From Brachybacterium sillae (GTDB lineage Bacteria; Actinomycetota; Actinomycetes; Actinomycetales; Dermabacteraceae), in contig NZ_JAFEUW010000001.1 of the NCBI RefSeq assembly GCF_025028335.1, positions 124,001 through 188,000 on the forward strand: a stretch of DNA of 64,000 nucleotides, read 5' to 3'. Positions 1-64,000 of this stretch are shown in pieces; within the stretch, counting starts at the first letter, position 1; each line of letters starts with the position of its first letter. The position numbers and the translations under genes were made by a program. The notes under the pieces are model-generated. The model saw only the letters and a list, made by a program, of their open reading frames with translations, was not told the origin of the DNA and did not search any database.

Positions 1-1211
1 CCGGGGAATCCCACGGCCCCTCCCTCATCGCCCTCATCGACGGACTGCCCGCCGGCCTCGAGCTGACGAGCGAGGACCTCGTCGCCGCCCTCGCCCGGCG
101 TCGGCTGGGCCACGGACGCGGCGCCCGGCAGCGATTCGAGCAGGACGTGGTGCGAGTGCTCAGCGGTCTGCGGCATGGCCGCACCCTCGGGTCGCCTCTC
201 GCGGTGGAGATCGGAAACGCCGAGTGGCCGAAGTGGGAGAAGGTCATGGCCGCCGACCCCGTCGACCCGGCGGATCTGCTGGTCGACGCCGGCACCGGCG
301 ATGAACGGGAAATCGCCCGCAACCGCCCGCTGACCCGTCCCCGGCCCGGCCACGCGGATCTGGCGGGGATGATCAAGTACGGCTTCGATGAGGCCCGGCC
401 CGTGCTGGAACGCGCCAGCGCCCGCGAGACCGCCGCCCGGGTGGCCGCCGGCGCCGTCGCCGCACGGCTGCTGGAGCAGGCCGCCGGCATCCGTCTGGTC
501 TCCCACGCCCTCGCCGTCGGATCTGTCCGTGTCCCGGAGGACGCCCCTCTGCCCGGCCCCGGTGACGTCACAGCCCTCGACGCGGATCCGCTGCGCTGCT
601 TCCACCCGGAGACCTCCGCCGCGATGGTCGCGGAGGTCGACGCCGCGAAGGCCGCGGGCGACACCCTCGGCGGTGTCGTCGAGGTCCTCGCCTATGGGGT
701 GCCGGTGGGTCTGGGAAGTCACACCCAGTGGGACCGCCGTCTGGACGGGCGCCTCGCTCAGGCGATCATGTCGATCCAGGCGATGAAGGGCGTGGAGATC
801 GGGGACGGGTTCGCGGTGGCCGCCTCTCGCGGCAGCGATGCCCAGGACGAGATCCTCCCCGGCGGCGTCGGCGCTGCCGGCACCCACCGTGCCGCGAACC
901 GGGCCGGCGGCACCGAGGGCGGCATCAGCAACGGCGAGGTGATCCGTGTGCGCGGGGCGCTCAAGCCGATCTCCACCGTGCCGCGGGCACTGCGGACCGT
1001 GGACCTCGCCACCGGTGGGGAGGCTCGCGCCAACCATCAGCGCTCCGATGTGTGTGCTGTCGCCCCCGCCGCGGTGATCTCGGAGGCCATGGTGGCGCTG
1101 ATCCTCGCCGATGCCCTGCTGGAGAAGACCGGCGGCGACAGCGTGCCCGAGATCCGGGCGCACCTGCAGGCCACCCGAGCGCTGCAGCAGCGCCGCGGGG
1201 CGGGCGCGTGA
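1..1211 (+). CDS. aroC: Chorismate synthase, 5' end cut by window
   Basis: Chorismate synthase makes chorismate from 5-enolpyruvylshikimate-3-phosphate using reduced FMN, the last step of the shikimate pathway. The window opens inside the N-terminal GESHGPSL motif (reading from base 3), so only about the first 8-10 codons are missing and 402 residues are visible. Family signatures are clear: [14 protein letters not shown] in the first third, [10 protein letters not shown], and [18 protein letters not shown] followed by [12 protein letters not shown] later in-frame GTG near base 147 would remove the substrate-binding N terminus and is not the start. The TGA overlaps the next gene's GTG (GTGA at 1208-1211), so this is the first visible gene of an aroC-aroK-aroB-aroD operon. 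Confidence 0.97.
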
Positions 1212-2929
1212 GCTCGTCGGAGGACCTCGCCCCCTGCGCGATCCTCATCGGCCCGATGGGCGCCGGGAAGTCCACCGTGGGGCGGGAGCTCGCCGGGCTG
1301 CTGCACGTCCCCTTCGCCGACCTCGACCACCTGGTGGAGGACGCCGCAGGCTGCAGCATCCCGCAGCTGTTCGCCGATCACGGGGAGTCCGCCTTCAGGG
1401 ACCTCGAACTCGACACGCTGCGCAGCGCCCTGCGGGAGCATCGAGGGGTGCTGGCCCTCGGCGGTGGTGCCCCGGTGCGCGAGGAGGCCCAGGACCTGCT
1501 GCGCGGCGGCCCCGTCGTGCTGCTGACGGTCACCGCGCAGGACGTCGCCCGGCGCCTGCACGGCGGGGCCGGCCGCCCGCTGCTGTCCGGGGACGATGAC
1601 CCCCTCGCGACCTGGGAGGCACTGGCCGCCGCACGGGAACCGATCTACCGGGACCTCGCCCGGGTGGTGGTGCCCTCCGGGGAGAACCCGCCCGGGGCGA
1701 CCGCCCGCCGGGTGCGCGACGCCCTGGGTCTCGGCCACGGGGTGGCGGCACCCGGTGGGGGTCCCCAGACGGCTCCCGCGCGGTCCCGTCCCGATCCGTC
1801 CCGTCCCGATCCGTCCCGTCCTGACCCGTCCCCCGGAAGGAGATCGCGTGACCACCACCATCCCCGTCACCACCCCGGACGGCGACTACCCGGTCCTGCT
1901 CGGCCGGGGGTCCGCGCCGACCTCCCGACCCATCTTCCGGAGCGAGCGCGCCGCGCCCTCATCGTCCACCAACCGAGTGTCCGCGAGCTGGCGGAGGACC
2001 TGCGCGAACTGATCGCCGCGAGCGGCCGCGAGGCGTTCCTCGCGGAGATCCCCGACGGGGAGGAGGCGAAGACCGCGCAGGTGGCGGGCTTCCTGTGGAC
2101 CGTGCTGGGCCAGGCCGAGATCTCTCGCAGTGACGTGGTGGTGGGCCTCGGAGGCGGCGCGGCCACCGACCTCGCCGGGTTCGTCGCCGCCACCTGGCTG
2201 CGGGGCATCGCGGTGGTGCAGGTGCCGACCACCGTCGCCGCCATCGTCGACGCCGCCGTCGGCGGGAAGACCGGCATCAACACCAGCGAGGGCAAGAACC
2301 TGGTGGGGGCCTTCCACCAGCCGCGGGCTGTGCTCTCCGACCTCGACGTGCTGGCGGGGCTGGGAGGGCATGATGTCGCGGCCGGACTGGCCGAGGCCGT
2401 GAAGTGCGGGTTCATCGCCGATCAGCGGATCCTCGAGATCGTCGAGATCGATCCCCGGGCCGTCCTGGACACCGGCAGCGACGCCTTCGCCGAGGTCGTC
2501 GAGCGGGCCGTCCGGGTGAAGGCCCAGGTGGTCGGTGCCGATCCCCGCGAATCCGACCAGAGGGAGATCCTCAACTACGGTCACACCCTCGCCCACGCCA
2601 TCGAACGCAATGAGCGCTATCTGTGGCGCCACGGCGCCGCGGTGAGCATCGGCATGGTGTTCGCCGCCGAACTGTCGCATCTGGCGGGGCGCCTGTCCGA
2701 GGCCGAGGTCGATCGGCACCGCCGGATCCTCACCTCCCTCGGCCTGCCGGTGACCTACCGTGGGCAGCAGTGGCCCCGCCTGGAGGACGCCATGCGACGC
2801 GACAAGAAGTCCCGCTCCGGGATGCTGCGCTTCGTGGTGCTCGACCGGGTCGGTCGCCCCTCCCGCTTGGAGGGCCCGGACCCGGCGCTGCTGCTCGCGG
2901 CCTACGCGGCGATCACCGCCGATGCCTGA
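1208..2929 (+). CDS. aroK: Shikimate kinase, in one open frame with 3-dehydroquinate synthase
   Basis: The first ~175 residues are shikimate kinase, which phosphorylates shikimate with ATP. The P-loop [14 protein letters not shown] lies near residues 15-28, DLDHLVE carries the substrate-binding Asp, the GGGAP motif follows, and GRPLL is the lid region. No stop codon follows the kinase. The frame runs through a Pro/Arg/Asp-rich linker and then enters the body of AroB, ending at 2929, so as read it encodes a 573-residue AroK-AroB fusion. AroKB fusions exist in other bacteria. Here, however, the in-frame fusion lacks the AroB N terminus and its GRG motif, which are encoded in another frame from 1848. 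A single-base error or mutation near the junction is therefore likely. The kinase call is firm; the fusion is uncertain. Confidence 0.85.
1784..1828 (+). repeat. Three 15-bp tandem repeats in the aroK-aroB junction
   Basis: Three head-to-tail copies of a 15-bp unit (TCCCGTCCCGATCCG, the third copy diverged) sit between the kinase domain and the aroB ribosome binding site. In the aroK frame they encode repeated RPDPS. A TGA in the +2 frame lies inside the third copy at 1822-1824, where an ancestral aroK might have ended. Such repeats are prone to slippage and to assembly error. Confidence 0.8.
1848..2929 (+). CDS. aroB: 3-dehydroquinate synthase with apparent frameshift near its start
   Basis: AroB converts DAHP to 3-dehydroquinate using NAD and a divalent metal. 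A good SD (GGAAGGAG, 1835-1842) precedes a GTG at 1848 that starts a typical N terminus ([14 protein letters not shown]...LLGRG). The rest of the enzyme is in the -1 frame: [43 protein letters not shown], and metal ligands in [22 protein letters not shown] and [11 protein letters not shown]. The switch must occur close to the G5 run at 1906-1910. One extra G there would join GRG directly to VRADLP. The sequence therefore shows a one-base deletion, a slippery -1 site, or a sequencing error. Downstream it overlaps aroD by 8 bp. Confidence 0.85.
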
Positions 2930-3734
2930 GCGACGCGCTGTGGAGGCGTCTGGCCGCACGCGGGGCATCGTGCCCGGTCACGTCCGGATCATCGTGCCCA
3001 CTCTCGCGGCCGACGCCGAGGCGATGCGGCGTGCCGGTCTCCGGTTCGCGGCCAGTGATGCGGATGTTCTGGAGTGGCGCGCCGACGCGGCCGTCGCCGC
3101 CGGGGTCGATCCCGTCGCCCTGCTACCGCATGCCCGGTGTGCCGCCGGGCAGGCGCCGCTGCTGGTGACGCTGCGCAGCACCGGGCAGGGTGGGCTCGCG
3201 GACCTGCCCGCGCCGGACCTCGCGGCCCTGCAGCAGCGGCTGCTCGAGGCCGGGGGCCTCGATCTGCTGGATGTGGAGATGGGCGCGGTGGGGAGCGATG
3301 ACGTGGCGAGGGTGATCGCCCGAGCGCACGCCGCCGGCGTCACCGTCGTCGGCTCCCACCACGACTTCACCCGCACCCCGCCCGCCGGCCGGCTGGTCGA
3401 CCGGTTGGAGCAGATGGCGCAGGCGGGTGCGGACATCGCGAAGATCGCCGTCATGCCGCGGCGGCCCCAGGATGTGGTGGACCTGCTGCAGGCCACCGTC
3501 ACCGCCGCGGAGCGTCTGCAGCCCCGCGGCGTCCCGGTGATCACCATGAGCATGGGCGAGCTCGGGGCGGGCAGCCGCCTCACCGGCTGCACCCTCGGCT
3601 CGGCGGCGACGTTCGCGGTGCTCGACGAGGTGTCCGCCCCCGGCCAGCTGCCGGTCGAGGTCGTCGCGCGGGCCCTCGACGCTCTCGGGGTGCGACCTCA
3701 GCGGTCGGCCGACGGGGAGGCCGCGTCGACCTGA
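2922..3734 (+). CDS. aroD: Type I 3-dehydroquinate dehydratase
   Basis: This 270-residue protein is a class I dehydroquinase, which dehydrates 3-dehydroquinate to 3-dehydroshikimate through a Schiff-base lysine. Visible active-site signatures are LEWRAD (substrate binding), GSHHDF (catalytic His), DIAKIAVMP (Schiff-base Lys) and [12 protein letters not shown]. The ATG at 2922 overlaps the aroB stop by 8 bp and leaves about 20 residues before the conserved core. Many actinobacteria instead use the unrelated type II enzyme AroQ, so a type I enzyme here is worth noting. The 3' end overlaps the convergent UPF0126 gene by 37 bp. Confidence 0.93.
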
Positions 3735-4483
3735 TCGGCCGCCGCCTCCTCGGCCACCATCTCCCTCGCCTGCCGGGCGAGCTTCCGTCGCTCCGCCCAC
3801 CGCGCCCGCTTGATGAGCGTCGCCACCTGGGCGGGGGAGAGCGTCACCAAGGAGTCGGCACGGCCGGGAAGGGTCCACCGCCGCCATGCCGAGACCAGGG
3901 CGAGTGCCGTCCCGAGCGCGGCGGCGGCGATCACCCATGCCGGGTCCAGACGCAGCGCCGCGACCGCCCAGGTGGCGACGCTCGCCACCAGGGCGCTGGT
4001 CGCGTACAGCGGGCCGCCGCCGAAGATCACCGGGATCCGCCCGACCATGACGTCGCGGATCGCCCCGCCGCCCACCGCCGAGAGCACCCCGAGTAACAGG
4101 GCGGGCAGCATGTCGAGCCCCGTCGCGAGGGACTTCGCGGTGCCGGTCGCCGCCCACAATCCCAGAGCGATCGCATCGAGCACCACCATCAGATGGTTCA
4201 GGGCCCGCCCCTCCGAGGTGATGAGGAAGGCGAAGCCCGCCCCCAGCAGGGAACAGACGAAGTACCAGGGGCCGTCGAAGGCGGCGGGGATGCCGCGGTC
4301 GAGGATCACGTCGCGCAGGATCCCCCCTCCGAGCCCGGAGACGATGCCGACGACGGCGAATCCGACCGGATCGAAGTTCAGCCGGGCCGCGATGCCGCCA
4401 CCGGTGATGCCCATGACGACCACGCCGAGCAGGTCGAGCGCACGGACCAGATCGTTCGAGGTGAGGAGGTCTGCGGGGGTCAC
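3698..4483 (-). CDS. UPF0126 / TRIC-like membrane protein
   Basis: A 261-residue inner-membrane protein of the UPF0126 (YadS / TRIC-like) family. It has two homologous three-helix halves, each carrying the hallmark Gly-rich stretch plus RDV: GLGGGILRDVILDRGIP in the first half and AVGGGAIRDVMVGRIP in the second. The family resembles trimeric intracellular cation channels; the bacterial substrate is uncertain. The C-terminal ~45 residues are charged and Ala/Lys/Arg-rich and probably cytoplasmic. The start is a GTG only 6 nt downstream of a TACCCT -10-like hexamer, with no Shine-Dalgarno, suggesting a leaderless transcript. It is divergent from coaE and its 3' end overlaps aroD. Confidence 0.9.
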   Translation of the reverse strand: MTPADLLTSNDLVRALDLLGVVVMGITGGGIAARLNFDPVGFAVVGIVSGLGGGILRDVILDRGIPAAFDGPWYFVCSLLGAGFAFLITSEGRALNHLMVVLDAIALGLWAATGTAKSLATGLDMLPALLLGVLSAVGGGAIRDVMVGRIPVIFGGGPLYATSALVASVATWAVAALRLDPAWVIAAAALGTALALVSAWRRWTLPGRADSLVTLSPAQVATLIKRARWAERRKLARQAREMVAEEAAADQVDAASPSADR

Positions 4484-4489
4484 CGCTCA

Positions 4490-4545
4490 AGGGTAGGGGA
4501 GGCGACCACCCGGGACACCGTCGCAGGGGCCTTGCTGGGTAGGGT
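4490..4545. promoter_or_regulatory. Back-to-back -10 elements for UPF0126 and coaE
   Basis: Minus strand: TACCCT at 4495-4490, 6 nt before the UPF0126 GTG. Plus strand: TAGGGT at 4540-4545, 7 nt before the coaE ATG. Neither gene has a convincing Shine-Dalgarno, so both are predicted to be leaderless. No strong -35 hexamer was found for either. Confidence 0.5.
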
Positions 4546-4552
4546 GCGGGGC

Positions 4553-5173
4553 ATGACACAGCAGGTGTGGCGGATCGGCCTGACCGGTGGGATCGCGTCC
4601 GGGAAGTCGACGGTGGCGGCTCTGTGGCGCGCCGAGGGGCTGACCGTGATCGACCTCGACGCCCACTCCCGGCGGGTGCTGGACGAACCGGGGGAGGCTG
4701 TCGACGAGACGGTCGCCCGTTTCGGTGAGGCGATCCTCCGGGCCGACGGCTCCATCGACCGCGGTGCCCTGGCCCGGATCGTCTTCGCCGATGCCGATGC
4801 CCGTGCCGATCTCGAACGGATCGTTCTGCGCCGGGTCGACGAGGCGGTGCGGCAGGAGGAACAGCGGCTGCGGGAGTCGGGCGTGGAGTGGTGGGCCCAC
4901 GATTCCCCGCTGCTGCTGGAGAAGCACCAGGACGATCGGTACGACGTGATCGTGGTGGTCACCGCCCCGCGGGAGGAACGCATCCGCCGCATCATGGAGG
5001 ACCGCGGCAAGGACCGTGAGTACGCCGAGTCCGTGATGGCCGCGCAGGTCGACGATGCGGAACGCGAGCGTCGGGCGGACGTGCTGTTGCGCAATGACGG
5101 TGACCGCGCGACCCTGGAGGCTCGGGCCCGGGAGGTCCTGGCCCGGCTGTCAGTCGGCCGCCGTAGGCTCTGA
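4553..5173 (+). CDS. coaE: Dephospho-CoA kinase
   Basis: CoaE phosphorylates dephospho-CoA with ATP in the last step of CoA synthesis. The 206-residue protein has the P-loop [14 protein letters not shown] near residues 9-22, [11 protein letters not shown] (the conserved D-AD-like segment), and [10 protein letters not shown] in place of the usual D-PLL-E segment. Nucleotide contacts follow in [19 protein letters not shown]. The ATG at 4553 gives an N terminus that begins just before the P-loop, and it lies 7 nt after TAGGGT. uvrB starts 4 nt after its stop. Confidence 0.95.
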
Positions 5174-5177
5174 CCCC

Positions 5178-7283
<2,106 letters not shown>

Positions 7284-7389
7284 CGGGCCCGGGCCGGCGG
7301 GATCCGGCGTGCGGCCGCGGCGGCCTCCTCAGTGCCGCCCGCGCCACCCTGAACAGTGAGCCGTTGAGCGCAGCGAGCCGGCCGACGCT

Positions 7390-8076
7390 TCACCAGCCGC
7401 GCTCGCGCCACTCCTGCAGGTGGGGCCGTTCCACACCGAGGGTGGTGTCGTCGCCGTGCCCCGGATACACCCAGGTGGCGTCCGGGAGGCGGTCGAAGAT
7501 CCGCGTCTGCACATCCCCGAGCAGCAGGTCGAAACGACGGCGATCCCCGTGGGTCGCCCCGACGCCCCCGGGGAACAGCGAGTCCCCGGTGAAGAGGTGG
7601 TCGCCATCCGTGCCGCCGCGCCACAGCAGCGCGATCGACCCGGGCGTGTGGCCACGCAGGTGGATCACCTCCAGGTCATGCACCCCCACCCGGATCACAT
7701 CGCCGTGGGTCAGCTCCCGGTCGACCTGTACCGGCATCGCCGGGGCGTCCTCGGCCCCCGCCGCGGTGCGCGCCCCGGTGGCCCGCACCATCGCCGCAAG
7801 GGCCTGCACATGGTCGTGATGGCTGTGGGTGGTCACGATCGTGTCGAGGCGGGAGGTGGGGGAGCCCTCCCGCACCAGTCGCTGCAGTCGCGCAGCGTCA
7901 TCGGCGGCGTCGATGAGCAGCTGCGCCCCCGAGACCCGGCAGGTGAGTAGGTAGGCGTTGTTGTCCATCGGCCCCACCGCGGCCTTGCGGATCAGCAGGC
8001 TCGAGGTGGCCCGCAGGTCGGTCGGTCCGCCGACCGTGACGGCGCCGGTGTAGGTGTCGCGAGGCGTCTCACTCAT
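7390..8076 (-). CDS. Metallo-beta-lactamase-fold hydrolase
   Basis: A 228-residue protein of the MBL-fold hydrolase family (glyoxalase II / YcbL-like). Zinc-binding residues are visible in THSHHDHVQAL (HxHxDH), in HLRGHTPGSIALLW, in FTGDSLFPGG, and in the late YPGHGDDT motif. The substrate cannot be told from sequence; family members commonly hydrolyse thioesters such as S-lactoylglutathione analogues. I chose the ATG at 8076, which is 6 nt from a CAGACT -10-like hexamer, over a GTG at 8094. It is divergent from uvrA and convergent with uvrB, with 106 bp and no clear terminator between them. Confidence 0.9.
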   Translation of the reverse strand: MSETPRDTYTGAVTVGGPTDLRATSSLLIRKAAVGPMDNNAYLLTCRVSGAQLLIDAADDAARLQRLVREGSPTSRLDTIVTTHSHHDHVQALAAMVRATGARTAAGAEDAPAMPVQVDRELTHGDVIRVGVHDLEVIHLRGHTPGSIALLWRGGTDGDHLFTGDSLFPGGVGATHGDRRRFDLLLGDVQTRIFDRLPDATWVYPGHGDDTTLGVERPHLQEWRERGW

Positions 8077-8082
8077 GCCCTC

Positions 8083-8108
8083 AGTCTGTCGCACCCCGCC
8101 CGTAGGAT
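8083..8108. promoter_or_regulatory. Overlapping divergent -10 elements, MBL gene and uvrA
   Basis: Minus strand CAGACT at 8088-8083 lies 6 nt before the MBL-fold ATG. Plus strand TAGGAT at 8103-8108 lies 6 nt before the uvrA GTG. The two start codons are only 38 bp apart, so the promoters overlap. No consensus LexA box was recognised in this short gap. Confidence 0.45.
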
Positions 8109-8114
8109 GTCGCG

Positions 8115-10958
8115 GTGACCGATTCCCTCGTCGTGCGCGGTGCCCGCGAGCACAACCTGCGCAACATCGATCTCGAGATCCCCCGCGACAAGCTGGTCGT
8201 CTTCTCGGGTCTGTCCGGTTCCGGCAAGTCCTCGCTGGCCTTCGACACGATCTTCGCCGAGGGGCAGCGCCGCTACGTCGAGTCCCTCTCGGCGTACGCC
8301 CGGCAGTTCCTGGGGCAGATGGACAAGCCCGCCGTCGACTTCATCGAGGGTCTGTCCCCGGCCGTCTCGATCGACCAGATGTCGACGAACCGCAACCCCC
8401 GCTCCACCGTCGGCACCATCACCGAGGTGTACGACTATCTGAGGCTGCTGTTCTCCCGCACCGGCGTGCAGCACTGTCCGGTGTGCGGCGCGGAGGTCGC
8501 CAGCTCTTCCCCGCAGCAGATCGTCGACATGCTGCTCGAGGAGGAGACCGGGACCCGCTTCCAGGTCCTCGCGCCGGTGGTGCGCGGCCGCAAGGGCGAA
8601 CACGCCGATCTGCTCTCCTCCCTGCGCTCGCAGGGGTATGCGCGCGCCCGGATCGACGGGCGGGTGCAGCGGCTCGACGAGGAGATCGAGCTCGACAAGA
8701 AGTACAAGCACACCATCGAGGTGGTCGTGGACCGCCTCTCCGCGAAGCCCGAGATGCGCCGGCGCCTCACCGATTCGGTGGAGACCGCTCTGCGACTGGC
8801 CGAGGGCCTGCTGGTGGTGGAGTTCGTCGACCGCGACGCCGAGGATCCGCAGCGGGAGCGCCGCTTCTCCGAGAAGCGCGCCTGCCCCAACGGCCACCCC
8901 CTCGCGCTCGACGACATCGAACCGCGGTCCTTCTCCTTCAACGCCCCCTATGGGGCGTGCCCCGAGTGCACCGGCATCGGCATGCGCCTGGAGGTCGACC
9001 CGGACCTCGTGGTCCCCGACGAGGACCTCACCCTCGCTGAGGGCGCCATCGCCCCGTGGACCATGGGCGGCGCCGACCACCATCAGCAGATGATGGCGGG
9101 TCTCGCCTCCGAGCTCTCCTTCTCCATGGACACCCCGTGGCGGGCCCTTCCCCAGCGCGCCAAGGACGCCCTGCTCCACGGGAAGGACTATCAGGTCCAT
9201 GTGAAGTACCGAAACCGCTTCGGCCGGGAGCGCCGTTACTCCACCGGTTTCGAGGGCGTGATGACGTTCCTCACGCGGCGCCACGACGACACCGAATCGG
9301 ACTCGGCGAAGGAGAAGTACGAGCAGTTCATGCGGGAGGTGCCGTGCCCCGCGTGCCGCGGCGCCCGCCTGCGTCCGGAGGTCCTCGCCGTCACCGTCGG
9401 CGGTCTCTCCATCGCGGAGGTCTGCGACATGCCGATCTCCGAGTCGGCGCGTTTCCTCTCCGACCTCACCCTCACCGAGCGGCAGGCACAGATCGCCTCC
9501 GAGGTGCTGCGGGAGATCCGCGCCCGCCTCGGCTTCCTGCTGGACGTCGGCCTGGACTACCTGACGCTCTCGCGCGCCGCCGGGACCCTCTCCGGCGGAG
9601 AGGCGCAGCGCATCCGCCTGGCCACGCAGATCGGTGCGGGACTGGTGGGTGTGCTGTACGTGCTCGACGAGCCGTCGATCGGTCTGCACCAGCGGGACAA
9701 CGAACGCCTCATCGGGACCCTCACCCGGCTGCGAGACCTGGGGAACACGCTGATCGTCGTCGAGCACGACGAGGACACTCTCCACGCCGCCGACTGGGTG
9801 GTCGACATCGGCCCCCTCGCCGGGGAGCACGGCGGCCGGGTGGTGCACTCCGGCACCGTCGAGTCCCTCATGGCTAACCCGGAGTCCCTCACCGGGCGCT
9901 ACCTGTCGGGGGAGCTGGCGGTGCCGGTGCCGCCGGTGCGCCGCCCCGTCGACCCGGAACGGCAGCTGAGAATCGTCGGCCCCCGCGAGAACAACCTGCA
10001 GGGCATGGACGTGACGGTCCCGCTCGGCACCCTCACCGCGGTCACCGGGGTCTCCGGCTCCGGCAAGTCCACGCTGGTCAACGAGATCCTCTACAAGGTC
10101 CTCGCCAAGGAGCTGAACCGCGCCCGCGTGGTGCCGGGGCGGCACAAGCGCGTCACCGGTCTGGAGCATCTCGACAAGGTGGTGCATGTCGACCAGTCGC
10201 CCATCGGCCGCACCCCCCGGTCGAATCCGGCGACCTATACGGGCGTGTGGGACCGCATCCGCACCCTGTTCGCCCAGACCACCGAGGCGAAGGTCCGCGG
10301 CTACGGCCCCGGGCGGTTCTCCTTCAACGTCAAGGGCGGTCGCTGTGAGGCCTGCTCGGGTGACGGCACGTTGAAGATCGAGATGAACTTCCTGCCCGAT
10401 GTCTATGTGCAGTGCGAGGTCTGCCACGGATCGCGGTACAACCGGGAGACCCTCGAGGTGCACTTCAAGGGGAAGAACGTCGCCGAGGTGCTCGACATGC
10501 CGATCTCCGAGGCGCTGGAGTTCTTCGAGGCCATCCCGGCCATCCGCCGCCAGCTGCAGACCCTGGTCGACGTCGGTCTCGGGTACGTACGGCTCGGGCA
10601 GAGCGCCACCACCCTCTCCGGGGGTGAGGCGCAGCGCGTGAAACTCGCCTCCGAACTGCACAAGCGCTCCAGCGCCCGCACCGTGTACGTGCTGGACGAG
10701 CCCACCACCGGCCTGCACTTCGAGGATGTGCGCAAGCTTCTCGAGGTGCTGCAAGATCTCGTCGACAAGGGAAGCACCGTGATCGTCATCGAGCACAACC
10801 TCGATGTCATCAAGTGCGCCGACCACGTCATCGACCTCGGTCCCGAGGGGGGCTCAGGTGGCGGCCGGGTCGTCGCCAGCGGCACCCCCGAGCAGATCGC
10901 CCGGGTCGAGGCCTCCCACACCGGTCGCTTCCTGGGGCCGGTCCTGGCGCGGGGTTGA
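8115..10958 (+). CDS. uvrA: Excinuclease ABC subunit A
   Basis: UvrA is the ABC-type damage sensor that loads UvrB on DNA. The 947-residue protein has two ABC modules. The first Walker A is [15 protein letters not shown] (about 31-45) and the first signature [16 protein letters not shown]. The second Walker A is [14 protein letters not shown] and the second signature [15 protein letters not shown]. Zinc-finger cysteines are visible in CPVCGAEV, in the CPNGHPL segment, and in CEACSGDG with CEVCHG. The GTG start at 8115 gives a canonical N terminus ([13 protein letters not shown]). uvrC follows after 7 nt. Confidence 0.98.
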
Positions 10959-10965
10959 GGCGGCC

Positions 10966-12885
10966 GTGGCCGATCCCGCGACCTACCGCCCCCGCACCTC
11001 CGACATCCCCACCTCCCCGGGGGTGTACCGCTTCCGTGACGCCGACCGCCGCGTCATCTACGTGGGCAAGGCGAAGAACCTCCGGCAGCGGCTGACGAAC
11101 TACTTCCAGGACCTGTCGGTGCTGCATCCGCGCACCCGCCGGATGGTCACCACCGCCGCGTCCGTGGAGTGGACGGTGGTCTCCAGCGAGGTCGAGGCCC
11201 TCACCCTCGAATACACCTGGATCAAGGAGTTCGACCCCCGGTTCAACGTCAAGTTCCGCGACGACAAGTCGTACCCGTTCCTGGCGGTGACCATGGGGGA
11301 GAGGTACCCCCGGGCACACGTGACCCGCCGCCCCCGCGCCCGCACCGACCGTGCCTTCGGCCCCTACACCCATGCGTGGGCGATCCGCGAGACCCTCGAC
11401 CTGCTGCTGCGGGTGTTCCCCATCCGCACCTGCTCCGCCGGGGTGTTCCGCCGGGCCGAGCGCAGCGGCCGCCCCTGCCTGCTCGGGTTCATCGACAAGT
11501 GCTCCGCCCCCTGCGTCGGACGCGTCAGTGCCGAGGAGCATCGGGCGCTCGCCGAGGATTTCTGCGACTTCATGTCCGGCAACACCCGCACCTATGTGCG
11601 CCGCCTCGAACAGCGGATGAAGGAGGCCGCCGCGGCCCTCGACTATGAGACCGCCGCGCGGGTGCGTGATGACCTCCAGGCCCTGCAGAAGGTGATGGAG
11701 AAGAACTCGGTGGTGCTGGCCGACGACACCGACGCCGATCTGATCGGCCTGGCCCATGACGACCTCGAGGCCGCCGTCCAGGTGTTCCATGTGCGCGGAG
11801 GCAGGATCCGCGGCCAGCGCGGCTGGGTGGCGGAGATCCTCGACGAATCCTCCCCGGCCGACATCATCGAACGTGCCCTGACCACCCTGTATGCCGAAGG
11901 TGGTGCCCCCCACGAGGTGCTGGTACCGGTGCTCCCCCCGGACGTCGAGGATGTGCGCCGCCTGCTGGGGCCGTCGGTGGAGCTGCGGGTACCGCGCCGG
12001 GGGGAGAAGAAGGATCTGCTGGAGACCGTCACCCGCAACGCCGAGGACGCTCTGCGTCTGCAACGTCTGCGCCGCACCGGTGACCTCACCGCCCGCACCA
12101 AGGCGCTCGAGGACCTCGGGGAGGCCCTGGACCTCGCCGAACCGCCCCTGCGGATCGAATGCTTCGACATCTCCCATTCGCAGGGCACGAACGTCGTCGG
12201 CTCCATGGTGGTGTTCGAGGACGGGCTGCCGCGCAAGAGCGAATACCGGCGGTACTCCGTCACCGGTGCGGCCGCCCGCGACGACACCGCCTCGATGCAC
12301 GATGTGATCCGCCGCCGCCTCCAGCGTCACCTCAGCAGCGAGCCCGACCCGGACCGCGACGAGAAGCGTTTCGCGTACCCCCCGTCGCTCATGCTGGTCG
12401 ACGGCGGCCCCGCCCAGGTCGCGGCCGCGCAGCGCGCCTTCGACGAGCTCGGGGTCACCGATGTCGCCCTGGCCGGGATCGCCAAGCGCCTGGAGGAGCT
12501 GTGGCTGCCGGGGGAGGAGCACCCGGTGATCCTGCCCCGCACCAGTGAGGCCCTGTTCCTGGTGCAGCGGCTGCGCGATGAGGCCCATCGTTTCGCCATC
12601 TCCTACCACCGCTCCAAACGCGGCCGGGCGATGCAGGAGAGTGTGCTCGACGGGGTGGAGGGACTCGGCCCGGCGCGCCGCCGCGCCCTGCTGGACCGTT
12701 ACGTCACGGTCGACGCGATCCGGGAGGCCGGGGTCGAGGGACTGCAGGAGGTACCCGGGATCGGCCCCGCCCTCGCCGCGCGGATCCTCGCCGCACTAGA
12801 CTCCGAGACACCCGGGCCGGCGGTCGACATGGCCACCGGTGAGATCCTCGACCCGGCCGAGGCCAGGAGGAAGCGTCAGTCGTGA
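10966..12885 (+). CDS. uvrC: Excinuclease ABC subunit C
   Basis: UvrC makes the two incisions during nucleotide excision repair. The 639-residue protein has the GIY-YIG nuclease domain at the N terminus (PGVYRF ... [17 protein letters not shown], about 18-47). A central UVR motif (near residues 205-240) binds UvrB. The RNase-H-like 5' nuclease domain contains [19 protein letters not shown], and a tandem helix-hairpin-helix tail begins at [14 protein letters not shown]. The GTG at 10966 lies just after a GAGG and 7 nt from the uvrA stop. Its TGA overlaps the rapZ GTG. Confidence 0.97.
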
Positions 12886-13823
12886 CAGCGTCGATCAGCC
12901 CCGAGACCCCCGAGGACGCCACCGGTCCGGAGCGGCCCGTCGAGGACGGCGCGATGGCCCCTGAGGCCGGGGAGATCGTCATCATCACCGGCCTCGCCGG
13001 GGCCGGCCGCGAGACCGCCGCGCACGCGCTGGAGGATCTCGGCTGGTACGTGGTGCTGAACATCGCCCCGCAGCTGATCCCCGAGCTGTACGAGCTGCAG
13101 GCCACCGCCGTGGGTCGTGACCCCCGCTTCGCCGTCGTCGTCGATCCCCGCTCGGGCCCCTTCTTCTCCGAACTGTCGGAGGTGGTCGAACGGCTGCGGG
13201 CCTCCGGGGCGCGTTTCCGGCTGCTGTTCCTCACCGCCGATGAGGACACTCTGGTGCGGCGCTTCGATTCGGTGCGTCGCCCCCACCCGTTGCAGGGCGA
13301 TGAGGGTGTCCTGGAGGGCATCCGCCGTGAGCGGGAACTGCTGGCCCCGTACCGGCGCCTCGCCGATGTCGTGCTCGACACCACCCTGCTAAACGTCCAC
13401 CAGCTGACCATGCGGATGCGGGAGACCTTCGGCACCAGTGAGGAACGCTCCCTCACCGTGAACGTCATGTCCTTCGGCTTCAAATACGGCATCCCGATCG
13501 AGGCCGATCACGTCAGCGACGTCCGCTTCATCCCGAACCCGTACTGGGTGCCGGAGCTGCGCGACCAGCGGGGCACCGACGAGCCGGTCGCCGCCTTCGT
13601 GCTGTCCAACGACAACGCCCGGGAGTTCGTCGAGCGGTATCCCGATGTCATCGCCCCGGTGCTGCGCGGATACCAGCAGGAGAACAAACACTTCACGACG
13701 ATCGCCTTCGGCTGCACCGGCGGCAAGCACCGCTCGGTGGCGATCTCGGAGCGCATCGCGGAGGAACTGCGACGCGACGGGTACGCGGTGCGTGTGCGCC
13801 ACCGGGACCTGGGGCGCGAATGA
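12882..13823 (+). CDS. rapZ: RapZ/YvcJ family nucleotide-binding protein
   Basis: A 313-residue member of the RapZ/YvcJ family. In E. coli RapZ is an RNA-binding adaptor controlling glucosamine-6-phosphate synthase; in actinobacteria the gene sits in the uvrC-rapZ-yvcK-whiA cluster, as here. The N-terminal P-loop is degenerate: GLAGAGRET at residues 37-45, with Arg in place of Lys and Glu where Ser/Thr is usual. [19 protein letters not shown] and the C-terminal [21 protein letters not shown] are strong family signatures. The GTG start overlaps the uvrC TGA and the stop overlaps the yvcK ATG (ATGA), so it is translationally coupled on both sides. Confidence 0.94.
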
Positions 13824-14878
13824 CCACCCCGGCACGCCGACGCCCGATCGTCCCCTCCCGGCTCGACGCCCGCCGTGGCGCGCGGGGCACCCGCGTGGTG
13901 GCCCTCGGCGGCGGGCACGGTCTGGCTGCGAACCTTCGGGCCCTGCGCCGCCTGGTGGAGCACGTCACCGCGGTGGTGACGGTGGCGGACAACGGCGGAT
14001 CCAGCGGGCGCATCCGCACTGAACTGCCGGTCCTGCCGCCCGGGGATCTGCGCATGGCCCTCGCCGCGCTCTGCGAGGACTCCGACTGGGGGTCCCTCTG
14101 GCGCGATGTCGTACAGCACCGTTTCCGCACCCACGGGGATCTCGACGGTCATGCCCTGGGGAACCTGTTGATCGTGGCGCTGTGGCAGATCCTCGACGAT
14201 CCCATCGCCGGGCTGGACCAGGTGGGGGAGCTGCTGGGGGTGCGGGGCCGCGTGCTGCCCATGGCCCTGGAGCCGTTGGACATCGAGGCCCGGGTGACGG
14301 CACCCGATGGCAGCAGCCGCCTGGTGCGGGGGCAGGCCGAGGTGGCGGTCGCCGACGGCCGGGTCGAGGACGTCCACCTTCTGCCGGCGGAACCGGTGGT
14401 GTCCCAGGAGGTCATCGAGGCCATCCATGAGGCCGACTGGGTGGTCGTCGGGCCCGGTTCCTGGTACACCTCCGTGCTGCCGCACCTGTTGATCCCGGAG
14501 ATCGCGGAGGCGCTGCGCACCACCCGGGCGCACCGCTGCGTCACCATGAACCTCTCCGCAGGGGGCAGCCGCACCGAGACCGCCGGCATGGCCAGTCGGG
14601 AGCTGCTCGATGTGCTGCTCGAGACCGCCCCGGGCGTGAGGTTCGACGCACTCGTCGCTGATCCGACCGCTCTGGAGGACGCTGCCGAGCTCGCCGAGCA
14701 CGCCCGCCGCGCCGGGATGCGCACTCTGCTGCGGCAGGTGAGCGTCGGTCCCGGGATCCCCGAGCACGATCCGGTGCGGCTCGCGGCCGCGTATCGTGAC
14801 GTGTTCGACGGCGTGTATGGGGATGTCGACGCCCCGCTCGACGACCCGGATGCCCCCGACCGCCCCGGGACCCGCTGA
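13820..14878 (+). CDS. yvcK: YvcK/GlmR family gluconeogenesis factor
   Basis: A 352-residue YvcK (CofD-like, GlmR) protein. In Bacillus the family binds UDP-GlcNAc and is needed for growth on gluconeogenic carbon sources and for cell-wall precursor supply. Signatures are RVVALGGGHGLAANLRALR near residue 26, TVADNGGSSGRIR, PPGDLRMALAAL, and GPGSWYTSVLPHLL. The ATG start overlaps rapZ by 4 bp. There are 87 bp before whiA. Confidence 0.95.
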   Translation: MTTPARRRPIVPSRLDARRGARGTRVVALGGGHGLAANLRALRRLVEHVTAVVTVADNGGSSGRIRTELPVLPPGDLRMALAALCEDSDWGSLWRDVVQHRFRTHGDLDGHALGNLLIVALWQILDDPIAGLDQVGELLGVRGRVLPMALEPLDIEARVTAPDGSSRLVRGQAEVAVADGRVEDVHLLPAEPVVSQEVIEAIHEADWVVVGPGSWYTSVLPHLLIPEIAEALRTTRAHRCVTMNLSAGGSRTETAGMASRELLDVLLETAPGVRFDALVADPTALEDAAELAEHARRAGMRTLLRQVSVGPGIPEHDPVRLAAAYRDVFDGVYGDVDAPLDDPDAPDRPGTR

Positions 14879-14965
14879 GACGACTACCGCCCCACGCCTC
14901 GACCACCGTCATCGATCGGACCCCTTGGTCGGATCCACGCCCATCAACCGGAGGGAAGCGCCCCG

Positions 14966-15943
14966 ATGTCACTGACCGCCGAGGTCAAGGACGAACTCGC
15001 CCGGGTGGAGGTGCCGCGCCCCTCCGCCCGCAAGGCCGAGGCCGCCGCCCTGCTGCGTTTCGCGGGAGGTCTGCACCTCGTCGGCGGCCGCATCGTGGTG
15101 GAGGCGGACCTCGACACCGCCGTCGTCGCCCGCCGACTGCGCACCACCCTGCTCGACGTGTACGGGCAGCCGAGCGAGATCGCCGTGCTCGCACCGTCCG
15201 GGATCCGCCGCAGCACCCGCTACCTGCTGCGCGTCACCGATGACGGCGGGGCACTGGCCCGGCAGACCGGTCTGCTCGACGCCCGCGGCCGCCCCGTCCG
15301 CGGGCTGCCCCCGGCCGTGGTCGGCGGGGCCGTCGCGGATGCCGCCGCCGCCTGGCGCGGAGCGTTCCTGGCCCGCGGCTCCCTCACCGAGCCGGGTCGC
15401 AGCGCGGCCCTGGAGCTCACCTGCCCCGGACCGGAGGTGGCGCTGGCGATGGTCGGTGCGGCCCGCCGGCTCGGGGTGCCGTCGAAGGCCAGGGAGGCCC
15501 GCGGCGCGGACCGGGTGGTGCTGCGCGACGGTGATGCGATCTCCGCTCTGCTCACCCACATGGGCGCCCACCAGGCGGTGCTGGTGTGGGAGGAGCGCCG
15601 CACCCGCCGGGAGGTGCGCGCCAGCGCTCATCGTCTGGCGAACTTCGATGACGCCAACCTGAGGCGCTCCGCCCGTGCCGCCGTCGCCGCCGGCCAGCGC
15701 GTCCAGCGGGCCCTGGAGATCCTCGGTGATGACGTGCCCGATCATCTGCGGGTGGCCGGTGAGCTGCGTCTGGAGCACCGGCAGGCCAGCCTCGAGGAGC
15801 TCGGCCGGCGCGCTGACCCGCCGCTGACCAAGGACGCCGTCGCCGGGCGCATCCGGCGCCTGCTCGCCATGGCCGACCGCCGGGCGGAGGAGCTCGGCAT
15901 CCCACCCACCGACGCCGGTCTCACGGAGGCCGAGGAGGACTGA
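14966..15943 (+). CDS. whiA: WhiA sporulation / cell-division regulator
   Basis: WhiA is a DNA-binding protein conserved in Gram-positive bacteria; in Streptomyces it activates sporulation-septation genes, and in other species it affects division. The 325-residue protein opens with the conserved [14 protein letters not shown], followed by a LAGLIDADG-like homing-endonuclease fold and a C-terminal helix-turn-helix. The C-terminal signature is [17 protein letters not shown], then [20 protein letters not shown]. An SD (GGAGGGA, near 14950) precedes the ATG. Cluster position after yvcK supports the call. Confidence 0.96.
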
Positions 15944-15977
15944 CGACGACTGCGCCGGCCACGGGGGACGGAAGTCC

Positions 15978-16008
15978 TTCCAGGAAGCGGTGGGCCCGTT
16001 GGTAGACT
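15978..16008 (+). promoter_or_regulatory. Candidate gap promoter
   Basis: A TAGACT hexamer at 16003-16008 matches the actinobacterial -10 consensus (TAnnnT). The best -35-like element is TTCCAG at 15978, with a long 19-bp spacer, so the assignment is weak. A ~90-nt leader would precede the strong gap SD (AGGAGG, 16095-16100). Confidence 0.35.
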
Positions 16009-16096
16009 GTCCGTGGCCCCGGTCACCGAGGGCCGTCCGAGCGTACGACGGAGTGCGCGCCACCCCACGTGGCGCTCATCGGCGCCGCATCGCTAG

Positions 16097-17110
<1,014 letters not shown>

Positions 17111-17141
17111 GCCGCCGCACCCGCGGAGCACTCCCATGCTG

Positions 17142-17184
17142 GACGAGCCCGTCCCGCGCCGTCACGGCGCCGGGCGGGCTCGTC
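17142..17184 (+). terminator. Long hairpin between gap and pgk
   Basis: A perfect 10-bp outer stem (GACGAGCCCG at 17142-17151 with CGGGCTCGTC at 17175-17184) encloses an inner GCGCC/GGCGC stem (17156-17160 with 17166-17170). There is no U-tract. It could be a partial terminator or RNA-stability element that lets gap be expressed above pgk. Confidence 0.55.
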
Positions 17185-17222
17185 CCGCACCGGCCCCCTC
17201 TCACTCTGACAGGAGCAACGCC

Positions 17223-18425
17223 ATGCTGAAGACCCTCGAGTCCCTCGGTGATCTGCGCGGCCAGCGCGTGATCGTCCGCAGCGACCTCAACGTGCCGCTG
17301 GACGGCACCACCATCACCGACGACGGTCGCATCCGCGCCGCCGTCCCCACCATCTCGACCCTGCTGGAGCAGGGGGCGCGGGTCATCGTCATCTCCCACC
17401 TGGGTCGTCCGAAGGGCGCCCCGGAGGAGAAGTACTCCCTGCGCCCGGTCGTCGCGCGTCTCGGGGAGCTGCTGGGCCGCGAGGTCGCCTTCGCCACCGA
17501 CACCGTCGGTGAGTCCGCGCGCAGCACCGTCGAGAGCCTCGGTGACGGCGAGGTCGCCCTGCTGGAGAACCTCCGGTTCAACCCGGGGGAGACCAGCAAG
17601 GATGAGGCGGAGCGGCGCGAGTTCGCGCAGAAGCTGGCCGCCTTCGGTGATGCTTTCGTGTCGGACGGCTTCGGGGTCGTCCATCGCAAGCAGGCCTCGG
17701 TGTACGACCTGGCGCAGCTGCTGCCGTCCGCGGCCGGCTCCCTGGTGGTCAACGAGGTCGAGTCCCTGCGGAAGGTCACCGATGAACCGGAGCGCCCGTT
17801 CGTGGTGATCCTCGGTGGCGCGAAGATCGCCGACAAGCTCGGGGTCATCGAGAACCTGCTGGACAAGGCCGACCGCCTCCTCATCGGCGGCGGCATGGCC
17901 TTCACCTTCCACAAGGCGCAGGGCGGGGAGATCGGCACGTCGCTGCTCGACGAGGAGCGCGTGCCGACGGTGCGTGAGTACCTGGAGCGCGCCGAGGCCA
18001 ACGGTGTCGAGATCGTGCTGCCGGTCGACTCGGTCGTGGCCAAGGAGTTTTCCGCCGACGCCGAGAGCACCGTGGTCGAGGCCGACAAGATCCCCGCCGA
18101 CCAGGAGGGTCTCGACATCGGTCCGAAGACCGTCGAGCTGTTCCGCGAGAAGCTGGCCGACGCCCACACCGTCTTCTGGAACGGCCCCATGGGCGTGTTC
18201 GAGTTCGAGCGCTTCGCTGCGGGCACCAAGGCCGTGGCGGAGGCGCTGGCCGAGTCCGAGGCCTTCACCGTGATCGGCGGTGGCGATTCCGCCGCCGCGA
18301 TCCGCACCCTGGGGCTCGACGAGTCCCGCTACTCGCACATCTCCACCGGCGGCGGTGCGAGCCTCGAACTGATCGAGGGCAAGGAGCTGCCGGGCATCGC
18401 GATCCTCGAGGAGGACACCAAGTGA
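17223..18425 (+). CDS. pgk: Phosphoglycerate kinase
   Basis: Transfers the acyl phosphate of 1,3-bisphosphoglycerate to ADP in glycolysis. The 400-residue protein has [17 protein letters not shown], the hinge [34 protein letters not shown], and the nucleotide loop GGGDSAAAI. An AGGAG at 17211-17215 fixes the ATG at 17223; an upstream in-frame ATG at 17136 would lie inside the hairpin region and is unlikely. The stop overlaps the tpiA GTG (GTGA). Confidence 0.98.
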
Positions 18426-19195
18426 CCACCCGCACCCCGCTGATGGTGGGCAACTGGAAGATGAATCTCGACTGGACCCAGGCTCAGGCCCTGGTGGAGG
18501 AGCTCGGGGACCTGCTGAAGGGCCACGACTCCTCGAGCGTCGAGGTCGCTGTGCTGCCGCCGTTCGTGGACCTGCGCACCGTGCAGGTGGTCGTGGACGC
18601 CGGCAAGCTGCCGATCGCCTACGGCGCCCAGGACATCTCGCAGCACGAGTCCGGTGCGTACACCGGGGAGATCTCCGGGGCGATGCTCACCGCCCTCGGC
18701 TGCACCTTCGTGGCCGTCGGTCACTCCGAGCGCCGCCAGTACCACGGTGAGGACGAGACCATCACCAACGCCAAGGTGAAGGCGGCCCTCGCCGCCGGTC
18801 TCACCCCGATCCTGTGTGTCGGCGAACCGCTGGAGGAGCGCAAGGCCGGCAACCAGGTCGAGTACACCCTCGCGCAGCTGAAGGGCGGCCTGCAGGGTCT
18901 GTCCCCGGAGGAGGCCGCGAAGGTCGTCGTCGCCTACGAGCCCGTGTGGGCCATCGGCACCGGTGAGGTCGCCACCCCGGAGGACGCCCAGGAGGTCTGC
19001 GGGGCGATCCGCGAGACCCTCGGGTCGGAGTTCTCCGCGGAGGTCGCCGACTCCGTGCGGGTGCTGTACGGCGGCTCGGTGAAGTCCTCGAACGTCGCCG
19101 AGATCATGGCGAAGCCCGATGTGGACGGTGCCCTGGTGGGCGGCGCCTCGCTGAAGGCCGACGAGTTCGCGAAGATCGTCGAGGGTGCGCGCTGA
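18422..19195 (+). CDS. tpiA: Triosephosphate isomerase
   Basis: Interconverts dihydroxyacetone phosphate and glyceraldehyde-3-phosphate. The 257-residue TIM barrel shows GNWKMN (substrate Lys), the catalytic His in [11 protein letters not shown], the catalytic Glu in [15 protein letters not shown], and the phosphate-binding YGGSVKSSN. The GTG start is coupled to pgk by a 4-bp overlap. A perfect hairpin follows 25 bp after the stop. Confidence 0.98.
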
Positions 19196-19220
19196 ACGCG
19201 TGACCTGTGACGCGCTGATC

Positions 19221-19261
19221 GGGCGCGGCCGGGGCGGATCCTCCCGTCCCCGGCCGCGCCC
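19221..19261 (+). terminator. Terminator-like hairpin after tpiA
   Basis: A perfect 14-bp inverted repeat (GGGCGCGGCCGGGG, 19221-19234, with its complement at 19248-19261) with a 13-nt loop. There is no T-run, as is common for actinobacterial terminators. It separates gap-pgk-tpiA from secG. Confidence 0.7.
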
Positions 19262-19303
19262 GCGCTACGCTGAGGTGTCGCCCCCGACCGTGGAAGGACC
19301 CCT

Positions 19304-19555
19304 GTGGACCTCGGAATCGTGAAGATCGCCCTGCAGGTGCTGCTCGTCGTCACCGGGCTGCTGTGCGTGCTGCTCGTCCTGCTGCACAAGGGCCGGGGCG
19401 GTGGCCTGTCCGACATGTTCGGCGGGGGCATCTCCTCCAGTGCCAGTTCCTCCGGCGTGGCCGAGCGGAACCTCAACCGGCTCACCGTGACGATGGCCGT
19501 GATCTGGGCGCTGTGCGCTGTGGCGCTGGGTGTGCTGGCCCGCTTCGGCATCTGA
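19304..19555 (+). CDS. secG: Preprotein translocase subunit SecG
   Basis: An 83-residue SecG, the small non-essential partner of SecYE in protein export. Two transmembrane helices are visible (about residues 5-25 and 60-80). They are separated by the family's Gly/Ser-rich cytoplasmic loop LHKGRGGGLSDMFGGG and the SSSGVAERNL segment. The GTG start follows a GGAAGGA motif. Its position after tpiA is typical of actinobacteria. Confidence 0.95.
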   Translation: MDLGIVKIALQVLLVVTGLLCVLLVLLHKGRGGGLSDMFGGGISSSASSSGVAERNLNRLTVTMAVIWALCAVALGVLARFGI

Positions 19556-19585
19556 CATGCTCTGACACGCTCCCGTAGAGACTGC

Positions 19586-19622
19586 CGGGCCCCGACTGAT
19601 CCTGAGGATCGGCCGGGGCCCG
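19586..19622. terminator. Bidirectional terminator between secG and opcA-pgl
   Basis: A nested hairpin: outer stem CGGGCCCCG (19586-19594) with CGGGGCCCG (19614-19622), inner stem GATCC/GGATC around a TGA loop. It lies between convergent genes, so it can serve both. No T-tract is present on either side. Confidence 0.7.
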
Positions 19623-19641
19623 TCGTCTGCGCGGGGACGGC

Positions 19642-21353
19642 TCAGTCCGAGGGCAGCTGCGAGGCGGCTCCGCGGTCGAGGTACCAGGTCGTCGAGTCCA
19701 AGCCCCTGACCGCCGAGGCGGGGGTGGTCCACGGTTCCGGGTCGCCGAGCGATCGAGCGACGGCCCCGGCCTTCTCCTCCCCGGAGACCAGCAGCAGTAC
19801 TCGGCGGGCGGAGTTCAGGGCCGGCCACGAGAGACTGATCCTCTCCGCTGGCGGTTTGGGGGAGCGGCGCACCGGCACTGCGGTCGCGGAGATGTCCTTC
19901 TGGTCTGGGTGTTCCGGGAACAGCGACGCCACGTGAGCGTCGGGGCCCACTCCCAGCAGCAGGACGTCGAAGAACGCCTCCCCGCGGGTGTGGAACGGGG
20001 CGTCACCACCGCTGCGATCGAGCACGGAGCCGTACCAGGCGGCGGCCTCGTCGAGGGACATGCCGCTGTCGCTGGAGGGCATCCGATGCACGTTGCCGCC
20101 GGGGATCGCGGCATCCCGTAGCAGGGCATCGAGCACGGGGGTGTCGTTGCGCTCCTCGGAGCCGTCGTGGACGAACCGCTCATCCCCCCACCACACGTGC
20201 AGCCGGGAGGTGTCGACCTCGGCGCGACGCAGTGCCTCCGGCAGCGCCTGCACCAGGCGCGTGCCGAGCCCGCCGCCGGTGACGACGAGGTGCGCGGTGT
20301 CGCGGGTGGCGATGGCCCCCGCCACGGTGGCGGCGGTGTCGGAGGCCGCCCGCTCCACCAGGGCGTCGGCGGAGTCCAGGACCACGGTGGTCGGTTCCGG
20401 TTTGCCGGAGGCGAAGGCCGCCGGGTCGTCGATCCCGGTGAAGGCGTGGGCGAGCACCTCGCCGTACACCTCATCCGGGTCGAGGCGTCGCAGTTCCTCC
20501 GCCAGCAGCTCATCGAGGGTGCGCACCGGCACCGGCACCTGTTGGGCCGCCTGCTCCTCCCCGGGGAGGGTGACCTCGAGGGCGTCCTCGCTGATGCGGT
20601 GCAGACGGATGGTGCCGTCCTCCCGGACGATCTCCACGCTCTGCGGCCCGTCCGCACCGGCCACCCCCGCGGGGGCGTCCTCGAGGGCGACCTCGATCCC
20701 GAGCTTCTCCTCCAGCCAGGAGGCGAGCAGTACCACAGCGGCGGAATCCTTCGGACCGGTGACGGTCGCACCGGTGGGGGCGCTCACCGGCGGCGTCTCC
20801 ACCGCGGTGGCGAGCAGACCGCGCCAGCGGGTCAGGCGCGACCACGCCATGTCGGAGTCACCGCTGGCGTAGCCACGGCGCAGTCGCTTCAGGCTCGCCA
20901 GGGGGTCGGCGCAGGCGGCGACATCGGTGATGCGCCGCTGCGCCATGCGTCCCAGCACGTCGTGCACGGGGGAGGAGGGCGCATGGTCGGGCCACCAGGT
21001 CACGATCGGGGCATCGGGCAGCAGCAGCGGCATCACCAGGGTGTCGAGGCTGTCCATGGTGCGGCCCTTGGCCCGCAGGATGATGATCTCCCCGGCGCCG
21101 GCGTCACGCCCCAGGCGGATCTCCGCGTCCAGACCGGACTCCGGGTTCTCCTCATCGGCGTCGACCACGATCACGCGGCAGGGATGCTCGTGGCTGGCGT
21201 GGCTGGCGGCCTCCACCGGCACGTCGATCTCCTCACCGGTGGCGACGATGATCAACGTGAGCACCCGGCCGATGGCGTTGGCGCCGAAGGTCTCCCGCAT
21301 CTGCGCCATCTTCTTGTCGACGGCGCTGGCGGTGGTGTCGGTGAGGGTGGTGA

Positions 21354-21357
<4 letters not shown>
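19642..21357 (-). CDS. opcA: OpcA - 6-phosphogluconolactonase fusion protein
   Basis: A single 571-residue frame combines two pentose phosphate functions. Residues 1 to ~305 are OpcA, the actinobacterial assembly/allosteric factor for glucose-6-phosphate dehydrogenase: MAQMRETFGANAIGRVLTL at the start, then PIVTWWPDHAPSSP and DVAACADPLASLKRLRRGY. Residues ~323 to 570 are 6-phosphogluconolactonase (Pgl/DevB): VVTGGGLGTRLVQALPEAL, HVWWGDERFV, LLLGVGPDAHVASLFPEH and LLVSGEEKAGAVARSL. In most actinobacteria opcA and pgl are separate adjacent genes. Here no stop or start codon signal with an SD separates them, and a ~17-residue linker joins the domains. The ATG overlaps the zwf stop (ATGA). The fusion would tether the G6PDH activator to the next enzyme in the path. 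Confidence 0.93.
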
Positions 21358-22906
<1,549 letters not shown>

Positions 22907-22910
<4 letters not shown>

Positions 22911-24019
22911 GCCTGCCCCTTCGCCATCTGCTCCTTCACGGTGGCCAGCAGCTCGGTCCAGGCGGTCTCGAACTTCTCCAGCCCCTCGGCCTCGAGCACC
23001 TCCCACACCTCGTCGAGGTCCACCCCGGCATCGGCGACGCGCTGCAGCGTCTCCTCGGCACGAGCGGCATCCTCGGCGGTGATCGCGGGCTGCGGATCGC
23101 CGTGGTCGGCGACGGCCTCGAGGGTCTTCTCCGGCATGGTGTTGACGCTCGGGTCGGCCACCAGCTGGTCGACGTACAGGGTGTCCGGGTAGTCGGGGTT
23201 CTTCACTCCGGTGGAGGCCCACAGCGGCCGTTGCACGTTCGCGCCCTTCTGCTGCAGCAGGGCGAAGCGCTCCGAGGAGAACGCCTCCAGGTAGGCGCCG
23301 AAGGCTGCGCGGGCGTTGGCCACACCGGCCTGGCCACGCAGCTCCAGGGCGTCGCCGCCGAGGGCCTCGAGGCGCTTGTCGATCTCGGTGTCCACCCGGG
23401 AGACGAAGAACGAGGCGACGGAGTGGATGCGGGAGAGGTCCCGGCCGGCCTCGGCGGCCTGCTCGAGGCCGGTGAGGTAGGCGTCGATGACAGCGCGGTA
23501 GCGCTCCACCGAGAAGATCAGGGTGACGTTCACGCTGGTCCCGGCGGCGATGGCGCGCGTGATGGCGGGCAGACCCTCCACGGTCGCGGGGATCTTGATC
23601 ATGACGTTGTCGCGGTCCACCAGATCGTGCAGGCGGGTGGCCTGCTCCGCAGTGCCCTCGGTGTCGCGGGCGCGCCGCGGATCCACCTCGATGGAGACGA
23701 AACCGTCGTACCCACCGGTGCGGTCATGGATCGGCGCGAAGAGGTCGGCCGCGGAGCGGACGTCGTCGGTGGTGAGCACCTCCACGACCTCCTCCTCGGT
23801 CTTCCCCTCGGCGGCGAGGCGGGCGACGTCCTCGTCGTAGTCGTGGGCGCCGGAGATCGCCGCCTGGAAGATCGACGGGTTGGTGGTCACGCCCACGACG
23901 TCGAGCTCGTCGATGAGCTTCTGCAGCCCCCCGGAGGTCAGACGCAGTCGGGAGAGATCGTCGAGCCAGATGGAGACACCGGCCTCGGAGAGGCGGCGGG
24001 TGCGGTCGTTGCCGGTCAT
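22907..24019 (-). CDS. tal: Transaldolase
   Basis: Transfers dihydroxyacetone units between sugar phosphates in the non-oxidative pentose phosphate pathway. The 370-residue length fits the actinobacterial TalB-like class. Signatures are [14 protein letters not shown], the Schiff-base Lys in [26 protein letters not shown] and [14 protein letters not shown]. An AGGTCC/GGAAGG-type SD precedes the ATG at 24019. It lies between tkt and zwf; a hairpin separates it from tkt. Confidence 0.97.
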
Positions 24020-24081
24020 GGAAGGTCCTTCCCCTGCGGGTGGCGGATGGGATGACGGATCAGGTCGGGACGAGACGGGTG

Positions 24082-24121
24082 GGAGGGGCGGGCAGGTGCG
24101 CGGGCACTCGCCCGCCCCTCC
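24082..24121 (-). terminator. Hairpin between tkt and tal
   Basis: A perfect 12-bp inverted repeat (GGAGGGGCGGGC at 24082-24093 with its complement at 24110-24121) with a 16-nt loop, 6 bp downstream of the tkt stop on the minus strand. No T-run. It may partly terminate tkt transcription or stabilise its 3' end. Confidence 0.55.
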
Positions 24122-24127
24122 GGGGGA

Positions 24128-26218
24128 TCACTTCCCGGCGGCGAGCGAGGCCTTCGCGGCCTCGACGACGGCCTCGGGGGTGAAACCGAACTTCTCGAAC
24201 AGGGTGGCGGCGTCGGCGGAGGCGCCGTAGGTCTCCAGCGACACGGCCCGGCCCTGGAACCCGAGGTAACGGAACCACGGCTGGGCGATGCCGGCCTCCA
24301 CGCTCACGCGGGCGGTGACGGTGGACGGCAGTACCTGCTCGCGGTACTCCTCGCTCTGCTGCTCGAACCACTCCATCGACGGCATGGACACCAGGCGGGT
24401 GGCGATGCCCTCCGACTCCAGGCGCTTCTGCGCCTCCACGGCGTACTGCACCTCGGACCCGGTGGCCATCAGGATCACCTGGGGAGTGCCGGAGGAGGCC
24501 TCCTTCATGATGTAGGCGCCACGGGCGACGTCCGGCGCCGCGAACTCCTCGCGGTCGAAGGTCGGCACGGCCTGGCGGGTCAGGACCAGACCGATCGGAC
24601 CATCCCGGTGCTCGAGGGCCGCGCGCCACGCCGCCACGGTTTCGTTCGCATCCGCGGGGCGGACGATCGTGAGGTCGGGGATGGCGCGGTAGGCCGCGAG
24701 GTGCTCCACCGGCTGGTGGGTGGGGCCGTCCTCGCCCAGGCCGATGGAGTCATGCGTCCACACGTAGATGTTGGGGACGCGCATGAGGGACGCGAGGCGC
24801 ACCGCGCCGCGCATGTAGTCGGCGAACTGGAAGAAGGTGCCGCCGTACGCGCGGGTGAGCCCGTTGAGGGTGATCCCGGAGAGGATCGCGCCCATGGCGT
24901 GCTCGCGCACACCGAAGTGGAGGGTGCGGCCATAGGGGTTGCCCTGAGCCTCGTCGGTCTGACGGTCCTCCGGCAGGAACGACGGCTCCCCCTTCATGGA
25001 GGTGTTGTTCGAGCCCGCGAGGTCGGCCGAGCCACCCCACAGTTCCGGCATCACCGGGGCGAGGGCGTTCAGCACCGCGCCGGAGGCGGCGCGGGTGGCG
25101 ACGCCCTTCGGGTCGGCGTCGAAGCTCGGCAGGGCGTCGTCGAGGCCCTCCGGCAGCTCATGGGCGCGCATGCGGCGCAGCAGCGCGGCACGCTCCGGGT
25201 TCGCCGCCTCCCAGGCGTCGAAGCCCTTCTGCCATTCCTCGTGGGCGGCGCGGCCGCGCTCGATCAAGTTGCGGGTGTGGGCCACGACCTCGTCGGGCAC
25301 ATCGAACAACGCCTCGGGGTCCAGGCCGAGGACCTTCTTCAGGCCCTTCACAGCCTCGTCGCCGATCGCATTGCCGTGCACCTTGTGGGTGCCCATCAGC
25401 TCCGGGATCGGCCAGCCGATGATCGTCCGCAGACGGATGAACGACGGCTTGCCGGTCTCCGCCTTGGCGGCCTCGAGGGCCTCCTTGAGGGCGCGGACGT
25501 CCTCGACGTACGACTCGCCGCCGCGCCAGTCGACGGTCTGCGTGTGCCAGCCGAGAGCCTCGTAGCGGCCGACGGTGTCCTCGGAGTACGCGGCCTCGGT
25601 CCCACCCTCGAGCTGGATCTCGTTGTCGTCCCACACCACCACGAGGTTGCCCAGGCGCTGGGTGCCCGCGAGGGAGGAGGCCTCATGGGCGACGCCCTCC
25701 TGCATATCGCCGTCGGAGGCGATCACCCACACGGTGTGGTCGAAGGGGCTGGTGCCGGGGGCGGCGTCCGGGTCGAGCAGGCCGCGCACGCGGCGCTGCG
25801 CCATCGCCATGCCGACGGCGGAGGCGAGCCCCTGCCCGAGCGGGCCGGTGGTGATCTCCACGCCCTTGGTGTGGTGGTACTCGGGGTGGCCGGGGGTCTT
25901 CGACTCCCAGGTGCGCAGCGCCTCGATGTCGGACAGCTCCAGGCCGAAACCGCCGAGGTACAGCTGGATGTACTGGGTCAGGCTCGAGTGCCCGGCGGAG
26001 AGGACGAAGCGGTCACGGCCCAGCCAGTCGGTGTCCGACGGGTCGTGGCGCATGACGTCCTGGTACAGCAGGTACGCGAGCGGGGCGAGGGAGACCGCCG
26101 TGCCGGGATGGCCGTTGCCGACCTTCTCGACCGCGTCGACGGCGAGCACCCGGACGGTGTCGATCGCGCGGTGGTCGAGGTCGGTCCAGCCCTCGGGGGC
26201 GATAAAGGAGTCGGTCAC
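24128..26218 (-). CDS. tkt: Transketolase
   Basis: A thiamine diphosphate enzyme that moves two-carbon units between sugar phosphates. The 696-residue protein has the N-terminal GNGHPGTAVSLAPLAYLLY, ThDP-binding SDGDMQEGVAHEASSLAG, the DSIGLGEDGPTHQPVEHLA transketolase motif, and a C-terminal domain with MATGSEVQYAVEAQ. I chose the GTG at 26218 because GGAAGGA lies upstream at normal spacing and the N terminus VTDSFIAPEGWTDLDHRAIDT fits the family. It is the first gene of the pentose phosphate operon. Confidence 0.97.
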   Translation of the reverse strand: MTDSFIAPEGWTDLDHRAIDTVRVLAVDAVEKVGNGHPGTAVSLAPLAYLLYQDVMRHDPSDTDWLGRDRFVLSAGHSSLTQYIQLYLGGFGLELSDIEALRTWESKTPGHPEYHHTKGVEITTGPLGQGLASAVGMAMAQRRVRGLLDPDAAPGTSPFDHTVWVIASDGDMQEGVAHEASSLAGTQRLGNLVVVWDDNEIQLEGGTEAAYSEDTVGRYEALGWHTQTVDWRGGESYVEDVRALKEALEAAKAETGKPSFIRLRTIIGWPIPELMGTHKVHGNAIGDEAVKGLKKVLGLDPEALFDVPDEVVAHTRNLIERGRAAHEEWQKGFDAWEAANPERAALLRRMRAHELPEGLDDALPSFDADPKGVATRAASGAVLNALAPVMPELWGGSADLAGSNNTSMKGEPSFLPEDRQTDEAQGNPYGRTLHFGVREHAMGAILSGITLNGLTRAYGGTFFQFADYMRGAVRLASLMRVPNIYVWTHDSIGLGEDGPTHQPVEHLAAYRAIPDLTIVRPADANETVAAWRAALEHRDGPIGLVLTRQAVPTFDREEFAAPDVARGAYIMKEASSGTPQVILMATGSEVQYAVEAQKRLESEGIATRLVSMPSMEWFEQQSEEYREQVLPSTVTARVSVEAGIAQPWFRYLGFQGRAVSLETYGASADAATLFEKFGFTPEAVVEAAKASLAAGK

Positions 26219-26523
26219 AGGGTGTCCTTCCGGTCCAGGGCGGGCGGATGGGGCATCCACCCGGGTCAGAGGGGCCGATCCACGGGGGAGCAGCCGATAC
26301 CGTCCACTCTAGACGTGGGGTCTGATATCGCCTGCGCGTCTCCCGACAGTCGGTGGAACCGTGGGAAGGGACGGCGGCTGAGGGATCGGGCACCTTCGTC
26401 GCGGCACCCTTCCGCGACAGGGGTCGGCCGGTAGACTCCGAGGTCGAACCGCGCGGAGCACTGCACCCCCGCACTGCCGCCGCGCCTGCGAGGCGCCTCT
26501 CCCGGCGCGGAAGGACGGTGTGC
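26219..26523. promoter_or_regulatory. Divergent tkt/ctaB intergenic region
   Basis: A 305-bp gap with no convincing gene. For ctaB, a TAGACT -10 lies at 26432-26437 with a weak TTCCGC -35 at 26410 (16-bp spacer). For tkt, TAGAGT on the minus strand (26311-26306) is the best -10 candidate. The ctaB SD (GGAAGGA) is at 26509-26515. Confidence 0.4.
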
Positions 26524-27525
26524 GTGAGCACGACGGGCAGCACCGCGAGCACGGTGGACGCGACACATCAGGGCACGACCCCGGTCGATGCCCCCGTCGC
26601 GGCCCCCACCGATGGTGGGCGCCCGGCACCGCGCCGCAGCGTCGGACGGGTGATGCGTAACTACGTCGCGCTCACCAAGCCGCGGATCATCGAGCTGCTG
26701 CTCATCACCACCGTGCCGGTCATGTTCCTCGCGGCCCAGGGATTCCCCGGGTTGGGGCTGCTGCTGGCGACCGTCATCGGCGGGTATCTCGCCGCCGGCG
26801 GAGCCAACGCCCTGAACATGTACCTCGACCGTGACATCGACGCGCAGATGAAGCGCACCCGCAACCGGCCGATCGTCACCGGGGAGGTGTCCCCGCGGGC
26901 CGCTCTGATCTTCGGGATCGCGCTGTCGATCATCTCCGCGGTGTGGCTGGGGCTGCTGGTGAACGTCATCTCCGCGGCCCTCGCCGTCGGTGCGATCCTG
27001 CTGTACGTCGTCTTCTACACGATGATCCTCAAGCGCCGCACCAGCCAGAACATCGTGTGGGGCGGGATCGCCGGGTGCATGCCCGTGCTCATCGGCTGGT
27101 CCTCGGTGACCGGCACCGTCTCCTGGACCGCCTTCTTCCTCTTCCTCGTGGTGTTCTTCTGGACGCCGCCGCACTACTGGCCGCTGGCGGAGAAGTTCAC
27201 CCGCGACTACGAGACCGCCGGGGTGCCGATGCTGCCGGTCGTCTCCTCCCGCACCTCCGTGGCGCACCAGATGATCCTGCACACCGTGCTGATGGTCGCC
27301 TCCAGCCTCGCGATCATCCCGCTGGGGCACACCGGTTGGGTGTACGGCGCCACCGCCGTCGCGGCGGGGGCATGGTTCCTGTACCTGGTGATCCGGTACG
27401 CGGTGCGCACCCACCGTGGTCTCAGCGGCAAAGCGCTGGCACCCATGACGGTGTTCCACGCCTCCATCACCTACCTGACCCTGCTGTTCGTGGCCCTTGC
27501 GCTCGACCCCTTCATCCGCCTCTGA
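26524..27525 (+). CDS. ctaB: Protoheme IX farnesyltransferase
   Basis: Converts heme B to heme O by farnesylation, for cytochrome oxidase biogenesis. The polytopic membrane protein (333 residues from GTG 26524) has the prenyltransferase Asp-rich motif [19 protein letters not shown] and the second conserved loop [12 protein letters not shown]. Others are [15 protein letters not shown] and GVPMLPVV. About nine hydrophobic segments are visible. A second GTG at 26518 sits only 2 nt from the SD, so 26524 is preferred. The unusual ~40-residue hydrophilic N-terminal extension is Thr/Pro/Ala-rich. Its 3' end overlaps the recombinase start by 29 bp. Confidence 0.94.
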
Positions 27526-28522
27526 GCCCGCACCGCCGGGGAACCCCACTCCCGATCCGGCGGACACCCCCGCGCTGCGGCCCGCCGACGCGCGCTGGCT
27601 GGAGCAGTACCTGGCGCACCTGCGCGTCGAACGGGGACTGTCGGCGAACACCCTGCGCGCCTACCGTCGCGACCTCGAACGCTATCTGCGCGACCTGGGG
27701 CGGGAGGGCGTCGACCTCGAGGCCGTCACCCCCGACCGCATCAGCAGCTGGCTGCGGACCCTCCGCTCCGGCGCCGACGGAGGCAGGCCCCTGGCCGCCT
27801 CCTCCGCCGCGCGGGCCCTCGCGGCCATCCGCGGTCTCCACGCCTTTCTCGACCAGGAACAGGACAGCCGCACCGGGGACCCCGCCCGAGCGGTCCCGCC
27901 GCCGGCGCGGCCCGACCGCCTGCCCCACCCCCTGAGCATCGCGCAGGTGGAGGCGCTCCTCGCGGCGGCCGGTCGGCCCGGAACCGGCCGGCTCGCCACC
28001 GAGAGGGCGCTGCGCGACCGTGCCCTGCTGGAGCTGCTGTACGGGCTGGGGGCACGCATCTCCGAGGCCATCGGCCTCGACCTCGATGACCTCGACCTCT
28101 CCAGCCGCACCGCCGTGCTGCACGGCAAGGGCGACAAGCAGCGGGCGGTGCCGGTGGGCACCTACGCCGCCGAGGCCGTGGAGGCGTACCTCACCCGTGC
28201 CCGCCCCGCCCTGGCCGCGCGGGGGCGGGGCACCCCCGCCCTGCTGTTGGGCATCCGCGGCACTCGGCTCACGCGGCAGGCCGCCTGGCAGGTGGTGCGC
28301 ACCGCCGCCGAGACCGCCGGGATCACTGAGGAGGTGAGCCCGCACACGCTGCGGCACTCCTTCGCGACCCATCTGCTGCTCGGCGGCGCCGACGTGCGCA
28401 GCGTGCAGGAGCTGCTGGGGCACGCCTCCGTGACCACCACCCAGCTGTACACGCAGGTGACCGTCGACTCCCTGCGGGAGGCCCACGCCGGCGCCCATCC
28501 CCGGGCCCGAGACGGGGCATAG
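27497..28522 (+). CDS. xerD: Tyrosine recombinase XerD-like
   Basis: A 341-residue site-specific tyrosine recombinase, expected to resolve chromosome dimers at dif. The N-terminal SAM-like core-binding domain contains [20 protein letters not shown]. The catalytic residues are Arg in [12 protein letters not shown], Lys in HGKGDKQR, HxxR in [12 protein letters not shown], the later His in [13 protein letters not shown], and the nucleophilic Tyr in that same segment. The only plausible start is a TTG at 27497 inside the end of ctaB. XerD is preferred over XerC because the gene precedes parA, the usual XerD neighbourhood in actinobacteria. Confidence 0.9.
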
Positions 28523-28591
28523 ACTGCTCCGGTGCCCCGCGCGGGTGCCCTTCCCACCCCGAACCGCCCTCTTCTCACGACAGGACCATGA
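28520..28591 (+). promoter_or_regulatory. parA promoter -10 and 19-codon leader ORF
   Basis: TAGACT at 28520-28525 overlaps the xerD stop. Exactly 6 nt later a GTG (28532) opens a 19-codon frame that ends with TGA at 28589-28591, one base before the parA GTG. The spacing is the same as at the window's leaderless genes. It may be a leaderless leader peptide coupled to parA, or simply the parA 5' leader. Confidence 0.4.
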
Positions 28592-28592
28592 C

Positions 28593-29462
28593 GTGAACGA
28601 CAAGGCCCAGACGCTCGACCTCGACCTCGGACCCACGGGGCGTCCGATGCCCGAGTTCCCCGAGCCGCCGGCGCTCGACGGACACGGCCCGGCCCGGATC
28701 ATCTCGATGGTGAACCAGAAGGGCGGGGTGGGGAAGACCACCAGCGTGATCAACCTCGGTGCGGCCCTCGCGGAGCTCGGCCGCCGCGTGCTGCTGGTGG
28801 ACTTCGACCCGCAGGGCGCCCTCTCCGCCGGTCTCGGCGTCCCCTCCAACGAGCTCGATGTCACCGTCTACAACCTGCTGATGGACCGCAGCCACGACGT
28901 GCGTGACGTCATCCAGGAGACCGACACCGACAACCTCGATGTGCTGCCCGCGAACATCGACCTCTCCGCCGCCGAGGTGCAGCTGGTCAACGAGGTGGCG
29001 CGGGAGATGGCCCTGGCGCGGGTGCTGCGCCCGATCACCGACGAGTACGACGTCATCCTCATCGACTGCCAGCCGTCCCTGGGTCTGCTTACTGTGAACG
29101 CCCTCGCCGCCAGCCACGGCGTGATCATCCCGCTGGTGGCGGAGTACTTCCCGCTGCGCGGTGTGGCGCTGCTGAAAGAGACCATCGAGAAGGTGCAGGA
29201 CCGCATCAACCCGCGCCTGGACATCGACGGCATCCTCATCACCATGTTCGACCCGCGCACGCTGCACGCCCGCGAGGTCAGCCAGCGCGTCATCGAGGCC
29301 TTCCCGGACCTGGTGCTGCACACCACCATCAACCGCACCGTGAAGTTCCCCGACGCCTCCGTGGCGGCCGAGCCGATCACCAGCTTCGCCTCCTCCACCA
29401 AGGGTGCGGAGTCGTACCGTCAGTTGGCCCGCGAGCTGATCGCACGCGGCGCCGCGGCCTGA
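28593..29462 (+). CDS. parA: ParA/Soj family ATPase
   Basis: A 289-residue Walker-type ATPase of the ParA/MinD superfamily. The deviant Walker A is NQKGGVGKTTSVINLG, the Walker A' region VLLVDFDPQGALSAGL, and Walker B VILIDCQPSLGLLTVNAL. In actinobacteria this xerD-linked ParA paralogue normally precedes scpA-scpB; the true parAB pair lies near oriC. The GTG at 28593 gives a 30-residue N-terminal extension before the core. It overlaps rluB by one base (TGATG), and scpA/scpB are absent here. Confidence 0.93.
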   Translation: MNDKAQTLDLDLGPTGRPMPEFPEPPALDGHGPARIISMVNQKGGVGKTTSVINLGAALAELGRRVLLVDFDPQGALSAGLGVPSNELDVTVYNLLMDRSHDVRDVIQETDTDNLDVLPANIDLSAAEVQLVNEVAREMALARVLRPITDEYDVILIDCQPSLGLLTVNALAASHGVIIPLVAEYFPLRGVALLKETIEKVQDRINPRLDIDGILITMFDPRTLHAREVSQRVIEAFPDLVLHTTINRTVKFPDASVAAEPITSFASSTKGAESYRQLARELIARGAAA

Positions 29463-30424
29463 TGACCCGCGGCTCCGGTGGGGCCGGGCGCCGACGCCGC
29501 AGCGCCTTCACCCCGCCCCGGCAGGTACGGCTGCGGGACAGCGACGGGCGGCGCCGGACACCGACGAACCGCAGCGCCGTCGCCGAGCGCAGCATGCACA
29601 CCGACCGGGTATCGCCCGCCGAGGAGCGGGCGGCCAAGGGTCCCGCGGCCAGTGGCCCGGCGACTCCTGGCCCGGTGGCGGGGGAGCAGTCAGCCCAGGG
29701 GGAGCGCCTGCAGAAGGTCCTTGCCCGGGCGGGGCTCGGCTCCCGCCGCGCCTGCGAGGCCCTCATCGCGCAGGGGCGCGTCAGCGTCGACGGGGAGACC
29801 GTCACCGAACAGGGGGTGCGGATCGACCCCGCCCGGCAGGTGGTGCACGTCGACGGGCGACGGCTGCAGCTGGACGAGGAGAAACTCACCGTCGTGCTGA
29901 ACAAGCCCCGCCGGGTGGTCTCCGCGCTGCATGACCCGGAGGGACGCCGCGACCTCACCGAGTTCACAGCCCGGTACGACCAGCGGCTCTACCACGTGGG
30001 GCGGCTCGACTACGAGACCGAGGGCCTGCTGCTGCTGACGAACGACGGGGAGCTCGCGCACCGTCTCACCCACCCCAGCTTCCACATCGAGAAGACCTAC
30101 GTGTGTCGCTTCGACGCGCCCGGCAGCGCGCCCCGGGGTCTGCTGCGGACCCTGCGCGAGGGAGTCGAGTTGGAGGACGGTCCCGCCCGGGCCGACGCCG
30201 CTCGTCTCATCGCCCACGACGGTCGGGAGGCCTTGGTGGAGGTGACGCTTCACGAGGGGCGCAACCGGATCGTCCGCCGCATGTTCGCCAGCCAGGGATA
30301 CGAGCTGACGGCGCTGGTGCGCACCCGCATCGGCCCGGTGCTGCTCGGTGACCTCCGCCCCGGCGCCACCCGGAAGCTCACCGAGAGGGAACTCGGCACC
30401 CTGATGGCGGAGGTCGGCCTGTGA
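29462..30424 (+). CDS. rluB: Pseudouridine synthase RluB/RsuA family
   Basis: A 320-residue RsuA/RluB-type rRNA pseudouridine synthase. After an 80-residue basic, low-complexity N-terminal extension comes an S4 RNA-binding domain (RLQKVLARAGLGSRRACEALI, QGRVSVDG). The catalytic domain contains VGRLDYETEGLLLLTNDGELAHRL, with the nucleophilic Asp in GRLD, and EGRNRIVRRMFASQGYEL. The gene position between parA and cmk is typical of actinobacteria. The tyrA start overlaps its stop (GTGA). Confidence 0.93.
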   Translation: MTRGSGGAGRRRRSAFTPPRQVRLRDSDGRRRTPTNRSAVAERSMHTDRVSPAEERAAKGPAASGPATPGPVAGEQSAQGERLQKVLARAGLGSRRACEALIAQGRVSVDGETVTEQGVRIDPARQVVHVDGRRLQLDEEKLTVVLNKPRRVVSALHDPEGRRDLTEFTARYDQRLYHVGRLDYETEGLLLLTNDGELAHRLTHPSFHIEKTYVCRFDAPGSAPRGLLRTLREGVELEDGPARADAARLIAHDGREALVEVTLHEGRNRIVRRMFASQGYELTALVRTRIGPVLLGDLRPGATRKLTERELGTLMAEVGL

Positions 30425-31554
30425 GCGGCCCCAGTGCCCTGGTGCCGTCCCCGGTGCGGATCATCGGCACCGGGCTGATCGGTGGATCCCTCGGTCTGGC
30501 GTTGCGCGGCGCCGGCGTCGAGGTGCAGGTGGTCGATGCGTCCCCCGGGGCCGAGGCTCTTGCGGTGGAGCTCGGCGTCGGCTCCGTCCCGGCCGCCGAT
30601 GCCGCAGATCCGGCGCTGGTGATCATCGCTGCCCCACCGGATGTCACCCCCGCGCTCGTGGTGCGCGAGCTGCAGCGCCAGCCGCAGGCCGTCGTCACCG
30701 ACGTCGCGAGCGTCAAGGGCCGGGTCCTCGCCGGGGTGCTCGCCGCCCGGGAGAGCGGGGAGATCACCGAGGCCGACGCCGCCCGGTACGTCGGCGTGCA
30801 CCCCATGGCCGGGCGGGAGGTCAGCGGTGTCATCGCCGCCCAGGCCGACCTGTTCCGTGGCCGCCCCTTCGTGGTGGTGCCGCACCCCGGCAGCAGCCCC
30901 GCCGCGGTGAGCATCGTGCGGGCGCTCGGGCTGGAGCTCGGCGCGGTGCCGCTGAGCCTGGCTGCCGACGCCCACGACGACGCCGTCGCCCGTGTCTCCC
31001 ACGCCCCGCAGGTGGTGGCGAGCCTGCTCGGCGCCACGCTCCAGCAGGCCGGGGACGACGCCCTGAGCCTGTCCGGGCAGGGTCTTCGGGACACCACGAG
31101 GATCGCCGCCAGCGACCCCCGTCTGTGGGTGGAGATCCTCGGCGCGAACGCCGCCGCGCTCACCCCCGTGCTCGCGGGACTGCGGGACCACCTCGCGGAG
31201 ATCCTCGACGCCCTGGACGCCCTGGAACGGGGCGAAGGGCCGGAGCGCGGCGCACGACGCCGCCTAGCCGACCTCATCGCCTCCGGGAACGCCGGCGTCG
31301 CCCGCATCCCCGGCAAACACGGTGGTGCCCGTGACCGGTTCGCCCAGCTGGTGGTGCTGGTGCCCGACAGGCCCGGGGAACTCGCGCGGTTGCTCACCGA
31401 GATCGGTCAGGTCGGGGTGAACCTCGAGGATCTGCGCCTCGAACACAGCATGGGCAAGAGTGCGGGCCTGGCCCATCTGTCGGTGCAGGCCGGGCGTGAG
31501 GGCCTGCTCACCACCGAGCTCGGGGCGCGCGGCTGGACCGTCGTCGACGGCTGA
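30421..31554 (+). CDS. tyrA: Prephenate dehydrogenase with ACT domain
   Basis: Oxidative decarboxylation of prephenate to 4-hydroxyphenylpyruvate in tyrosine synthesis. The 377-residue protein starts with the Rossmann motif [20 protein letters not shown]. It has [24 protein letters not shown] (catalytic His) and [13 protein letters not shown]-terminal ACT domain ([20 protein letters not shown], from about residue 305) is the probable site of tyrosine feedback. The GTG start is coupled to rluB. Confidence 0.93.
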
Positions 31555-31561
31555 GCCCTCG

Positions 31562-31567
31562 TATCCT
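31562..31567 (+). promoter_or_regulatory. -10 element of cmk-der, leaderless geometry
   Basis: TATCCT lies exactly 6 nt upstream of the cmk-der ATG (31574), and no Shine-Dalgarno is present. The -35 is not obvious. Confidence 0.45.
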
Positions 31568-31573
31568 GGTGCG

Positions 31574-33769
31574 ATGCAGCCCGTGACCATCGCCATCGAC
31601 GGCCCCGCCGGCTCCGGCAAGTCCACCGTCTCCCGCCGCGTCGCGGCCGCCCTGGACGGCGGCTTCCTCGACACCGGGGCGATGTACCGGGCGATCGCCT
31701 GGGCCTGCCTCGAAGACGGCATCGACCTCACCGACCGGGAGGCCGTCGCCTGCATCGCCGAGGATCTCGATCTTCAGCTGGGCACCGATCCCGCCGGGGC
31801 GCGGGTGGTGGTGCGCGGGCAGGACATCACCGCCGAGATCCGCACCGAGCGGATAAGCGCCCGCGTCAGCGCTGTCGCCACCAACACCCTGGTGCGGCCG
31901 ATCTTGCAGCAGCGTCAGCGGCGCATCCTCCACGCCACTGCCGCCGAGCGCGGCGCCTGCGTCGCCGAGGGCCGCGACATCACCACCGTCGTCGCCCCCG
32001 ACGCCGACGTGCGGGTGCTGCTCACTGCCAGCGACGAGGCCCGCATGGCCCGCCGCTCCCGGGAACTCGGCCTGGAGGACACCGAAGAGACCCGCGCGCG
32101 GATGCGCGACCAGGTGCTGCGACGCGACGAGGACGACTCCGCCGTCTCCGAGTTCCGTACTGCTGCCGAGGGCGTGACCGTCATCGACACCACCGACCTC
32201 GACATCGATGAGGTGGTGCTGGAGGTGCTGCGGCTGGTCGACACGGTGCGCGGCGACGCGGAAGACGACGACCAGGACGTCGACGCGGCCCCGGCGCAGG
32301 ACGACGACGCGGCCGGTGGGGCAGACCCCGACGACGGGGTGGACGTCGCCACCGCCTGGCGCGCCGGCCTCGACGACTACGAGCTCGACGAGGAGGACCT
32401 GGCGCTCCTCTCCGGCGAGATCGAGGAGGAGCAGTTCGCCGCCCCGGCTCGGAACCTGCCGGTGCTGGCCGTCGTCGGCCGCCCGAACGTCGGGAAGTCG
32501 ACGCTCGTCAACCGCATCCTCGGCCGCCGCGAGGCCGTGGTGGAGGACGTCCCCGGGGTGACCCGCGACCGCGTGTTCTACCAGGCCGAATGGGCGGGCC
32601 GGGACTTCTGGCTGGTCGACACCGGTGGCTGGGAGGACAGGGTCCAGGGCATCGCCTACCGCGTCGCCGAACAGGCCGAGATCGCGGTGGAGCTCGCCGA
32701 TGCGGTCCTGTTCGTGGTCGATGCGACCGTCGGCGTCACCGCGACCGATGAGCAGCTGCTGAAGGTATTGCGCCGTGCCAAGCGCCCGATCGTCCTGGCG
32801 GCCAACAAGGTCGACGACGACCGTGGCGAGCTCGAGGCCGCCGCCCTGTGGAACCTCGGTCTCGGCCAGCCGTACCCGGTCTCCGCCATCCACGGCCGAG
32901 GGTCCGGGGATCTGCTCGATGCCGTCCTCGCGGTCCTGCCGGAGGAGGGCCGCGGCGCCGCCGTCGACCACGGTCCGCGGCGGGTGGCGCTCGTCGGCCG
33001 CCCGAACGTCGGCAAGTCCTCCCTGTTGAACCGCCTCGCGGGGGAGAACCGGGTGGTGGTCGACGACCTCGCCGGCACCACCCGCGACCCGGTCGACGAG
33101 AAGATCGAACTCGGTGGACAGGTGTGGACCTTCGTCGACACCGCCGGGATCCGCCGCCGCGTGCTGCAGAGCCAGGGCGCTGACTTCTACGCCAGCCTGC
33201 GCACCCGCAGCGCCCTGGACCGCGCGGAGGTCGCGGTGGTGCTGCTGGAGGCGAACGAACCGATCTCCACCCAGGACCTCAAGATCATCGACATGGTGCT
33301 GGAATCCGGACGGGCCCTGGTGCTGGCCTTCAACAAGTGGGATCTGCTGGACGAGGAGCGCCGCGCCCAGCTGGAGTGGGAGATCGAGAAGGACCTCGCG
33401 CACGTGGCGTGGGCGCCGCGGGTGAACCTCTCGGCCCGCACCGGACGCCACACCGACAAACTGGTGCCAGCCCTGGAGCGGGCCCTGGAATCGTGGGACA
33501 CCCGCATCCCCACCGGGCGTCTCAACGCGTTCCTCGGCACCCTTGTCGCCGCACACCCGCATCCGCTGCGCGGCGGCAAGCAGCCGCGCATCCTCTTCGC
33601 CACGCAGGCCCGCACCCGGCCACCACGGATCGTCATCTTCGCCTCCGGGTTCCTCGAGCACGGCTACCGCCGGTTCATCGAGCGCCGCCTGCGGGAGGAC
33701 TTCGAGTTCACCGGCACCCCGATCGGCATCGGTGTGCGGGTGCGGGAGAAGCGGAAGCGGAGCCGCTGA
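31574..33769 (+). CDS. cmk-der: Cytidylate kinase - GTPase Der fusion
   Basis: One 731-residue frame with two enzymes. Residues 1-225 are CMP kinase (P-loop [15 protein letters not shown] near 8-22, [22 protein letters not shown], and the RRDEDDS lid). It phosphorylates CMP and dCMP. Residues ~300-731 are Der/EngA, the double GTPase needed for 50S ribosome assembly: first G domain [14 protein letters not shown] near 303, second [14 protein letters not shown] near 475, then NKWD motifs and a C-terminal KH-like domain. The two are joined by an acidic ~70-residue linker rich in Asp and Glu. This fusion is known in some actinobacteria. The ATG at 31574 starts right before the P-loop. Confidence 0.95.
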
Positions 33770-33772
33770 ACC

Positions 33773-34246
33773 ATGGCCATCCCCGAGTTCATCCAGGAGC
33801 TCCGCCGCCACGTGGGGCACAGCCCGCTGTGGCTCACCGGGGTGAGCGCCTACGTGTTCGACGCCGACGGCACCCACCTTCTGGTGGTGCGGCGCGCCGA
33901 CACCGGGGCGTGGACGCCGGTGACCGGGATCATCGACCCGGGGGAGGAGCCGGCCCGCGCCGCCGCCCGCGAGGTGCTGGAGGAGGCAGGGATCCGCGCC
34001 CGGGTGGAGCGGCTCGCCGACGTGCGCGTGCTGCCGGAGATCATCTACGACAACGGTGATCGCGCCCGCTACCTCGACCTGGCGTTCGTGCTGCGACACG
34101 AGGCCGGGGAGCCGTATCCCGCGGACGGGGAGAACACCGCCGCGCGCTGGGCCCGGCTCGATGACCTGCCGCCGATGGGCCCGCGGTTCCGCGACCAGTT
34201 GCGCATCGTGCAGGAGGACCACTGCGCGGCGCAGTTCGTGCGATGA
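33773..34246 (+). CDS. NUDIX hydrolase
   Basis: A 157-residue NUDIX-fold protein. The Nudix box GIIDPGEEPARAAAREVLEEAGI matches GX5EX7REUXEEXGU, with the metal-binding glutamates in REVLEE. The N-terminal SAYVFDADGTHLLVVRRADTG and the C-terminal RWARLDDLP fit MutT/NudF-like hydrolases of nucleoside diphosphates linked to another moiety. The exact substrate cannot be told. It starts 3 nt after cmk-der, so is probably cotranscribed, and overlaps the next gene by 4 bp. Confidence 0.92.
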   Translation: MAIPEFIQELRRHVGHSPLWLTGVSAYVFDADGTHLLVVRRADTGAWTPVTGIIDPGEEPARAAAREVLEEAGIRARVERLADVRVLPEIIYDNGDRARYLDLAFVLRHEAGEPYPADGENTAARWARLDDLPPMGPRFRDQLRIVQEDHCAAQFVR

Positions 34247-34899
34247 CCGCGACCAGGCACACGCGGGGCAGCATCCGGCCCCCGGTGGGCGCCGTGCTGC
34301 GCCTGCCGCTGACACACCATGCCGACGACCACGCCGAGGTCCGGGTGCTGGTCGATCTGCGGCGGCTGCCCGTCGACCTGCCGCCCGCCCCCGTCGACCT
34401 GTTCGGCCTCATGCCCGGCGGGATGCTCGTCGACGTGCGGGTGCGCGGGCGGGTGGTGATCCCTGGTGCCTGGGCCGATGGTGCCTCCCTCGCTGCGCTC
34501 GAGGTGACCGGGGAACACGCGGTCCGCCCCGCGGACCTGCGGCTCCCGGCCGTGGTGCTGGAGACCCCGCGTGGCCGCGCCCTCGCCTGGGGCGAGACCC
34601 TGTGGCCGCTGCCGCTCGCCGCGGACGTCCTGATCCCCGATTCCTGTCGGCCCGGGGTGCACTCCGCCGCGGAGCTGCGGCGCCTGGCGATGGTCGCCGC
34701 CGGACGCACCGCAGAGCTCGGCCTCACCCTGTGGCAGAGTCGCGACTTCGACGTCCCCTGGCATGACGTGCGCCTGGTGCCCCGCGCCGCCTGGTGGTTC
34801 GACCTGGCTCAGGTGCCGCCCGGCATGCGCTACGCCGACGCCGCCGCCTCTCAACAGGTGCCGGTCACGCGGCTGCTTCCCGCCGACACCTCCGCCTGA
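34243..34899 (+). CDS. Uncharacterised protein
   Basis: A 218-residue protein I do not recognise. It is soluble, rich in Val, Leu, Arg and Pro, with no signal peptide or membrane span. It contains hydrophobic beta-like stretches (EVRVLVDLRRLPV, MLVDVRVRGRVVIPG) and a helical region (AELRRLAMVAAGRTAELGLTLWQS) followed by a Trp-rich segment (DVPWHDVRLVPRAAWWFDL). Its ATG overlaps the NUDIX stop (ATGA) and codon use matches the neighbours, which argues for a real gene. Function unknown. Confidence 0.7.
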   Translation: MTATRHTRGSIRPPVGAVLRLPLTHHADDHAEVRVLVDLRRLPVDLPPAPVDLFGLMPGGMLVDVRVRGRVVIPGAWADGASLAALEVTGEHAVRPADLRLPAVVLETPRGRALAWGETLWPLPLAADVLIPDSCRPGVHSAAELRRLAMVAAGRTAELGLTLWQSRDFDVPWHDVRLVPRAAWWFDLAQVPPGMRYADAAASQQVPVTRLLPADTSA

Positions 34900-34932
34900 G
34901 CCGCCCGCTCCGCACGGGCAGGTCGGAACCCA

Positions 34933-34986
34933 CGCGGGGGCGGGAAGCGACGCGGGGGCGGGATGCGACGCGGGGGCGTGAACCGG
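34933..34986 (+). repeat. Three 18-bp tandem repeats before ppdK
   Basis: Three head-to-tail units beginning CGCGGGGGCGGGAAGCGA (second copy one base different, third diverged) lie in the 256-bp gap between the unknown gene and ppdK. The rest of that gap holds no gene. A TACGGT at 35061-35066 is a possible ppdK -10 element, without a clear -35. Confidence 0.75.
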
Positions 34987-35155
34987 CGGGCGCACGGCAC
35001 GCGACCGCGGGGTGCCGCCGGGCCGGGACCTTCGGCCGCCGACCTGACCCCCGCTGCTCCTACGGTGGGGGACGGACGCAGCGCGGCGTCCGTCGGAGCG
35101 CGATGAGGCGCACCGGCCCACCCTCCCCGGTGCGCGGCCGGAGGAAGGATCCGAG

Positions 35156-37858
35156 ATGACCACCTACGTGCAGATGTTCTCCGAGGGCGGCAAAGACCAG
35201 AAGGACCTGCTGGGCGGCAAGGGCGCAAACCTCGCCGAGATGACCCGGCTCGGGCTGCCCGTCCCGCCCGGTTTCACCATCACCACCGACGCCTGCCGCT
35301 GGTACATGACCCACGGTGCGCCGCCGGAGGAGCTTGAGGCGCAGGTCGACGCCGCGATGGCGACGGTGGAGACGGGCCTGGGCCGACGTTTCGGCGATCC
35401 GGAGAACCCGCTGCTGGTGGCCGTCCGCTCCGGCGCGAAGATGTCCATGCCCGGGATGATGGAGACGGTGCTGAACGTCGGCCTCAACGACCGCACCGTC
35501 GAGGGGCTCGCCGCCGTCTCCGGCTCCCCGCGGTTCGCTGTGGACTCCTATCGGCGTCTGCTGCAGATGTTCGGCCGCACTGTGCTCGACATCGACGCCG
35601 CGCTCTTCGAGCACGTGCTGGACGAGGCGCGCGCCGCGAAGGGCGTGCGCAGCGACACCGAGCTCGACGAAGCGGATCTGCGGGCTGTCGTCGCCCGCTT
35701 CCAGGAGATCATTCGCGAGCAGACCGGACACGAGTTCCCGCAGGACCCGCGCGAGCAGCTGCGCGCCTCCATCCGCGCGGTGTTCGACTCCTGGAACGGG
35801 CCGCGCGCCGTGGTCTACCGCAACACCGAGCGCATCCCGCACGACCTCGGCACCGCTGTGAACATCTGCTCCATGGTCTTCGGCAACCTTGATGACCGTT
35901 CCGCCTCCGGGGTGGCGTTCACCCGCGATCCCGCCACCGGCGCCCCCGGTGTCTACGGCGATTTCCTCGTCAACGCCCAGGGGGAGGACGTCGTCGCCGG
36001 CATCCGCAACACCCGCTCCCTGCCGGAGCTGCAGCAGCTGATGCCCGAGGTGTACGACGAGCTGATGGCGATCATGGCCCGCCTCGAGCGGCACTACCGG
36101 GACCTGTGCGACATCGAGTTCACGGTGGAATCGGGCCGGCTGTGGATGCTGCAGACCCGCGTGGGCAAGCGCACCGCCGAGGCCGCCTTCCGCATCGCCG
36201 CGACCCTGGTGGACGAGGCCGTCATCGACGAGGACGAGGCCCTCACCCGTGTGACCGGGGCACAGCTGTCGCGCCTGATGTTCCCCCGTTTCGCCACCGG
36301 CGGGGATCGGGAGCTCCTGGCCCGCGGCATGGATGCCTCCCCGGGCGCCGCCGTCGGCCGCATCGCCTTCACCAGCGCCGATGTCCTGGAGCTGCAGCGA
36401 CGCGGGGAGGACGCGATCCTGGTGCGGCGCGAGACCAACCCCGATGACCTCGACGGCATGCTCGCCGCCGTCGGGATCCTCACCTCCCGCGGCGGGCGCA
36501 CCTCCCACGCCGCCGTGGTCGCCCGCGGCCTCGGCCGCACCGCGGTGTGCGGCGTGGAGGAGTTCGAGGTCGACGAGGCCGCCGGGGAGATCCGCCGCGG
36601 CGGCGAGGTCGTGGCCCGCGCCGGGGATGTGCTCTCCATCGACGGGTCCACCGGTGAGGTGTTCCGCGGCTCGGTGCCGGTCGAACCCAGCGCCGTCGTG
36701 CGCTCCCTACTCGGGGACGGAGACGGGGACACGGACGCGGACGACCCGTTGGTGCAGGCGGTGCACCGGATGTTGGAGGTGGCCGACCGGCGCCGGCACC
36801 TGCGGGTGCGCGCGAACGCCGACACCCCGGAGGATGCCGCCCGCGCCCGGGCACTGGGCGCGGAGGGCATCGGCCTGGTCCGCACCGAGCACATGTTCCT
36901 GGGGGAGCGGCGCCACCTGGTCGAGGACCTGGTCCTCGCCGCCGACGCGGACGAGCGCCAGCGGGCCCTCTCCGCCCTGCTCCCGCTGCAGCGGGAGGAC
37001 TTCCTCGGGATCCTGCGGGCGATGGACGGACGCCATGTGACCGTGCGTCTGCTGGACCCGCCGCTGCACGAGTTCCTGCCCGACCTCACCGAGCTGTCGG
37101 TGAAGCTCGCCCGGCAGGAGGCCGAGGGAGTCGAGCGCGACGCCCATGAGCAGAAGATGCTGCAGGCGGTACGTGCACTGCACGAGCAGAACCCCATGCT
37201 GGGGCTGCGCGGCGTGCGGCTCGCGCTGACCATCCCCGGCCTGTACGGGATGCAGACCCGGGCGATCCTCGAGGCCGCCGCCCAGCTGCGGGAGCAGGGC
37301 CTCGACCCGCAGGTCGAGATCATGATCCCGCTGGTGTCCTCCGTGCGGGAGCTGCGGGAGATCACCCCGGAGATCCGTGCCGTCCAGGAGGAGGTCGCCC
37401 AGCGCACCGGCCAGGACCTCGACACCCACATCGGCACCATGATCGAACTGCCGCGCGCCGCCCTGCGGGCCGACGAGATCGCCGAGGAGGCCGACTTCTT
37501 CTCCTTCGGCACCAACGACCTCACGCAGACCACGTGGGGCTTCTCGCGGGACGACGTCGAGGCCGGGTTCTTCTTCACCTACCGGGACCGCGGCATCCTG
37601 CTGACCAGCCCCTTCGAGTCGATCGACCAGTTCGGTGTCGGCGAGCTGGTGCGCATCGGCGCCGAGCGGGGCCGCTCCACCCGAGCGGAACTGTCGCTCG
37701 GTGTGTGCGGGGAGCACGGCGGCGACCCCGCCTCGATCGCCTTCTTCCACCACGTGGGTCTCGACTACGTCTCCTGCTCGCCGTTCCGCGTGCCGGTGGC
37801 GCGCCTTGAGGCCGGCCGCGCGGCGCTGCTGGAGAAGGAGTTCGAGCTGCAGCACTGA
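35156..37858 (+). CDS. ppdK: Pyruvate, phosphate dikinase
   Basis: Interconverts pyruvate + ATP + Pi with phosphoenolpyruvate + AMP + PPi. The 900-residue protein is full length: an N-terminal ATP-grasp nucleotide domain (LLGGKGANLAEMTRLGLPVPPGFTI), then the phosphohistidine swivelling domain with GGRTSHAAVVARGLGRTAVCG near residue 447. The C-terminal PEP-binding TIM barrel has GLVRTEHMF, FGTNDLTQTTWGFSRDD and GVCGEHGGDP. It lets the cell bypass pyruvate kinase in the gluconeogenic or PPi-linked direction. The ATG follows AGGAAGGAT. It is single-gene and followed by a strong hairpin. Confidence 0.97.
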   Translation: MTTYVQMFSEGGKDQKDLLGGKGANLAEMTRLGLPVPPGFTITTDACRWYMTHGAPPEELEAQVDAAMATVETGLGRRFGDPENPLLVAVRSGAKMSMPGMMETVLNVGLNDRTVEGLAAVSGSPRFAVDSYRRLLQMFGRTVLDIDAALFEHVLDEARAAKGVRSDTELDEADLRAVVARFQEIIREQTGHEFPQDPREQLRASIRAVFDSWNGPRAVVYRNTERIPHDLGTAVNICSMVFGNLDDRSASGVAFTRDPATGAPGVYGDFLVNAQGEDVVAGIRNTRSLPELQQLMPEVYDELMAIMARLERHYRDLCDIEFTVESGRLWMLQTRVGKRTAEAAFRIAATLVDEAVIDEDEALTRVTGAQLSRLMFPRFATGGDRELLARGMDASPGAAVGRIAFTSADVLELQRRGEDAILVRRETNPDDLDGMLAAVGILTSRGGRTSHAAVVARGLGRTAVCGVEEFEVDEAAGEIRRGGEVVARAGDVLSIDGSTGEVFRGSVPVEPSAVVRSLLGDGDGDTDADDPLVQAVHRMLEVADRRRHLRVRANADTPEDAARARALGAEGIGLVRTEHMFLGERRHLVEDLVLAADADERQRALSALLPLQREDFLGILRAMDGRHVTVRLLDPPLHEFLPDLTELSVKLARQEAEGVERDAHEQKMLQAVRALHEQNPMLGLRGVRLALTIPGLYGMQTRAILEAAAQLREQGLDPQVEIMIPLVSSVRELREITPEIRAVQEEVAQRTGQDLDTHIGTMIELPRAALRADEIAEEADFFSFGTNDLTQTTWGFSRDDVEAGFFFTYRDRGILLTSPFESIDQFGVGELVRIGAERGRSTRAELSLGVCGEHGGDPASIAFFHHVGLDYVSCSPFRVPVARLEAGRAALLEKEFELQH

Positions 37859-37925
37859 GTGGTCAGGAGCATTACGACCTCTGGACGGGCGAGATGCGTG
37901 CGCGCCGCGCACGGCATCTCGGGCG

Positions 37926-37988
37926 TGTCGAGTCGGACGATAGTGGCGGAATTCGCCCCGAATAACGCCACTCCCGTCCGACTCGACA
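37926..37988. repeat. 63-bp imperfect palindrome downstream of ppdK
   Basis: Outer arms TGTCGAGTCGGACG (37926-37939) and CGTCCGACTCGACA (37975-37988) are perfect complements. Inner arms AGTGGCG (37942-37948) and CGCCACT (37966-37972) also pair, leaving a short AT-richer loop. It is too long and too precise for a normal terminator and has no T-run. It could be a REP-like/MITE element, a recombination or protein-binding site, or a structured RNA. Confidence 0.75.
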
Positions 37989-38021
37989 GAGGTGCCGCGC
38001 GGGGAGATTCCCCCGGGAACG

Positions 38022-38066
38022 CGACGAAGCCGCCTCCCTGCTCGTGAGCAGGTGAGGCGGCGTCGT
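38022..38066. terminator. Strong terminator-like hairpin
   Basis: A near-perfect stem of about 20 bp: GACGAAGCCGCCTC pairs with GAGGCGGCGTCGTC with one or two mismatches, closed by CCTGCTC/GAGCAGG around a 2-nt loop (38037-38052). It lies ~165 bp after ppdK and probably insulates it from the accessory genes. Confidence 0.65.
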
Positions 38067-38211
38067 CATCTGTGTCGGGCTGCTGCGAAACTACTGCCAA
38101 CAAGGGCGGAGAACCGCGGAACTGGCCGAACTCCTGGCCACTGCGCGAGGCTCGACGCGGGAAGCGGATGACCGACCACTCCCCCAGCAAAACGCACTGC
38201 ATCGATCGGTC

Positions 38212-38478
38212 GTGAGGCTCATCATCGATGACTATGAGGCCGGAGCATCCACGTATGAGCTTGCCAAGCGGTACAACGTGCGCCGCAACACCGTCCGCGA
38301 CACGCTCCGGCGCGCCGGGTTCGACCTCACCGCCAAGTCGAAGCGCGCAGCCCTGAGCGAGGAGCAGAAGGCCGAGGCTCGGCGTCTGTTCGCCAGCGGG
38401 GCGACCCGACGCGAGCTGATGGAGATGTACGGAGTGAGCGAATCCACGATCAGACGGGTACTGCGTCCTCGTCGATGA
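38212..38478 (+). CDS. Small double helix-turn-helix protein
   Basis: An 88-residue protein with two successive helix-turn-helix motifs of the resolvase / Hin-type: STYELAKRYNVRRNTVRDTL (about 16-35) and ATRRELMEMYGVSESTIRRVL (about 64-84). Each resembles the recognition helix pair of transposases and invertases, but there is no catalytic domain. It could be a regulator of the adjacent island genes or the DNA-binding remnant of a recombinase. The only start is GTG 38212 without an SD. The frame is open upstream to 38056, which is consistent with a decayed N terminus. It is convergent with the helicase, 7 bp away. Confidence 0.6.
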   Translation: MRLIIDDYEAGASTYELAKRYNVRRNTVRDTLRRAGFDLTAKSKRAALSEEQKAEARRLFASGATRRELMEMYGVSESTIRRVLRPRR

Positions 38479-38485
38479 ACGGCAC

Positions 38486-40882
38486 CTACTCCTCTTCGGA
38501 GGGCCCCGCCGTCACGAAGCCCTCCTTCGCCATGATGCGCCGTCGTCGCGAGTACATGCGCTCCAGAAGCGGTACGTACATGTCGCGGTAGTCATGAACG
38601 GTGGCGGGGAGGTGACTGGCATCATGCCCGCGGGTGATGCGTCCGATCTGCTGGATCACTCGCCCCTTGAAGGAGACCGGAACTCCCAGGAACAGCGTGT
38701 TGAGCGCCGGGAGATCGAGCCCTTCGCCGGCGACCTTGTCGATGGCGAGGAGCACGTATGGCTGCTGCCGTGCTTCCATCTCGTTGAGAGACGCTCTAAT
38801 GCTTCGGCGTTCCGCGGTGGGGAGGCGCCCATGGAGCCCGACCACTGGCGCCGCGCATCCCTTCAATGCATCTGCGAGCGCGTCGAGATGCTCGAGCCTG
38901 TTCGTCAGGACGAGGCACGTCCGCCCCTGGGCGACCGCTTCATTGACGTGCCGGGCGATCATCGCGTTGCGTTCGGGATCGGCGGCGAGCTCCGAGTAGA
39001 TCGCTTGGATAGACGGCCCGTCTGTCCCGGGCTCGTCCGTGCGGAAGGTCGTCTCGTGGACGATCAGCTTGCGCTCCGCTCGCTCCTGAGAGTCGAGCAC
39101 GTGCCGCACCGGCCCGCACTGCATCGTGATCAGGCCGTTCAACTGATCGGCACGGTAGGGGGTCGCTGTCAGCCCGACCCAGTAGCGTGCGCTGACATTG
39201 CGCAGGGCGGCCTCGGTCGCGGGAGCGGCGACGGCATGGCACTCGTCGACGATGATCTGCCCGTACTCTTCCAGCACCGCAGGGTCGGCGTTCCGGTGCG
39301 AGACGGACTGCATCATGATCAGGTCCACGACACCTCGCCGCTTCCGACGCCCGGCTCCCAGCTGTCCGATCTGCTTGTCGGTGAGGCCGAGGAACTGCTG
39401 AAGACGCTCACGCCACTGTGTGAGCAGTTCGGCCCGGTTCACGAGGATCGCCGTCGGCCTGGCGCGCTCGGCGATGAGCGCGCAGGCCATGACCGTCTTG
39501 CCCGCCCCGGGCGGTGCAACGAGCACTCCGGTGTCATGTGCGAGGAGCGCGTCGACGGCTTCCTGTTGCTTCTCTCGCAGCTGCCCCGTGAATGTCAGCA
39601 CCAGACGTGTCTGCGCCGTCGCTGTTGCCTCGATCGCTGCCTGGAATCCCGCATCCGCGAGGAGCGCCACGGTTTCGTCGGTAAGCCCCCGTGGTAGCCG
39701 CAGCTCGTGCTCGTCGTGCTCGAAGCTGGTGACCAGGCGTGGCGTCCCGAAGGTGCTGAACCGCTGTGCTTGCCTGCGATAGAACTCGGGGTTGGGCACC
39801 GATGCCATGTGCTTGAGCTCGGTGATCACGATGCCCGGAAGGTGTGCCGTCGGGACGTGCAACAGAGCATCGCGGCGAAGCTTCAGCGACCTATGCGCGG
39901 TTCCGCGCGCGGCCGCTCGAATGCTCGCTCGCCGTGGCCTGGCGCCCAACGACTCGGCGGGCCCCACGCGCGCCTCTGCGTGGCTCGTCGCTCCAAGTTC
40001 CCTGATTCGTTCTGCGGAGACGGGCGTCGTCGACGCGAGTGCCGCGAATTGGTCCTCGTGCGGACGCCATGTGTCGGGGTCGACGAACACGGTCGTCCCG
40101 CGTCGGCGGCAGTCGCCTTGCAAGGGCAACGCGATGAGGTTGCCCAGGCGCGCCCGCCCTGAGGATCGTTCGGGCAGCGTGTCCTGCGAGGGAAAGAAGC
40201 GGTCGTAGCTGCGGAAGTCCATCGCCGGCCTGCGGGTCATCGCAGCGCGCAGGAGCCGCATCCCCGCTGCGCGAGCCGTCATGGCGGGGAGCACATCCTC
40301 GAAGAAGATCCAGACATGCGCGCCTTCGCCGGAACGGGAGACCTCGGTGAGCGCGTGGATCCCAACCTGCTCGCACTCTGCGACGAAGGCCGCGGCGTCG
40401 TGCCGCCACTCTGCGTCGTCGAAATCGCAGACGAGAAGCCGGCACTGGTCGCCTTCGAGCATCGGGTAGAGACCGATATGGAACTCGCGCTCCCCAGGAG
40501 CAGCCGCGCCCCGCAGATGCCGTTCGATCGTGCGCTCATCGAGTGGCAGGTAGTCAGCAGCGGTCTCGGAGCCTGTGTAGAAGCCGCCGCGCACGGCAGG
40601 ACTCCAGCCGGACTTCCCCGTGCGCGCGCTGGTCCAGCGTGTTGCGTAGACGTCGTTCCTGCCGGTGAAGCGCGCTCGGAACAAGGCGAGCTTCTCGGCG
40701 CTCGACGAGGCCGCCGTGACGGTAGGAAGCAGATCGGAGCGAGGGCGCGCGCCGACCGGCTCCTCTCGCTGAAGCTCCCTCAGCTGTTCGCGGGCTTCTG
40801 CAAGTTCCCGCTCCAGTCTCGCGATCCGTGTCCGCAGGGCATCGATCTCAGCGGTGGTCTCCGGACGGCGCACGGCTCCCAT
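38486..40882 (-). CDS. TOTE-type archaeo-eukaryotic primase fused to SF2 helicase
   Basis: A 798-residue protein. Residues ~10-42 form a coiled coil. Residues ~62-285 match the archaeo-eukaryotic primase domain of TOTE conflict systems: LFRARFTGRNDVYATRW, the catalytic acidic pair in CDFDD (152-156), SGEGAHVWIFFE (184-195), FPSQDTLP (230-237) and LGNLIALPLQG (246-256). Residues ~425-790 are a DEAD/DEAH-like superfamily 2 helicase: Walker A APPGAGKTVM (456-465), DECH box (546-549), TATPYR, and motif VI QQIGRITRG (744-752). TOTE proteins are predicted nucleic-acid-targeting effectors of conflict or defence systems; biochemical roles are largely untested. Base composition is visibly less GC-biased than the neighbours, suggesting transfer. 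Its ATG sits inside a TAGCAT hexamer, and a GTG 7 nt further on (40873) may be the real leaderless start. Confidence 0.85.
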   Translation of the reverse strand: MGAVRRPETTAEIDALRTRIARLERELAEAREQLRELQREEPVGARPRSDLLPTVTAASSSAEKLALFRARFTGRNDVYATRWTSARTGKSGWSPAVRGGFYTGSETAADYLPLDERTIERHLRGAAAPGEREFHIGLYPMLEGDQCRLLVCDFDDAEWRHDAAAFVAECEQVGIHALTEVSRSGEGAHVWIFFEDVLPAMTARAAGMRLLRAAMTRRPAMDFRSYDRFFPSQDTLPERSSGRARLGNLIALPLQGDCRRRGTTVFVDPDTWRPHEDQFAALASTTPVSAERIRELGATSHAEARVGPAESLGARPRRASIRAAARGTAHRSLKLRRDALLHVPTAHLPGIVITELKHMASVPNPEFYRRQAQRFSTFGTPRLVTSFEHDEHELRLPRGLTDETVALLADAGFQAAIEATATAQTRLVLTFTGQLREKQQEAVDALLAHDTGVLVAPPGAGKTVMACALIAERARPTAILVNRAELLTQWRERLQQFLGLTDKQIGQLGAGRRKRRGVVDLIMMQSVSHRNADPAVLEEYGQIIVDECHAVAAPATEAALRNVSARYWVGLTATPYRADQLNGLITMQCGPVRHVLDSQERAERKLIVHETTFRTDEPGTDGPSIQAIYSELAADPERNAMIARHVNEAVAQGRTCLVLTNRLEHLDALADALKGCAAPVVGLHGRLPTAERRSIRASLNEMEARQQPYVLLAIDKVAGEGLDLPALNTLFLGVPVSFKGRVIQQIGRITRGHDASHLPATVHDYRDMYVPLLERMYSRRRRIMAKEGFVTAGPSEEE

Positions 40883-40917
40883 GCTACCGAGCGCCCCCCG
40901 GACCGTCGGTGATGCGC

Positions 40918-40948
40918 AAAGAAAAGACCCGGCGCCAGAGGCGCCGGG
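40918..40948 (-). terminator. Rho-independent terminator after the NYN gene
   Basis: A perfect 9-bp stem (CCCGGCGCC / GGCGCCGGG, 40928-40948) with a 3-nt loop. On the minus strand it is followed by TCTTTTCTTT. It lies between the NYN gene and the helicase, so the two island genes appear to be separately transcribed. Confidence 0.85.
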
Positions 40949-40973
40949 TGGTATGACCCCATGCTAGCACTCG

Positions 40974-41720
40974 TCACCATGGTGCGGGCTTCGTGATCCG
41001 GGACGAGATCACGTTCGGGAGCTGATGCGCGTAGAGGTCATCGGGCTCAAGACGGTACCACCACTGGTTGCCTGCGCCTTCGGTCGGCGTCCCTGCGAGC
41101 TTGCCCGCGCGGACCCCTTTCGTCGGGTTGATCAGGCCGACGGGAACGTGCTCGCGCGCGACGCCGATCGGGTAGGCGAGGTCGCTGTCATTGCTGATGA
41201 CGACGGCCGCATCCACCCTACGGGTGAGCACGTCGATCAGCAGATGGGAGGCGATGTTCACGTCGCTGCCCTTCTCCTCGCGCCGGGCGACGGAGGCCAT
41301 GAACGTCGCGCCCGGGACGTCCTGGCCGCTGTGGTCCTGGATCATGATCGGCCAGTCCGGTTCGACGAGAAGAGGTTTGCTGTTGCGTCCTTTGACGGCC
41401 AGCGGCGCCGTCGACACGCGCGCGACGTACGTTCCGAAGCTGATCCTCGTCGCCGAGCCCGTGTGCGCCAGAGCCCGCAGGTACACGTCCTGCTCCCGCT
41501 GCCCCTCGGGGTTGCTCGCACCGCTGATCCGGGCCGTGCAGTAGGTGACGTTCTCGATCGTCACCTCTCCCCAGTGCGAACGGGTGGCGATCACACTCTC
41601 GACCATGCCTCGCAGATCCAGCCAGCGCCATCCCGGCGTCGACCGCCCGCAGAGCCCGCGCGCACCGTAGTACAGGTTGTACCCGTCGATGTAGACGCCG
41701 ACCCTCACACGGACGAGCAT
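40974..41720 (-). CDS. NYN-domain ribonuclease-like protein
   Basis: A 248-residue protein of the NYN (PIN-like nuclease) family, which typically degrades RNA with a metal-coordinating acidic cluster. Acidic candidates are Asp in [16 protein letters not shown] (Asp near residue 12), Asp in [17 protein letters not shown], and the pair in [15 protein letters not shown]. From the ATG at 41720 the first strand follows at once. A GTG four codons later (41708) lies 7 nt after a TATGCT -10-like hexamer and is an alternative leaderless start. The longer frame upstream reaches 41768 and is unlikely. It lies 182 bp from tRNA-Pro and is followed by a strong terminator. Pairing with the TOTE gene is inferred from proximity only. 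Confidence 0.82.
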
Positions 41721-41798
41721 AGAAGCGACCACTGACGTCGAGACGCGAACCGGTGCGACACGCCACACTCAGGCCTCCTGGGCCACGCACTACCAAAC

Positions 41799-41832
41799 GA
41801 AGAAGAAAGGAGCCGCCCACATGGGCGACTCC
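41799..41832 (-). terminator. Terminator of tRNA-Pro
   Basis: On the minus strand GGAGTCGCCC pairs with GGGCGGCTCC (one G-U pair) around a 4-nt loop, followed by TTTCTTCTTCG. It lies ~70 bp downstream of the tRNA and upstream of the NYN gene. Confidence 0.8.
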
Positions 41833-41902
41833 CTCACTTCGTTGACCCTGGAAGCTCCTCCAAACCCGGCCCACAGGGTCGGTGTTTGCAGTAAGCCTCA
41901 CC

Positions 41903-41979
<77 letters not shown>

Positions 41980-42009
41980 TCCGGCCCGCCGTGGAGCGGA
42001 CCGTCGTCC

Positions 42010-42015
42010 ATAGTA
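42010..42015 (-). promoter_or_regulatory. Candidate tRNA-Pro -10 element
   Basis: TACTAT on the minus strand, 30 nt before the mature tRNA 5' end. The -35 is weak. A short palindrome ACTCCGGAGT lies just upstream. The rest of the 233-bp gap to the next gene holds no gene. Confidence 0.4.
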
Positions 42016-42212
42016 GCGACTCCGGAGTCGGCCGCGCGAATCGACGACGCCGTTACCTGCGGCACGTCCACCGAGCACGCGGGGCCGCACCCCGCCGCCG
42101 CGCCCCACCGTCGCGCGTCGCCCCCGAGGTCGTGGGAGCGGCCGGTAGCGTGGCGGCACCACACGTCCACGGCGCCGGCCAGGTCCGCGCCGCGAGGAGA
42201 AGGAGGAGCCCC

Positions 42213-42848
42213 GTGTCGGACACCTCGTCGACCACCCCTCACGACACCGCCGCCCCCGGAACGGATGCCGCCGGGGACGCCCGCAGCCTCGAGGTGATGG
42301 TGCGCAACCTCGCCCGCACGGCCCACGCGGTGCTGGACCTGAGCGCGGAACCCGCTGCGCTGCTCCGGGCTTTGGGGGAGGACATTCCGGCGGAGGCCGT
42401 CGCTGCGGTGTCCCCCTCGGCCGAGGACGGTGCCGCGGCGGACCTGGAGTCCCGGGGCATCCGCCCCGTCGCCCACGATCCGTCCCGCCCCGGGGCCTCC
42501 CTGCCCTTCGCCGAGGACCGTTTCGACCTGGTCGTCTCCCGGGGCCGTGACGTCGATCCGGAGCAGGTGGCGCGGATCCTCACCCCCGGAGGCCACGTGC
42601 TGATCCACCGGACGATCACTGAGGATGCCGCCGACGCGGACCCGGTCGACCATCTCCAGAACTGCGAACGTGGCCTGGTCCAGGCCGGGTTGCGGATCGT
42701 CCGCGCGGAGACCCACCACGAGGAGACCACCGACGGGGGCCGTGAAGCCCGCTTCGTGGTCCTGGCCCGCGCTCCCGAGGCCGACACCCCCGCCGGGCTC
42801 GACCGCAGTGCCTGGGCGCAGGACGCCCCCGCCGTCCCCGAGGTCTGA
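42213..42848 (+). CDS. Class I methyltransferase-like protein
   Basis: A 211-residue protein that resembles a SAM-dependent methyltransferase: FAEDRFDLVVSRG and ARILTPGGHVLIHRTI match the strand-4 and strand-5 region of class I enzymes. The glycine-rich motif I that binds SAM is not clear, so activity is uncertain. The first 30 residues are Thr/Ala-rich. An excellent SD (AAGGAGGAG, 42200-42208) fixes the GTG at 42213. It is followed 2 bp later by the first DUF881 gene and probably starts that operon. Confidence 0.65.
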   Translation: MSDTSSTTPHDTAAPGTDAAGDARSLEVMVRNLARTAHAVLDLSAEPAALLRALGEDIPAEAVAAVSPSAEDGAAADLESRGIRPVAHDPSRPGASLPFAEDRFDLVVSRGRDVDPEQVARILTPGGHVLIHRTITEDAADADPVDHLQNCERGLVQAGLRIVRAETHHEETTDGGREARFVVLARAPEADTPAGLDRSAWAQDAPAVPEV

Positions 42849-42850
42849 GA

Positions 42851-43717
42851 GTGCGGGGAACGGACCCGTCGCGACGCCTCACCCCGCACGGGGAGACGCG
42901 GTACTCGCCGTCGTCACTGCTGAGGGCCCTGTCCTCCGACCCCCTCGGTGTGAACGACGTCGACGGTCACGACGCCGAGGCCGAGCACATCACCCCGCCC
43001 GAGACCCCGGGCCGCCGGATCGTCACCGCGCTCCTGGCCGTGGCCCTGGGTGTCGTGGTCTCGACGTCAGTGCTGCAGCTGCGCGACCTGAACTCCGCGG
43101 ACAGCAGCCCCCGTGCCGCCCTGGTCGCGGAGGTCATCACCTACCGGGAACGGGCCGAGACGCTCGTGCGGGACAACGAGCGTCGACAGGCGGAGCTCAC
43201 CGCCCTGCAGCAGGAGGTCTGGGAACAGGGAGAGCCCGATCTCGCCGCGGAGCAGACGCGGCTGCAGATCCTCTCAGGAAGCGTCCCCGTCAGCGGCCCT
43301 GCCGTGGTGCTCACCGTCGACGACTCCCTGCCGCTGCCCACGGTCTCCGGGGACCAGCAGGGCGTCGTGAACCGGGTGAGCGACACCGACCTGCAGATCC
43401 TCGTCAACGGACTGTGGGCTGCCGGGGCGGAGGCCATCACCGTCAACGACCAACGGATCACCCCCACGTCCGCGATCCGCACCGCCGGCGGAGCGGTGCT
43501 GGTCGATTTCCGCGCCCTCTCCCCGCCCTATCGGATCGTGGCGGTCGGTGATCCCACCGCGCTTCGCGGCTCCGTGGAATCGGGGGAGGCGGGGACCTAT
43601 CTGCAGGAGATCACCACCCGGTACGCGCTGCGGGCGAGCTGGGGGGAGGAGACCTCGGCCCACCTGCCGGCTCACCCTTCCGGTCCGCTGCAGGAGGCCC
43701 GTCCTGCCGGTGGCTGA
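42851..43717 (+). CDS. DUF881 family membrane-anchored protein (first copy)
   Basis: A 288-residue protein with a single transmembrane helix near residues 56-78 (IVTALLAVALGVVVSTSVLQL). An external coiled coil follows (residues ~95-140), then the DUF881 domain with GPAVVLTVDDS, GLWAAGAEAITVNDQRI, and YRIVAVGDPTAL. DUF881 genes flank the small basic protein in many Gram-positive genomes near division or phospholipid genes; their function is not established. It starts 2 bp after the methyltransferase-like gene. Pairs with the second copy at 44167. Confidence 0.88.
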   Translation: MRGTDPSRRLTPHGETRYSPSSLLRALSSDPLGVNDVDGHDAEAEHITPPETPGRRIVTALLAVALGVVVSTSVLQLRDLNSADSSPRAALVAEVITYRERAETLVRDNERRQAELTALQQEVWEQGEPDLAAEQTRLQILSGSVPVSGPAVVLTVDDSLPLPTVSGDQQGVVNRVSDTDLQILVNGLWAAGAEAITVNDQRITPTSAIRTAGGAVLVDFRALSPPYRIVAVGDPTALRGSVESGEAGTYLQEITTRYALRASWGEETSAHLPAHPSGPLQEARPAGG

Positions 43718-43837
43718 GGCGTACAGGGACGGGTCCCCGGGAGGACCACGGCTCGGTGGTACCGTGCCCGGGTCACGCCCTCGGCTCCCGGCGGGGGCGT
43801 CTCCCCTCGGACGCACGGAACATGAGGAGCTGCCCGG

Positions 43838-44170
43838 ATGATCGCCGTCATCGGACTCGCCCTGGGAGTGATCCTGGGGTTGGTGCTGCAGCCCGATGTG
43901 CCCGTCGCCCTGCAGCCGTACCTGCCGATCGCCGTGGTCGCCGCCCTCGACACCCTCGCCGGCGGTCTGCGCGCCGCCCTGGATGCGGTCTTCGACGCCC
44001 ACGTGTTCATCACGTCGTTCCTGTTCAACGTGCTGCTCGCGTCCTTCATCGTGTTCCTCGGCGACCAGCTGGGGGTGGGCAGCCAGCTCTCCACTGCCGT
44101 CGTCGTGGTGCTGGGGATCCGCATCTTCGCCAACGCCGCGGCCATCCGGCGCCGCCTGTTCCGCGCATGA
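43838..44170 (+). CDS. sbp: Small basic protein Sbp (DUF1290)
   Basis: A 110-residue, almost entirely hydrophobic protein with three or four membrane helices. Family signatures are LGVILGLVLQPDVPVALQPY, VAALDTLAGGLRAALD, SFLFNVLLASFIVFLGDQLG and a basic tail IRRRLFRA. Named Sbp in Bacillus; role unknown, always found beside DUF881 genes. An AGGAG precedes the ATG, and its TGA overlaps the next ATG. Confidence 0.92.
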   Translation: MIAVIGLALGVILGLVLQPDVPVALQPYLPIAVVAALDTLAGGLRAALDAVFDAHVFITSFLFNVLLASFIVFLGDQLGVGSQLSTAVVVVLGIRIFANAAAIRRRLFRA

Positions 44171-44955
44171 CGAGCACGCCCCCTGAACCCGCGGACTCCC
44201 CGGTCGACGATGCCGCCCACGTCGACCGAGTGCCGTCGCGCCGCACCGCCTGGAGGCGGTTGCGCAACATCCTGCGCCCCCGACACCGGCTCAGCCAGTA
44301 CGTGGTGGGCACGCTGTGCGCGCTGCTGGGGCTGTCGCTGGTGATGCAGGTGCAGCGCACCGACCAGGACGAGTACGGCGGGCTGTCGCAGCAGGAACTG
44401 CTGCGGATGCTCGACGAATCCGACCGCCAGACCGAGCAGCTGCAGCAGGAGGGGCGGGACCTCGACCGCTCCCTGCAGGACCTGCGCCAGGGGCGCGCCG
44501 ATTCGGAGGCTGCGCGCCAGGCCGCGGAGGACCAGCTGACCACCCTGCGGATCCTCGCCGGCACCGCCCCGGCGGTCGGCCGAGGAGTGGTGATCCAGGT
44601 GAGCGCCCCGCCCGGCACCCTGCGGGCCCCGACACTGCTGGGCATCATCCAGGAACTGCGCAACGCCGGAGCGGAGGTCATCCAGATCGATGACGTGCGG
44701 GTGGTGGCCTCCACGGCGGTGACCACCGGACCCGACGGCACCCTGCTCGTCGACGGGCAGCCCCTCGACTCCAGCGTGGAGATCCGTGCGATCGGCGACC
44801 CCGCCGTCATGGAACCGGCCCTGAAGATCCCCGGCGGGGCCGCCGACGACACCACCGCCGACGGCGCGACGCTCACGGTGCGTCGCGCCGATGAGGTGAC
44901 CGTCGACGCCGTCGTCGACCCCCCAGAGCCTACCTACGCGAACGAGGTCAAATGA
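44167..44955 (+). CDS. DUF881 family membrane-anchored protein (second copy)
   Basis: A 262-residue paralogue of the first DUF881 protein. An N-terminal cytoplasmic region is followed by one membrane helix (YVVGTLCALLGLSLVMQ, about 42-58) and a strong Gln/Arg-rich coiled coil (residues ~70-120). The DUF881 domain has GRGVVIQVSAPPGTLRAPTL, NAGAEVIQIDDVRVVAST and GTLLVDGQPL. It overlaps sbp by 4 bp (ATGA), which supports the start at 44167 over the longer frame from 43756. Confidence 0.88.
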   Translation: MTSTPPEPADSPVDDAAHVDRVPSRRTAWRRLRNILRPRHRLSQYVVGTLCALLGLSLVMQVQRTDQDEYGGLSQQELLRMLDESDRQTEQLQQEGRDLDRSLQDLRQGRADSEAARQAAEDQLTTLRILAGTAPAVGRGVVIQVSAPPGTLRAPTLLGIIQELRNAGAEVIQIDDVRVVASTAVTTGPDGTLLVDGQPLDSSVEIRAIGDPAVMEPALKIPGGAADDTTADGATLTVRRADEVTVDAVVDPPEPTYANEVK

Positions 44956-45088
44956 TCGTCAAGTTCTCGTCGGATGGGTTCGCGGGCCGGTCCGTGCGCC
45001 GTCACCCGTGCGAGGATGGACCCGCCGGGGGGCCGTCGGTCCACCGATCGACCGGCACCGGCACAGGACGTACGCAGGGGGTGGAACC

Positions 45089-45523
45089 GTGACGGACAGC
45101 GGGGACAAGCATCGGCTCGACGAGACCTCGACTCTTCAGGCCCTGTCGATCCCGGAGGACTTCGAGGACCAGGCCGCGAGCCTGGGGCCGCAGGACACCG
45201 CGGCCATCGCCGCCCTGCCGCAGGGCAGCGCGCTGCTGATCGTCCGCAAGGGCCCGAACGTGGGTGCGCGTTTCCTGCTGGACGCCGACCGCACCGTCGC
45301 CGGGCGTCACCCGCAGAGCGAGATCTTCCTCGACGACGTCACCGTCTCCCGCAAGCACGCCGCCTTCGTGCGCGACGGGGACGGCTTCCTGGTCCGCGAT
45401 CTCGGCTCCCTGAACGGCACCTACGTGGGTCGGGAGCGCGTCGATGAGGCGCATCTCGAGGCCGGCCAGGAGGTCCAGATCGGGAAGTACCGCCTGACCT
45501 ACCACCCCTTCACGCGGGGCTGA
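45089..45523 (+). CDS. garA: FHA-domain protein, GarA/OdhI-like
   Basis: A 144-residue FHA protein. The N terminus carries DETSTLQAL, like the ETT-type phospho-threonine motif that Ser/Thr kinases modify in GarA/OdhI. The FHA domain (about 70-140) has GRHPQSEIFLDDVTVSRKHAAF and DLGSLNGTYV with the conserved Gly-Arg, Ser-Arg-His and Asn residues. In relatives, GarA binds and inhibits 2-oxoglutarate dehydrogenase and glutamate dehydrogenase when unphosphorylated. The GTG at 45089 begins the family-like N terminus; the longer frame from 45008 has no SD. It is followed 3 bp later by ftsR. Confidence 0.85.
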   Translation: MTDSGDKHRLDETSTLQALSIPEDFEDQAASLGPQDTAAIAALPQGSALLIVRKGPNVGARFLLDADRTVAGRHPQSEIFLDDVTVSRKHAAFVRDGDGFLVRDLGSLNGTYVGRERVDEAHLEAGQEVQIGKYRLTYHPFTRG

Positions 45524-45526
45524 TCG

Positions 45527-46222
45527 GTGGCGGCCTCCGCATCGCGCAGGCCGAGCCCCACGGGTGATGCGCGTCTGAGCATCGGCCAGGTGCTCGAGCA
45601 GCTGCGCGACGAGTTCCCAGACCTGTCCCACTCCAAGCTGCACTACCTCGAGGCCGAGGAGCTGATCTCCCCGCAGCGCACCCCCAGCGGGTACCGCAAG
45701 TACTCCCGGGACGACGTCGACCGACTGGTGTTCATCCTGCGCGCACAGCGGGACCGCTTCTGGCCGTTGAAGGTCATCAAGGAGCATCTGCTCGAGCACG
45801 GCCTCGACGGCGGTGAGGTCACCTCCATCGCCTCCCGGCCAGGACCCTCCGCCCAGCTGCACCCCGTGCGGATGGACCGCCGTCAGCTGCGGCGGGAGGC
45901 GCGGGTCGAGGAGGAGTTCCTGCAGGAGCTCGAACAGTTCGGGATGCTCGATGCCTCCGCCACCGAATACGGCAGCACGGACCTCGACGTGGTGCGGTCC
46001 GCGCAGGCTCTCGCGGAACACGGGCTGCATCCACGGCATCTGGGCCTGCTGCGCACCAGCGTGCAGCGCCAGGCGCACATGATCCGCTCCGTCGCGATGC
46101 CCCACAGCCGGCCGGCCGATTCCGCCGCCCGTGGGGGAGCGGAGGACCTCGCACGCTCCCTCGGCGAGGAGATGAACACCCTCCACGACGCCCTGCTGCG
46201 CACCGCGCTGCGGCGACTGTGA
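45527..46222 (+). CDS. ftsR: MerR-family regulator FtsR
   Basis: A 231-residue MerR-type regulator. The N-terminal HTH is LSIGQVLEQLRDEFPDLSHSKLHYLEAEELI, followed by the wing and SGYRKYSRDDVDRLVFILRAQRD. The FtsR family in Corynebacterium activates ftsZ and division. Position directly after the FHA gene is conserved in actinobacteria. The C-terminal half has no cysteine metal site, so it does not look like a metal sensor. Confidence 0.85.
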   Translation: MAASASRRPSPTGDARLSIGQVLEQLRDEFPDLSHSKLHYLEAEELISPQRTPSGYRKYSRDDVDRLVFILRAQRDRFWPLKVIKEHLLEHGLDGGEVTSIASRPGPSAQLHPVRMDRRQLRREARVEEEFLQELEQFGMLDASATEYGSTDLDVVRSAQALAEHGLHPRHLGLLRTSVQRQAHMIRSVAMPHSRPADSAARGGAEDLARSLGEEMNTLHDALLRTALRRL

Positions 46223-46351
46223 CGGGACGGGTGTCGGGAGCGAGCCCGGCGTGTCGCACCGCTTCGACCGGTACACCCGCAACCTCGGGGTAGGCTGAGC
46301 GCACGTGCCCTCGCTCCTTCCCCTCGGAGGGCGCCCCCACTGGAGGCTGAT

Positions 46352-46936
46352 GTGACCACTGATCGACCGGCGGATCGCGCTGCGCAGTCGACCGTGCCCG
46401 CGGAGTCCGCGCAGGGAGTCCTGTTCGACGACGTCGTCGACACCCCCGGCGAGCTCGGCTACCGCGGCCCCGCCGCATGCAAGGCCGCGGGCATCACGTA
46501 CCGGCAGCTCGACTACTGGGCCCGTACCGGGCTGGTCGAGCCGAGCGTCCGCGGTGCCTCCGGTTCCGGGTCGCAGCGTCTGTACGGCTTCCGCGACATC
46601 CTGGTCCTGAAGGTCGTCAAGCGTCTGCTCGACACCGGTGTGTCCCTGCAGCAGATCCGGGTGGCCGTGGCCGCGCTGCGCGAGCGCGGTGTCGAGGACC
46701 TCGCCCAGATCACCCTGATGAGCGACGGCGCCTCCGTGTACGAGTGCACCTCCGCCCAGGATGTCTTCGACCTGGTCCAGGGCGGGCAGGGCGTGTTCGG
46801 CATCGCCGTCGGCCGCGTGTGGCGAGAGGTCGAGAACGATCTCGCCGTTCTCCCGAGCGTCGACCCCGCCGACGAAGCCGCCCTGTCGATGCACGACGAG
46901 CTCGCGGCCCGGCGCCGCGCCCGCCAGGCCGGCTGA
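46352..46936 (+). CDS. MerR-family transcriptional regulator
   Basis: A 194-residue MerR-type regulator. The HTH spans GYRGPAACKAAGITYRQLDYWARTGLVEPS, followed by GSQRLYGFRDILVLKVVKRLLDTGVSLQQI. It corresponds to the second MerR gene of the garA-ftsR cluster; a DUF151 nuclease gene that often lies between the two MerR genes is absent here. A 129-bp gap before it contains a TAGGCT hexamer at 46291-46296, a possible promoter. The GTG start follows GGAGG. Confidence 0.88.
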   Translation: MTTDRPADRAAQSTVPAESAQGVLFDDVVDTPGELGYRGPAACKAAGITYRQLDYWARTGLVEPSVRGASGSGSQRLYGFRDILVLKVVKRLLDTGVSLQQIRVAVAALRERGVEDLAQITLMSDGASVYECTSAQDVFDLVQGGQGVFGIAVGRVWREVENDLAVLPSVDPADEAALSMHDELAARRRARQAG

Positions 46937-47009
46937 ACCCCGAGCCGGAGACTCCGGGCGGAGACCCCACGCGCCAGCGGCTCTCGCGCCGCGTCCTCGG
47001 CGGCCACGC

Positions 47010-47050
47010 GATCGGCCCCGGTCCACCACTGCGGTGGACCGGGGCCGATC
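47010..47050. terminator. Bidirectional terminator hairpin
   Basis: A perfect 18-bp stem (GATCGGCCCCGGTCCACC, 47010-47027, with its complement at 47033-47050) and a 5-nt loop. It lies between the convergent MerR and ParA-like genes. Confidence 0.85.
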
Positions 47051-47085
47051 TCAGTGCGGAAGGCGCGCCGGGCAGATGCGGTCGA

Positions 47086-47877
47086 TCAGCCCTGCGGGCG
47101 AGCCGCGAGGACCGTCTGCAGCAGGGCGTCGAAGTCCGCCGTCAGGCGCGGGCCGCTCGCGCCCTCGTACTCGTGCAACGGCACCGCACCACCCTGGGCC
47201 TGCTGCAGGCCCACGCGCTCCTCGATGACGGGGGAGAGCACCAGGTCACCGAACAGGTCGCGCAGCTCCGCCAGACGGTACTGATGCTCCACCGACCGGG
47301 GGCGGTAGCGGTTGACGACGATCCCCAGCGGCTCCAGATCGGGAGCCAGGCCGTCCTCGCGCATCTCGCGGGTGAGCTTCAGCGCGCGATCCGCGGCGGT
47401 GACCGCGAAGAATCCCGGCTCGGAGACCACCAGGGAGCGGTGGGAGGCGGCCAGGGCCATCTGCGTGAGCCCGTTGAGCGAGGGCGGGCAGTCGATCAGC
47501 ACGAGGTCGTACTCGTAGGTGCGGCGCCCCAGGGCCTCCCGCAGCCGCCGCAGCTCCTTCGCCGCGGGAGCGGGGGAGTCGACCATGCTGGAGCGGTGCG
47601 AACCGGGCAGGACGTCGAGGTGGGAGGACGCCGAGGCGGACCACGGGGTGGGGCGAATCGCACGATCCACGGTCTCAGTGCGCGGGGAGGCGATCACGTC
47701 GGCGACATCGGGGGAGGCCCCCGGTTCACCGAGCAGCCCCAGGGTCGAATCCCCCTGCGGGTCAAGATCGATGACGAGCATGTTCACCCCCTGGTGCAGG
47801 GCGGCGGACGCCAGACCGAGGGTGACGGACGTCTTGCCGACACCGCCCTTGAGGGAACACACGCTCACAGTGAACAC
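47086..47877 (-). CDS. Second ParA-family ATPase
   Basis: A 263-residue ParA/Soj-like ATPase distinct from the one at 28593. The deviant Walker A is SLKGGVGKTSVTLGLAS, then MLVIDLDPQGDSTLGLL, and Walker B VLIDCPPSLNGLTQMAL. No ParB, centromere-like repeats or replication gene lie beside it. Chromosomal orphans like this may position cell components other than DNA. Likely start is the GTG/ATG at 47877, which puts the P-loop near residue 10. Confidence 0.9.
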   Translation of the reverse strand: MFTVSVCSLKGGVGKTSVTLGLASAALHQGVNMLVIDLDPQGDSTLGLLGEPGASPDVADVIASPRTETVDRAIRPTPWSASASSHLDVLPGSHRSSMVDSPAPAAKELRRLREALGRRTYEYDLVLIDCPPSLNGLTQMALAASHRSLVVSEPGFFAVTAADRALKLTREMREDGLAPDLEPLGIVVNRYRPRSVEHQYRLAELRDLFGDLVLSPVIEERVGLQQAQGGAVPLHEYEGASGPRLTADFDALLQTVLAARPQG

Positions 47878-47954
47878 CCGGTCATCCTATCGAGCGCGCG
47901 GTGACCGGGACTGCGCCGCTACTCTCACGGGGGCGCAGGCGTGAAGGAGGTCGC

Positions 47955-49016
47955 ATGGCGGAGCACGACAGCTCGGAGACGAAACGGGACGAGGCACGGG
48001 GCGGGGCGTCGTCCGAAGTGCTGCTGGAGGTGCTCGAGGGCTGCAGGGAGGACGCCGCCCGGGAGGCCTCCGCCCTGGGAGCCGTCCAGGTGCTGTCCCC
48101 GACGGAACTGCGCCTGCACACCGATGACCTCGCCGGCTGCCGGACCCTCCGCCGGGTCGTCACCGCCTCCCTGGTGAGCGCCCATCCGGCCCGTCGCCCC
48201 CGGGAGCTGCTGGCCACCCCGGTGCAGCAGCAGCTGGACACGCAGCTGCAGCGGATCCTCACCCTGCGGCCCCGCGTCCGGTTCAGCGGGGTGCGGATCG
48301 AAGCGGCCGGGGCCGACAGCCCGGACATGCGCCGCCTCGCCGAGGCGATCGGCGACCTCACCGGGCTGCCGGTCGTCGAGGACGGCGACCTGAGAGTGCG
48401 GGTGCGTCCGAGGCCGGGGGAGCACGGCCGCTGGGAGATGCTGCTGCGGCTCACCCCGCGGCCGCTGTCGGCGCGGGCCTGGCGCACGATCGACTACCCC
48501 GGGGCCGTGAACGCCACCATCGCCGCGAGCGTGCTCGACCGCCTGCAGGTGGGGGCGGATGACGTACTGCTCGACCCCACCTGCGGCTCGGGCACCTTCC
48601 TCATCGAACAGCTGCACGATGTCGCACCGCGCCGCACCGTCGGCGTGGATCTGTCGGCCACGGCGATCGACGCGGCCCAGCAGCATCAGCGGGCGGCCCG
48701 CCGCCGCGGACGCATCGACTGGATCGTCGGCGACGCCCGGGAGGTGACACTGGAGAACGGTGTCAGCCGCGTGGTGATGAACCCGCCGTGGGGCATGCTC
48801 CACGGGGAGCACGGGGAGACCGAGGCGCTGTACCGGGATCTGCTGGAGCGGATGGCGCAGCTGTGTGTGCCCGGGGCGCGCCTGGCCCTGCTCACCCAGG
48901 AGGTGCGCCGCACCCGGGCGCTGATCGACGACGCCCCAGCAGGATGGCGGATGCTCTCGGAACACCGGTACTTCCAGAAGGGGCACCGCCCGGCGCTGTT
49001 CCTGCTGGAGCGCTGA
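47955..49016 (+). CDS. RNA N-methyltransferase-like protein (THUMP/Trm14 type)
   Basis: A 353-residue methyltransferase. The N-terminal ~170 residues look like a THUMP-containing RNA-binding region. The C-terminal Rossmann domain has SAM motif I LLDPTCGSGTFLIEQL (about 200-215), GVDLSATAIDAAQQH, and the catalytic VVMNPPWGMLHG, typical of N2-guanine or N6-adenine RNA methyltransferases (RlmL/Trm11/Trm14 group). The substrate RNA is unknown. A strong AAGGAGG at 47944-47950 fixes the ATG at 47955. Confidence 0.82.
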   Translation: MAEHDSSETKRDEARGGASSEVLLEVLEGCREDAAREASALGAVQVLSPTELRLHTDDLAGCRTLRRVVTASLVSAHPARRPRELLATPVQQQLDTQLQRILTLRPRVRFSGVRIEAAGADSPDMRRLAEAIGDLTGLPVVEDGDLRVRVRPRPGEHGRWEMLLRLTPRPLSARAWRTIDYPGAVNATIAASVLDRLQVGADDVLLDPTCGSGTFLIEQLHDVAPRRTVGVDLSATAIDAAQQHQRAARRRGRIDWIVGDAREVTLENGVSRVVMNPPWGMLHGEHGETEALYRDLLERMAQLCVPGARLALLTQEVRRTRALIDDAPAGWRMLSEHRYFQKGHRPALFLLER

Positions 49017-49072
49017 GGATCCGTCACCGGCGGCAGCGCGCCCCCGTGAACTGCCCGGCGGCCCTGCCGGTC

Positions 49073-49720
49073 TCAGACGCCGCGCCGGCCCCGCTGCAGC
49101 GCCGCCAGGGTGTCCTCGTCTCCGATCACCTCGACCTGGGTGACCTCATCGCGACCGAAGATCCACAGCAGCAGCTCTGAGGCGGGGCCGTGCACCCGGA
49201 CGGTCCCCTCAGGGTGGCGCGTCCGCACCCTCACCCCGCCGTGCGGGGAGACCAGCGTGACGTCGACCGGCACCCGCACCAGGACCCGTGCGGCGCGGCG
49301 CACGAGCGCCCACAGTTCCCGCTCGGCCTCGGCCCCGAGGGGGCGGGGCTCCCAGCCCGGCTGGGCGCGCAGCAGATCCTCGTGGTGGACGAGATACTCA
49401 CCGGTGTTCACGAGCTGGTCGATCGGCCTCAGGGGCGACAGCCGTGCCGGGCCTGAGCGGAACTCCTCGACACGGCGGGTCCACGAGGTCTCCCGGCGGC
49501 GCTCCAGGGCACGGCGGGTGCGCTCCGCGACGGGAGGCACCGGCACCGCCTCCCCGAGGGCGAGGTCGGGCCGGGTCTCCCGCACGATGAGGTGCTCCAG
49601 GAGATCCTCGGCGTCCCATCCGGGCAGGATCGTCGGGGCGTCGGGTCCGAGTCGGTCGAAGTCGTCGGCGAGCGCCCGGCGCTCGCGCTGGACCAGGGAC
49701 TGATGCTGACCGGTGTCCAT
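49073..49720 (-). CDS. TIGR03085 family metal-binding protein
   Basis: A 215-residue protein of the DinB / maleylpyruvate-isomerase-like fold group, TIGR03085 subfamily. Typical features are LVQRERRALADDFDRLGPDAPT, PGWDAEDLLEHLIVRETRPD with a metal-ligand His, and NTGEYLVHHEDLLRAQPGWE with paired His residues. Role unknown; related proteins use mycothiol. The ATG at 49720 lies 6 nt from a TACGGT hexamer (49732-49727) with no SD, so leaderless expression is likely. Confidence 0.85.
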   Translation of the reverse strand: MDTGQHQSLVQRERRALADDFDRLGPDAPTILPGWDAEDLLEHLIVRETRPDLALGEAVPVPPVAERTRRALERRRETSWTRRVEEFRSGPARLSPLRPIDQLVNTGEYLVHHEDLLRAQPGWEPRPLGAEAERELWALVRRAARVLVRVPVDVTLVSPHGGVRVRTRHPEGTVRVHGPASELLLWIFGRDEVTQVEVIGDEDTLAALQRGRRGV

Positions 49721-49903
49721 GGGGGCACCGTAGCGCGGGCAGCCGAGCATGCCCTGGTCGAGGCCGGGCAGAAGCGCGTGACGTGGAGGTGGGGCGCCCG
49801 GGAGCCCGGGCGGTCCGGTCGGTCGGGCAGAGGGTCGCCTCCGACAGGCGGGGGATGGCGCCGGTGGTACGAGAGTCCGCGACCGATGTCGCAGACTGGA
49901 CGC

Positions 49904-50710
49904 GTGGATCAACAGCGTCATCTGTATGCCCGTCTGGGAGCCCGCGTCGCCGAGGGCACCTCGGTCGCCCTCCTGATCGCCGTCTCCGCCAGCACCCCGG
50001 TGGGGGAGGAGCGCTTCGAGGCCCGTCTGAACGGCGAGGACGTCCCGGTGGAGGAGACCACCGACCCCTTCGGGAACCGACTGCACATCCTGCGGGATCT
50101 GCCGGCGGGGGACCTCGACGTCGAGTACGAGGCGCAACGGGCCGGCCAGGCGGCCCCGGCGCCCGTCGAGGCGGGGGACGACGCCGTGTATCTGCGCCCC
50201 TCGCGCTACTGCGAGGTCGACAAGTTCGCCGCGCCGGCTGCGGAGATCGTCGGGGGCCGTGAGGGTCAGGCGGCGGTGGATGCCGTGGTCGCGTGGGTGT
50301 ACGAGCACCTGTCGTATGTGCCGGGCTCCAGTACCATCACCGATTCCGCGCGCAGCACGTGGCTGTCACGCAAGGGTGTATGCCGCGATTACGCGCACGT
50401 GACCGCGACGCTACTGCGTGCCGCCGGCATCCCCGCCCGCTGCGTGTCGGTGTACGCGCCGGGGCTGTCGCCGATGGACTTCCACCTGGTGGTGGAGGCG
50501 CTGGTCGACGGGGCCTGGCAGGTGGTGGATGCGACGCATATGGCGCCGCGGGAGTCGATGGTGCGGATCGCCACCGGCTTCGACGCCGCCGACACCGCCT
50601 TCTCGACCACCCTGCACGGAGACCTGCGGCTGACCTCGCTGCGGGTGCTCGCCACGGTCGATCCGGAACTGCCCCGCGAGGTGTGGGCGCAGGCGGTGCC
50701 TCTGCGCTGA
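49904..50710 (+). CDS. Transglutaminase-like cysteine protease family protein
   Basis: A 268-residue protein with an N-terminal beta-rich region and a transglutaminase-like core. The Cys-His-Asp triad is visible in SRKGVCRDYAHVTATLLRA, MDFHLVVEALVDG and WQVVDATHMAP. The family includes putative proteases and crosslinking enzymes; no signal peptide is present, so it is probably cytoplasmic. The GTG at 49904 lies 6 nt from a CAGACT hexamer (49892-49897) without an SD. The longer upstream frame overlaps the neighbouring gene in antisense and is not used. Confidence 0.88.
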   Translation: MDQQRHLYARLGARVAEGTSVALLIAVSASTPVGEERFEARLNGEDVPVEETTDPFGNRLHILRDLPAGDLDVEYEAQRAGQAAPAPVEAGDDAVYLRPSRYCEVDKFAAPAAEIVGGREGQAAVDAVVAWVYEHLSYVPGSSTITDSARSTWLSRKGVCRDYAHVTATLLRAAGIPARCVSVYAPGLSPMDFHLVVEALVDGAWQVVDATHMAPRESMVRIATGFDAADTAFSTTLHGDLRLTSLRVLATVDPELPREVWAQAVPLR

Positions 50711-50714
50711 CGGC

Positions 50715-51665
50715 TTAGTCCTCGTCGGTGTCGGTCCCGCGCTCATCGGTGTCGGGCTCGTCGCGGCCGCCCTCGTCGTCGCCGAGTCCCGCCAGGTACT
50801 GCTCGACCTCTGCGGCGAGTTCCTCGGCGCTGGGCATGTCGCTCTCGTCGAACCCGGGACCGGCGGTGAGCGTGCGGTCGTGGTTCTCCTCGAGCCCGGC
50901 CACCAGCTGCTGGAGCTGCGGGGCCTGCGCCACTTGCTGGTCGATGTTCTCCCGGACGGCCTGAGCGGCCTGCTCCAGCGCCCCGACGGGGATGTCGGGG
51001 CCGCCCTCCTCGCCGAGGGCCCGCAGCAGCGCGATCGCGGCGTCGGGGTAGGCGATGTCGGCCAGGTACTGCGGGACGTGGGCGAGGACGCCGACCACGT
51101 CATGGCCCGCTTCGGCCAGACGCATGGTCAGGACGGCGTTGAAGCTGCTGCGCAGGCGGAAATCCGTGGGCATGGGGCGGTGCACGACGATGTCGGCGGG
51201 ATCGCCGGCCCAGCGGGTCACGTGCAGGTCGCGGGTGTGCGGCACGGGGGCGGGGAACGCGCTCACCAGCAGGGTGCGGCGGATGCCGATCTGCTCGGTG
51301 ACGATCCGCATCGCGGAGGCGATGCGCTCCCACTGGAAGGACGGCTCGGGGCCGGTGAGCAGGAAGAAGGGCTGGCCATCGGGAGCGGTCACCTCGTGCA
51401 GCAGCACCTCCGGCTTCTCGTAGTCGGTGAAGCGGTCCCTGGCGAGCACCACCTGCGGCCGGTGACCGGTGTAGTCGAACACCTGGTCCATGTCGAGGCG
51501 GCCCACCACCCGGTTCGGCAGGGTGTTCAGGACGTGATCATCCAGCAGGGCGCGTGCGGCGCCGGTGTCGCCGAAGGCCCCGAGGGTCACGACGAGGGTC
51601 TCACCGCGCAGGGTGCGGGAGTCCACGTGCTTCTCGTAGCTGAAGAGGGTGGTGGGATCGGTCAT
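50715..51665 (-). CDS. PAC2 family protein
   Basis: A 316-residue PAC2-family protein, related to proteasome assembly chaperones. The core fits the fold: LVVTLGAFGDTGAARALLDDHVL, FLLTGPEPSFQWERIASAMRIV, LVSAFPAPVPHTR, and AHVPQYLADIAYPDAAIALLRAL. The last ~60 residues are acidic and disordered. Actinobacterial members are sometimes linked to the Pup-proteasome system, but no proteasome gene lies in this window. A good SD (AGGAGGAG) precedes the ATG. It is convergent with the transglutaminase, 4 bp apart. Confidence 0.92.
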   Translation of the reverse strand: MTDPTTLFSYEKHVDSRTLRGETLVVTLGAFGDTGAARALLDDHVLNTLPNRVVGRLDMDQVFDYTGHRPQVVLARDRFTDYEKPEVLLHEVTAPDGQPFFLLTGPEPSFQWERIASAMRIVTEQIGIRRTLLVSAFPAPVPHTRDLHVTRWAGDPADIVVHRPMPTDFRLRSSFNAVLTMRLAEAGHDVVGVLAHVPQYLADIAYPDAAIALLRALGEEGGPDIPVGALEQAAQAVRENIDQQVAQAPQLQQLVAGLEENHDRTLTAGPGFDESDMPSAEELAAEVEQYLAGLGDDEGGRDEPDTDERGTDTDED

Positions 51666-51797
51666 GTCTCCTCCTGGGTCGTCACCGCCGTCCCTCGGGC
51701 GGGCCTTCCGCAGGGGTCAACCGCCCGAGGCCCCCGATTATTCCGGGTAGGTCCGCGACCGCGCCGCAGGCACGGACCGGGAGTCGTCGGATCGCGG

Positions 51798-52655
51798 TCA
51801 GGCGCGCCAGGGGGCGAGGCCGTCGGGCAGCAGGGCGGCGGAGTCGGCCGCGAGACGCAGCGCCAGCACCGCCACCACCACGAGGAACACCGTGCGCACG
51901 AACCCAGAGCCGAGACGCAGGGCCAGGCGCGCACCGAGCAGACCACCGGTGATGTTGGCGGCGGCGAGCAGAGCGCCGAGCAGCCACAGGATCTCGCCGG
52001 ATACACCGAAGACGGCCAACGCGGCGAGGTTCGTGGTGAGGTTCGCGAGTTTCGCGTGGACGCTGGCCTCGAGGAACCCGAACCCGAGCAGCGCCACCAT
52101 CGCCAGGATGAGGAAACTGCCGGTGCCGGGACCGAGCGCCCCGTCATACAGGCCGACGCCGCCGCCGATCGCCGCGGCCCGGAGGGCGGCCTCGCGGCCG
52201 TGGACGCTCGGGGCGTGCACCAGACCGAGGGCGGGGCGACGCAGCGTGTACGCGCCGACCCCGATCAGCACCACCAGCACCACCGGGGACATGGCGGCGC
52301 GGGGGATGAGGCTCGCAAGGGCCGCCCCGGCCGCGCTGCCGACGCCCGCGCAGATCACCAGGGGGATCGCGACCACGGCGACGGGCCGCACCCGCCGCAG
52401 GTAGGAGACGGTCGCGACGCTGGTGCCGGCGGCGCTGGCGAGCTTGTTGGTGCCGAGTACCGCAGCGGTCGACGCCTGCGCGGGAAGGCCCATGAGCAGC
52501 GCGGGGAGCTGCACCAGACCTCCGCCTCCGACCACCGCATCGACCCAACCGGCGACGAGGGTCGCGAGCAGCAGCAGTGCCAGCGTGCCCGGTCCGACGG
52601 AGGAGAGCAGGTCGAGCAGAGGGGAGGGGAGTGGGGGCACCGCACCAGTGAACAC
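51798..52655 (-). CDS. TauE/SafE family sulfite/anion exporter
   Basis: A 285-residue polytopic membrane protein. Two homologous halves carry the TauE/SafE signature: GWVDAVVGGGGLVQLPALLMGL with LGTNKLASAAGTSVATV in the first, and GLYDGALGPGTGSFLILAMVALLGFGFLEASVHAKLANLTTN in the second. About eight hydrophobic helices are visible. The family exports sulfite, sulfoacetate or other small anions. The GTG at 52655 gives a short N terminus; a later GTG at 52640 is equally possible. Confidence 0.88.
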   Translation of the reverse strand: MFTGAVPPLPSPLLDLLSSVGPGTLALLLLATLVAGWVDAVVGGGGLVQLPALLMGLPAQASTAAVLGTNKLASAAGTSVATVSYLRRVRPVAVVAIPLVICAGVGSAAGAALASLIPRAAMSPVVLVVLIGVGAYTLRRPALGLVHAPSVHGREAALRAAAIGGGVGLYDGALGPGTGSFLILAMVALLGFGFLEASVHAKLANLTTNLAALAVFGVSGEILWLLGALLAAANITGGLLGARLALRLGSGFVRTVFLVVVAVLALRLAADSAALLPDGLAPWRA

Positions 52656-52722
52656 GATGTGCGGGCGGTGGCGCGGCAGGCTCCTCCGCCCACCGCATGG
52701 GGACCGGACGACACCCCACCAC

Positions 52723-52753
52723 CTTGCTAACAAAACATAACAAGACTTAGAGT
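52723..52753 (+). promoter_or_regulatory. Promoter and inverted repeat of the ATPase gene
   Basis: An AT-rich island: TTGCTA (-35, 52724-52729), an 18-bp spacer, and TAGAGT (-10, 52748-52753), 6 nt before the ATG at 52760. CTTGCTA (52723-52729) and TAACAAG (52738-52744) form a 7-bp inverted repeat with one mismatch, overlapping the -35, which could be an operator. This is the best-supported leaderless promoter in the window. Confidence 0.6.
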
Positions 52754-52759
52754 GGGGGC

Positions 52760-54007
52760 ATGGCCGCTGCCCGACGCCCCGCATCCACCGGGAACGACCG
52801 CGCTCCGCGCTCGACCGACCCGGCGGAGCTGAACCCCTTTACCCCGGGTTTCGGTCAGACGCCGCTGGTGGTCGCGGTTGCGGGGACCCCGGTGGAGGAC
52901 TTCGAGCGCGCCCTGCGGGAGGGTCGGACGGGGGACCGCGTGGTGCTCATCTCCGGGGCCCGCGGCACCGGCAAGACGGTGCTGCTCAACCAGCTCGCGG
53001 CCGTCGCGGAGGACCTCGGCTGGCTGACGATCCCGCTGTACACCAGCTCGCAGTCCTTCACCGATGAGCTGCGCGACCGGCTGGTGGGGGAGCTGCGCTC
53101 CCTGGATCCCTCGGCGACCGTCGGCCGGATCACGGGCGCCGGCGGCACCGTCGGCCCGGTCGGGGTGAACGCCCGTCGGGATGTCATCGACCGTTACCCC
53201 TGGTCGGACGAACCCTGGGGGGTGCTGCTCGACCGCGCCGCCCAGCTGCTCACCGAGGCGGGACGGGGACTGCTGCTGGTCGCCGATGAGATCCAGGCCG
53301 TCTCCGCCCCGCAGCTGTATGAGCTCGCGCAGCGCCTGCAGCATCAGATCTCCCGTGGGCGTCACGTCGCGTTCGCGGCGGCGGGGCTGTCCAAGGGCAT
53401 CGATGCGCTGCTGCAGGACGACGGCACCACCTTCCTGCGGCGCGCTCGCCGCAACGAACTGCACAGTGTGGATGTCGGCGCCGCCAGTGAGGTGATCCGC
53501 GAGACCGTCGCCTCCACCTCCCGCACCATCTCCCCGGAGGCCGCCGTGGCGGCGGGGGAGATCTCCCAGGGCTACCCGTACCTGATCCAGCTCGTCGGGG
53601 CCCGCGCCTGGGACCACGCCGGAACGGAACAGGAGATCGCCCTCGAGGACGTCACCGCCGTGCGTGACGAGGTGATCGCGGAGATGGGACGCAACGTCCA
53701 CGCCCCGGTGCTTCGGGGCATCGTCGGGCTCAAGCGCGCGTACCTGCGCGCCATGGCCGAGGACGACGGACCCAGTCAGGTCTCCGACATCGCCCAGCGC
53801 ATCGGGGTGGACGGCAACAACCAGGGCGTCCACCGCGATCGCCTGATCCGGGAGGGCGTGATCCGCCCCGCCGGACGTGGTTACGTCGAGTTCGCCATGC
53901 CGTACCTGCGGGAGGCCGTGATCGCGCAGGACGAGGGTGCCGTGGCCGTGCAGGATCCGGAGGCGACGACCGCGCGCGTCACCCGAGTGCGGCGGCCGCG
54001 CCGCTGA
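52760..54007 (+). CDS. AAA-type ATPase with C-terminal winged helix
   Basis: A 415-residue ATP-binding protein resembling the archaeal-type / STAND-like ATPases. Walker A is SGARGTGKTVLLNQL (about 66-80), Walker B GLLLVADEIQAVSA. A sensor-like region FAAAGLSKGIDALLQ follows, and QGYPYLIQLVGARAWDHA is typical of this family. The C-terminal ~90 residues look like a winged helix (SQVSDIAQRIGVDGNNQGVHRDRLIREGVIR). Similar proteins are often annotated only as ATP-binding protein; some are prophage or mobile-element genes. No partner toxin or effector is seen next to it. Confidence 0.82.
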   Translation: MAAARRPASTGNDRAPRSTDPAELNPFTPGFGQTPLVVAVAGTPVEDFERALREGRTGDRVVLISGARGTGKTVLLNQLAAVAEDLGWLTIPLYTSSQSFTDELRDRLVGELRSLDPSATVGRITGAGGTVGPVGVNARRDVIDRYPWSDEPWGVLLDRAAQLLTEAGRGLLLVADEIQAVSAPQLYELAQRLQHQISRGRHVAFAAAGLSKGIDALLQDDGTTFLRRARRNELHSVDVGAASEVIRETVASTSRTISPEAAVAAGEISQGYPYLIQLVGARAWDHAGTEQEIALEDVTAVRDEVIAEMGRNVHAPVLRGIVGLKRAYLRAMAEDDGPSQVSDIAQRIGVDGNNQGVHRDRLIREGVIRPAGRGYVEFAMPYLREAVIAQDEGAVAVQDPEATTARVTRVRRPRR

Positions 54008-54064
54008 TCGTCGCAGGCCACAGGCCCCATGGACGCACTCGGCGGCGGGTGGAAGAGTGGCCCC

Positions 54065-54727
54065 ATGACGACGCTCTCCGGACAGGCACTGCGTGAGGCC
54101 CTCGACCGCGCCGGACTCGACCACTGGCGTGGTGCCCCCACCGGGCTGCACGCCCGCTTCCGCACCCGCACCTTCCGCCGCGGCCTCGACCTGGTCGACG
54201 CCATCGGCGAGATCGCCGAGGAGATGAACCACCACCCGGACATCACCCTCACCTTCACCCACGTGGGCGTCACGCTCATCAGCCATGACGCCGGTGGGGT
54301 GACCGAGCGCGACCTGCGGGCCGCAGAGCGCATCAGCGAGCTGGCGCGGGAGAGGGACGTGAGTGCGCAGCCGGACCAGGTGCGCACCGTCGAGCTGTCC
54401 CTCGACACCCACGACCAGGACGCCATCGCCCCCTTCTGGGCCGCCGTGCTCACCGGTGATGCCGGTGCCATCGACGGGGACCAGATCGTCGACCCCACCG
54501 GGCAGCTGCCGACGCTGTGGTTCCAGCCCAGCGAGGACAAGGGCGTCCCACCGCAGCGCTTCCACCTGGATCTGTGGCTCGGCCCGCAGGAGGTCCCCGA
54601 GCGGATCCGCGCCGCCGTGGCCGCCGGTGGCACGATCGAGGACGACTCCTCCGCACCGAGCTTCACCGTGCTCGCGGACGCGCAGGGCAATCGGGTGTGC
54701 CTCTGCACCGTCGCCGAGCCCGACTGA
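54065..54727 (+). CDS. Pterin carbinolamine dehydratase - VOC domain fusion
   Basis: A 220-residue fusion. Residues ~1-95 match 4a-hydroxytetrahydrobiopterin dehydratase: FRRGLDLVDAIGEIAEEMNHHPDITLTFTHVGVTL, with the His pair of the active site. Residues ~100-220 form a vicinal-oxygen-chelate (glyoxalase-like) domain (PFWAAVLTGDA, TLWFQPSEDKG, RFHLDLWLG, FTVLADAQGNRVCLCT). Fusion of these two domains in one protein occurs in actinobacteria; the role is unknown because tetrahydrobiopterin is not a common bacterial cofactor. ATG 54065 lies 6 nt after an AAGAGT hexamer. Confidence 0.85.
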   Translation: MTTLSGQALREALDRAGLDHWRGAPTGLHARFRTRTFRRGLDLVDAIGEIAEEMNHHPDITLTFTHVGVTLISHDAGGVTERDLRAAERISELARERDVSAQPDQVRTVELSLDTHDQDAIAPFWAAVLTGDAGAIDGDQIVDPTGQLPTLWFQPSEDKGVPPQRFHLDLWLGPQEVPERIRAAVAAGGTIEDDSSAPSFTVLADAQGNRVCLCTVAEPD

Positions 54728-54771
54728 CGGCCCACCACCGGCAGGGCTGACGACGACATGACGATCGCGAC

Positions 54772-55923
54772 ATGGTGAACCGGGAGCTGGCGCGCACACG
54801 CCTCGTCGCCCAGGGGCTGGTGGACCGGCCCTTCCGCACCCCGCTGGAGGTGGCGCGGGCGTTCGGGGCGTCACAGGGACAGGACCTGCCCGGGGTGATC
54901 GCCTCACTCGCCCTGCGGTGCTCCCTGGAGAGCGGGGAGCCGGCGGACGGTGGGGTCGGCGCCGTCGTGGAGGAGTTCGCCGCCGGGCGAATCGTGCGCG
55001 GCTACCCGATGCGCGGCACCGTGTTCGTGGTCGCCGCAGAGGACCTCGCCTGGATGACGCAGCTGTGCGCGGACGGGCCGATCCGGGCGGCGATCGCCCG
55101 CCGCCCCGGCCTCGGTCTCACCGACGAGCATGTGCACCGCGCCCGGGAGATCCTGGAGACAGCACTGACCGGTGAGCCGGCCCGCGAGAGGGAGACGCAG
55201 GGGAGTGGCGCCGGGGTGATCTCCCGCACCGACCTGTTCGCCGCCTGGGAGGAGGGCGGTGTGCCCGTGGCCGGTGGATGCGGGTACCACCTGCTGGTCC
55301 ACCTCATCTCCACCGGCGTCGCCGCGTACGGGCCGACCGATGGCCGCGATCACCATGTGGTCCTCGCCGCGCAGTGGCTGCCCACCGGCAGCGACCTCGA
55401 GGGGCGGTTCGACGGGGACCGCACCGCCGCCGCGGCGGAGCTGCTGCGCCGGTACCTTCTCAGCCGCGGCCCCGCGACCCTGCGTGATGCGGCATGGTTC
55501 ACGAAACTGCCGCTCACGCTGCTGCGGCGGGCGTTCTCGCTGATCCGCGATGACGTCGAGGACGCCGGGCCGGATGCAGCGGGGGAGATGCGTTTCCAGG
55601 CGCCGGGTCTCACGCAGCGGGTGCAGCAGCTCGGCAGCCAGGCGGACCGTCTGTTCCTGCTGCCGGGTTTCGATGAGTTCGTGCTCGGCTACCGCGACCG
55701 CACCGATCATGTGCAGGCGGAGCATCATCCGCTGCTGGTGCCCGGGAACAACGGGGTGTTCCAGCGCAGCATCGTGCGACGCGGTGAGATCGTCGGCCGC
55801 TGGAACCGCGCCGGATCCACCGGAAGACGCCGACTGGTCGTGGAACCGTTCGGGCGGTGGCCCGCCGTCGCGCAGCGCGACGCCGACCGAGCCTTCGCGC
55901 GATTCCCGTTCGCCACGGCGTGA
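54772..55923 (+). CDS. Winged-helix DNA-binding protein, AlkZ-like (HTH_42)
   Basis: A 383-residue protein of the winged-helix DNA-binding / AlkZ-like glycosylase family. Early in the sequence, ASQGQDLPGVIASLALR contains a Gln-x-Gln motif like the catalytic QxQ of AlkZ, which removes interstrand crosslinks. The GYPMRGTVFVVAAEDLAWMT segment and LLPGFDEFVLGYRDR with the C-terminal RRLVVEPFGRW are family-typical. Its substrate is untested. The start is the ATG at 54772; codon 2 is GTG, which is also possible. Confidence 0.82.
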   Translation: MVNRELARTRLVAQGLVDRPFRTPLEVARAFGASQGQDLPGVIASLALRCSLESGEPADGGVGAVVEEFAAGRIVRGYPMRGTVFVVAAEDLAWMTQLCADGPIRAAIARRPGLGLTDEHVHRAREILETALTGEPARERETQGSGAGVISRTDLFAAWEEGGVPVAGGCGYHLLVHLISTGVAAYGPTDGRDHHVVLAAQWLPTGSDLEGRFDGDRTAAAAELLRRYLLSRGPATLRDAAWFTKLPLTLLRRAFSLIRDDVEDAGPDAAGEMRFQAPGLTQRVQQLGSQADRLFLLPGFDEFVLGYRDRTDHVQAEHHPLLVPGNNGVFQRSIVRRGEIVGRWNRAGSTGRRRLVVEPFGRWPAVAQRDADRAFARFPFATA

Positions 55924-56197
55924 CGTGCGACGGGCCGAGGTGAGGAACTGCCGGGCCCGCATGGCGTGGATCTGTGACTCCGCACCGACCGGGGTCGTCG
56001 GCGACCAGGAGCCGGGGGATCGTGGGGGCGGCGGGTGAGCGTGTCCCGCGCGCCGCTCCCTCCGGTATACTTGACATAACGTACATTATCGGCGCTACGG
56101 GGGTGGTGCCGGGTCAGCCGCGGCTCGACCGCCGACCCGTGCCCGGACCACGCAGTGTGGGTTGCGCGGCGTGTCCGGGGTGATCGACGGTGGAGCC
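55924..56197. other. Intergenic region with AT-rich palindrome
   Basis: 274 bp without a gene. Near its middle TTGACA (56071-56076) directly follows and shares a T with TATACT (56066-56071), and the 14-bp near-palindrome ATAACGTACATTAT lies at 56076-56089 (12 of 14 positions symmetric). This is the only AT-rich stretch in the area. It looks like a promoter-operator for the downstream broken amidohydrolase gene. Confidence 0.55.
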
Positions 56198-57417
56198 ATG
56201 TGGATCACGCGTGTTCGTCCTTGGGGTCAGGAGTCGGTGGATCTGCGGCTCGACGGCGAGTGCATCGCAGAGGTTCTCGCGCACGATCCAGCCCGCCAGA
56301 TCGGCTCCGAGGATCTCGACGGCGAGGATCGCCTGCTGATCCCCGCGTTCTCCGACGTGCACGTCCACCTGGATTCCACACGTCTCGGACTGCCGTTCCG
56401 TGAGCACACGGGCCGCCCGGGCGTCTGGGGCATGATGCTGAACGACCGCGAGAACTGGCGCGACGCCGGGAATCCGATCGCCGAGCGGGTCGATCACACC
56501 TCTCGCTGATGATCGCCCGCGGCACCACCCGCGTGCGCTCCTTCGCCCAGGTGGATGTGGATGCCCGGTGGGAGCGCTTCGAGGCGGTACTCGCCGCCCG
56601 CGAGAATCACCGTGACCAGTGCGACCTGCAGATCGTCGCGTTCCCGTAGGCCGGGCTCCTGCGGGAGGACGGCTCCCCCGCCATCCTGGAGCAGGCGATC
56701 CGCGGCGGCGCCGACGTCGTCGGCGGGATCGACCCGTGCGCCCTGGATCGCGATCCTGTCCGCCACCTCGACATCGTGTTCGGCCTGGCCGAGAAATACT
56801 ACCGGCCGATCGACATCCCCCTGCATGAACCCGGAGATCTCGGGCGCTTCTCCGCCGAGCTGATCATCGAACGCACGAAAGCTCTGGGAATGCAGGGACA
56901 GGTGGTGATCTCCCACGGATATGGACTGTGGGACGGCACGGCGGTCCAGACCTCCGCGGTGATCGAGAAGATGGCGGAGGCCGACATCGCCACCGCCACC
57001 GTCGCCCCCGGCGGACGGCAGACGTTGCCGCTGGAGGAGATGGCACAGGCGGGGATCCGCGTCGGCCTCGGCGAGGACGGCCAGCGGGACTACTGGTCCC
57101 CCTACGGCAACGCCGATCTGCTGGATCGCACCTGGCAGCTCGCCTTCACCCATGGGTATCGAGCCGATGAGCTGATCGCCCACTGCCTGGCGATCGCCAC
57201 GCGGGGCGGCGCGAGCATCATGGACCGTGGGCTGGAGCGGCTTCGGGGCACCTCGGACCGACCGGGCCTCTCCCCCGGTGATCGCGCCGACCTGGTGCTG
57301 ATCGGTGCGGAGCACCTCACGGCCGCCGTGATGGACCGCCCCGAGGATCGCATCGTGCTGCATCGAGGACGTGTGGTGGCGCGCGACCTGCGGCTGCTGG
57401 AGGCGGGGGCCGCCTGA
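56198..57417 (+). pseudogene. Cytosine deaminase-like amidohydrolase, disrupted
   Basis: The intact protein would be a CodA-like metal-dependent amidohydrolase. The first part (ATG 56198) reads to the metal site SDVHVHLDSTRLGLPFREHT and ends early at 56509. The next frame continues the same domain: MIARGTTRVRSFAQVDVDA, DIPLHEPGDLGRFSAEL, VVISHGYGLWDGTAV, VGLGEDGQRDYWSPYGNADL. There is one base missing near 56500 and an in-frame TAG at 56647 where the family usually has Gln (AFP-stop-AGLL). The gene therefore looks inactivated twice. All metal-ligand motifs outside the breaks are still conserved, so decay is recent. Confidence 0.88.
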
Positions 57418-57461
57418 GGGGGTCGGTGCGACGGGTCGCCGGAGCGTAGAGGTGCGGTGGG

Positions 57462-58253
57462 TCAGGCCGTGGCCGCCGGCGCCGGTGTGCCACTCCCCTG
57501 CTGCTCGGCCAGGCGCCGCTGGTAGCTGGGATCCAGACGCTTGAGGACACGGATGACGGTGGCCGTCACCGGGATCGCGAGGTACTGCACGGCCACCTTC
57601 CACACGAAGCCCAACAGGGTGTAGGTGAGCCAGCCGCCGACCGTGGTGATGCCGATGACGGGTGCGGCGATGGTGCAGAAGATCGCGGTGTCGACGAATT
57701 CGCCGAGGCCGCTGGAGGTGAACAGGCGGGCGATCAGGCCGCGCTCCCCGCGGCGCTCCTTCATCCGGGCCAGGACGGTGGAGTTCAGAAACTGACCCAC
57801 GAGGTAGGCGACGACGCCGGCGAGGACGATCTGCCACAGCGGGCCGACGGCGAGTTCGAGTGCCGACTGCTTGGCGCGGCCGAAGTCGTCATCCAGCCCG
57901 GGCAGGGCGATGACGACCCAGTACACGACGACAGCCAGCACGCTCATGACGAAGCCGGTGAGCACGGCGCGGCGGGCGGCACGGGGCCCGTACAGCTCGG
58001 TGATGATGTCGCCGAGGATGTAGGCCAGGGGGAAGAGGAAGAACGCGCCGTCGGTGAGCAGGTGGATCCCGGTGCCGGGGATGGTGCCGAAATCGACGGC
58101 CTTGCCGCCGCCGATCCCCGAGAGGATCACGACGACCGACAACAGCGCGGTGAGGATGTCCAGGTTCGAGTGCCCCCGGTCGGCGTAGACGGCGCCGACC
58201 GGGCGTCCAGACCCGGGCGCGGGGACGGAAGGGGCAGGGTGGTGCATGGTCAT
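57462..58253 (-). CDS. yhhQ: Queuosine precursor transporter, YhhQ/VUT family
   Basis: A 263-residue membrane protein of the YhhQ family, which imports queuosine precursors such as preQ0 or preQ1. Hallmarks are LSGIGGGKAVDFG, FPLAYILGDIITELYGPRAARRAV, YLVGQFLNSTVLARMKERRG and SSGLGEFVDTAIFCTIA. Six hydrophobic helices are visible. Two in-frame ATGs (58253, 58247) are possible; the first lies 6 nt from TAGGGT and is preferred. No tgt or que gene lies in the window. Confidence 0.9.
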   Translation of the reverse strand: MTMHHPAPSVPAPGSGRPVGAVYADRGHSNLDILTALLSVVVILSGIGGGKAVDFGTIPGTGIHLLTDGAFFLFPLAYILGDIITELYGPRAARRAVLTGFVMSVLAVVVYWVVIALPGLDDDFGRAKQSALELAVGPLWQIVLAGVVAYLVGQFLNSTVLARMKERRGERGLIARLFTSSGLGEFVDTAIFCTIAAPVIGITTVGGWLTYTLLGFVWKVAVQYLAIPVTATVIRVLKRLDPSYQRRLAEQQGSGTPAPAATA

Positions 58254-58259
58254 GCCCGA

Positions 58260-58281
58260 ACCCTAACGGACAGTAACGGAC
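58260..58281 (-). promoter_or_regulatory. yhhQ promoter with direct repeat
   Basis: TAGGGT (58265-58260, minus strand) lies 6 nt before the yhhQ ATG. GTCCGTTA occurs twice (58264-58271 and 58274-58281 as TAACGGAC on the plus strand) with a 10-bp period, i.e. on the same face of the helix, overlapping the -10. A repressor site is possible. Confidence 0.4.
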
Positions 58282-58282
58282 C

Positions 58283-59113
58283 TCAGATGCCGACGGCGCC
58301 GTAGTCGACCTCACCGACGAACCGCTCGAACTGCTCCTCAGTGCCGAAGAAGACGTTCGAATCGCCGGCGAAGGGACCGCGGTCGGAGTACTGCCACAGT
58401 TCCCAGCCCCACCAGGTGCCCGGCAGCGCCGTGGGCTCGCGCCGACTGTAGGCGGCGAGGAACAGCGGGGAGTTCTTCAGGGTCCACTCCCCCACGCAGT
58501 CGGCCCACCAGTACCGGTTGGTGTACAGCACCGGGCGGCGATGCGTCTGGGAGCGGTAGCGCTCGGAGAAGTCCGCGATCCACTGCCGCATCTCCTGACG
58601 GCTGAGACCGTAATTCGCGGGCAGGCCCGGGAAGGCCTCGAGGTCCACAACGCCGGGCAGGGTCCGGCCGTCGGGCTCCCATCCCCCGCTGACCTCGAGG
58701 AAATGGTCGGCCTGCGCGACGGGATCGCCGGAATCGGGCCGAGCGAAGTGGTAGGCGCCGCGGACGAGACCGGCGCGGCCGGCTCCCCGGTACTGCTCCC
58801 GGAAGGCGTCGGAGACCCAGGTGCGTCCCTCGGTCGCCTTGACATACGCGAACCGGGAACCCTTATCCACCTCGGCCCGCCAGTCAACCGAACCCTGCCA
58901 GCCGGAGACGTCCTGACCGTGGATGCGGCCATCGCGCGGACCGACCGTCGGATGGACCGGGGCGGGGGTCGCCTGCGCGGCCGAGGCGGCGAGGGTCGCG
59001 CCGAGACCGAGTGCGACCGTCGTGGCGGCGGCACCGGTGCGGAAGAGATGACGACGGCGGGGGTCGGGAAGCGAGGGGGCGGGGGCGAGATGCCGGGGGG
59101 CGTAGCGGGGCAT
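58283..59113 (-). CDS. Secreted GH25 lysozyme
   Basis: A 276-residue glycoside hydrolase family 25 muramidase that cuts peptidoglycan. A twin-arginine signal is visible: RRRHLFRTGAAATTVALGLG, then a hydrophobic stretch and an AQA cleavage site near residue 50. The GH25 barrel shows GQDVSGWQGSVDW, YVKATEGRTWVSD, GAYHFARPDSGDP, the catalytic pair in GVVDLEAFP, and WGWELWQYSDRG. The ATG at 59113 has a CAGGAG SD. The protein is short of extra cell-wall-binding domains, so it is probably an autolysin or released enzyme. Confidence 0.92.
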   Translation of the reverse strand: MPRYAPRHLAPAPSLPDPRRRHLFRTGAAATTVALGLGATLAASAAQATPAPVHPTVGPRDGRIHGQDVSGWQGSVDWRAEVDKGSRFAYVKATEGRTWVSDAFREQYRGAGRAGLVRGAYHFARPDSGDPVAQADHFLEVSGGWEPDGRTLPGVVDLEAFPGLPANYGLSRQEMRQWIADFSERYRSQTHRRPVLYTNRYWWADCVGEWTLKNSPLFLAAYSRREPTALPGTWWGWELWQYSDRGPFAGDSNVFFGTEEQFERFVGEVDYGAVGI

Positions 59114-59178
59114 ACGGGCTCCTGGGGAAGGGGAAGACGCGCGGGGAGCCTTGCGCGCCCTCAGGATAGTGGTGCCCG

Positions 59179-59871
59179 TCACTCCCCTGCCGGTGCAGCG
59201 GTGCCCTCGGCGTGTCGGGTGCAGGGCCCGGGGCCGTCGACGAAGGCCCGCAGGCTCCCGAGGATCAGCTCCGGGGCGATGTCGGTGACGTCCTCGCCCT
59301 GCAGGTGCTCGCGCACCATCAGATCCACGTAGATGCCGATGACGAGCTCGGCGAGCGACGGCAGCGGAATGAGTGGGCGGTCCCCTGTTGCCGCCATGCC
59401 GCGCTCCAGGGTGTGCGCGATCTCCGCCTGCAGGCGACCGCGTTGCGCCGCCAGGCGCTCGCGGGCGCTGTCGGAACGCAGCGCATGGGAGACGGCCTCG
59501 GAATACAGCAGGTACCACTGCCGGCCGAAGGGGCGGATGGCGGCGAAGACATCGACCATCGGTTGGTCGGCCCGCAGCCCCGACGGCTGATCGGACAGGC
59601 CGCGCGGCTCCTGCGGCACACTGTCGCGCACCAGAGCGCAGACCTCGTCGGTGACGGTCTCGAACAGGGCGTCGAACAGCTCCTCCTTGGAGGAGAAGTT
59701 CGAGTAGAAAGCGCCCCGTGTGAACCCGGCGGCGGAGACGAGGTCATCGATCGTCGCGGCATCCAGGCCCTTCTCCACGAACACCGGCAGGGACGCGCGG
59801 ACCAACCGCATCCGGGTGGCGGCCCGACCCCGCGGGCTCTCCTGCCCCGCCGCCTCGAAGATGTCGGTCAC
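59179..59871 (-). CDS. TetR family transcriptional regulator
   Basis: A 230-residue TetR-type repressor. The N-terminal HTH is PVFVEKGLDAATIDDLVSAAGFTRGAFYSNFSSKEELFDAL (residues ~29-68). The C-terminal ligand-binding helices are not assignable to a subfamily. The GTG at 59871 has a GAGGAG SD. It is divergent from the MMPL transporter and very probably represses it and itself through the palindrome at 59923-59957. Confidence 0.92.
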   Translation of the reverse strand: MTDIFEAAGQESPRGRAATRMRLVRASLPVFVEKGLDAATIDDLVSAAGFTRGAFYSNFSSKEELFDALFETVTDEVCALVRDSVPQEPRGLSDQPSGLRADQPMVDVFAAIRPFGRQWYLLYSEAVSHALRSDSARERLAAQRGRLQAEIAHTLERGMAATGDRPLIPLPSLAELVIGIYVDLMVREHLQGEDVTDIAPELILGSLRAFVDGPGPCTRHAEGTAAPAGE

Positions 59872-59922
59872 GGCTCTCTCCTCACATCCCAGCAGACCCC
59901 TCGATACAGGACTGCATCGTAG

Positions 59923-59957
59923 GATACATTCGTGCATCGGCGATGCGGGAATGCATC
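59923..59957. promoter_or_regulatory. Candidate TetR operator
   Basis: Arms GATACATTCGTGCATC (59923-59938) and GATGCGGGAATGCATC (59942-59957) are inverted repeats with 13 of 16 positions matching around a GGC centre. A further GCATCG lies at 59914. TAGGAT (plus, 59920-59925) overlaps the left arm and may be the -10 of the MMPL gene. Confidence 0.6.
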
Positions 59958-60034
59958 GACCCGGTGAGCCGGACTCGTCCCTGGAGGCCCGACCTCCGGT
60001 CCGGCTGCACCGGTTACGACCACGAAGGGGAAGC

Positions 60035-62746
60035 ATGTCCTCCACCCTGTACCGGCTCGGACGCGCCGCCGCCGCGCGGCCATGGCGGGTGATCGGCGTC
60101 TGGACACTGATCGCCCTGATCCTCGGCGCGCTGGCCCTGGGGCTCGGTGGTCGGTTCGAGGAGGCCCTGGAGATCCCCGGCACGGAGGCACAGCAGGGTC
60201 TGGACACCCTCGCCGTGCGTCTGCCGGAGATGAGCGGCACCAGCGGCCAGATGGTGCTGACCACCACGGACGGCAGTCCCATCGCGGATCACGCCGAGGA
60301 GGTCGGCGCGATCATGGGCCGCGCCGCGGAGGTCGAGGGCGTGGTCGCCGCCCCCGATCCCTTCGATGACCTCACCCCCGGCACCGTCTCCTCCGACGGC
60401 ACAGCGATCATCGCGAACGTGCAGCTGGAGGGCGGCCTCGGGGAGTTCCCCACCACCACCGTGCCGCAGCTCGAGGAGATCGTCGACGGCGTCGACGCCC
60501 CGCTCCAGGCCCATCTCGGGGGGCAGCTGCTGCAGGCGACCACGTTGCCGTTCAGCATCGCCGAGGTGATCGGTCTGATCGCCGCGATCGTCATCCTCAC
60601 CGTGACCTTCCGCGCGATCCTTCCCGCCGCGCTGCCGGTGGTCACCGCCCTCACCGGCATCGTCGTGGCGATGAGCGCGGTGCTGGCCCTCGCCGCCGGG
60701 GTGGCGATCCCCTCGGTGACCACCACCCTCGCGATCATGCTCGGCCTCGCCGTCGGCATCGACTACGCCATGTTCCTCGTCACCCGCCACCGCGACGGGC
60801 TGGGTGACGGTCTGGAACCGCAGGAGGCCGCCGCCCGCGCCGTCGCCACCAGCGGCAGCGCCGTCATCTTCGCCGGCCTCACGGTGATCATCGCGCTGGT
60901 GGGTCTGTTTCTCACCGGCATCCCCTTCCTGACCGTGATGGGTCTGGCCTCCGCCTTCACCGTGGCCGTGGCCGTGGCCCTGGCGGTCACGCTGCTGCCG
61001 GCGCTCTTCGGGCTGGCCGGCAAGCGGATGCGCCCGCGCGCCCGCCGCACCCACGCCGCGTCCCCCGATCCGGGCCGGCGCGGCCTCGCCTCCCGCTGGG
61101 TGCGGCTCGTCACCGCGGTGCCGACCCTCACCATCGTCCTGGTGCTGGTGGGGCTCGGTGCCCTCGCCGTGCCGGCGAAGGATCTGCGTCTGGCCCTGCC
61201 CGACAACGGCACCGAACGGCCCGACACCCGCGCCCGCCAGACCTACGACCTCATCACCGAGCGCTTCGGGGCCGGATACAACGGGCCGCTCCTGGTCACC
61301 GCGGACATCATCACCTCCACCGACCCCCTCGGCACCGTCGACGATCTGTCCTCCCGCCTGGAGGCCCTGGATGGAGTCCAGGAGGTGCAGTTGGCCACCC
61401 CCAACCGCGGCGCCGACATGGCGGTGGTCGTCGTGATCCCCACGACCGGTCCGAACGACCCCGCCACCACGCAGCTGGTCGACCGGATCCGCGCCGACCG
61501 CCCCGCCTGGGAGGAGGAGCTCGGCGTCACTGACCTCACCGTCACCGGGCAGGCCGCCGCCGGCATCGACATCACGCAGAAGCTGACGGCGGCGATGCTG
61601 CCGTTCGTGCTGTTCGTGGTCGGGCTGTCGCTGGTGCTGCTGACGATCGTGTTCCGGTCTCTGTGGGTGCCGCTGAAGGCCACCCTCGGTTTCCTGCTGT
61701 CCCTCGGGGCGGCCTTCGGTGCCGTCAGCCTGGTGTTCCTCCACGGCTGGGGCAACGAGACCCTGAACGTCCACGTGATCGGCCCGGTCATCGCGTTCAT
61801 GCCGATCATCACCATGGGTGTGCTCTTCGGTCTCGCCATGGACTACGAGGTGTTCCTCGTGACCCGCATGCGCGAGGAGTACGTGCACGGGGCCGGTGCC
61901 CGCGAGGCGGTGGAGAAGGGCTTCACCGCCAGTGCCTCCGTGGTGGTGGCCGCGGCCCTGATCATGATCTCGGTGTTCACCTCGTTCATCCCCGAGAGCA
62001 CCTTCATGATCCAGCCGATCGCGCTGGCGCTCGCCGTCGGCATCGCGGTCGACGCCTTCGTCGTGCGCATGACCCTGGTGCCGGCGGTCCTGGCGCTGCT
62101 GGGCGACCGCGCCTGGCACATGCCGCGCGCCCTGGATCGGGTGCTGCCGTCTGTGGACGTGGAGGGTGAGGGTCTCGTCGGGCTGCTGGAGCACGACCGG
62201 TGGCGGCGGGAGAACCCGGGCGTCGGCATCCGCCTCGAGGGGGTGCGCGCCCCCGGCCTCGCGCCCCTGGACGCCCGGGTCGATGAGGGCACCGTCCTGG
62301 TGCTCACCGGGGACGACGTCTCCGCGCGCCGCACCGCCCTGGGACTGCTCGCCGGCCGCGTGCTCCCGCAGGGCGGCATGGTGGCCGTGGCCGACCGCCT
62401 CTCCCCCGTCGACGCGAACCGCCTGCGCGCCCGCACCCACTGGGTCAGTGACCCCACCGCGGCCCAGCTGGAGCGGTTGCGGCCGGCGCAGCTGCGCGGC
62501 CGCACGGTCCTCCTCACCGGCCCCGGAGACAGTGCGCAGGCACCGGAACTCGCCGCCGCGCTGCAGCGCGCCCTCGACCATGGCGCGACGGTCGTCGTCG
62601 GCGGTGACACGGGATCCGCCGCGGCGCTTGTCGATGCCCTGCGGGAGCTGCGGATCCCGGTGCAGACCCTCCCGGTGCTCCGCCACCGGCCCGCTGATGC
62701 CTCCTCCCCCATCCCGATCGCCTCTGCAGAAGGAGTCCGCGCATGA
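60035..62746 (+). CDS. MMPL transporter with degenerate ABC-ATPase-like C terminus
   Basis: A 903-residue RND-superfamily MMPL transporter. Two halves each carry a periplasmic-like domain and a helix bundle: LGLAVGIDYAMFLVTRHRDG and FGLAMDYEVFLVTRMREEY are the proton-relay GxxxDY segments. The final ~170 residues (from about 731) follow the order of an ABC ATPase, with RLEGVRAPGLAPLDARVDEGTVL, LLAGRVLPQGGMVAV and later LERLRPAQLRGRTVLL. Its P-loop is replaced by TGDDVSARRTAL, so ATP hydrolysis is not expected. The ATG at 60035 has a GGGGAAG SD. It exports hydrophobic or cationic compounds in relatives; the TetR gene next to it suggests induction by a toxic ligand. Confidence 0.88.
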   Translation: MSSTLYRLGRAAAARPWRVIGVWTLIALILGALALGLGGRFEEALEIPGTEAQQGLDTLAVRLPEMSGTSGQMVLTTTDGSPIADHAEEVGAIMGRAAEVEGVVAAPDPFDDLTPGTVSSDGTAIIANVQLEGGLGEFPTTTVPQLEEIVDGVDAPLQAHLGGQLLQATTLPFSIAEVIGLIAAIVILTVTFRAILPAALPVVTALTGIVVAMSAVLALAAGVAIPSVTTTLAIMLGLAVGIDYAMFLVTRHRDGLGDGLEPQEAAARAVATSGSAVIFAGLTVIIALVGLFLTGIPFLTVMGLASAFTVAVAVALAVTLLPALFGLAGKRMRPRARRTHAASPDPGRRGLASRWVRLVTAVPTLTIVLVLVGLGALAVPAKDLRLALPDNGTERPDTRARQTYDLITERFGAGYNGPLLVTADIITSTDPLGTVDDLSSRLEALDGVQEVQLATPNRGADMAVVVVIPTTGPNDPATTQLVDRIRADRPAWEEELGVTDLTVTGQAAAGIDITQKLTAAMLPFVLFVVGLSLVLLTIVFRSLWVPLKATLGFLLSLGAAFGAVSLVFLHGWGNETLNVHVIGPVIAFMPIITMGVLFGLAMDYEVFLVTRMREEYVHGAGAREAVEKGFTASASVVVAAALIMISVFTSFIPESTFMIQPIALALAVGIAVDAFVVRMTLVPAVLALLGDRAWHMPRALDRVLPSVDVEGEGLVGLLEHDRWRRENPGVGIRLEGVRAPGLAPLDARVDEGTVLVLTGDDVSARRTALGLLAGRVLPQGGMVAVADRLSPVDANRLRARTHWVSDPTAAQLERLRPAQLRGRTVLLTGPGDSAQAPELAAALQRALDHGATVVVGGDTGSAAALVDALRELRIPVQTLPVLRHRPADASSPIPIASAEGVRA

Positions 62747-64000
62747 ACCGCCTGCGGTCCCCGCTGGTCATCCTCGCCGCTCTGGTCCCGCTGCTCGTCG
62801 CCGGGATCGGGGTGTGGGGCCTGTCCGGCCGTGCCGACGCCCTCGACCGGGTTCCCGCCGCCGTGGTGAACCTCGACCGCGGCACCACCCTCACCACCCC
62901 CGACGGCGAGGAGCAGTTCGTGCCGTTCGGTCGTCTGCTCACCGCCGGGCTCACCCGCCCCGCCGACGCCTCCGCGATGACGGCCGGCACCTCCGGGGCC
63001 TCCGACGCCGGCGGGGCCTCCGACGCGGGCGGACGTGACGGCGACGCCGGGCAGGACCTCGAGGAGCAGGTCGCCGACGGTGAGACCGCCGGTTTCGACT
63101 GGACGCTCACCGATGAGACGGAGGCCCGTGCCGGTCTGCGCTCGGGTCGATACGCCGCGGTGATCATCATCCCCGCCGACTTCAGCGACCGCCTCGGCAC
63201 CCTCGGCACCCCCGATGCCCGCCAGGCCCGTATCGAGGTCCTCACCGACGACTCCTCCGGCGCCCTCGACGGGGTGATCGGCACGGTGATCGCCGAGGCC
63301 GCCACCCGCACCCTCGGCACCGGTCTCACCGAGCAGTATCTCGACGGGGTGTACGTCGGGTTCAACGACATCCAGGCCGGATACCAGCAGGCCGCCGACG
63401 GCGCCGACGACCTCACCGGCGGCGCGGATGACCTCTCCCAGGGGGCCCGGCAGTCCGCTGATGGAGCGCAGGATCTCGCCGACGGCGTCGGCCAGTACGC
63501 CGAGGGTGCGGACCAGTACGCCGACGGCGTGGACCAGTACGCCGATGGTGCCGACCAGTACGCGGACGGCATGCGCCGGTTCGACGACGGGGTGCAGCAG
63601 ACCGCCGACGGTACCGGCCAGCTCGCCGGTGGCCTCGACCAGCTCGCCGACGGTGGTGACGAGCTCGCCACCGGGACCCGTGACCTCTCCGGGGGTCTCG
63701 CTGCGGTGGCCGGCGGCGCCGACCAGGTCGCCGGTGGTGCGGGCGGTCTCGCCGACGGCACCGCCCGCCTGCGGACCGGAGCCTCCGACCTGGCCACCGG
63801 CGCCGACCAGCTCGCGACCGGTCTCGATCAGCTGTCGACCGGGGCCGACCAGGTCGCCTCCGGGACCGCCGAGGTGCGCGACGGCCTCAGCGGCACCGAG
63901 GACCAGCCGGGCCTGGTGCCCGGTGCCCAGCAGCTCGCCGAGGGTGTCGCCGGGGACGGCACCGCCCAGAACCCCGGCCTGGTGGCCGGCGCCGACCAGC
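62743..64000 (+). CDS. YhgE/Pip-family membrane protein, 3' end outside window
   Basis: About 419 residues are visible. A single N-terminal membrane helix (SPLVILAALVPLLVAGIGVWGL) is followed by a YhgE/Pip extracellular region: PAAVVNLDRGTTL, FDWTLTDETEARAGLRSGRYAAVIIIPADFS, and IEVLTDDSSGA. From residue ~220 a series of seven-residue units such as ADQYADG and LADGTGQLAGG predicts a long rigid helix or coiled coil. Members span the membrane again at the C terminus and are linked to phage infection and to export. ATG 62743 overlaps the MMPL stop (ATGA), so the two proteins are made together. Confidence 0.88.
   Translation, partial: MNRLRSPLVILAALVPLLVAGIGVWGLSGRADALDRVPAAVVNLDRGTTLTTPDGEEQFVPFGRLLTAGLTRPADASAMTAGTSGASDAGGASDAGGRDGDAGQDLEEQVADGETAGFDWTLTDETEARAGLRSGRYAAVIIIPADFSDRLGTLGTPDARQARIEVLTDDSSGALDGVIGTVIAEAATRTLGTGLTEQYLDGVYVGFNDIQAGYQQAADGADDLTGGADDLSQGARQSADGAQDLADGVGQYAEGADQYADGVDQYADGADQYADGMRRFDDGVQQTADGTGQLAGGLDQLADGGDELATGTRDLSGGLAAVAGGADQVAGGAGGLADGTARLRTGASDLATGADQLATGLDQLSTGADQVASGTAEVRDGLSGTEDQPGLVPGAQQLAEGVAGDGTAQNPGLVAGADQ
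63473..63570 (+). repeat. 21-bp tandem repeats in the YhgE-like gene
   Basis: Near-perfect 21-bp units encode repeated GADQYAD-type heptads (for example GACCAGTACGCCGACGGC is recurrent). They arise from slippage and can change the helix length between strains. Confidence 0.7.

Follow-up and report, generated by a model that had tools for sequence, protein, structure and literature searches.

The window, a 64,000-nucleotide stretch of the Brachybacterium sillae genome (actinobacterial, 2.67 Mb), contains a gene for an MMPL-family transporter that runs from an ATG at 60035 to a stop codon at 62744–62746 and encodes 903 amino acids (aa). The Pfam MMPL family (PF03176) spans the body of this protein (2.2e-82, 277 bits against a cut-off of 20.5), and its last approximately 175 residues form a tail that begins after a conserved DVEGEG motif, with a linker helix from about 62150. 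A TetR-type regulator is encoded divergently, as are its relatives at most tailed MMPL loci, and a YhgE/Pip gene follows in overlap with the MMPL stop codon (Table 1). Elsewhere in the window, an open reading frame (ORF) on the minus strand (57462–58253) resembles a queuosine-precursor (VUT/COG1738) transporter.

Table 1 Features of the MMPL–YhgE locus, in positions of the window
Feature	Position	Strand	Basis
TetR-type regulator, divergent from the MMPL gene	59179–59871	-	ORF, start codon chosen by eye
MMPL/RND transporter core	60035–62149	+	Pfam MMPL, 2.2e-82
First Asp–Tyr pair GIDY (D243–Y244), proton-relay position	60755–60766	+	Sequence and alignment; role from passages of PMC10171966
Second Asp–Tyr pair MDYE (D603–Y604)	61838–61849	+	Sequence and alignment
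Linker helix with conserved DVEGEG...W motif	62150–62215	+	Model helix 4–21; D, E, G and W conserved in alignments
Predicted pseudo-NBD (degenerate ABC nucleotide-binding domain)	62216–62686 (about)	+	Model, profile
Degenerate Walker A, GDDVSARR for GxxxxGKS	62309–62332	+	Alignment with relatives
18-residue remnant at the site of the helical subdomain (subdomain kept by L195–L200)	62450–62503	+	Alignment, model
Gly at the Walker B aspartate position	62519–62521	+	Alignment with relatives
ATGA shared by the MMPL stop and the YhgE start	62743–62746	+	Sequence
YhgE/Pip gene, continuing past the window end, 991 aa in all	62743–63999	+	L034:3743–6718

The two proton-relay helices of the window MMPL each carry an Asp–Tyr pair (GIDY and MDYE), which, judged by the motifs, would occupy the relay positions of MmpL3. 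Such pairs are named as the proton-relay residues of MmpL3 in PMC10171966. By strict motif, both pairs are found in 123 of 133 tailed cores. The apparent loss of the first pair in the remaining ten was a regular-expression artefact: on re-alignment nine of these carry both pairs, and the core of locus L074 does not align there. The MMPL pump looks alive, and its sequence predicts that it is proton-driven.

Our AlphaFold2 model of the tail, built from 64 input sequences (mean pLDDT 89.8, pTM 0.83), predicts the RecA-like core and beta subdomain of an ABC nucleotide-binding domain (NBD). A Foldseek search of the PDB with this model gives 493 matches at E ≤ 0.001, led by CbiO and FtsE (best 1.8e-7); almost all of the best 50 carry ABC ATPase titles, and their TM-scores are close to 0.5. 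VIA-align also places ABC ATPases on top, with a Z-score of 15.8 for 4yer (146 residues, 2.5 Å) and 14.9 for FtsE (6z67). At the sequence level, a profile of 64 tails detects ABC ATPases in the PDB: it matches 391 distinct sequences at E ≤ 0.01, with EcfA (1.5e-10) and MlaF (4.1e-10) among the best 60 listed. Scanned alone, the window tail gives weak ABC matches (CydD 1.5e-6, CcmA 0.0028) and no Pfam family reaches its cut-off; its HEM4 (0.029), GGDEF_2 (0.04) and Peripla_BP_6 (0.044) matches, none of them near cut-off, were rejected as chance. The tail is found in 34 of the 36 genomes of the genus, which excludes a chance origin; the two genomes without it are drafts, 81 and 88% complete. The identity of the tail as an ABC NBD-derived domain is near certain.

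The motifs by which an NBD uses ATP are gone from the window tail. When it is aligned with relatives, GDDVSARR stands in place of Walker A (GxxxxGK[ST]), Gly and Pro occupy the positions of the Walker B aspartate and the catalytic glutamate, and 18 residues between strands (model residues 101–118) replace the helical subdomain with its LSGGQ signature. Judged by these residues, the window tail is dead as an ATPase. A preliminary description had read the tail, from 62225, as following the order of an ABC nucleotide domain with no usable P-loop. Fold prediction and comparison agree with that order, the proposed start lies in frame within an NBD core of about 62216–62686, and the loss of the P-loop is true for the window tail and extends beyond it, Walker A being absent from 125 of 140 distinct tails. 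We looked for the outcome that the description had named as fatal to it, a fold unrelated to ABC ATPases; the model is that of an ABC NBD without the helical subdomain.

Relatives that keep a full NBD, a canonical Walker A and a match to Pfam ABC_tran join this degenerate tail to real ABC domains. One full-domain tail scores 60.3 bits against ABC_tran, and tails from Kutzneria, Amycolatopsis and Pseudonocardia (Pseudonocardiaceae) score 30.9–34.8 bits, with a cut-off of 25. Walker A is intact in 15 of the 140 distinct tails; 124 have neither Walker A nor its GKS end, and the tail of L118 (Bifidobacterium panos) has the GKS end alone. By eye, eight of the 15 (L195–L200, L204 and L205) also retain the helical subdomain, in which LSRLERK-like motifs replace LSGGQ, and another Walker A tail, L069, reads GGH after the P-loop helix. 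L116, L121, L148, L174 and others keep a long domain with Walker A gone. Because relatives stand at every stage, the window tail is one end of a series. The tail of L154 (Saccharopolyspora ipomoeae) is a mosaic of lost and kept catalytic residues: Walker A is gone, Walker B reads VDELD and the H-loop position reads VTHQ. Beyond the genus, tail matches, counted as those extending at least to model position 200, occur in ten family codes of an order-wide draw of 297 genomes (read off the table), and a class-wide draw of 394 genomes adds three further codes (f35, f45 and f57).

In a FastTree tree of 158 MMPL cores, all tailed proteins lie on one side of a branch, in a clade of 135 rows comprising 118 degenerate tails, 15 tails with Walker A and 2 tailless proteins, and tailed MMPL proteins thus form one clade of Actinomycetes, with the tail kept in 133 rows. 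Cores shorter than 550 residues, identical cores and loci L050, L083, L152, L163 and L165 were left out of the tree. Some of these loci are irregular: in L050 (genome G023, same genus, 85% complete), MMPL, tail and YhgE are split over several ORFs, a possible pseudogene or the result of sequencing errors, and in L083 and L163 the MMPL ORF leaves the tail frame and has approximately 900 residues without a stop, possibly through a frameshift or assembly error. As the trees are not truly rooted, gains and losses were taken from parsimony. Tail presence needs two changes, and Walker A needs seven, at least five of which are forced by starred branches. The tailless pair L175 and L176 is nested in the tailed clade, where its sisters are L204 and L205, both Walker A rows. 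An IQ-TREE tree of 38 rows supports this placement, and uniting all of its tailless rows is rejected (p-AU 0.033; the group was chosen once the first tree had been seen). A lost Walker A is unlikely to have been regained. That 15 tails keep this motif, some with the full helical subdomain, points to repeated decay of the site in a domain that was itself retained, and the history of the lineage was probably one fusion followed by such decay.

Substitution patterns within the genus show continuing constraint. Across the 30 closest in-genus pairs, dN/dS of the tail ranges from 0.18 to 0.78 and is below 1 in every pair; for the core of the same pairs it ranges from 0.06 to 0.42. By this measure the tail is under purifying selection in the genus, and constraint on it is relaxed, because its ratio is about twice that of the core.

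Presence of the tail goes with presence of a YhgE gene. We examined 169 MMPL loci, comprising 140 distinct tailed loci, 25 tailless loci, two dropped duplicates (L095, Brachybacterium epidermidis, identical to L039; L136, identical to L061) and two that were set aside because their contigs end in the tail (L152 and L165). Tailed loci were chosen by similarity to MMPL plus tail, blind to YhgE; 20 tailless loci were chosen by us from the order-wide table, and five came from among 80 fetched loci. A YhgE gene lies downstream on the same strand at 140 of 140 tailed loci and at none of the 25 tailless ones. YhgE is present at L083 and L163, where the ORF runs past the tail in another frame. Downstream of the MMPL gene, the nested tailless L175 and L176 carry other genes and no YhgE. 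Tail and YhgE share their fate, in an association that comprises many loci and few independent events. The preliminary description had suggested a partnership with the YhgE-like protein and a search for the same architecture beside YhgE genes; these neighbourhoods bear out the architecture throughout and strongly support the link. A four-base overlap joins the MMPL and YhgE genes at 56 of the 74 named loci, a count favoured by our script, which prefers the start nearest the MMPL end.

Some YhgE matches lie outside this arrangement. Five of the 25 tailless MMPL ORFs (L147, L178, L179, L181 and L188) match full-length YhgE queries (E-values of 1e-4 to 9e-12) and give no match to the N- or C-terminal YhgE domains alone; the matches are probably due to an xxxLxxG coiled coil of their own inside the pump. 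Most in-genus genomes have a second YhgE gene elsewhere, and the window genome (G000) shows just one, beside the MMPL gene. At three YhgE loci away from tailed MMPL (L092, L093 and L094), the 9–14 kb read has no ORF with a P-loop and LSGG-type motif, so YhgE seems to be without a dedicated ATPase there.

The YhgE protein itself falls among ABC-2-type permeases. In the window organism it matches Pfam ABC2_membrane_3 at 40.8 bits (cut-off 31.6) and scores 91.8 and 95.9 bits against the N- and C-terminal YhgE/Pip models, for which the cut-offs are 96.15 and 102.2; most relatives' YhgE proteins pass the N-terminal cut-off. The short YhgE of relative L148 matches ABC2_membrane_3 at 83 bits over the whole model. 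In its predicted structure (pLDDT 84.4, pTM 0.65), the membrane part aligns with ABCG2 with a Z-score of 18.9 (190 residues, 2.2 Å), and the best 50 structural matches listed are ABCG, ABCH or PDR-type exporters. Foldseek alone gives a weaker result, with four matches at E ≤ 0.001, three to ABCH chains and one to a chain of an MmpL5 complex. Relatives in the Pip family are described as homologues of the ABC-2 superfamily in passages of PMC3924187. With the ABC2_membrane_3 match in the window organism and the ABCG-like fold in L148, YhgE is of the ABC-2, or type V, permease class; the gene after the NBD-like tail therefore encodes a membrane protein of the class that is driven by NBDs, and the ancestral partner of the tail was probably YhgE.

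In an ABC-2 exporter, the NBD sits beneath the membrane part and moves it. We propose that the NBD of such an exporter was transferred onto the cytoplasmic end of a proton-driven RND-type pump, with YhgE/Pip, from the next, overlapping gene, as the matching ABC-2-type membrane part. The ancestral NBD probably still bound ATP. On the simplest reading, the NBD core would still lie beneath YhgE and thereby join pump and permease, ATP use having been dispensable and lost many times while this joint was retained. In the window genus, which has lost both the ATP site and the helical signature subdomain, the core may be a docking platform for YhgE and may relay conformational changes between the two proteins. 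The tail would then be an NBD-derived dock that lets a proton-driven pump hold or drive an ABC-2-like YhgE, a reading to which we assign a probability of roughly 0.6. The NBD-tailed pump is always made beside the channel-like partner of that class, which suggests two transporter types merged into one machine. The pump might drive YhgE, the long YhgE coiled coil might extend the path across the cell wall, or the tail might only gate. We infer binding of the tail to YhgE and, beyond it, physical docking, joint transport and a direction of coupling; the conserved tail positions are those of general NBD structure as much as those of docking. Less probably, the system could be a hybrid with a swapped engine. 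YhgE would then have given up its ATPase drive and would be moved mechanically by the RND pump at the expense of the proton motive force, with the former NBD as coupling piece, and the lineages with an intact Walker A would be present-day intermediates in which ATP is still sensed or used.

The tail could also act as an assembly or regulatory domain of MMPL alone, for example in self-association, with YhgE merely co-inherited in the operon. ABC NBDs commonly dimerise, which counts for this explanation. The cytoplasmic C-terminal domain of MmpL3 has roles in localisation and interactions and is dispensable, according to PMC10171966. We nevertheless consider a role confined to MMPL unlikely, given that no tail lacks YhgE at the 140 loci, that none of the 25 tailless MMPL genes has it as neighbour and that YhgE belongs to the permease class that ABC NBDs serve. 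A further step down in likelihood is a nucleotide sensor, in which a surviving Walker A would bind ATP without hydrolysis and gate the pump, the sensor having been lost and the rest decaying in the window lineage. All 15 tails with an intact Walker A keep the Walker B aspartate, and by eye the next residue is Asp in 14, His in one and never Glu, which makes ATP binding without efficient hydrolysis plausible. However, most lineages have lost Walker A and kept the domain, and the tail is well folded in the model of the window protein and under purifying selection within the genus. That the tail is a functionless relic on its way out, as the missing motifs, the deleted helical subdomain and evolution faster than that of the core might suggest, is very improbable, with dN/dS below 1 in all 30 pairs, the tail in 133 of 135 clade rows and the single tail loss seen coinciding with absence of YhgE.

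The nearest precedent is DrrABC–MmpL7, which pairs an MmpL with a type V exporter in PDIM export by Mycobacterium tuberculosis; MmpL7 may act as a scaffold there, as the authors of PMC11539658 suggest without direct evidence. In that system, the ATPase is separate, with classical Walker motifs, and MmpL7 is without the proton-relay residues, whereas the window system has its ATPase domain fused to MMPL and degenerate, and the MMPL keeps the relay. MmpL3 and other MmpL proteins share with the window MMPL an RND/MMPL core with Asp–Tyr pairs and a cytoplasmic tail; for the MmpL3 tail a prediction of disorder has been reported (PMC10171966), whereas the window tail is modelled as a folded relative of the ABC NBD. 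Degenerate-site ABC exporters likewise keep an NBD after loss of catalytic residues (PMC12038006 and PMC9898250), but these are true ABC transporters with one active site, unlike the window tail, which has no intact site and sits on an RND pump. The partner gene is of the same family as other YhgE/Pip proteins (TIGR03061/TIGR03062), with the xxxLxxG coiled coil; the difference here is an NBD-derived domain encoded by the preceding gene. We know of no ATPase partner of the YhgE/Pip family.

Each part is of a known kind. A search of open-licence PMC papers turned up no account of the fusion, of its degeneration series or of a coupling to YhgE, and no paper on the MMPL–YhgE pair as a system, a negative that carries little weight given this scope. 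RND and ABC transporters count as distinct superfamilies, each with its own energy source. In this lineage an RND pump carries a fused ABC motor domain beside an ABC-2-type partner, with living species that span the range from an intact Walker A to none, and it may serve as a natural series for studying how a transporter swaps or gives up its source of energy. The widespread YhgE/Pip proteins thereby gain a candidate partner, and the cooperation between MmpL and ABC-2 exporters, as proposed for MmpL7 and DrrABC, gains a model that can be tested.

In keeping with the proposed joint machine, a candidate pair in Saccharopolyspora hirsuta, annotated YhgE/Pip (F1721_04135) and MMPL (F1721_04140) and joined here by their neighbouring locus tags, is upregulated 3.82-fold and 3.33-fold, respectively, with cholesterol (PMC9782250). 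Two other Saccharopolyspora MMPL loci, L130 and L154, carry the tail.
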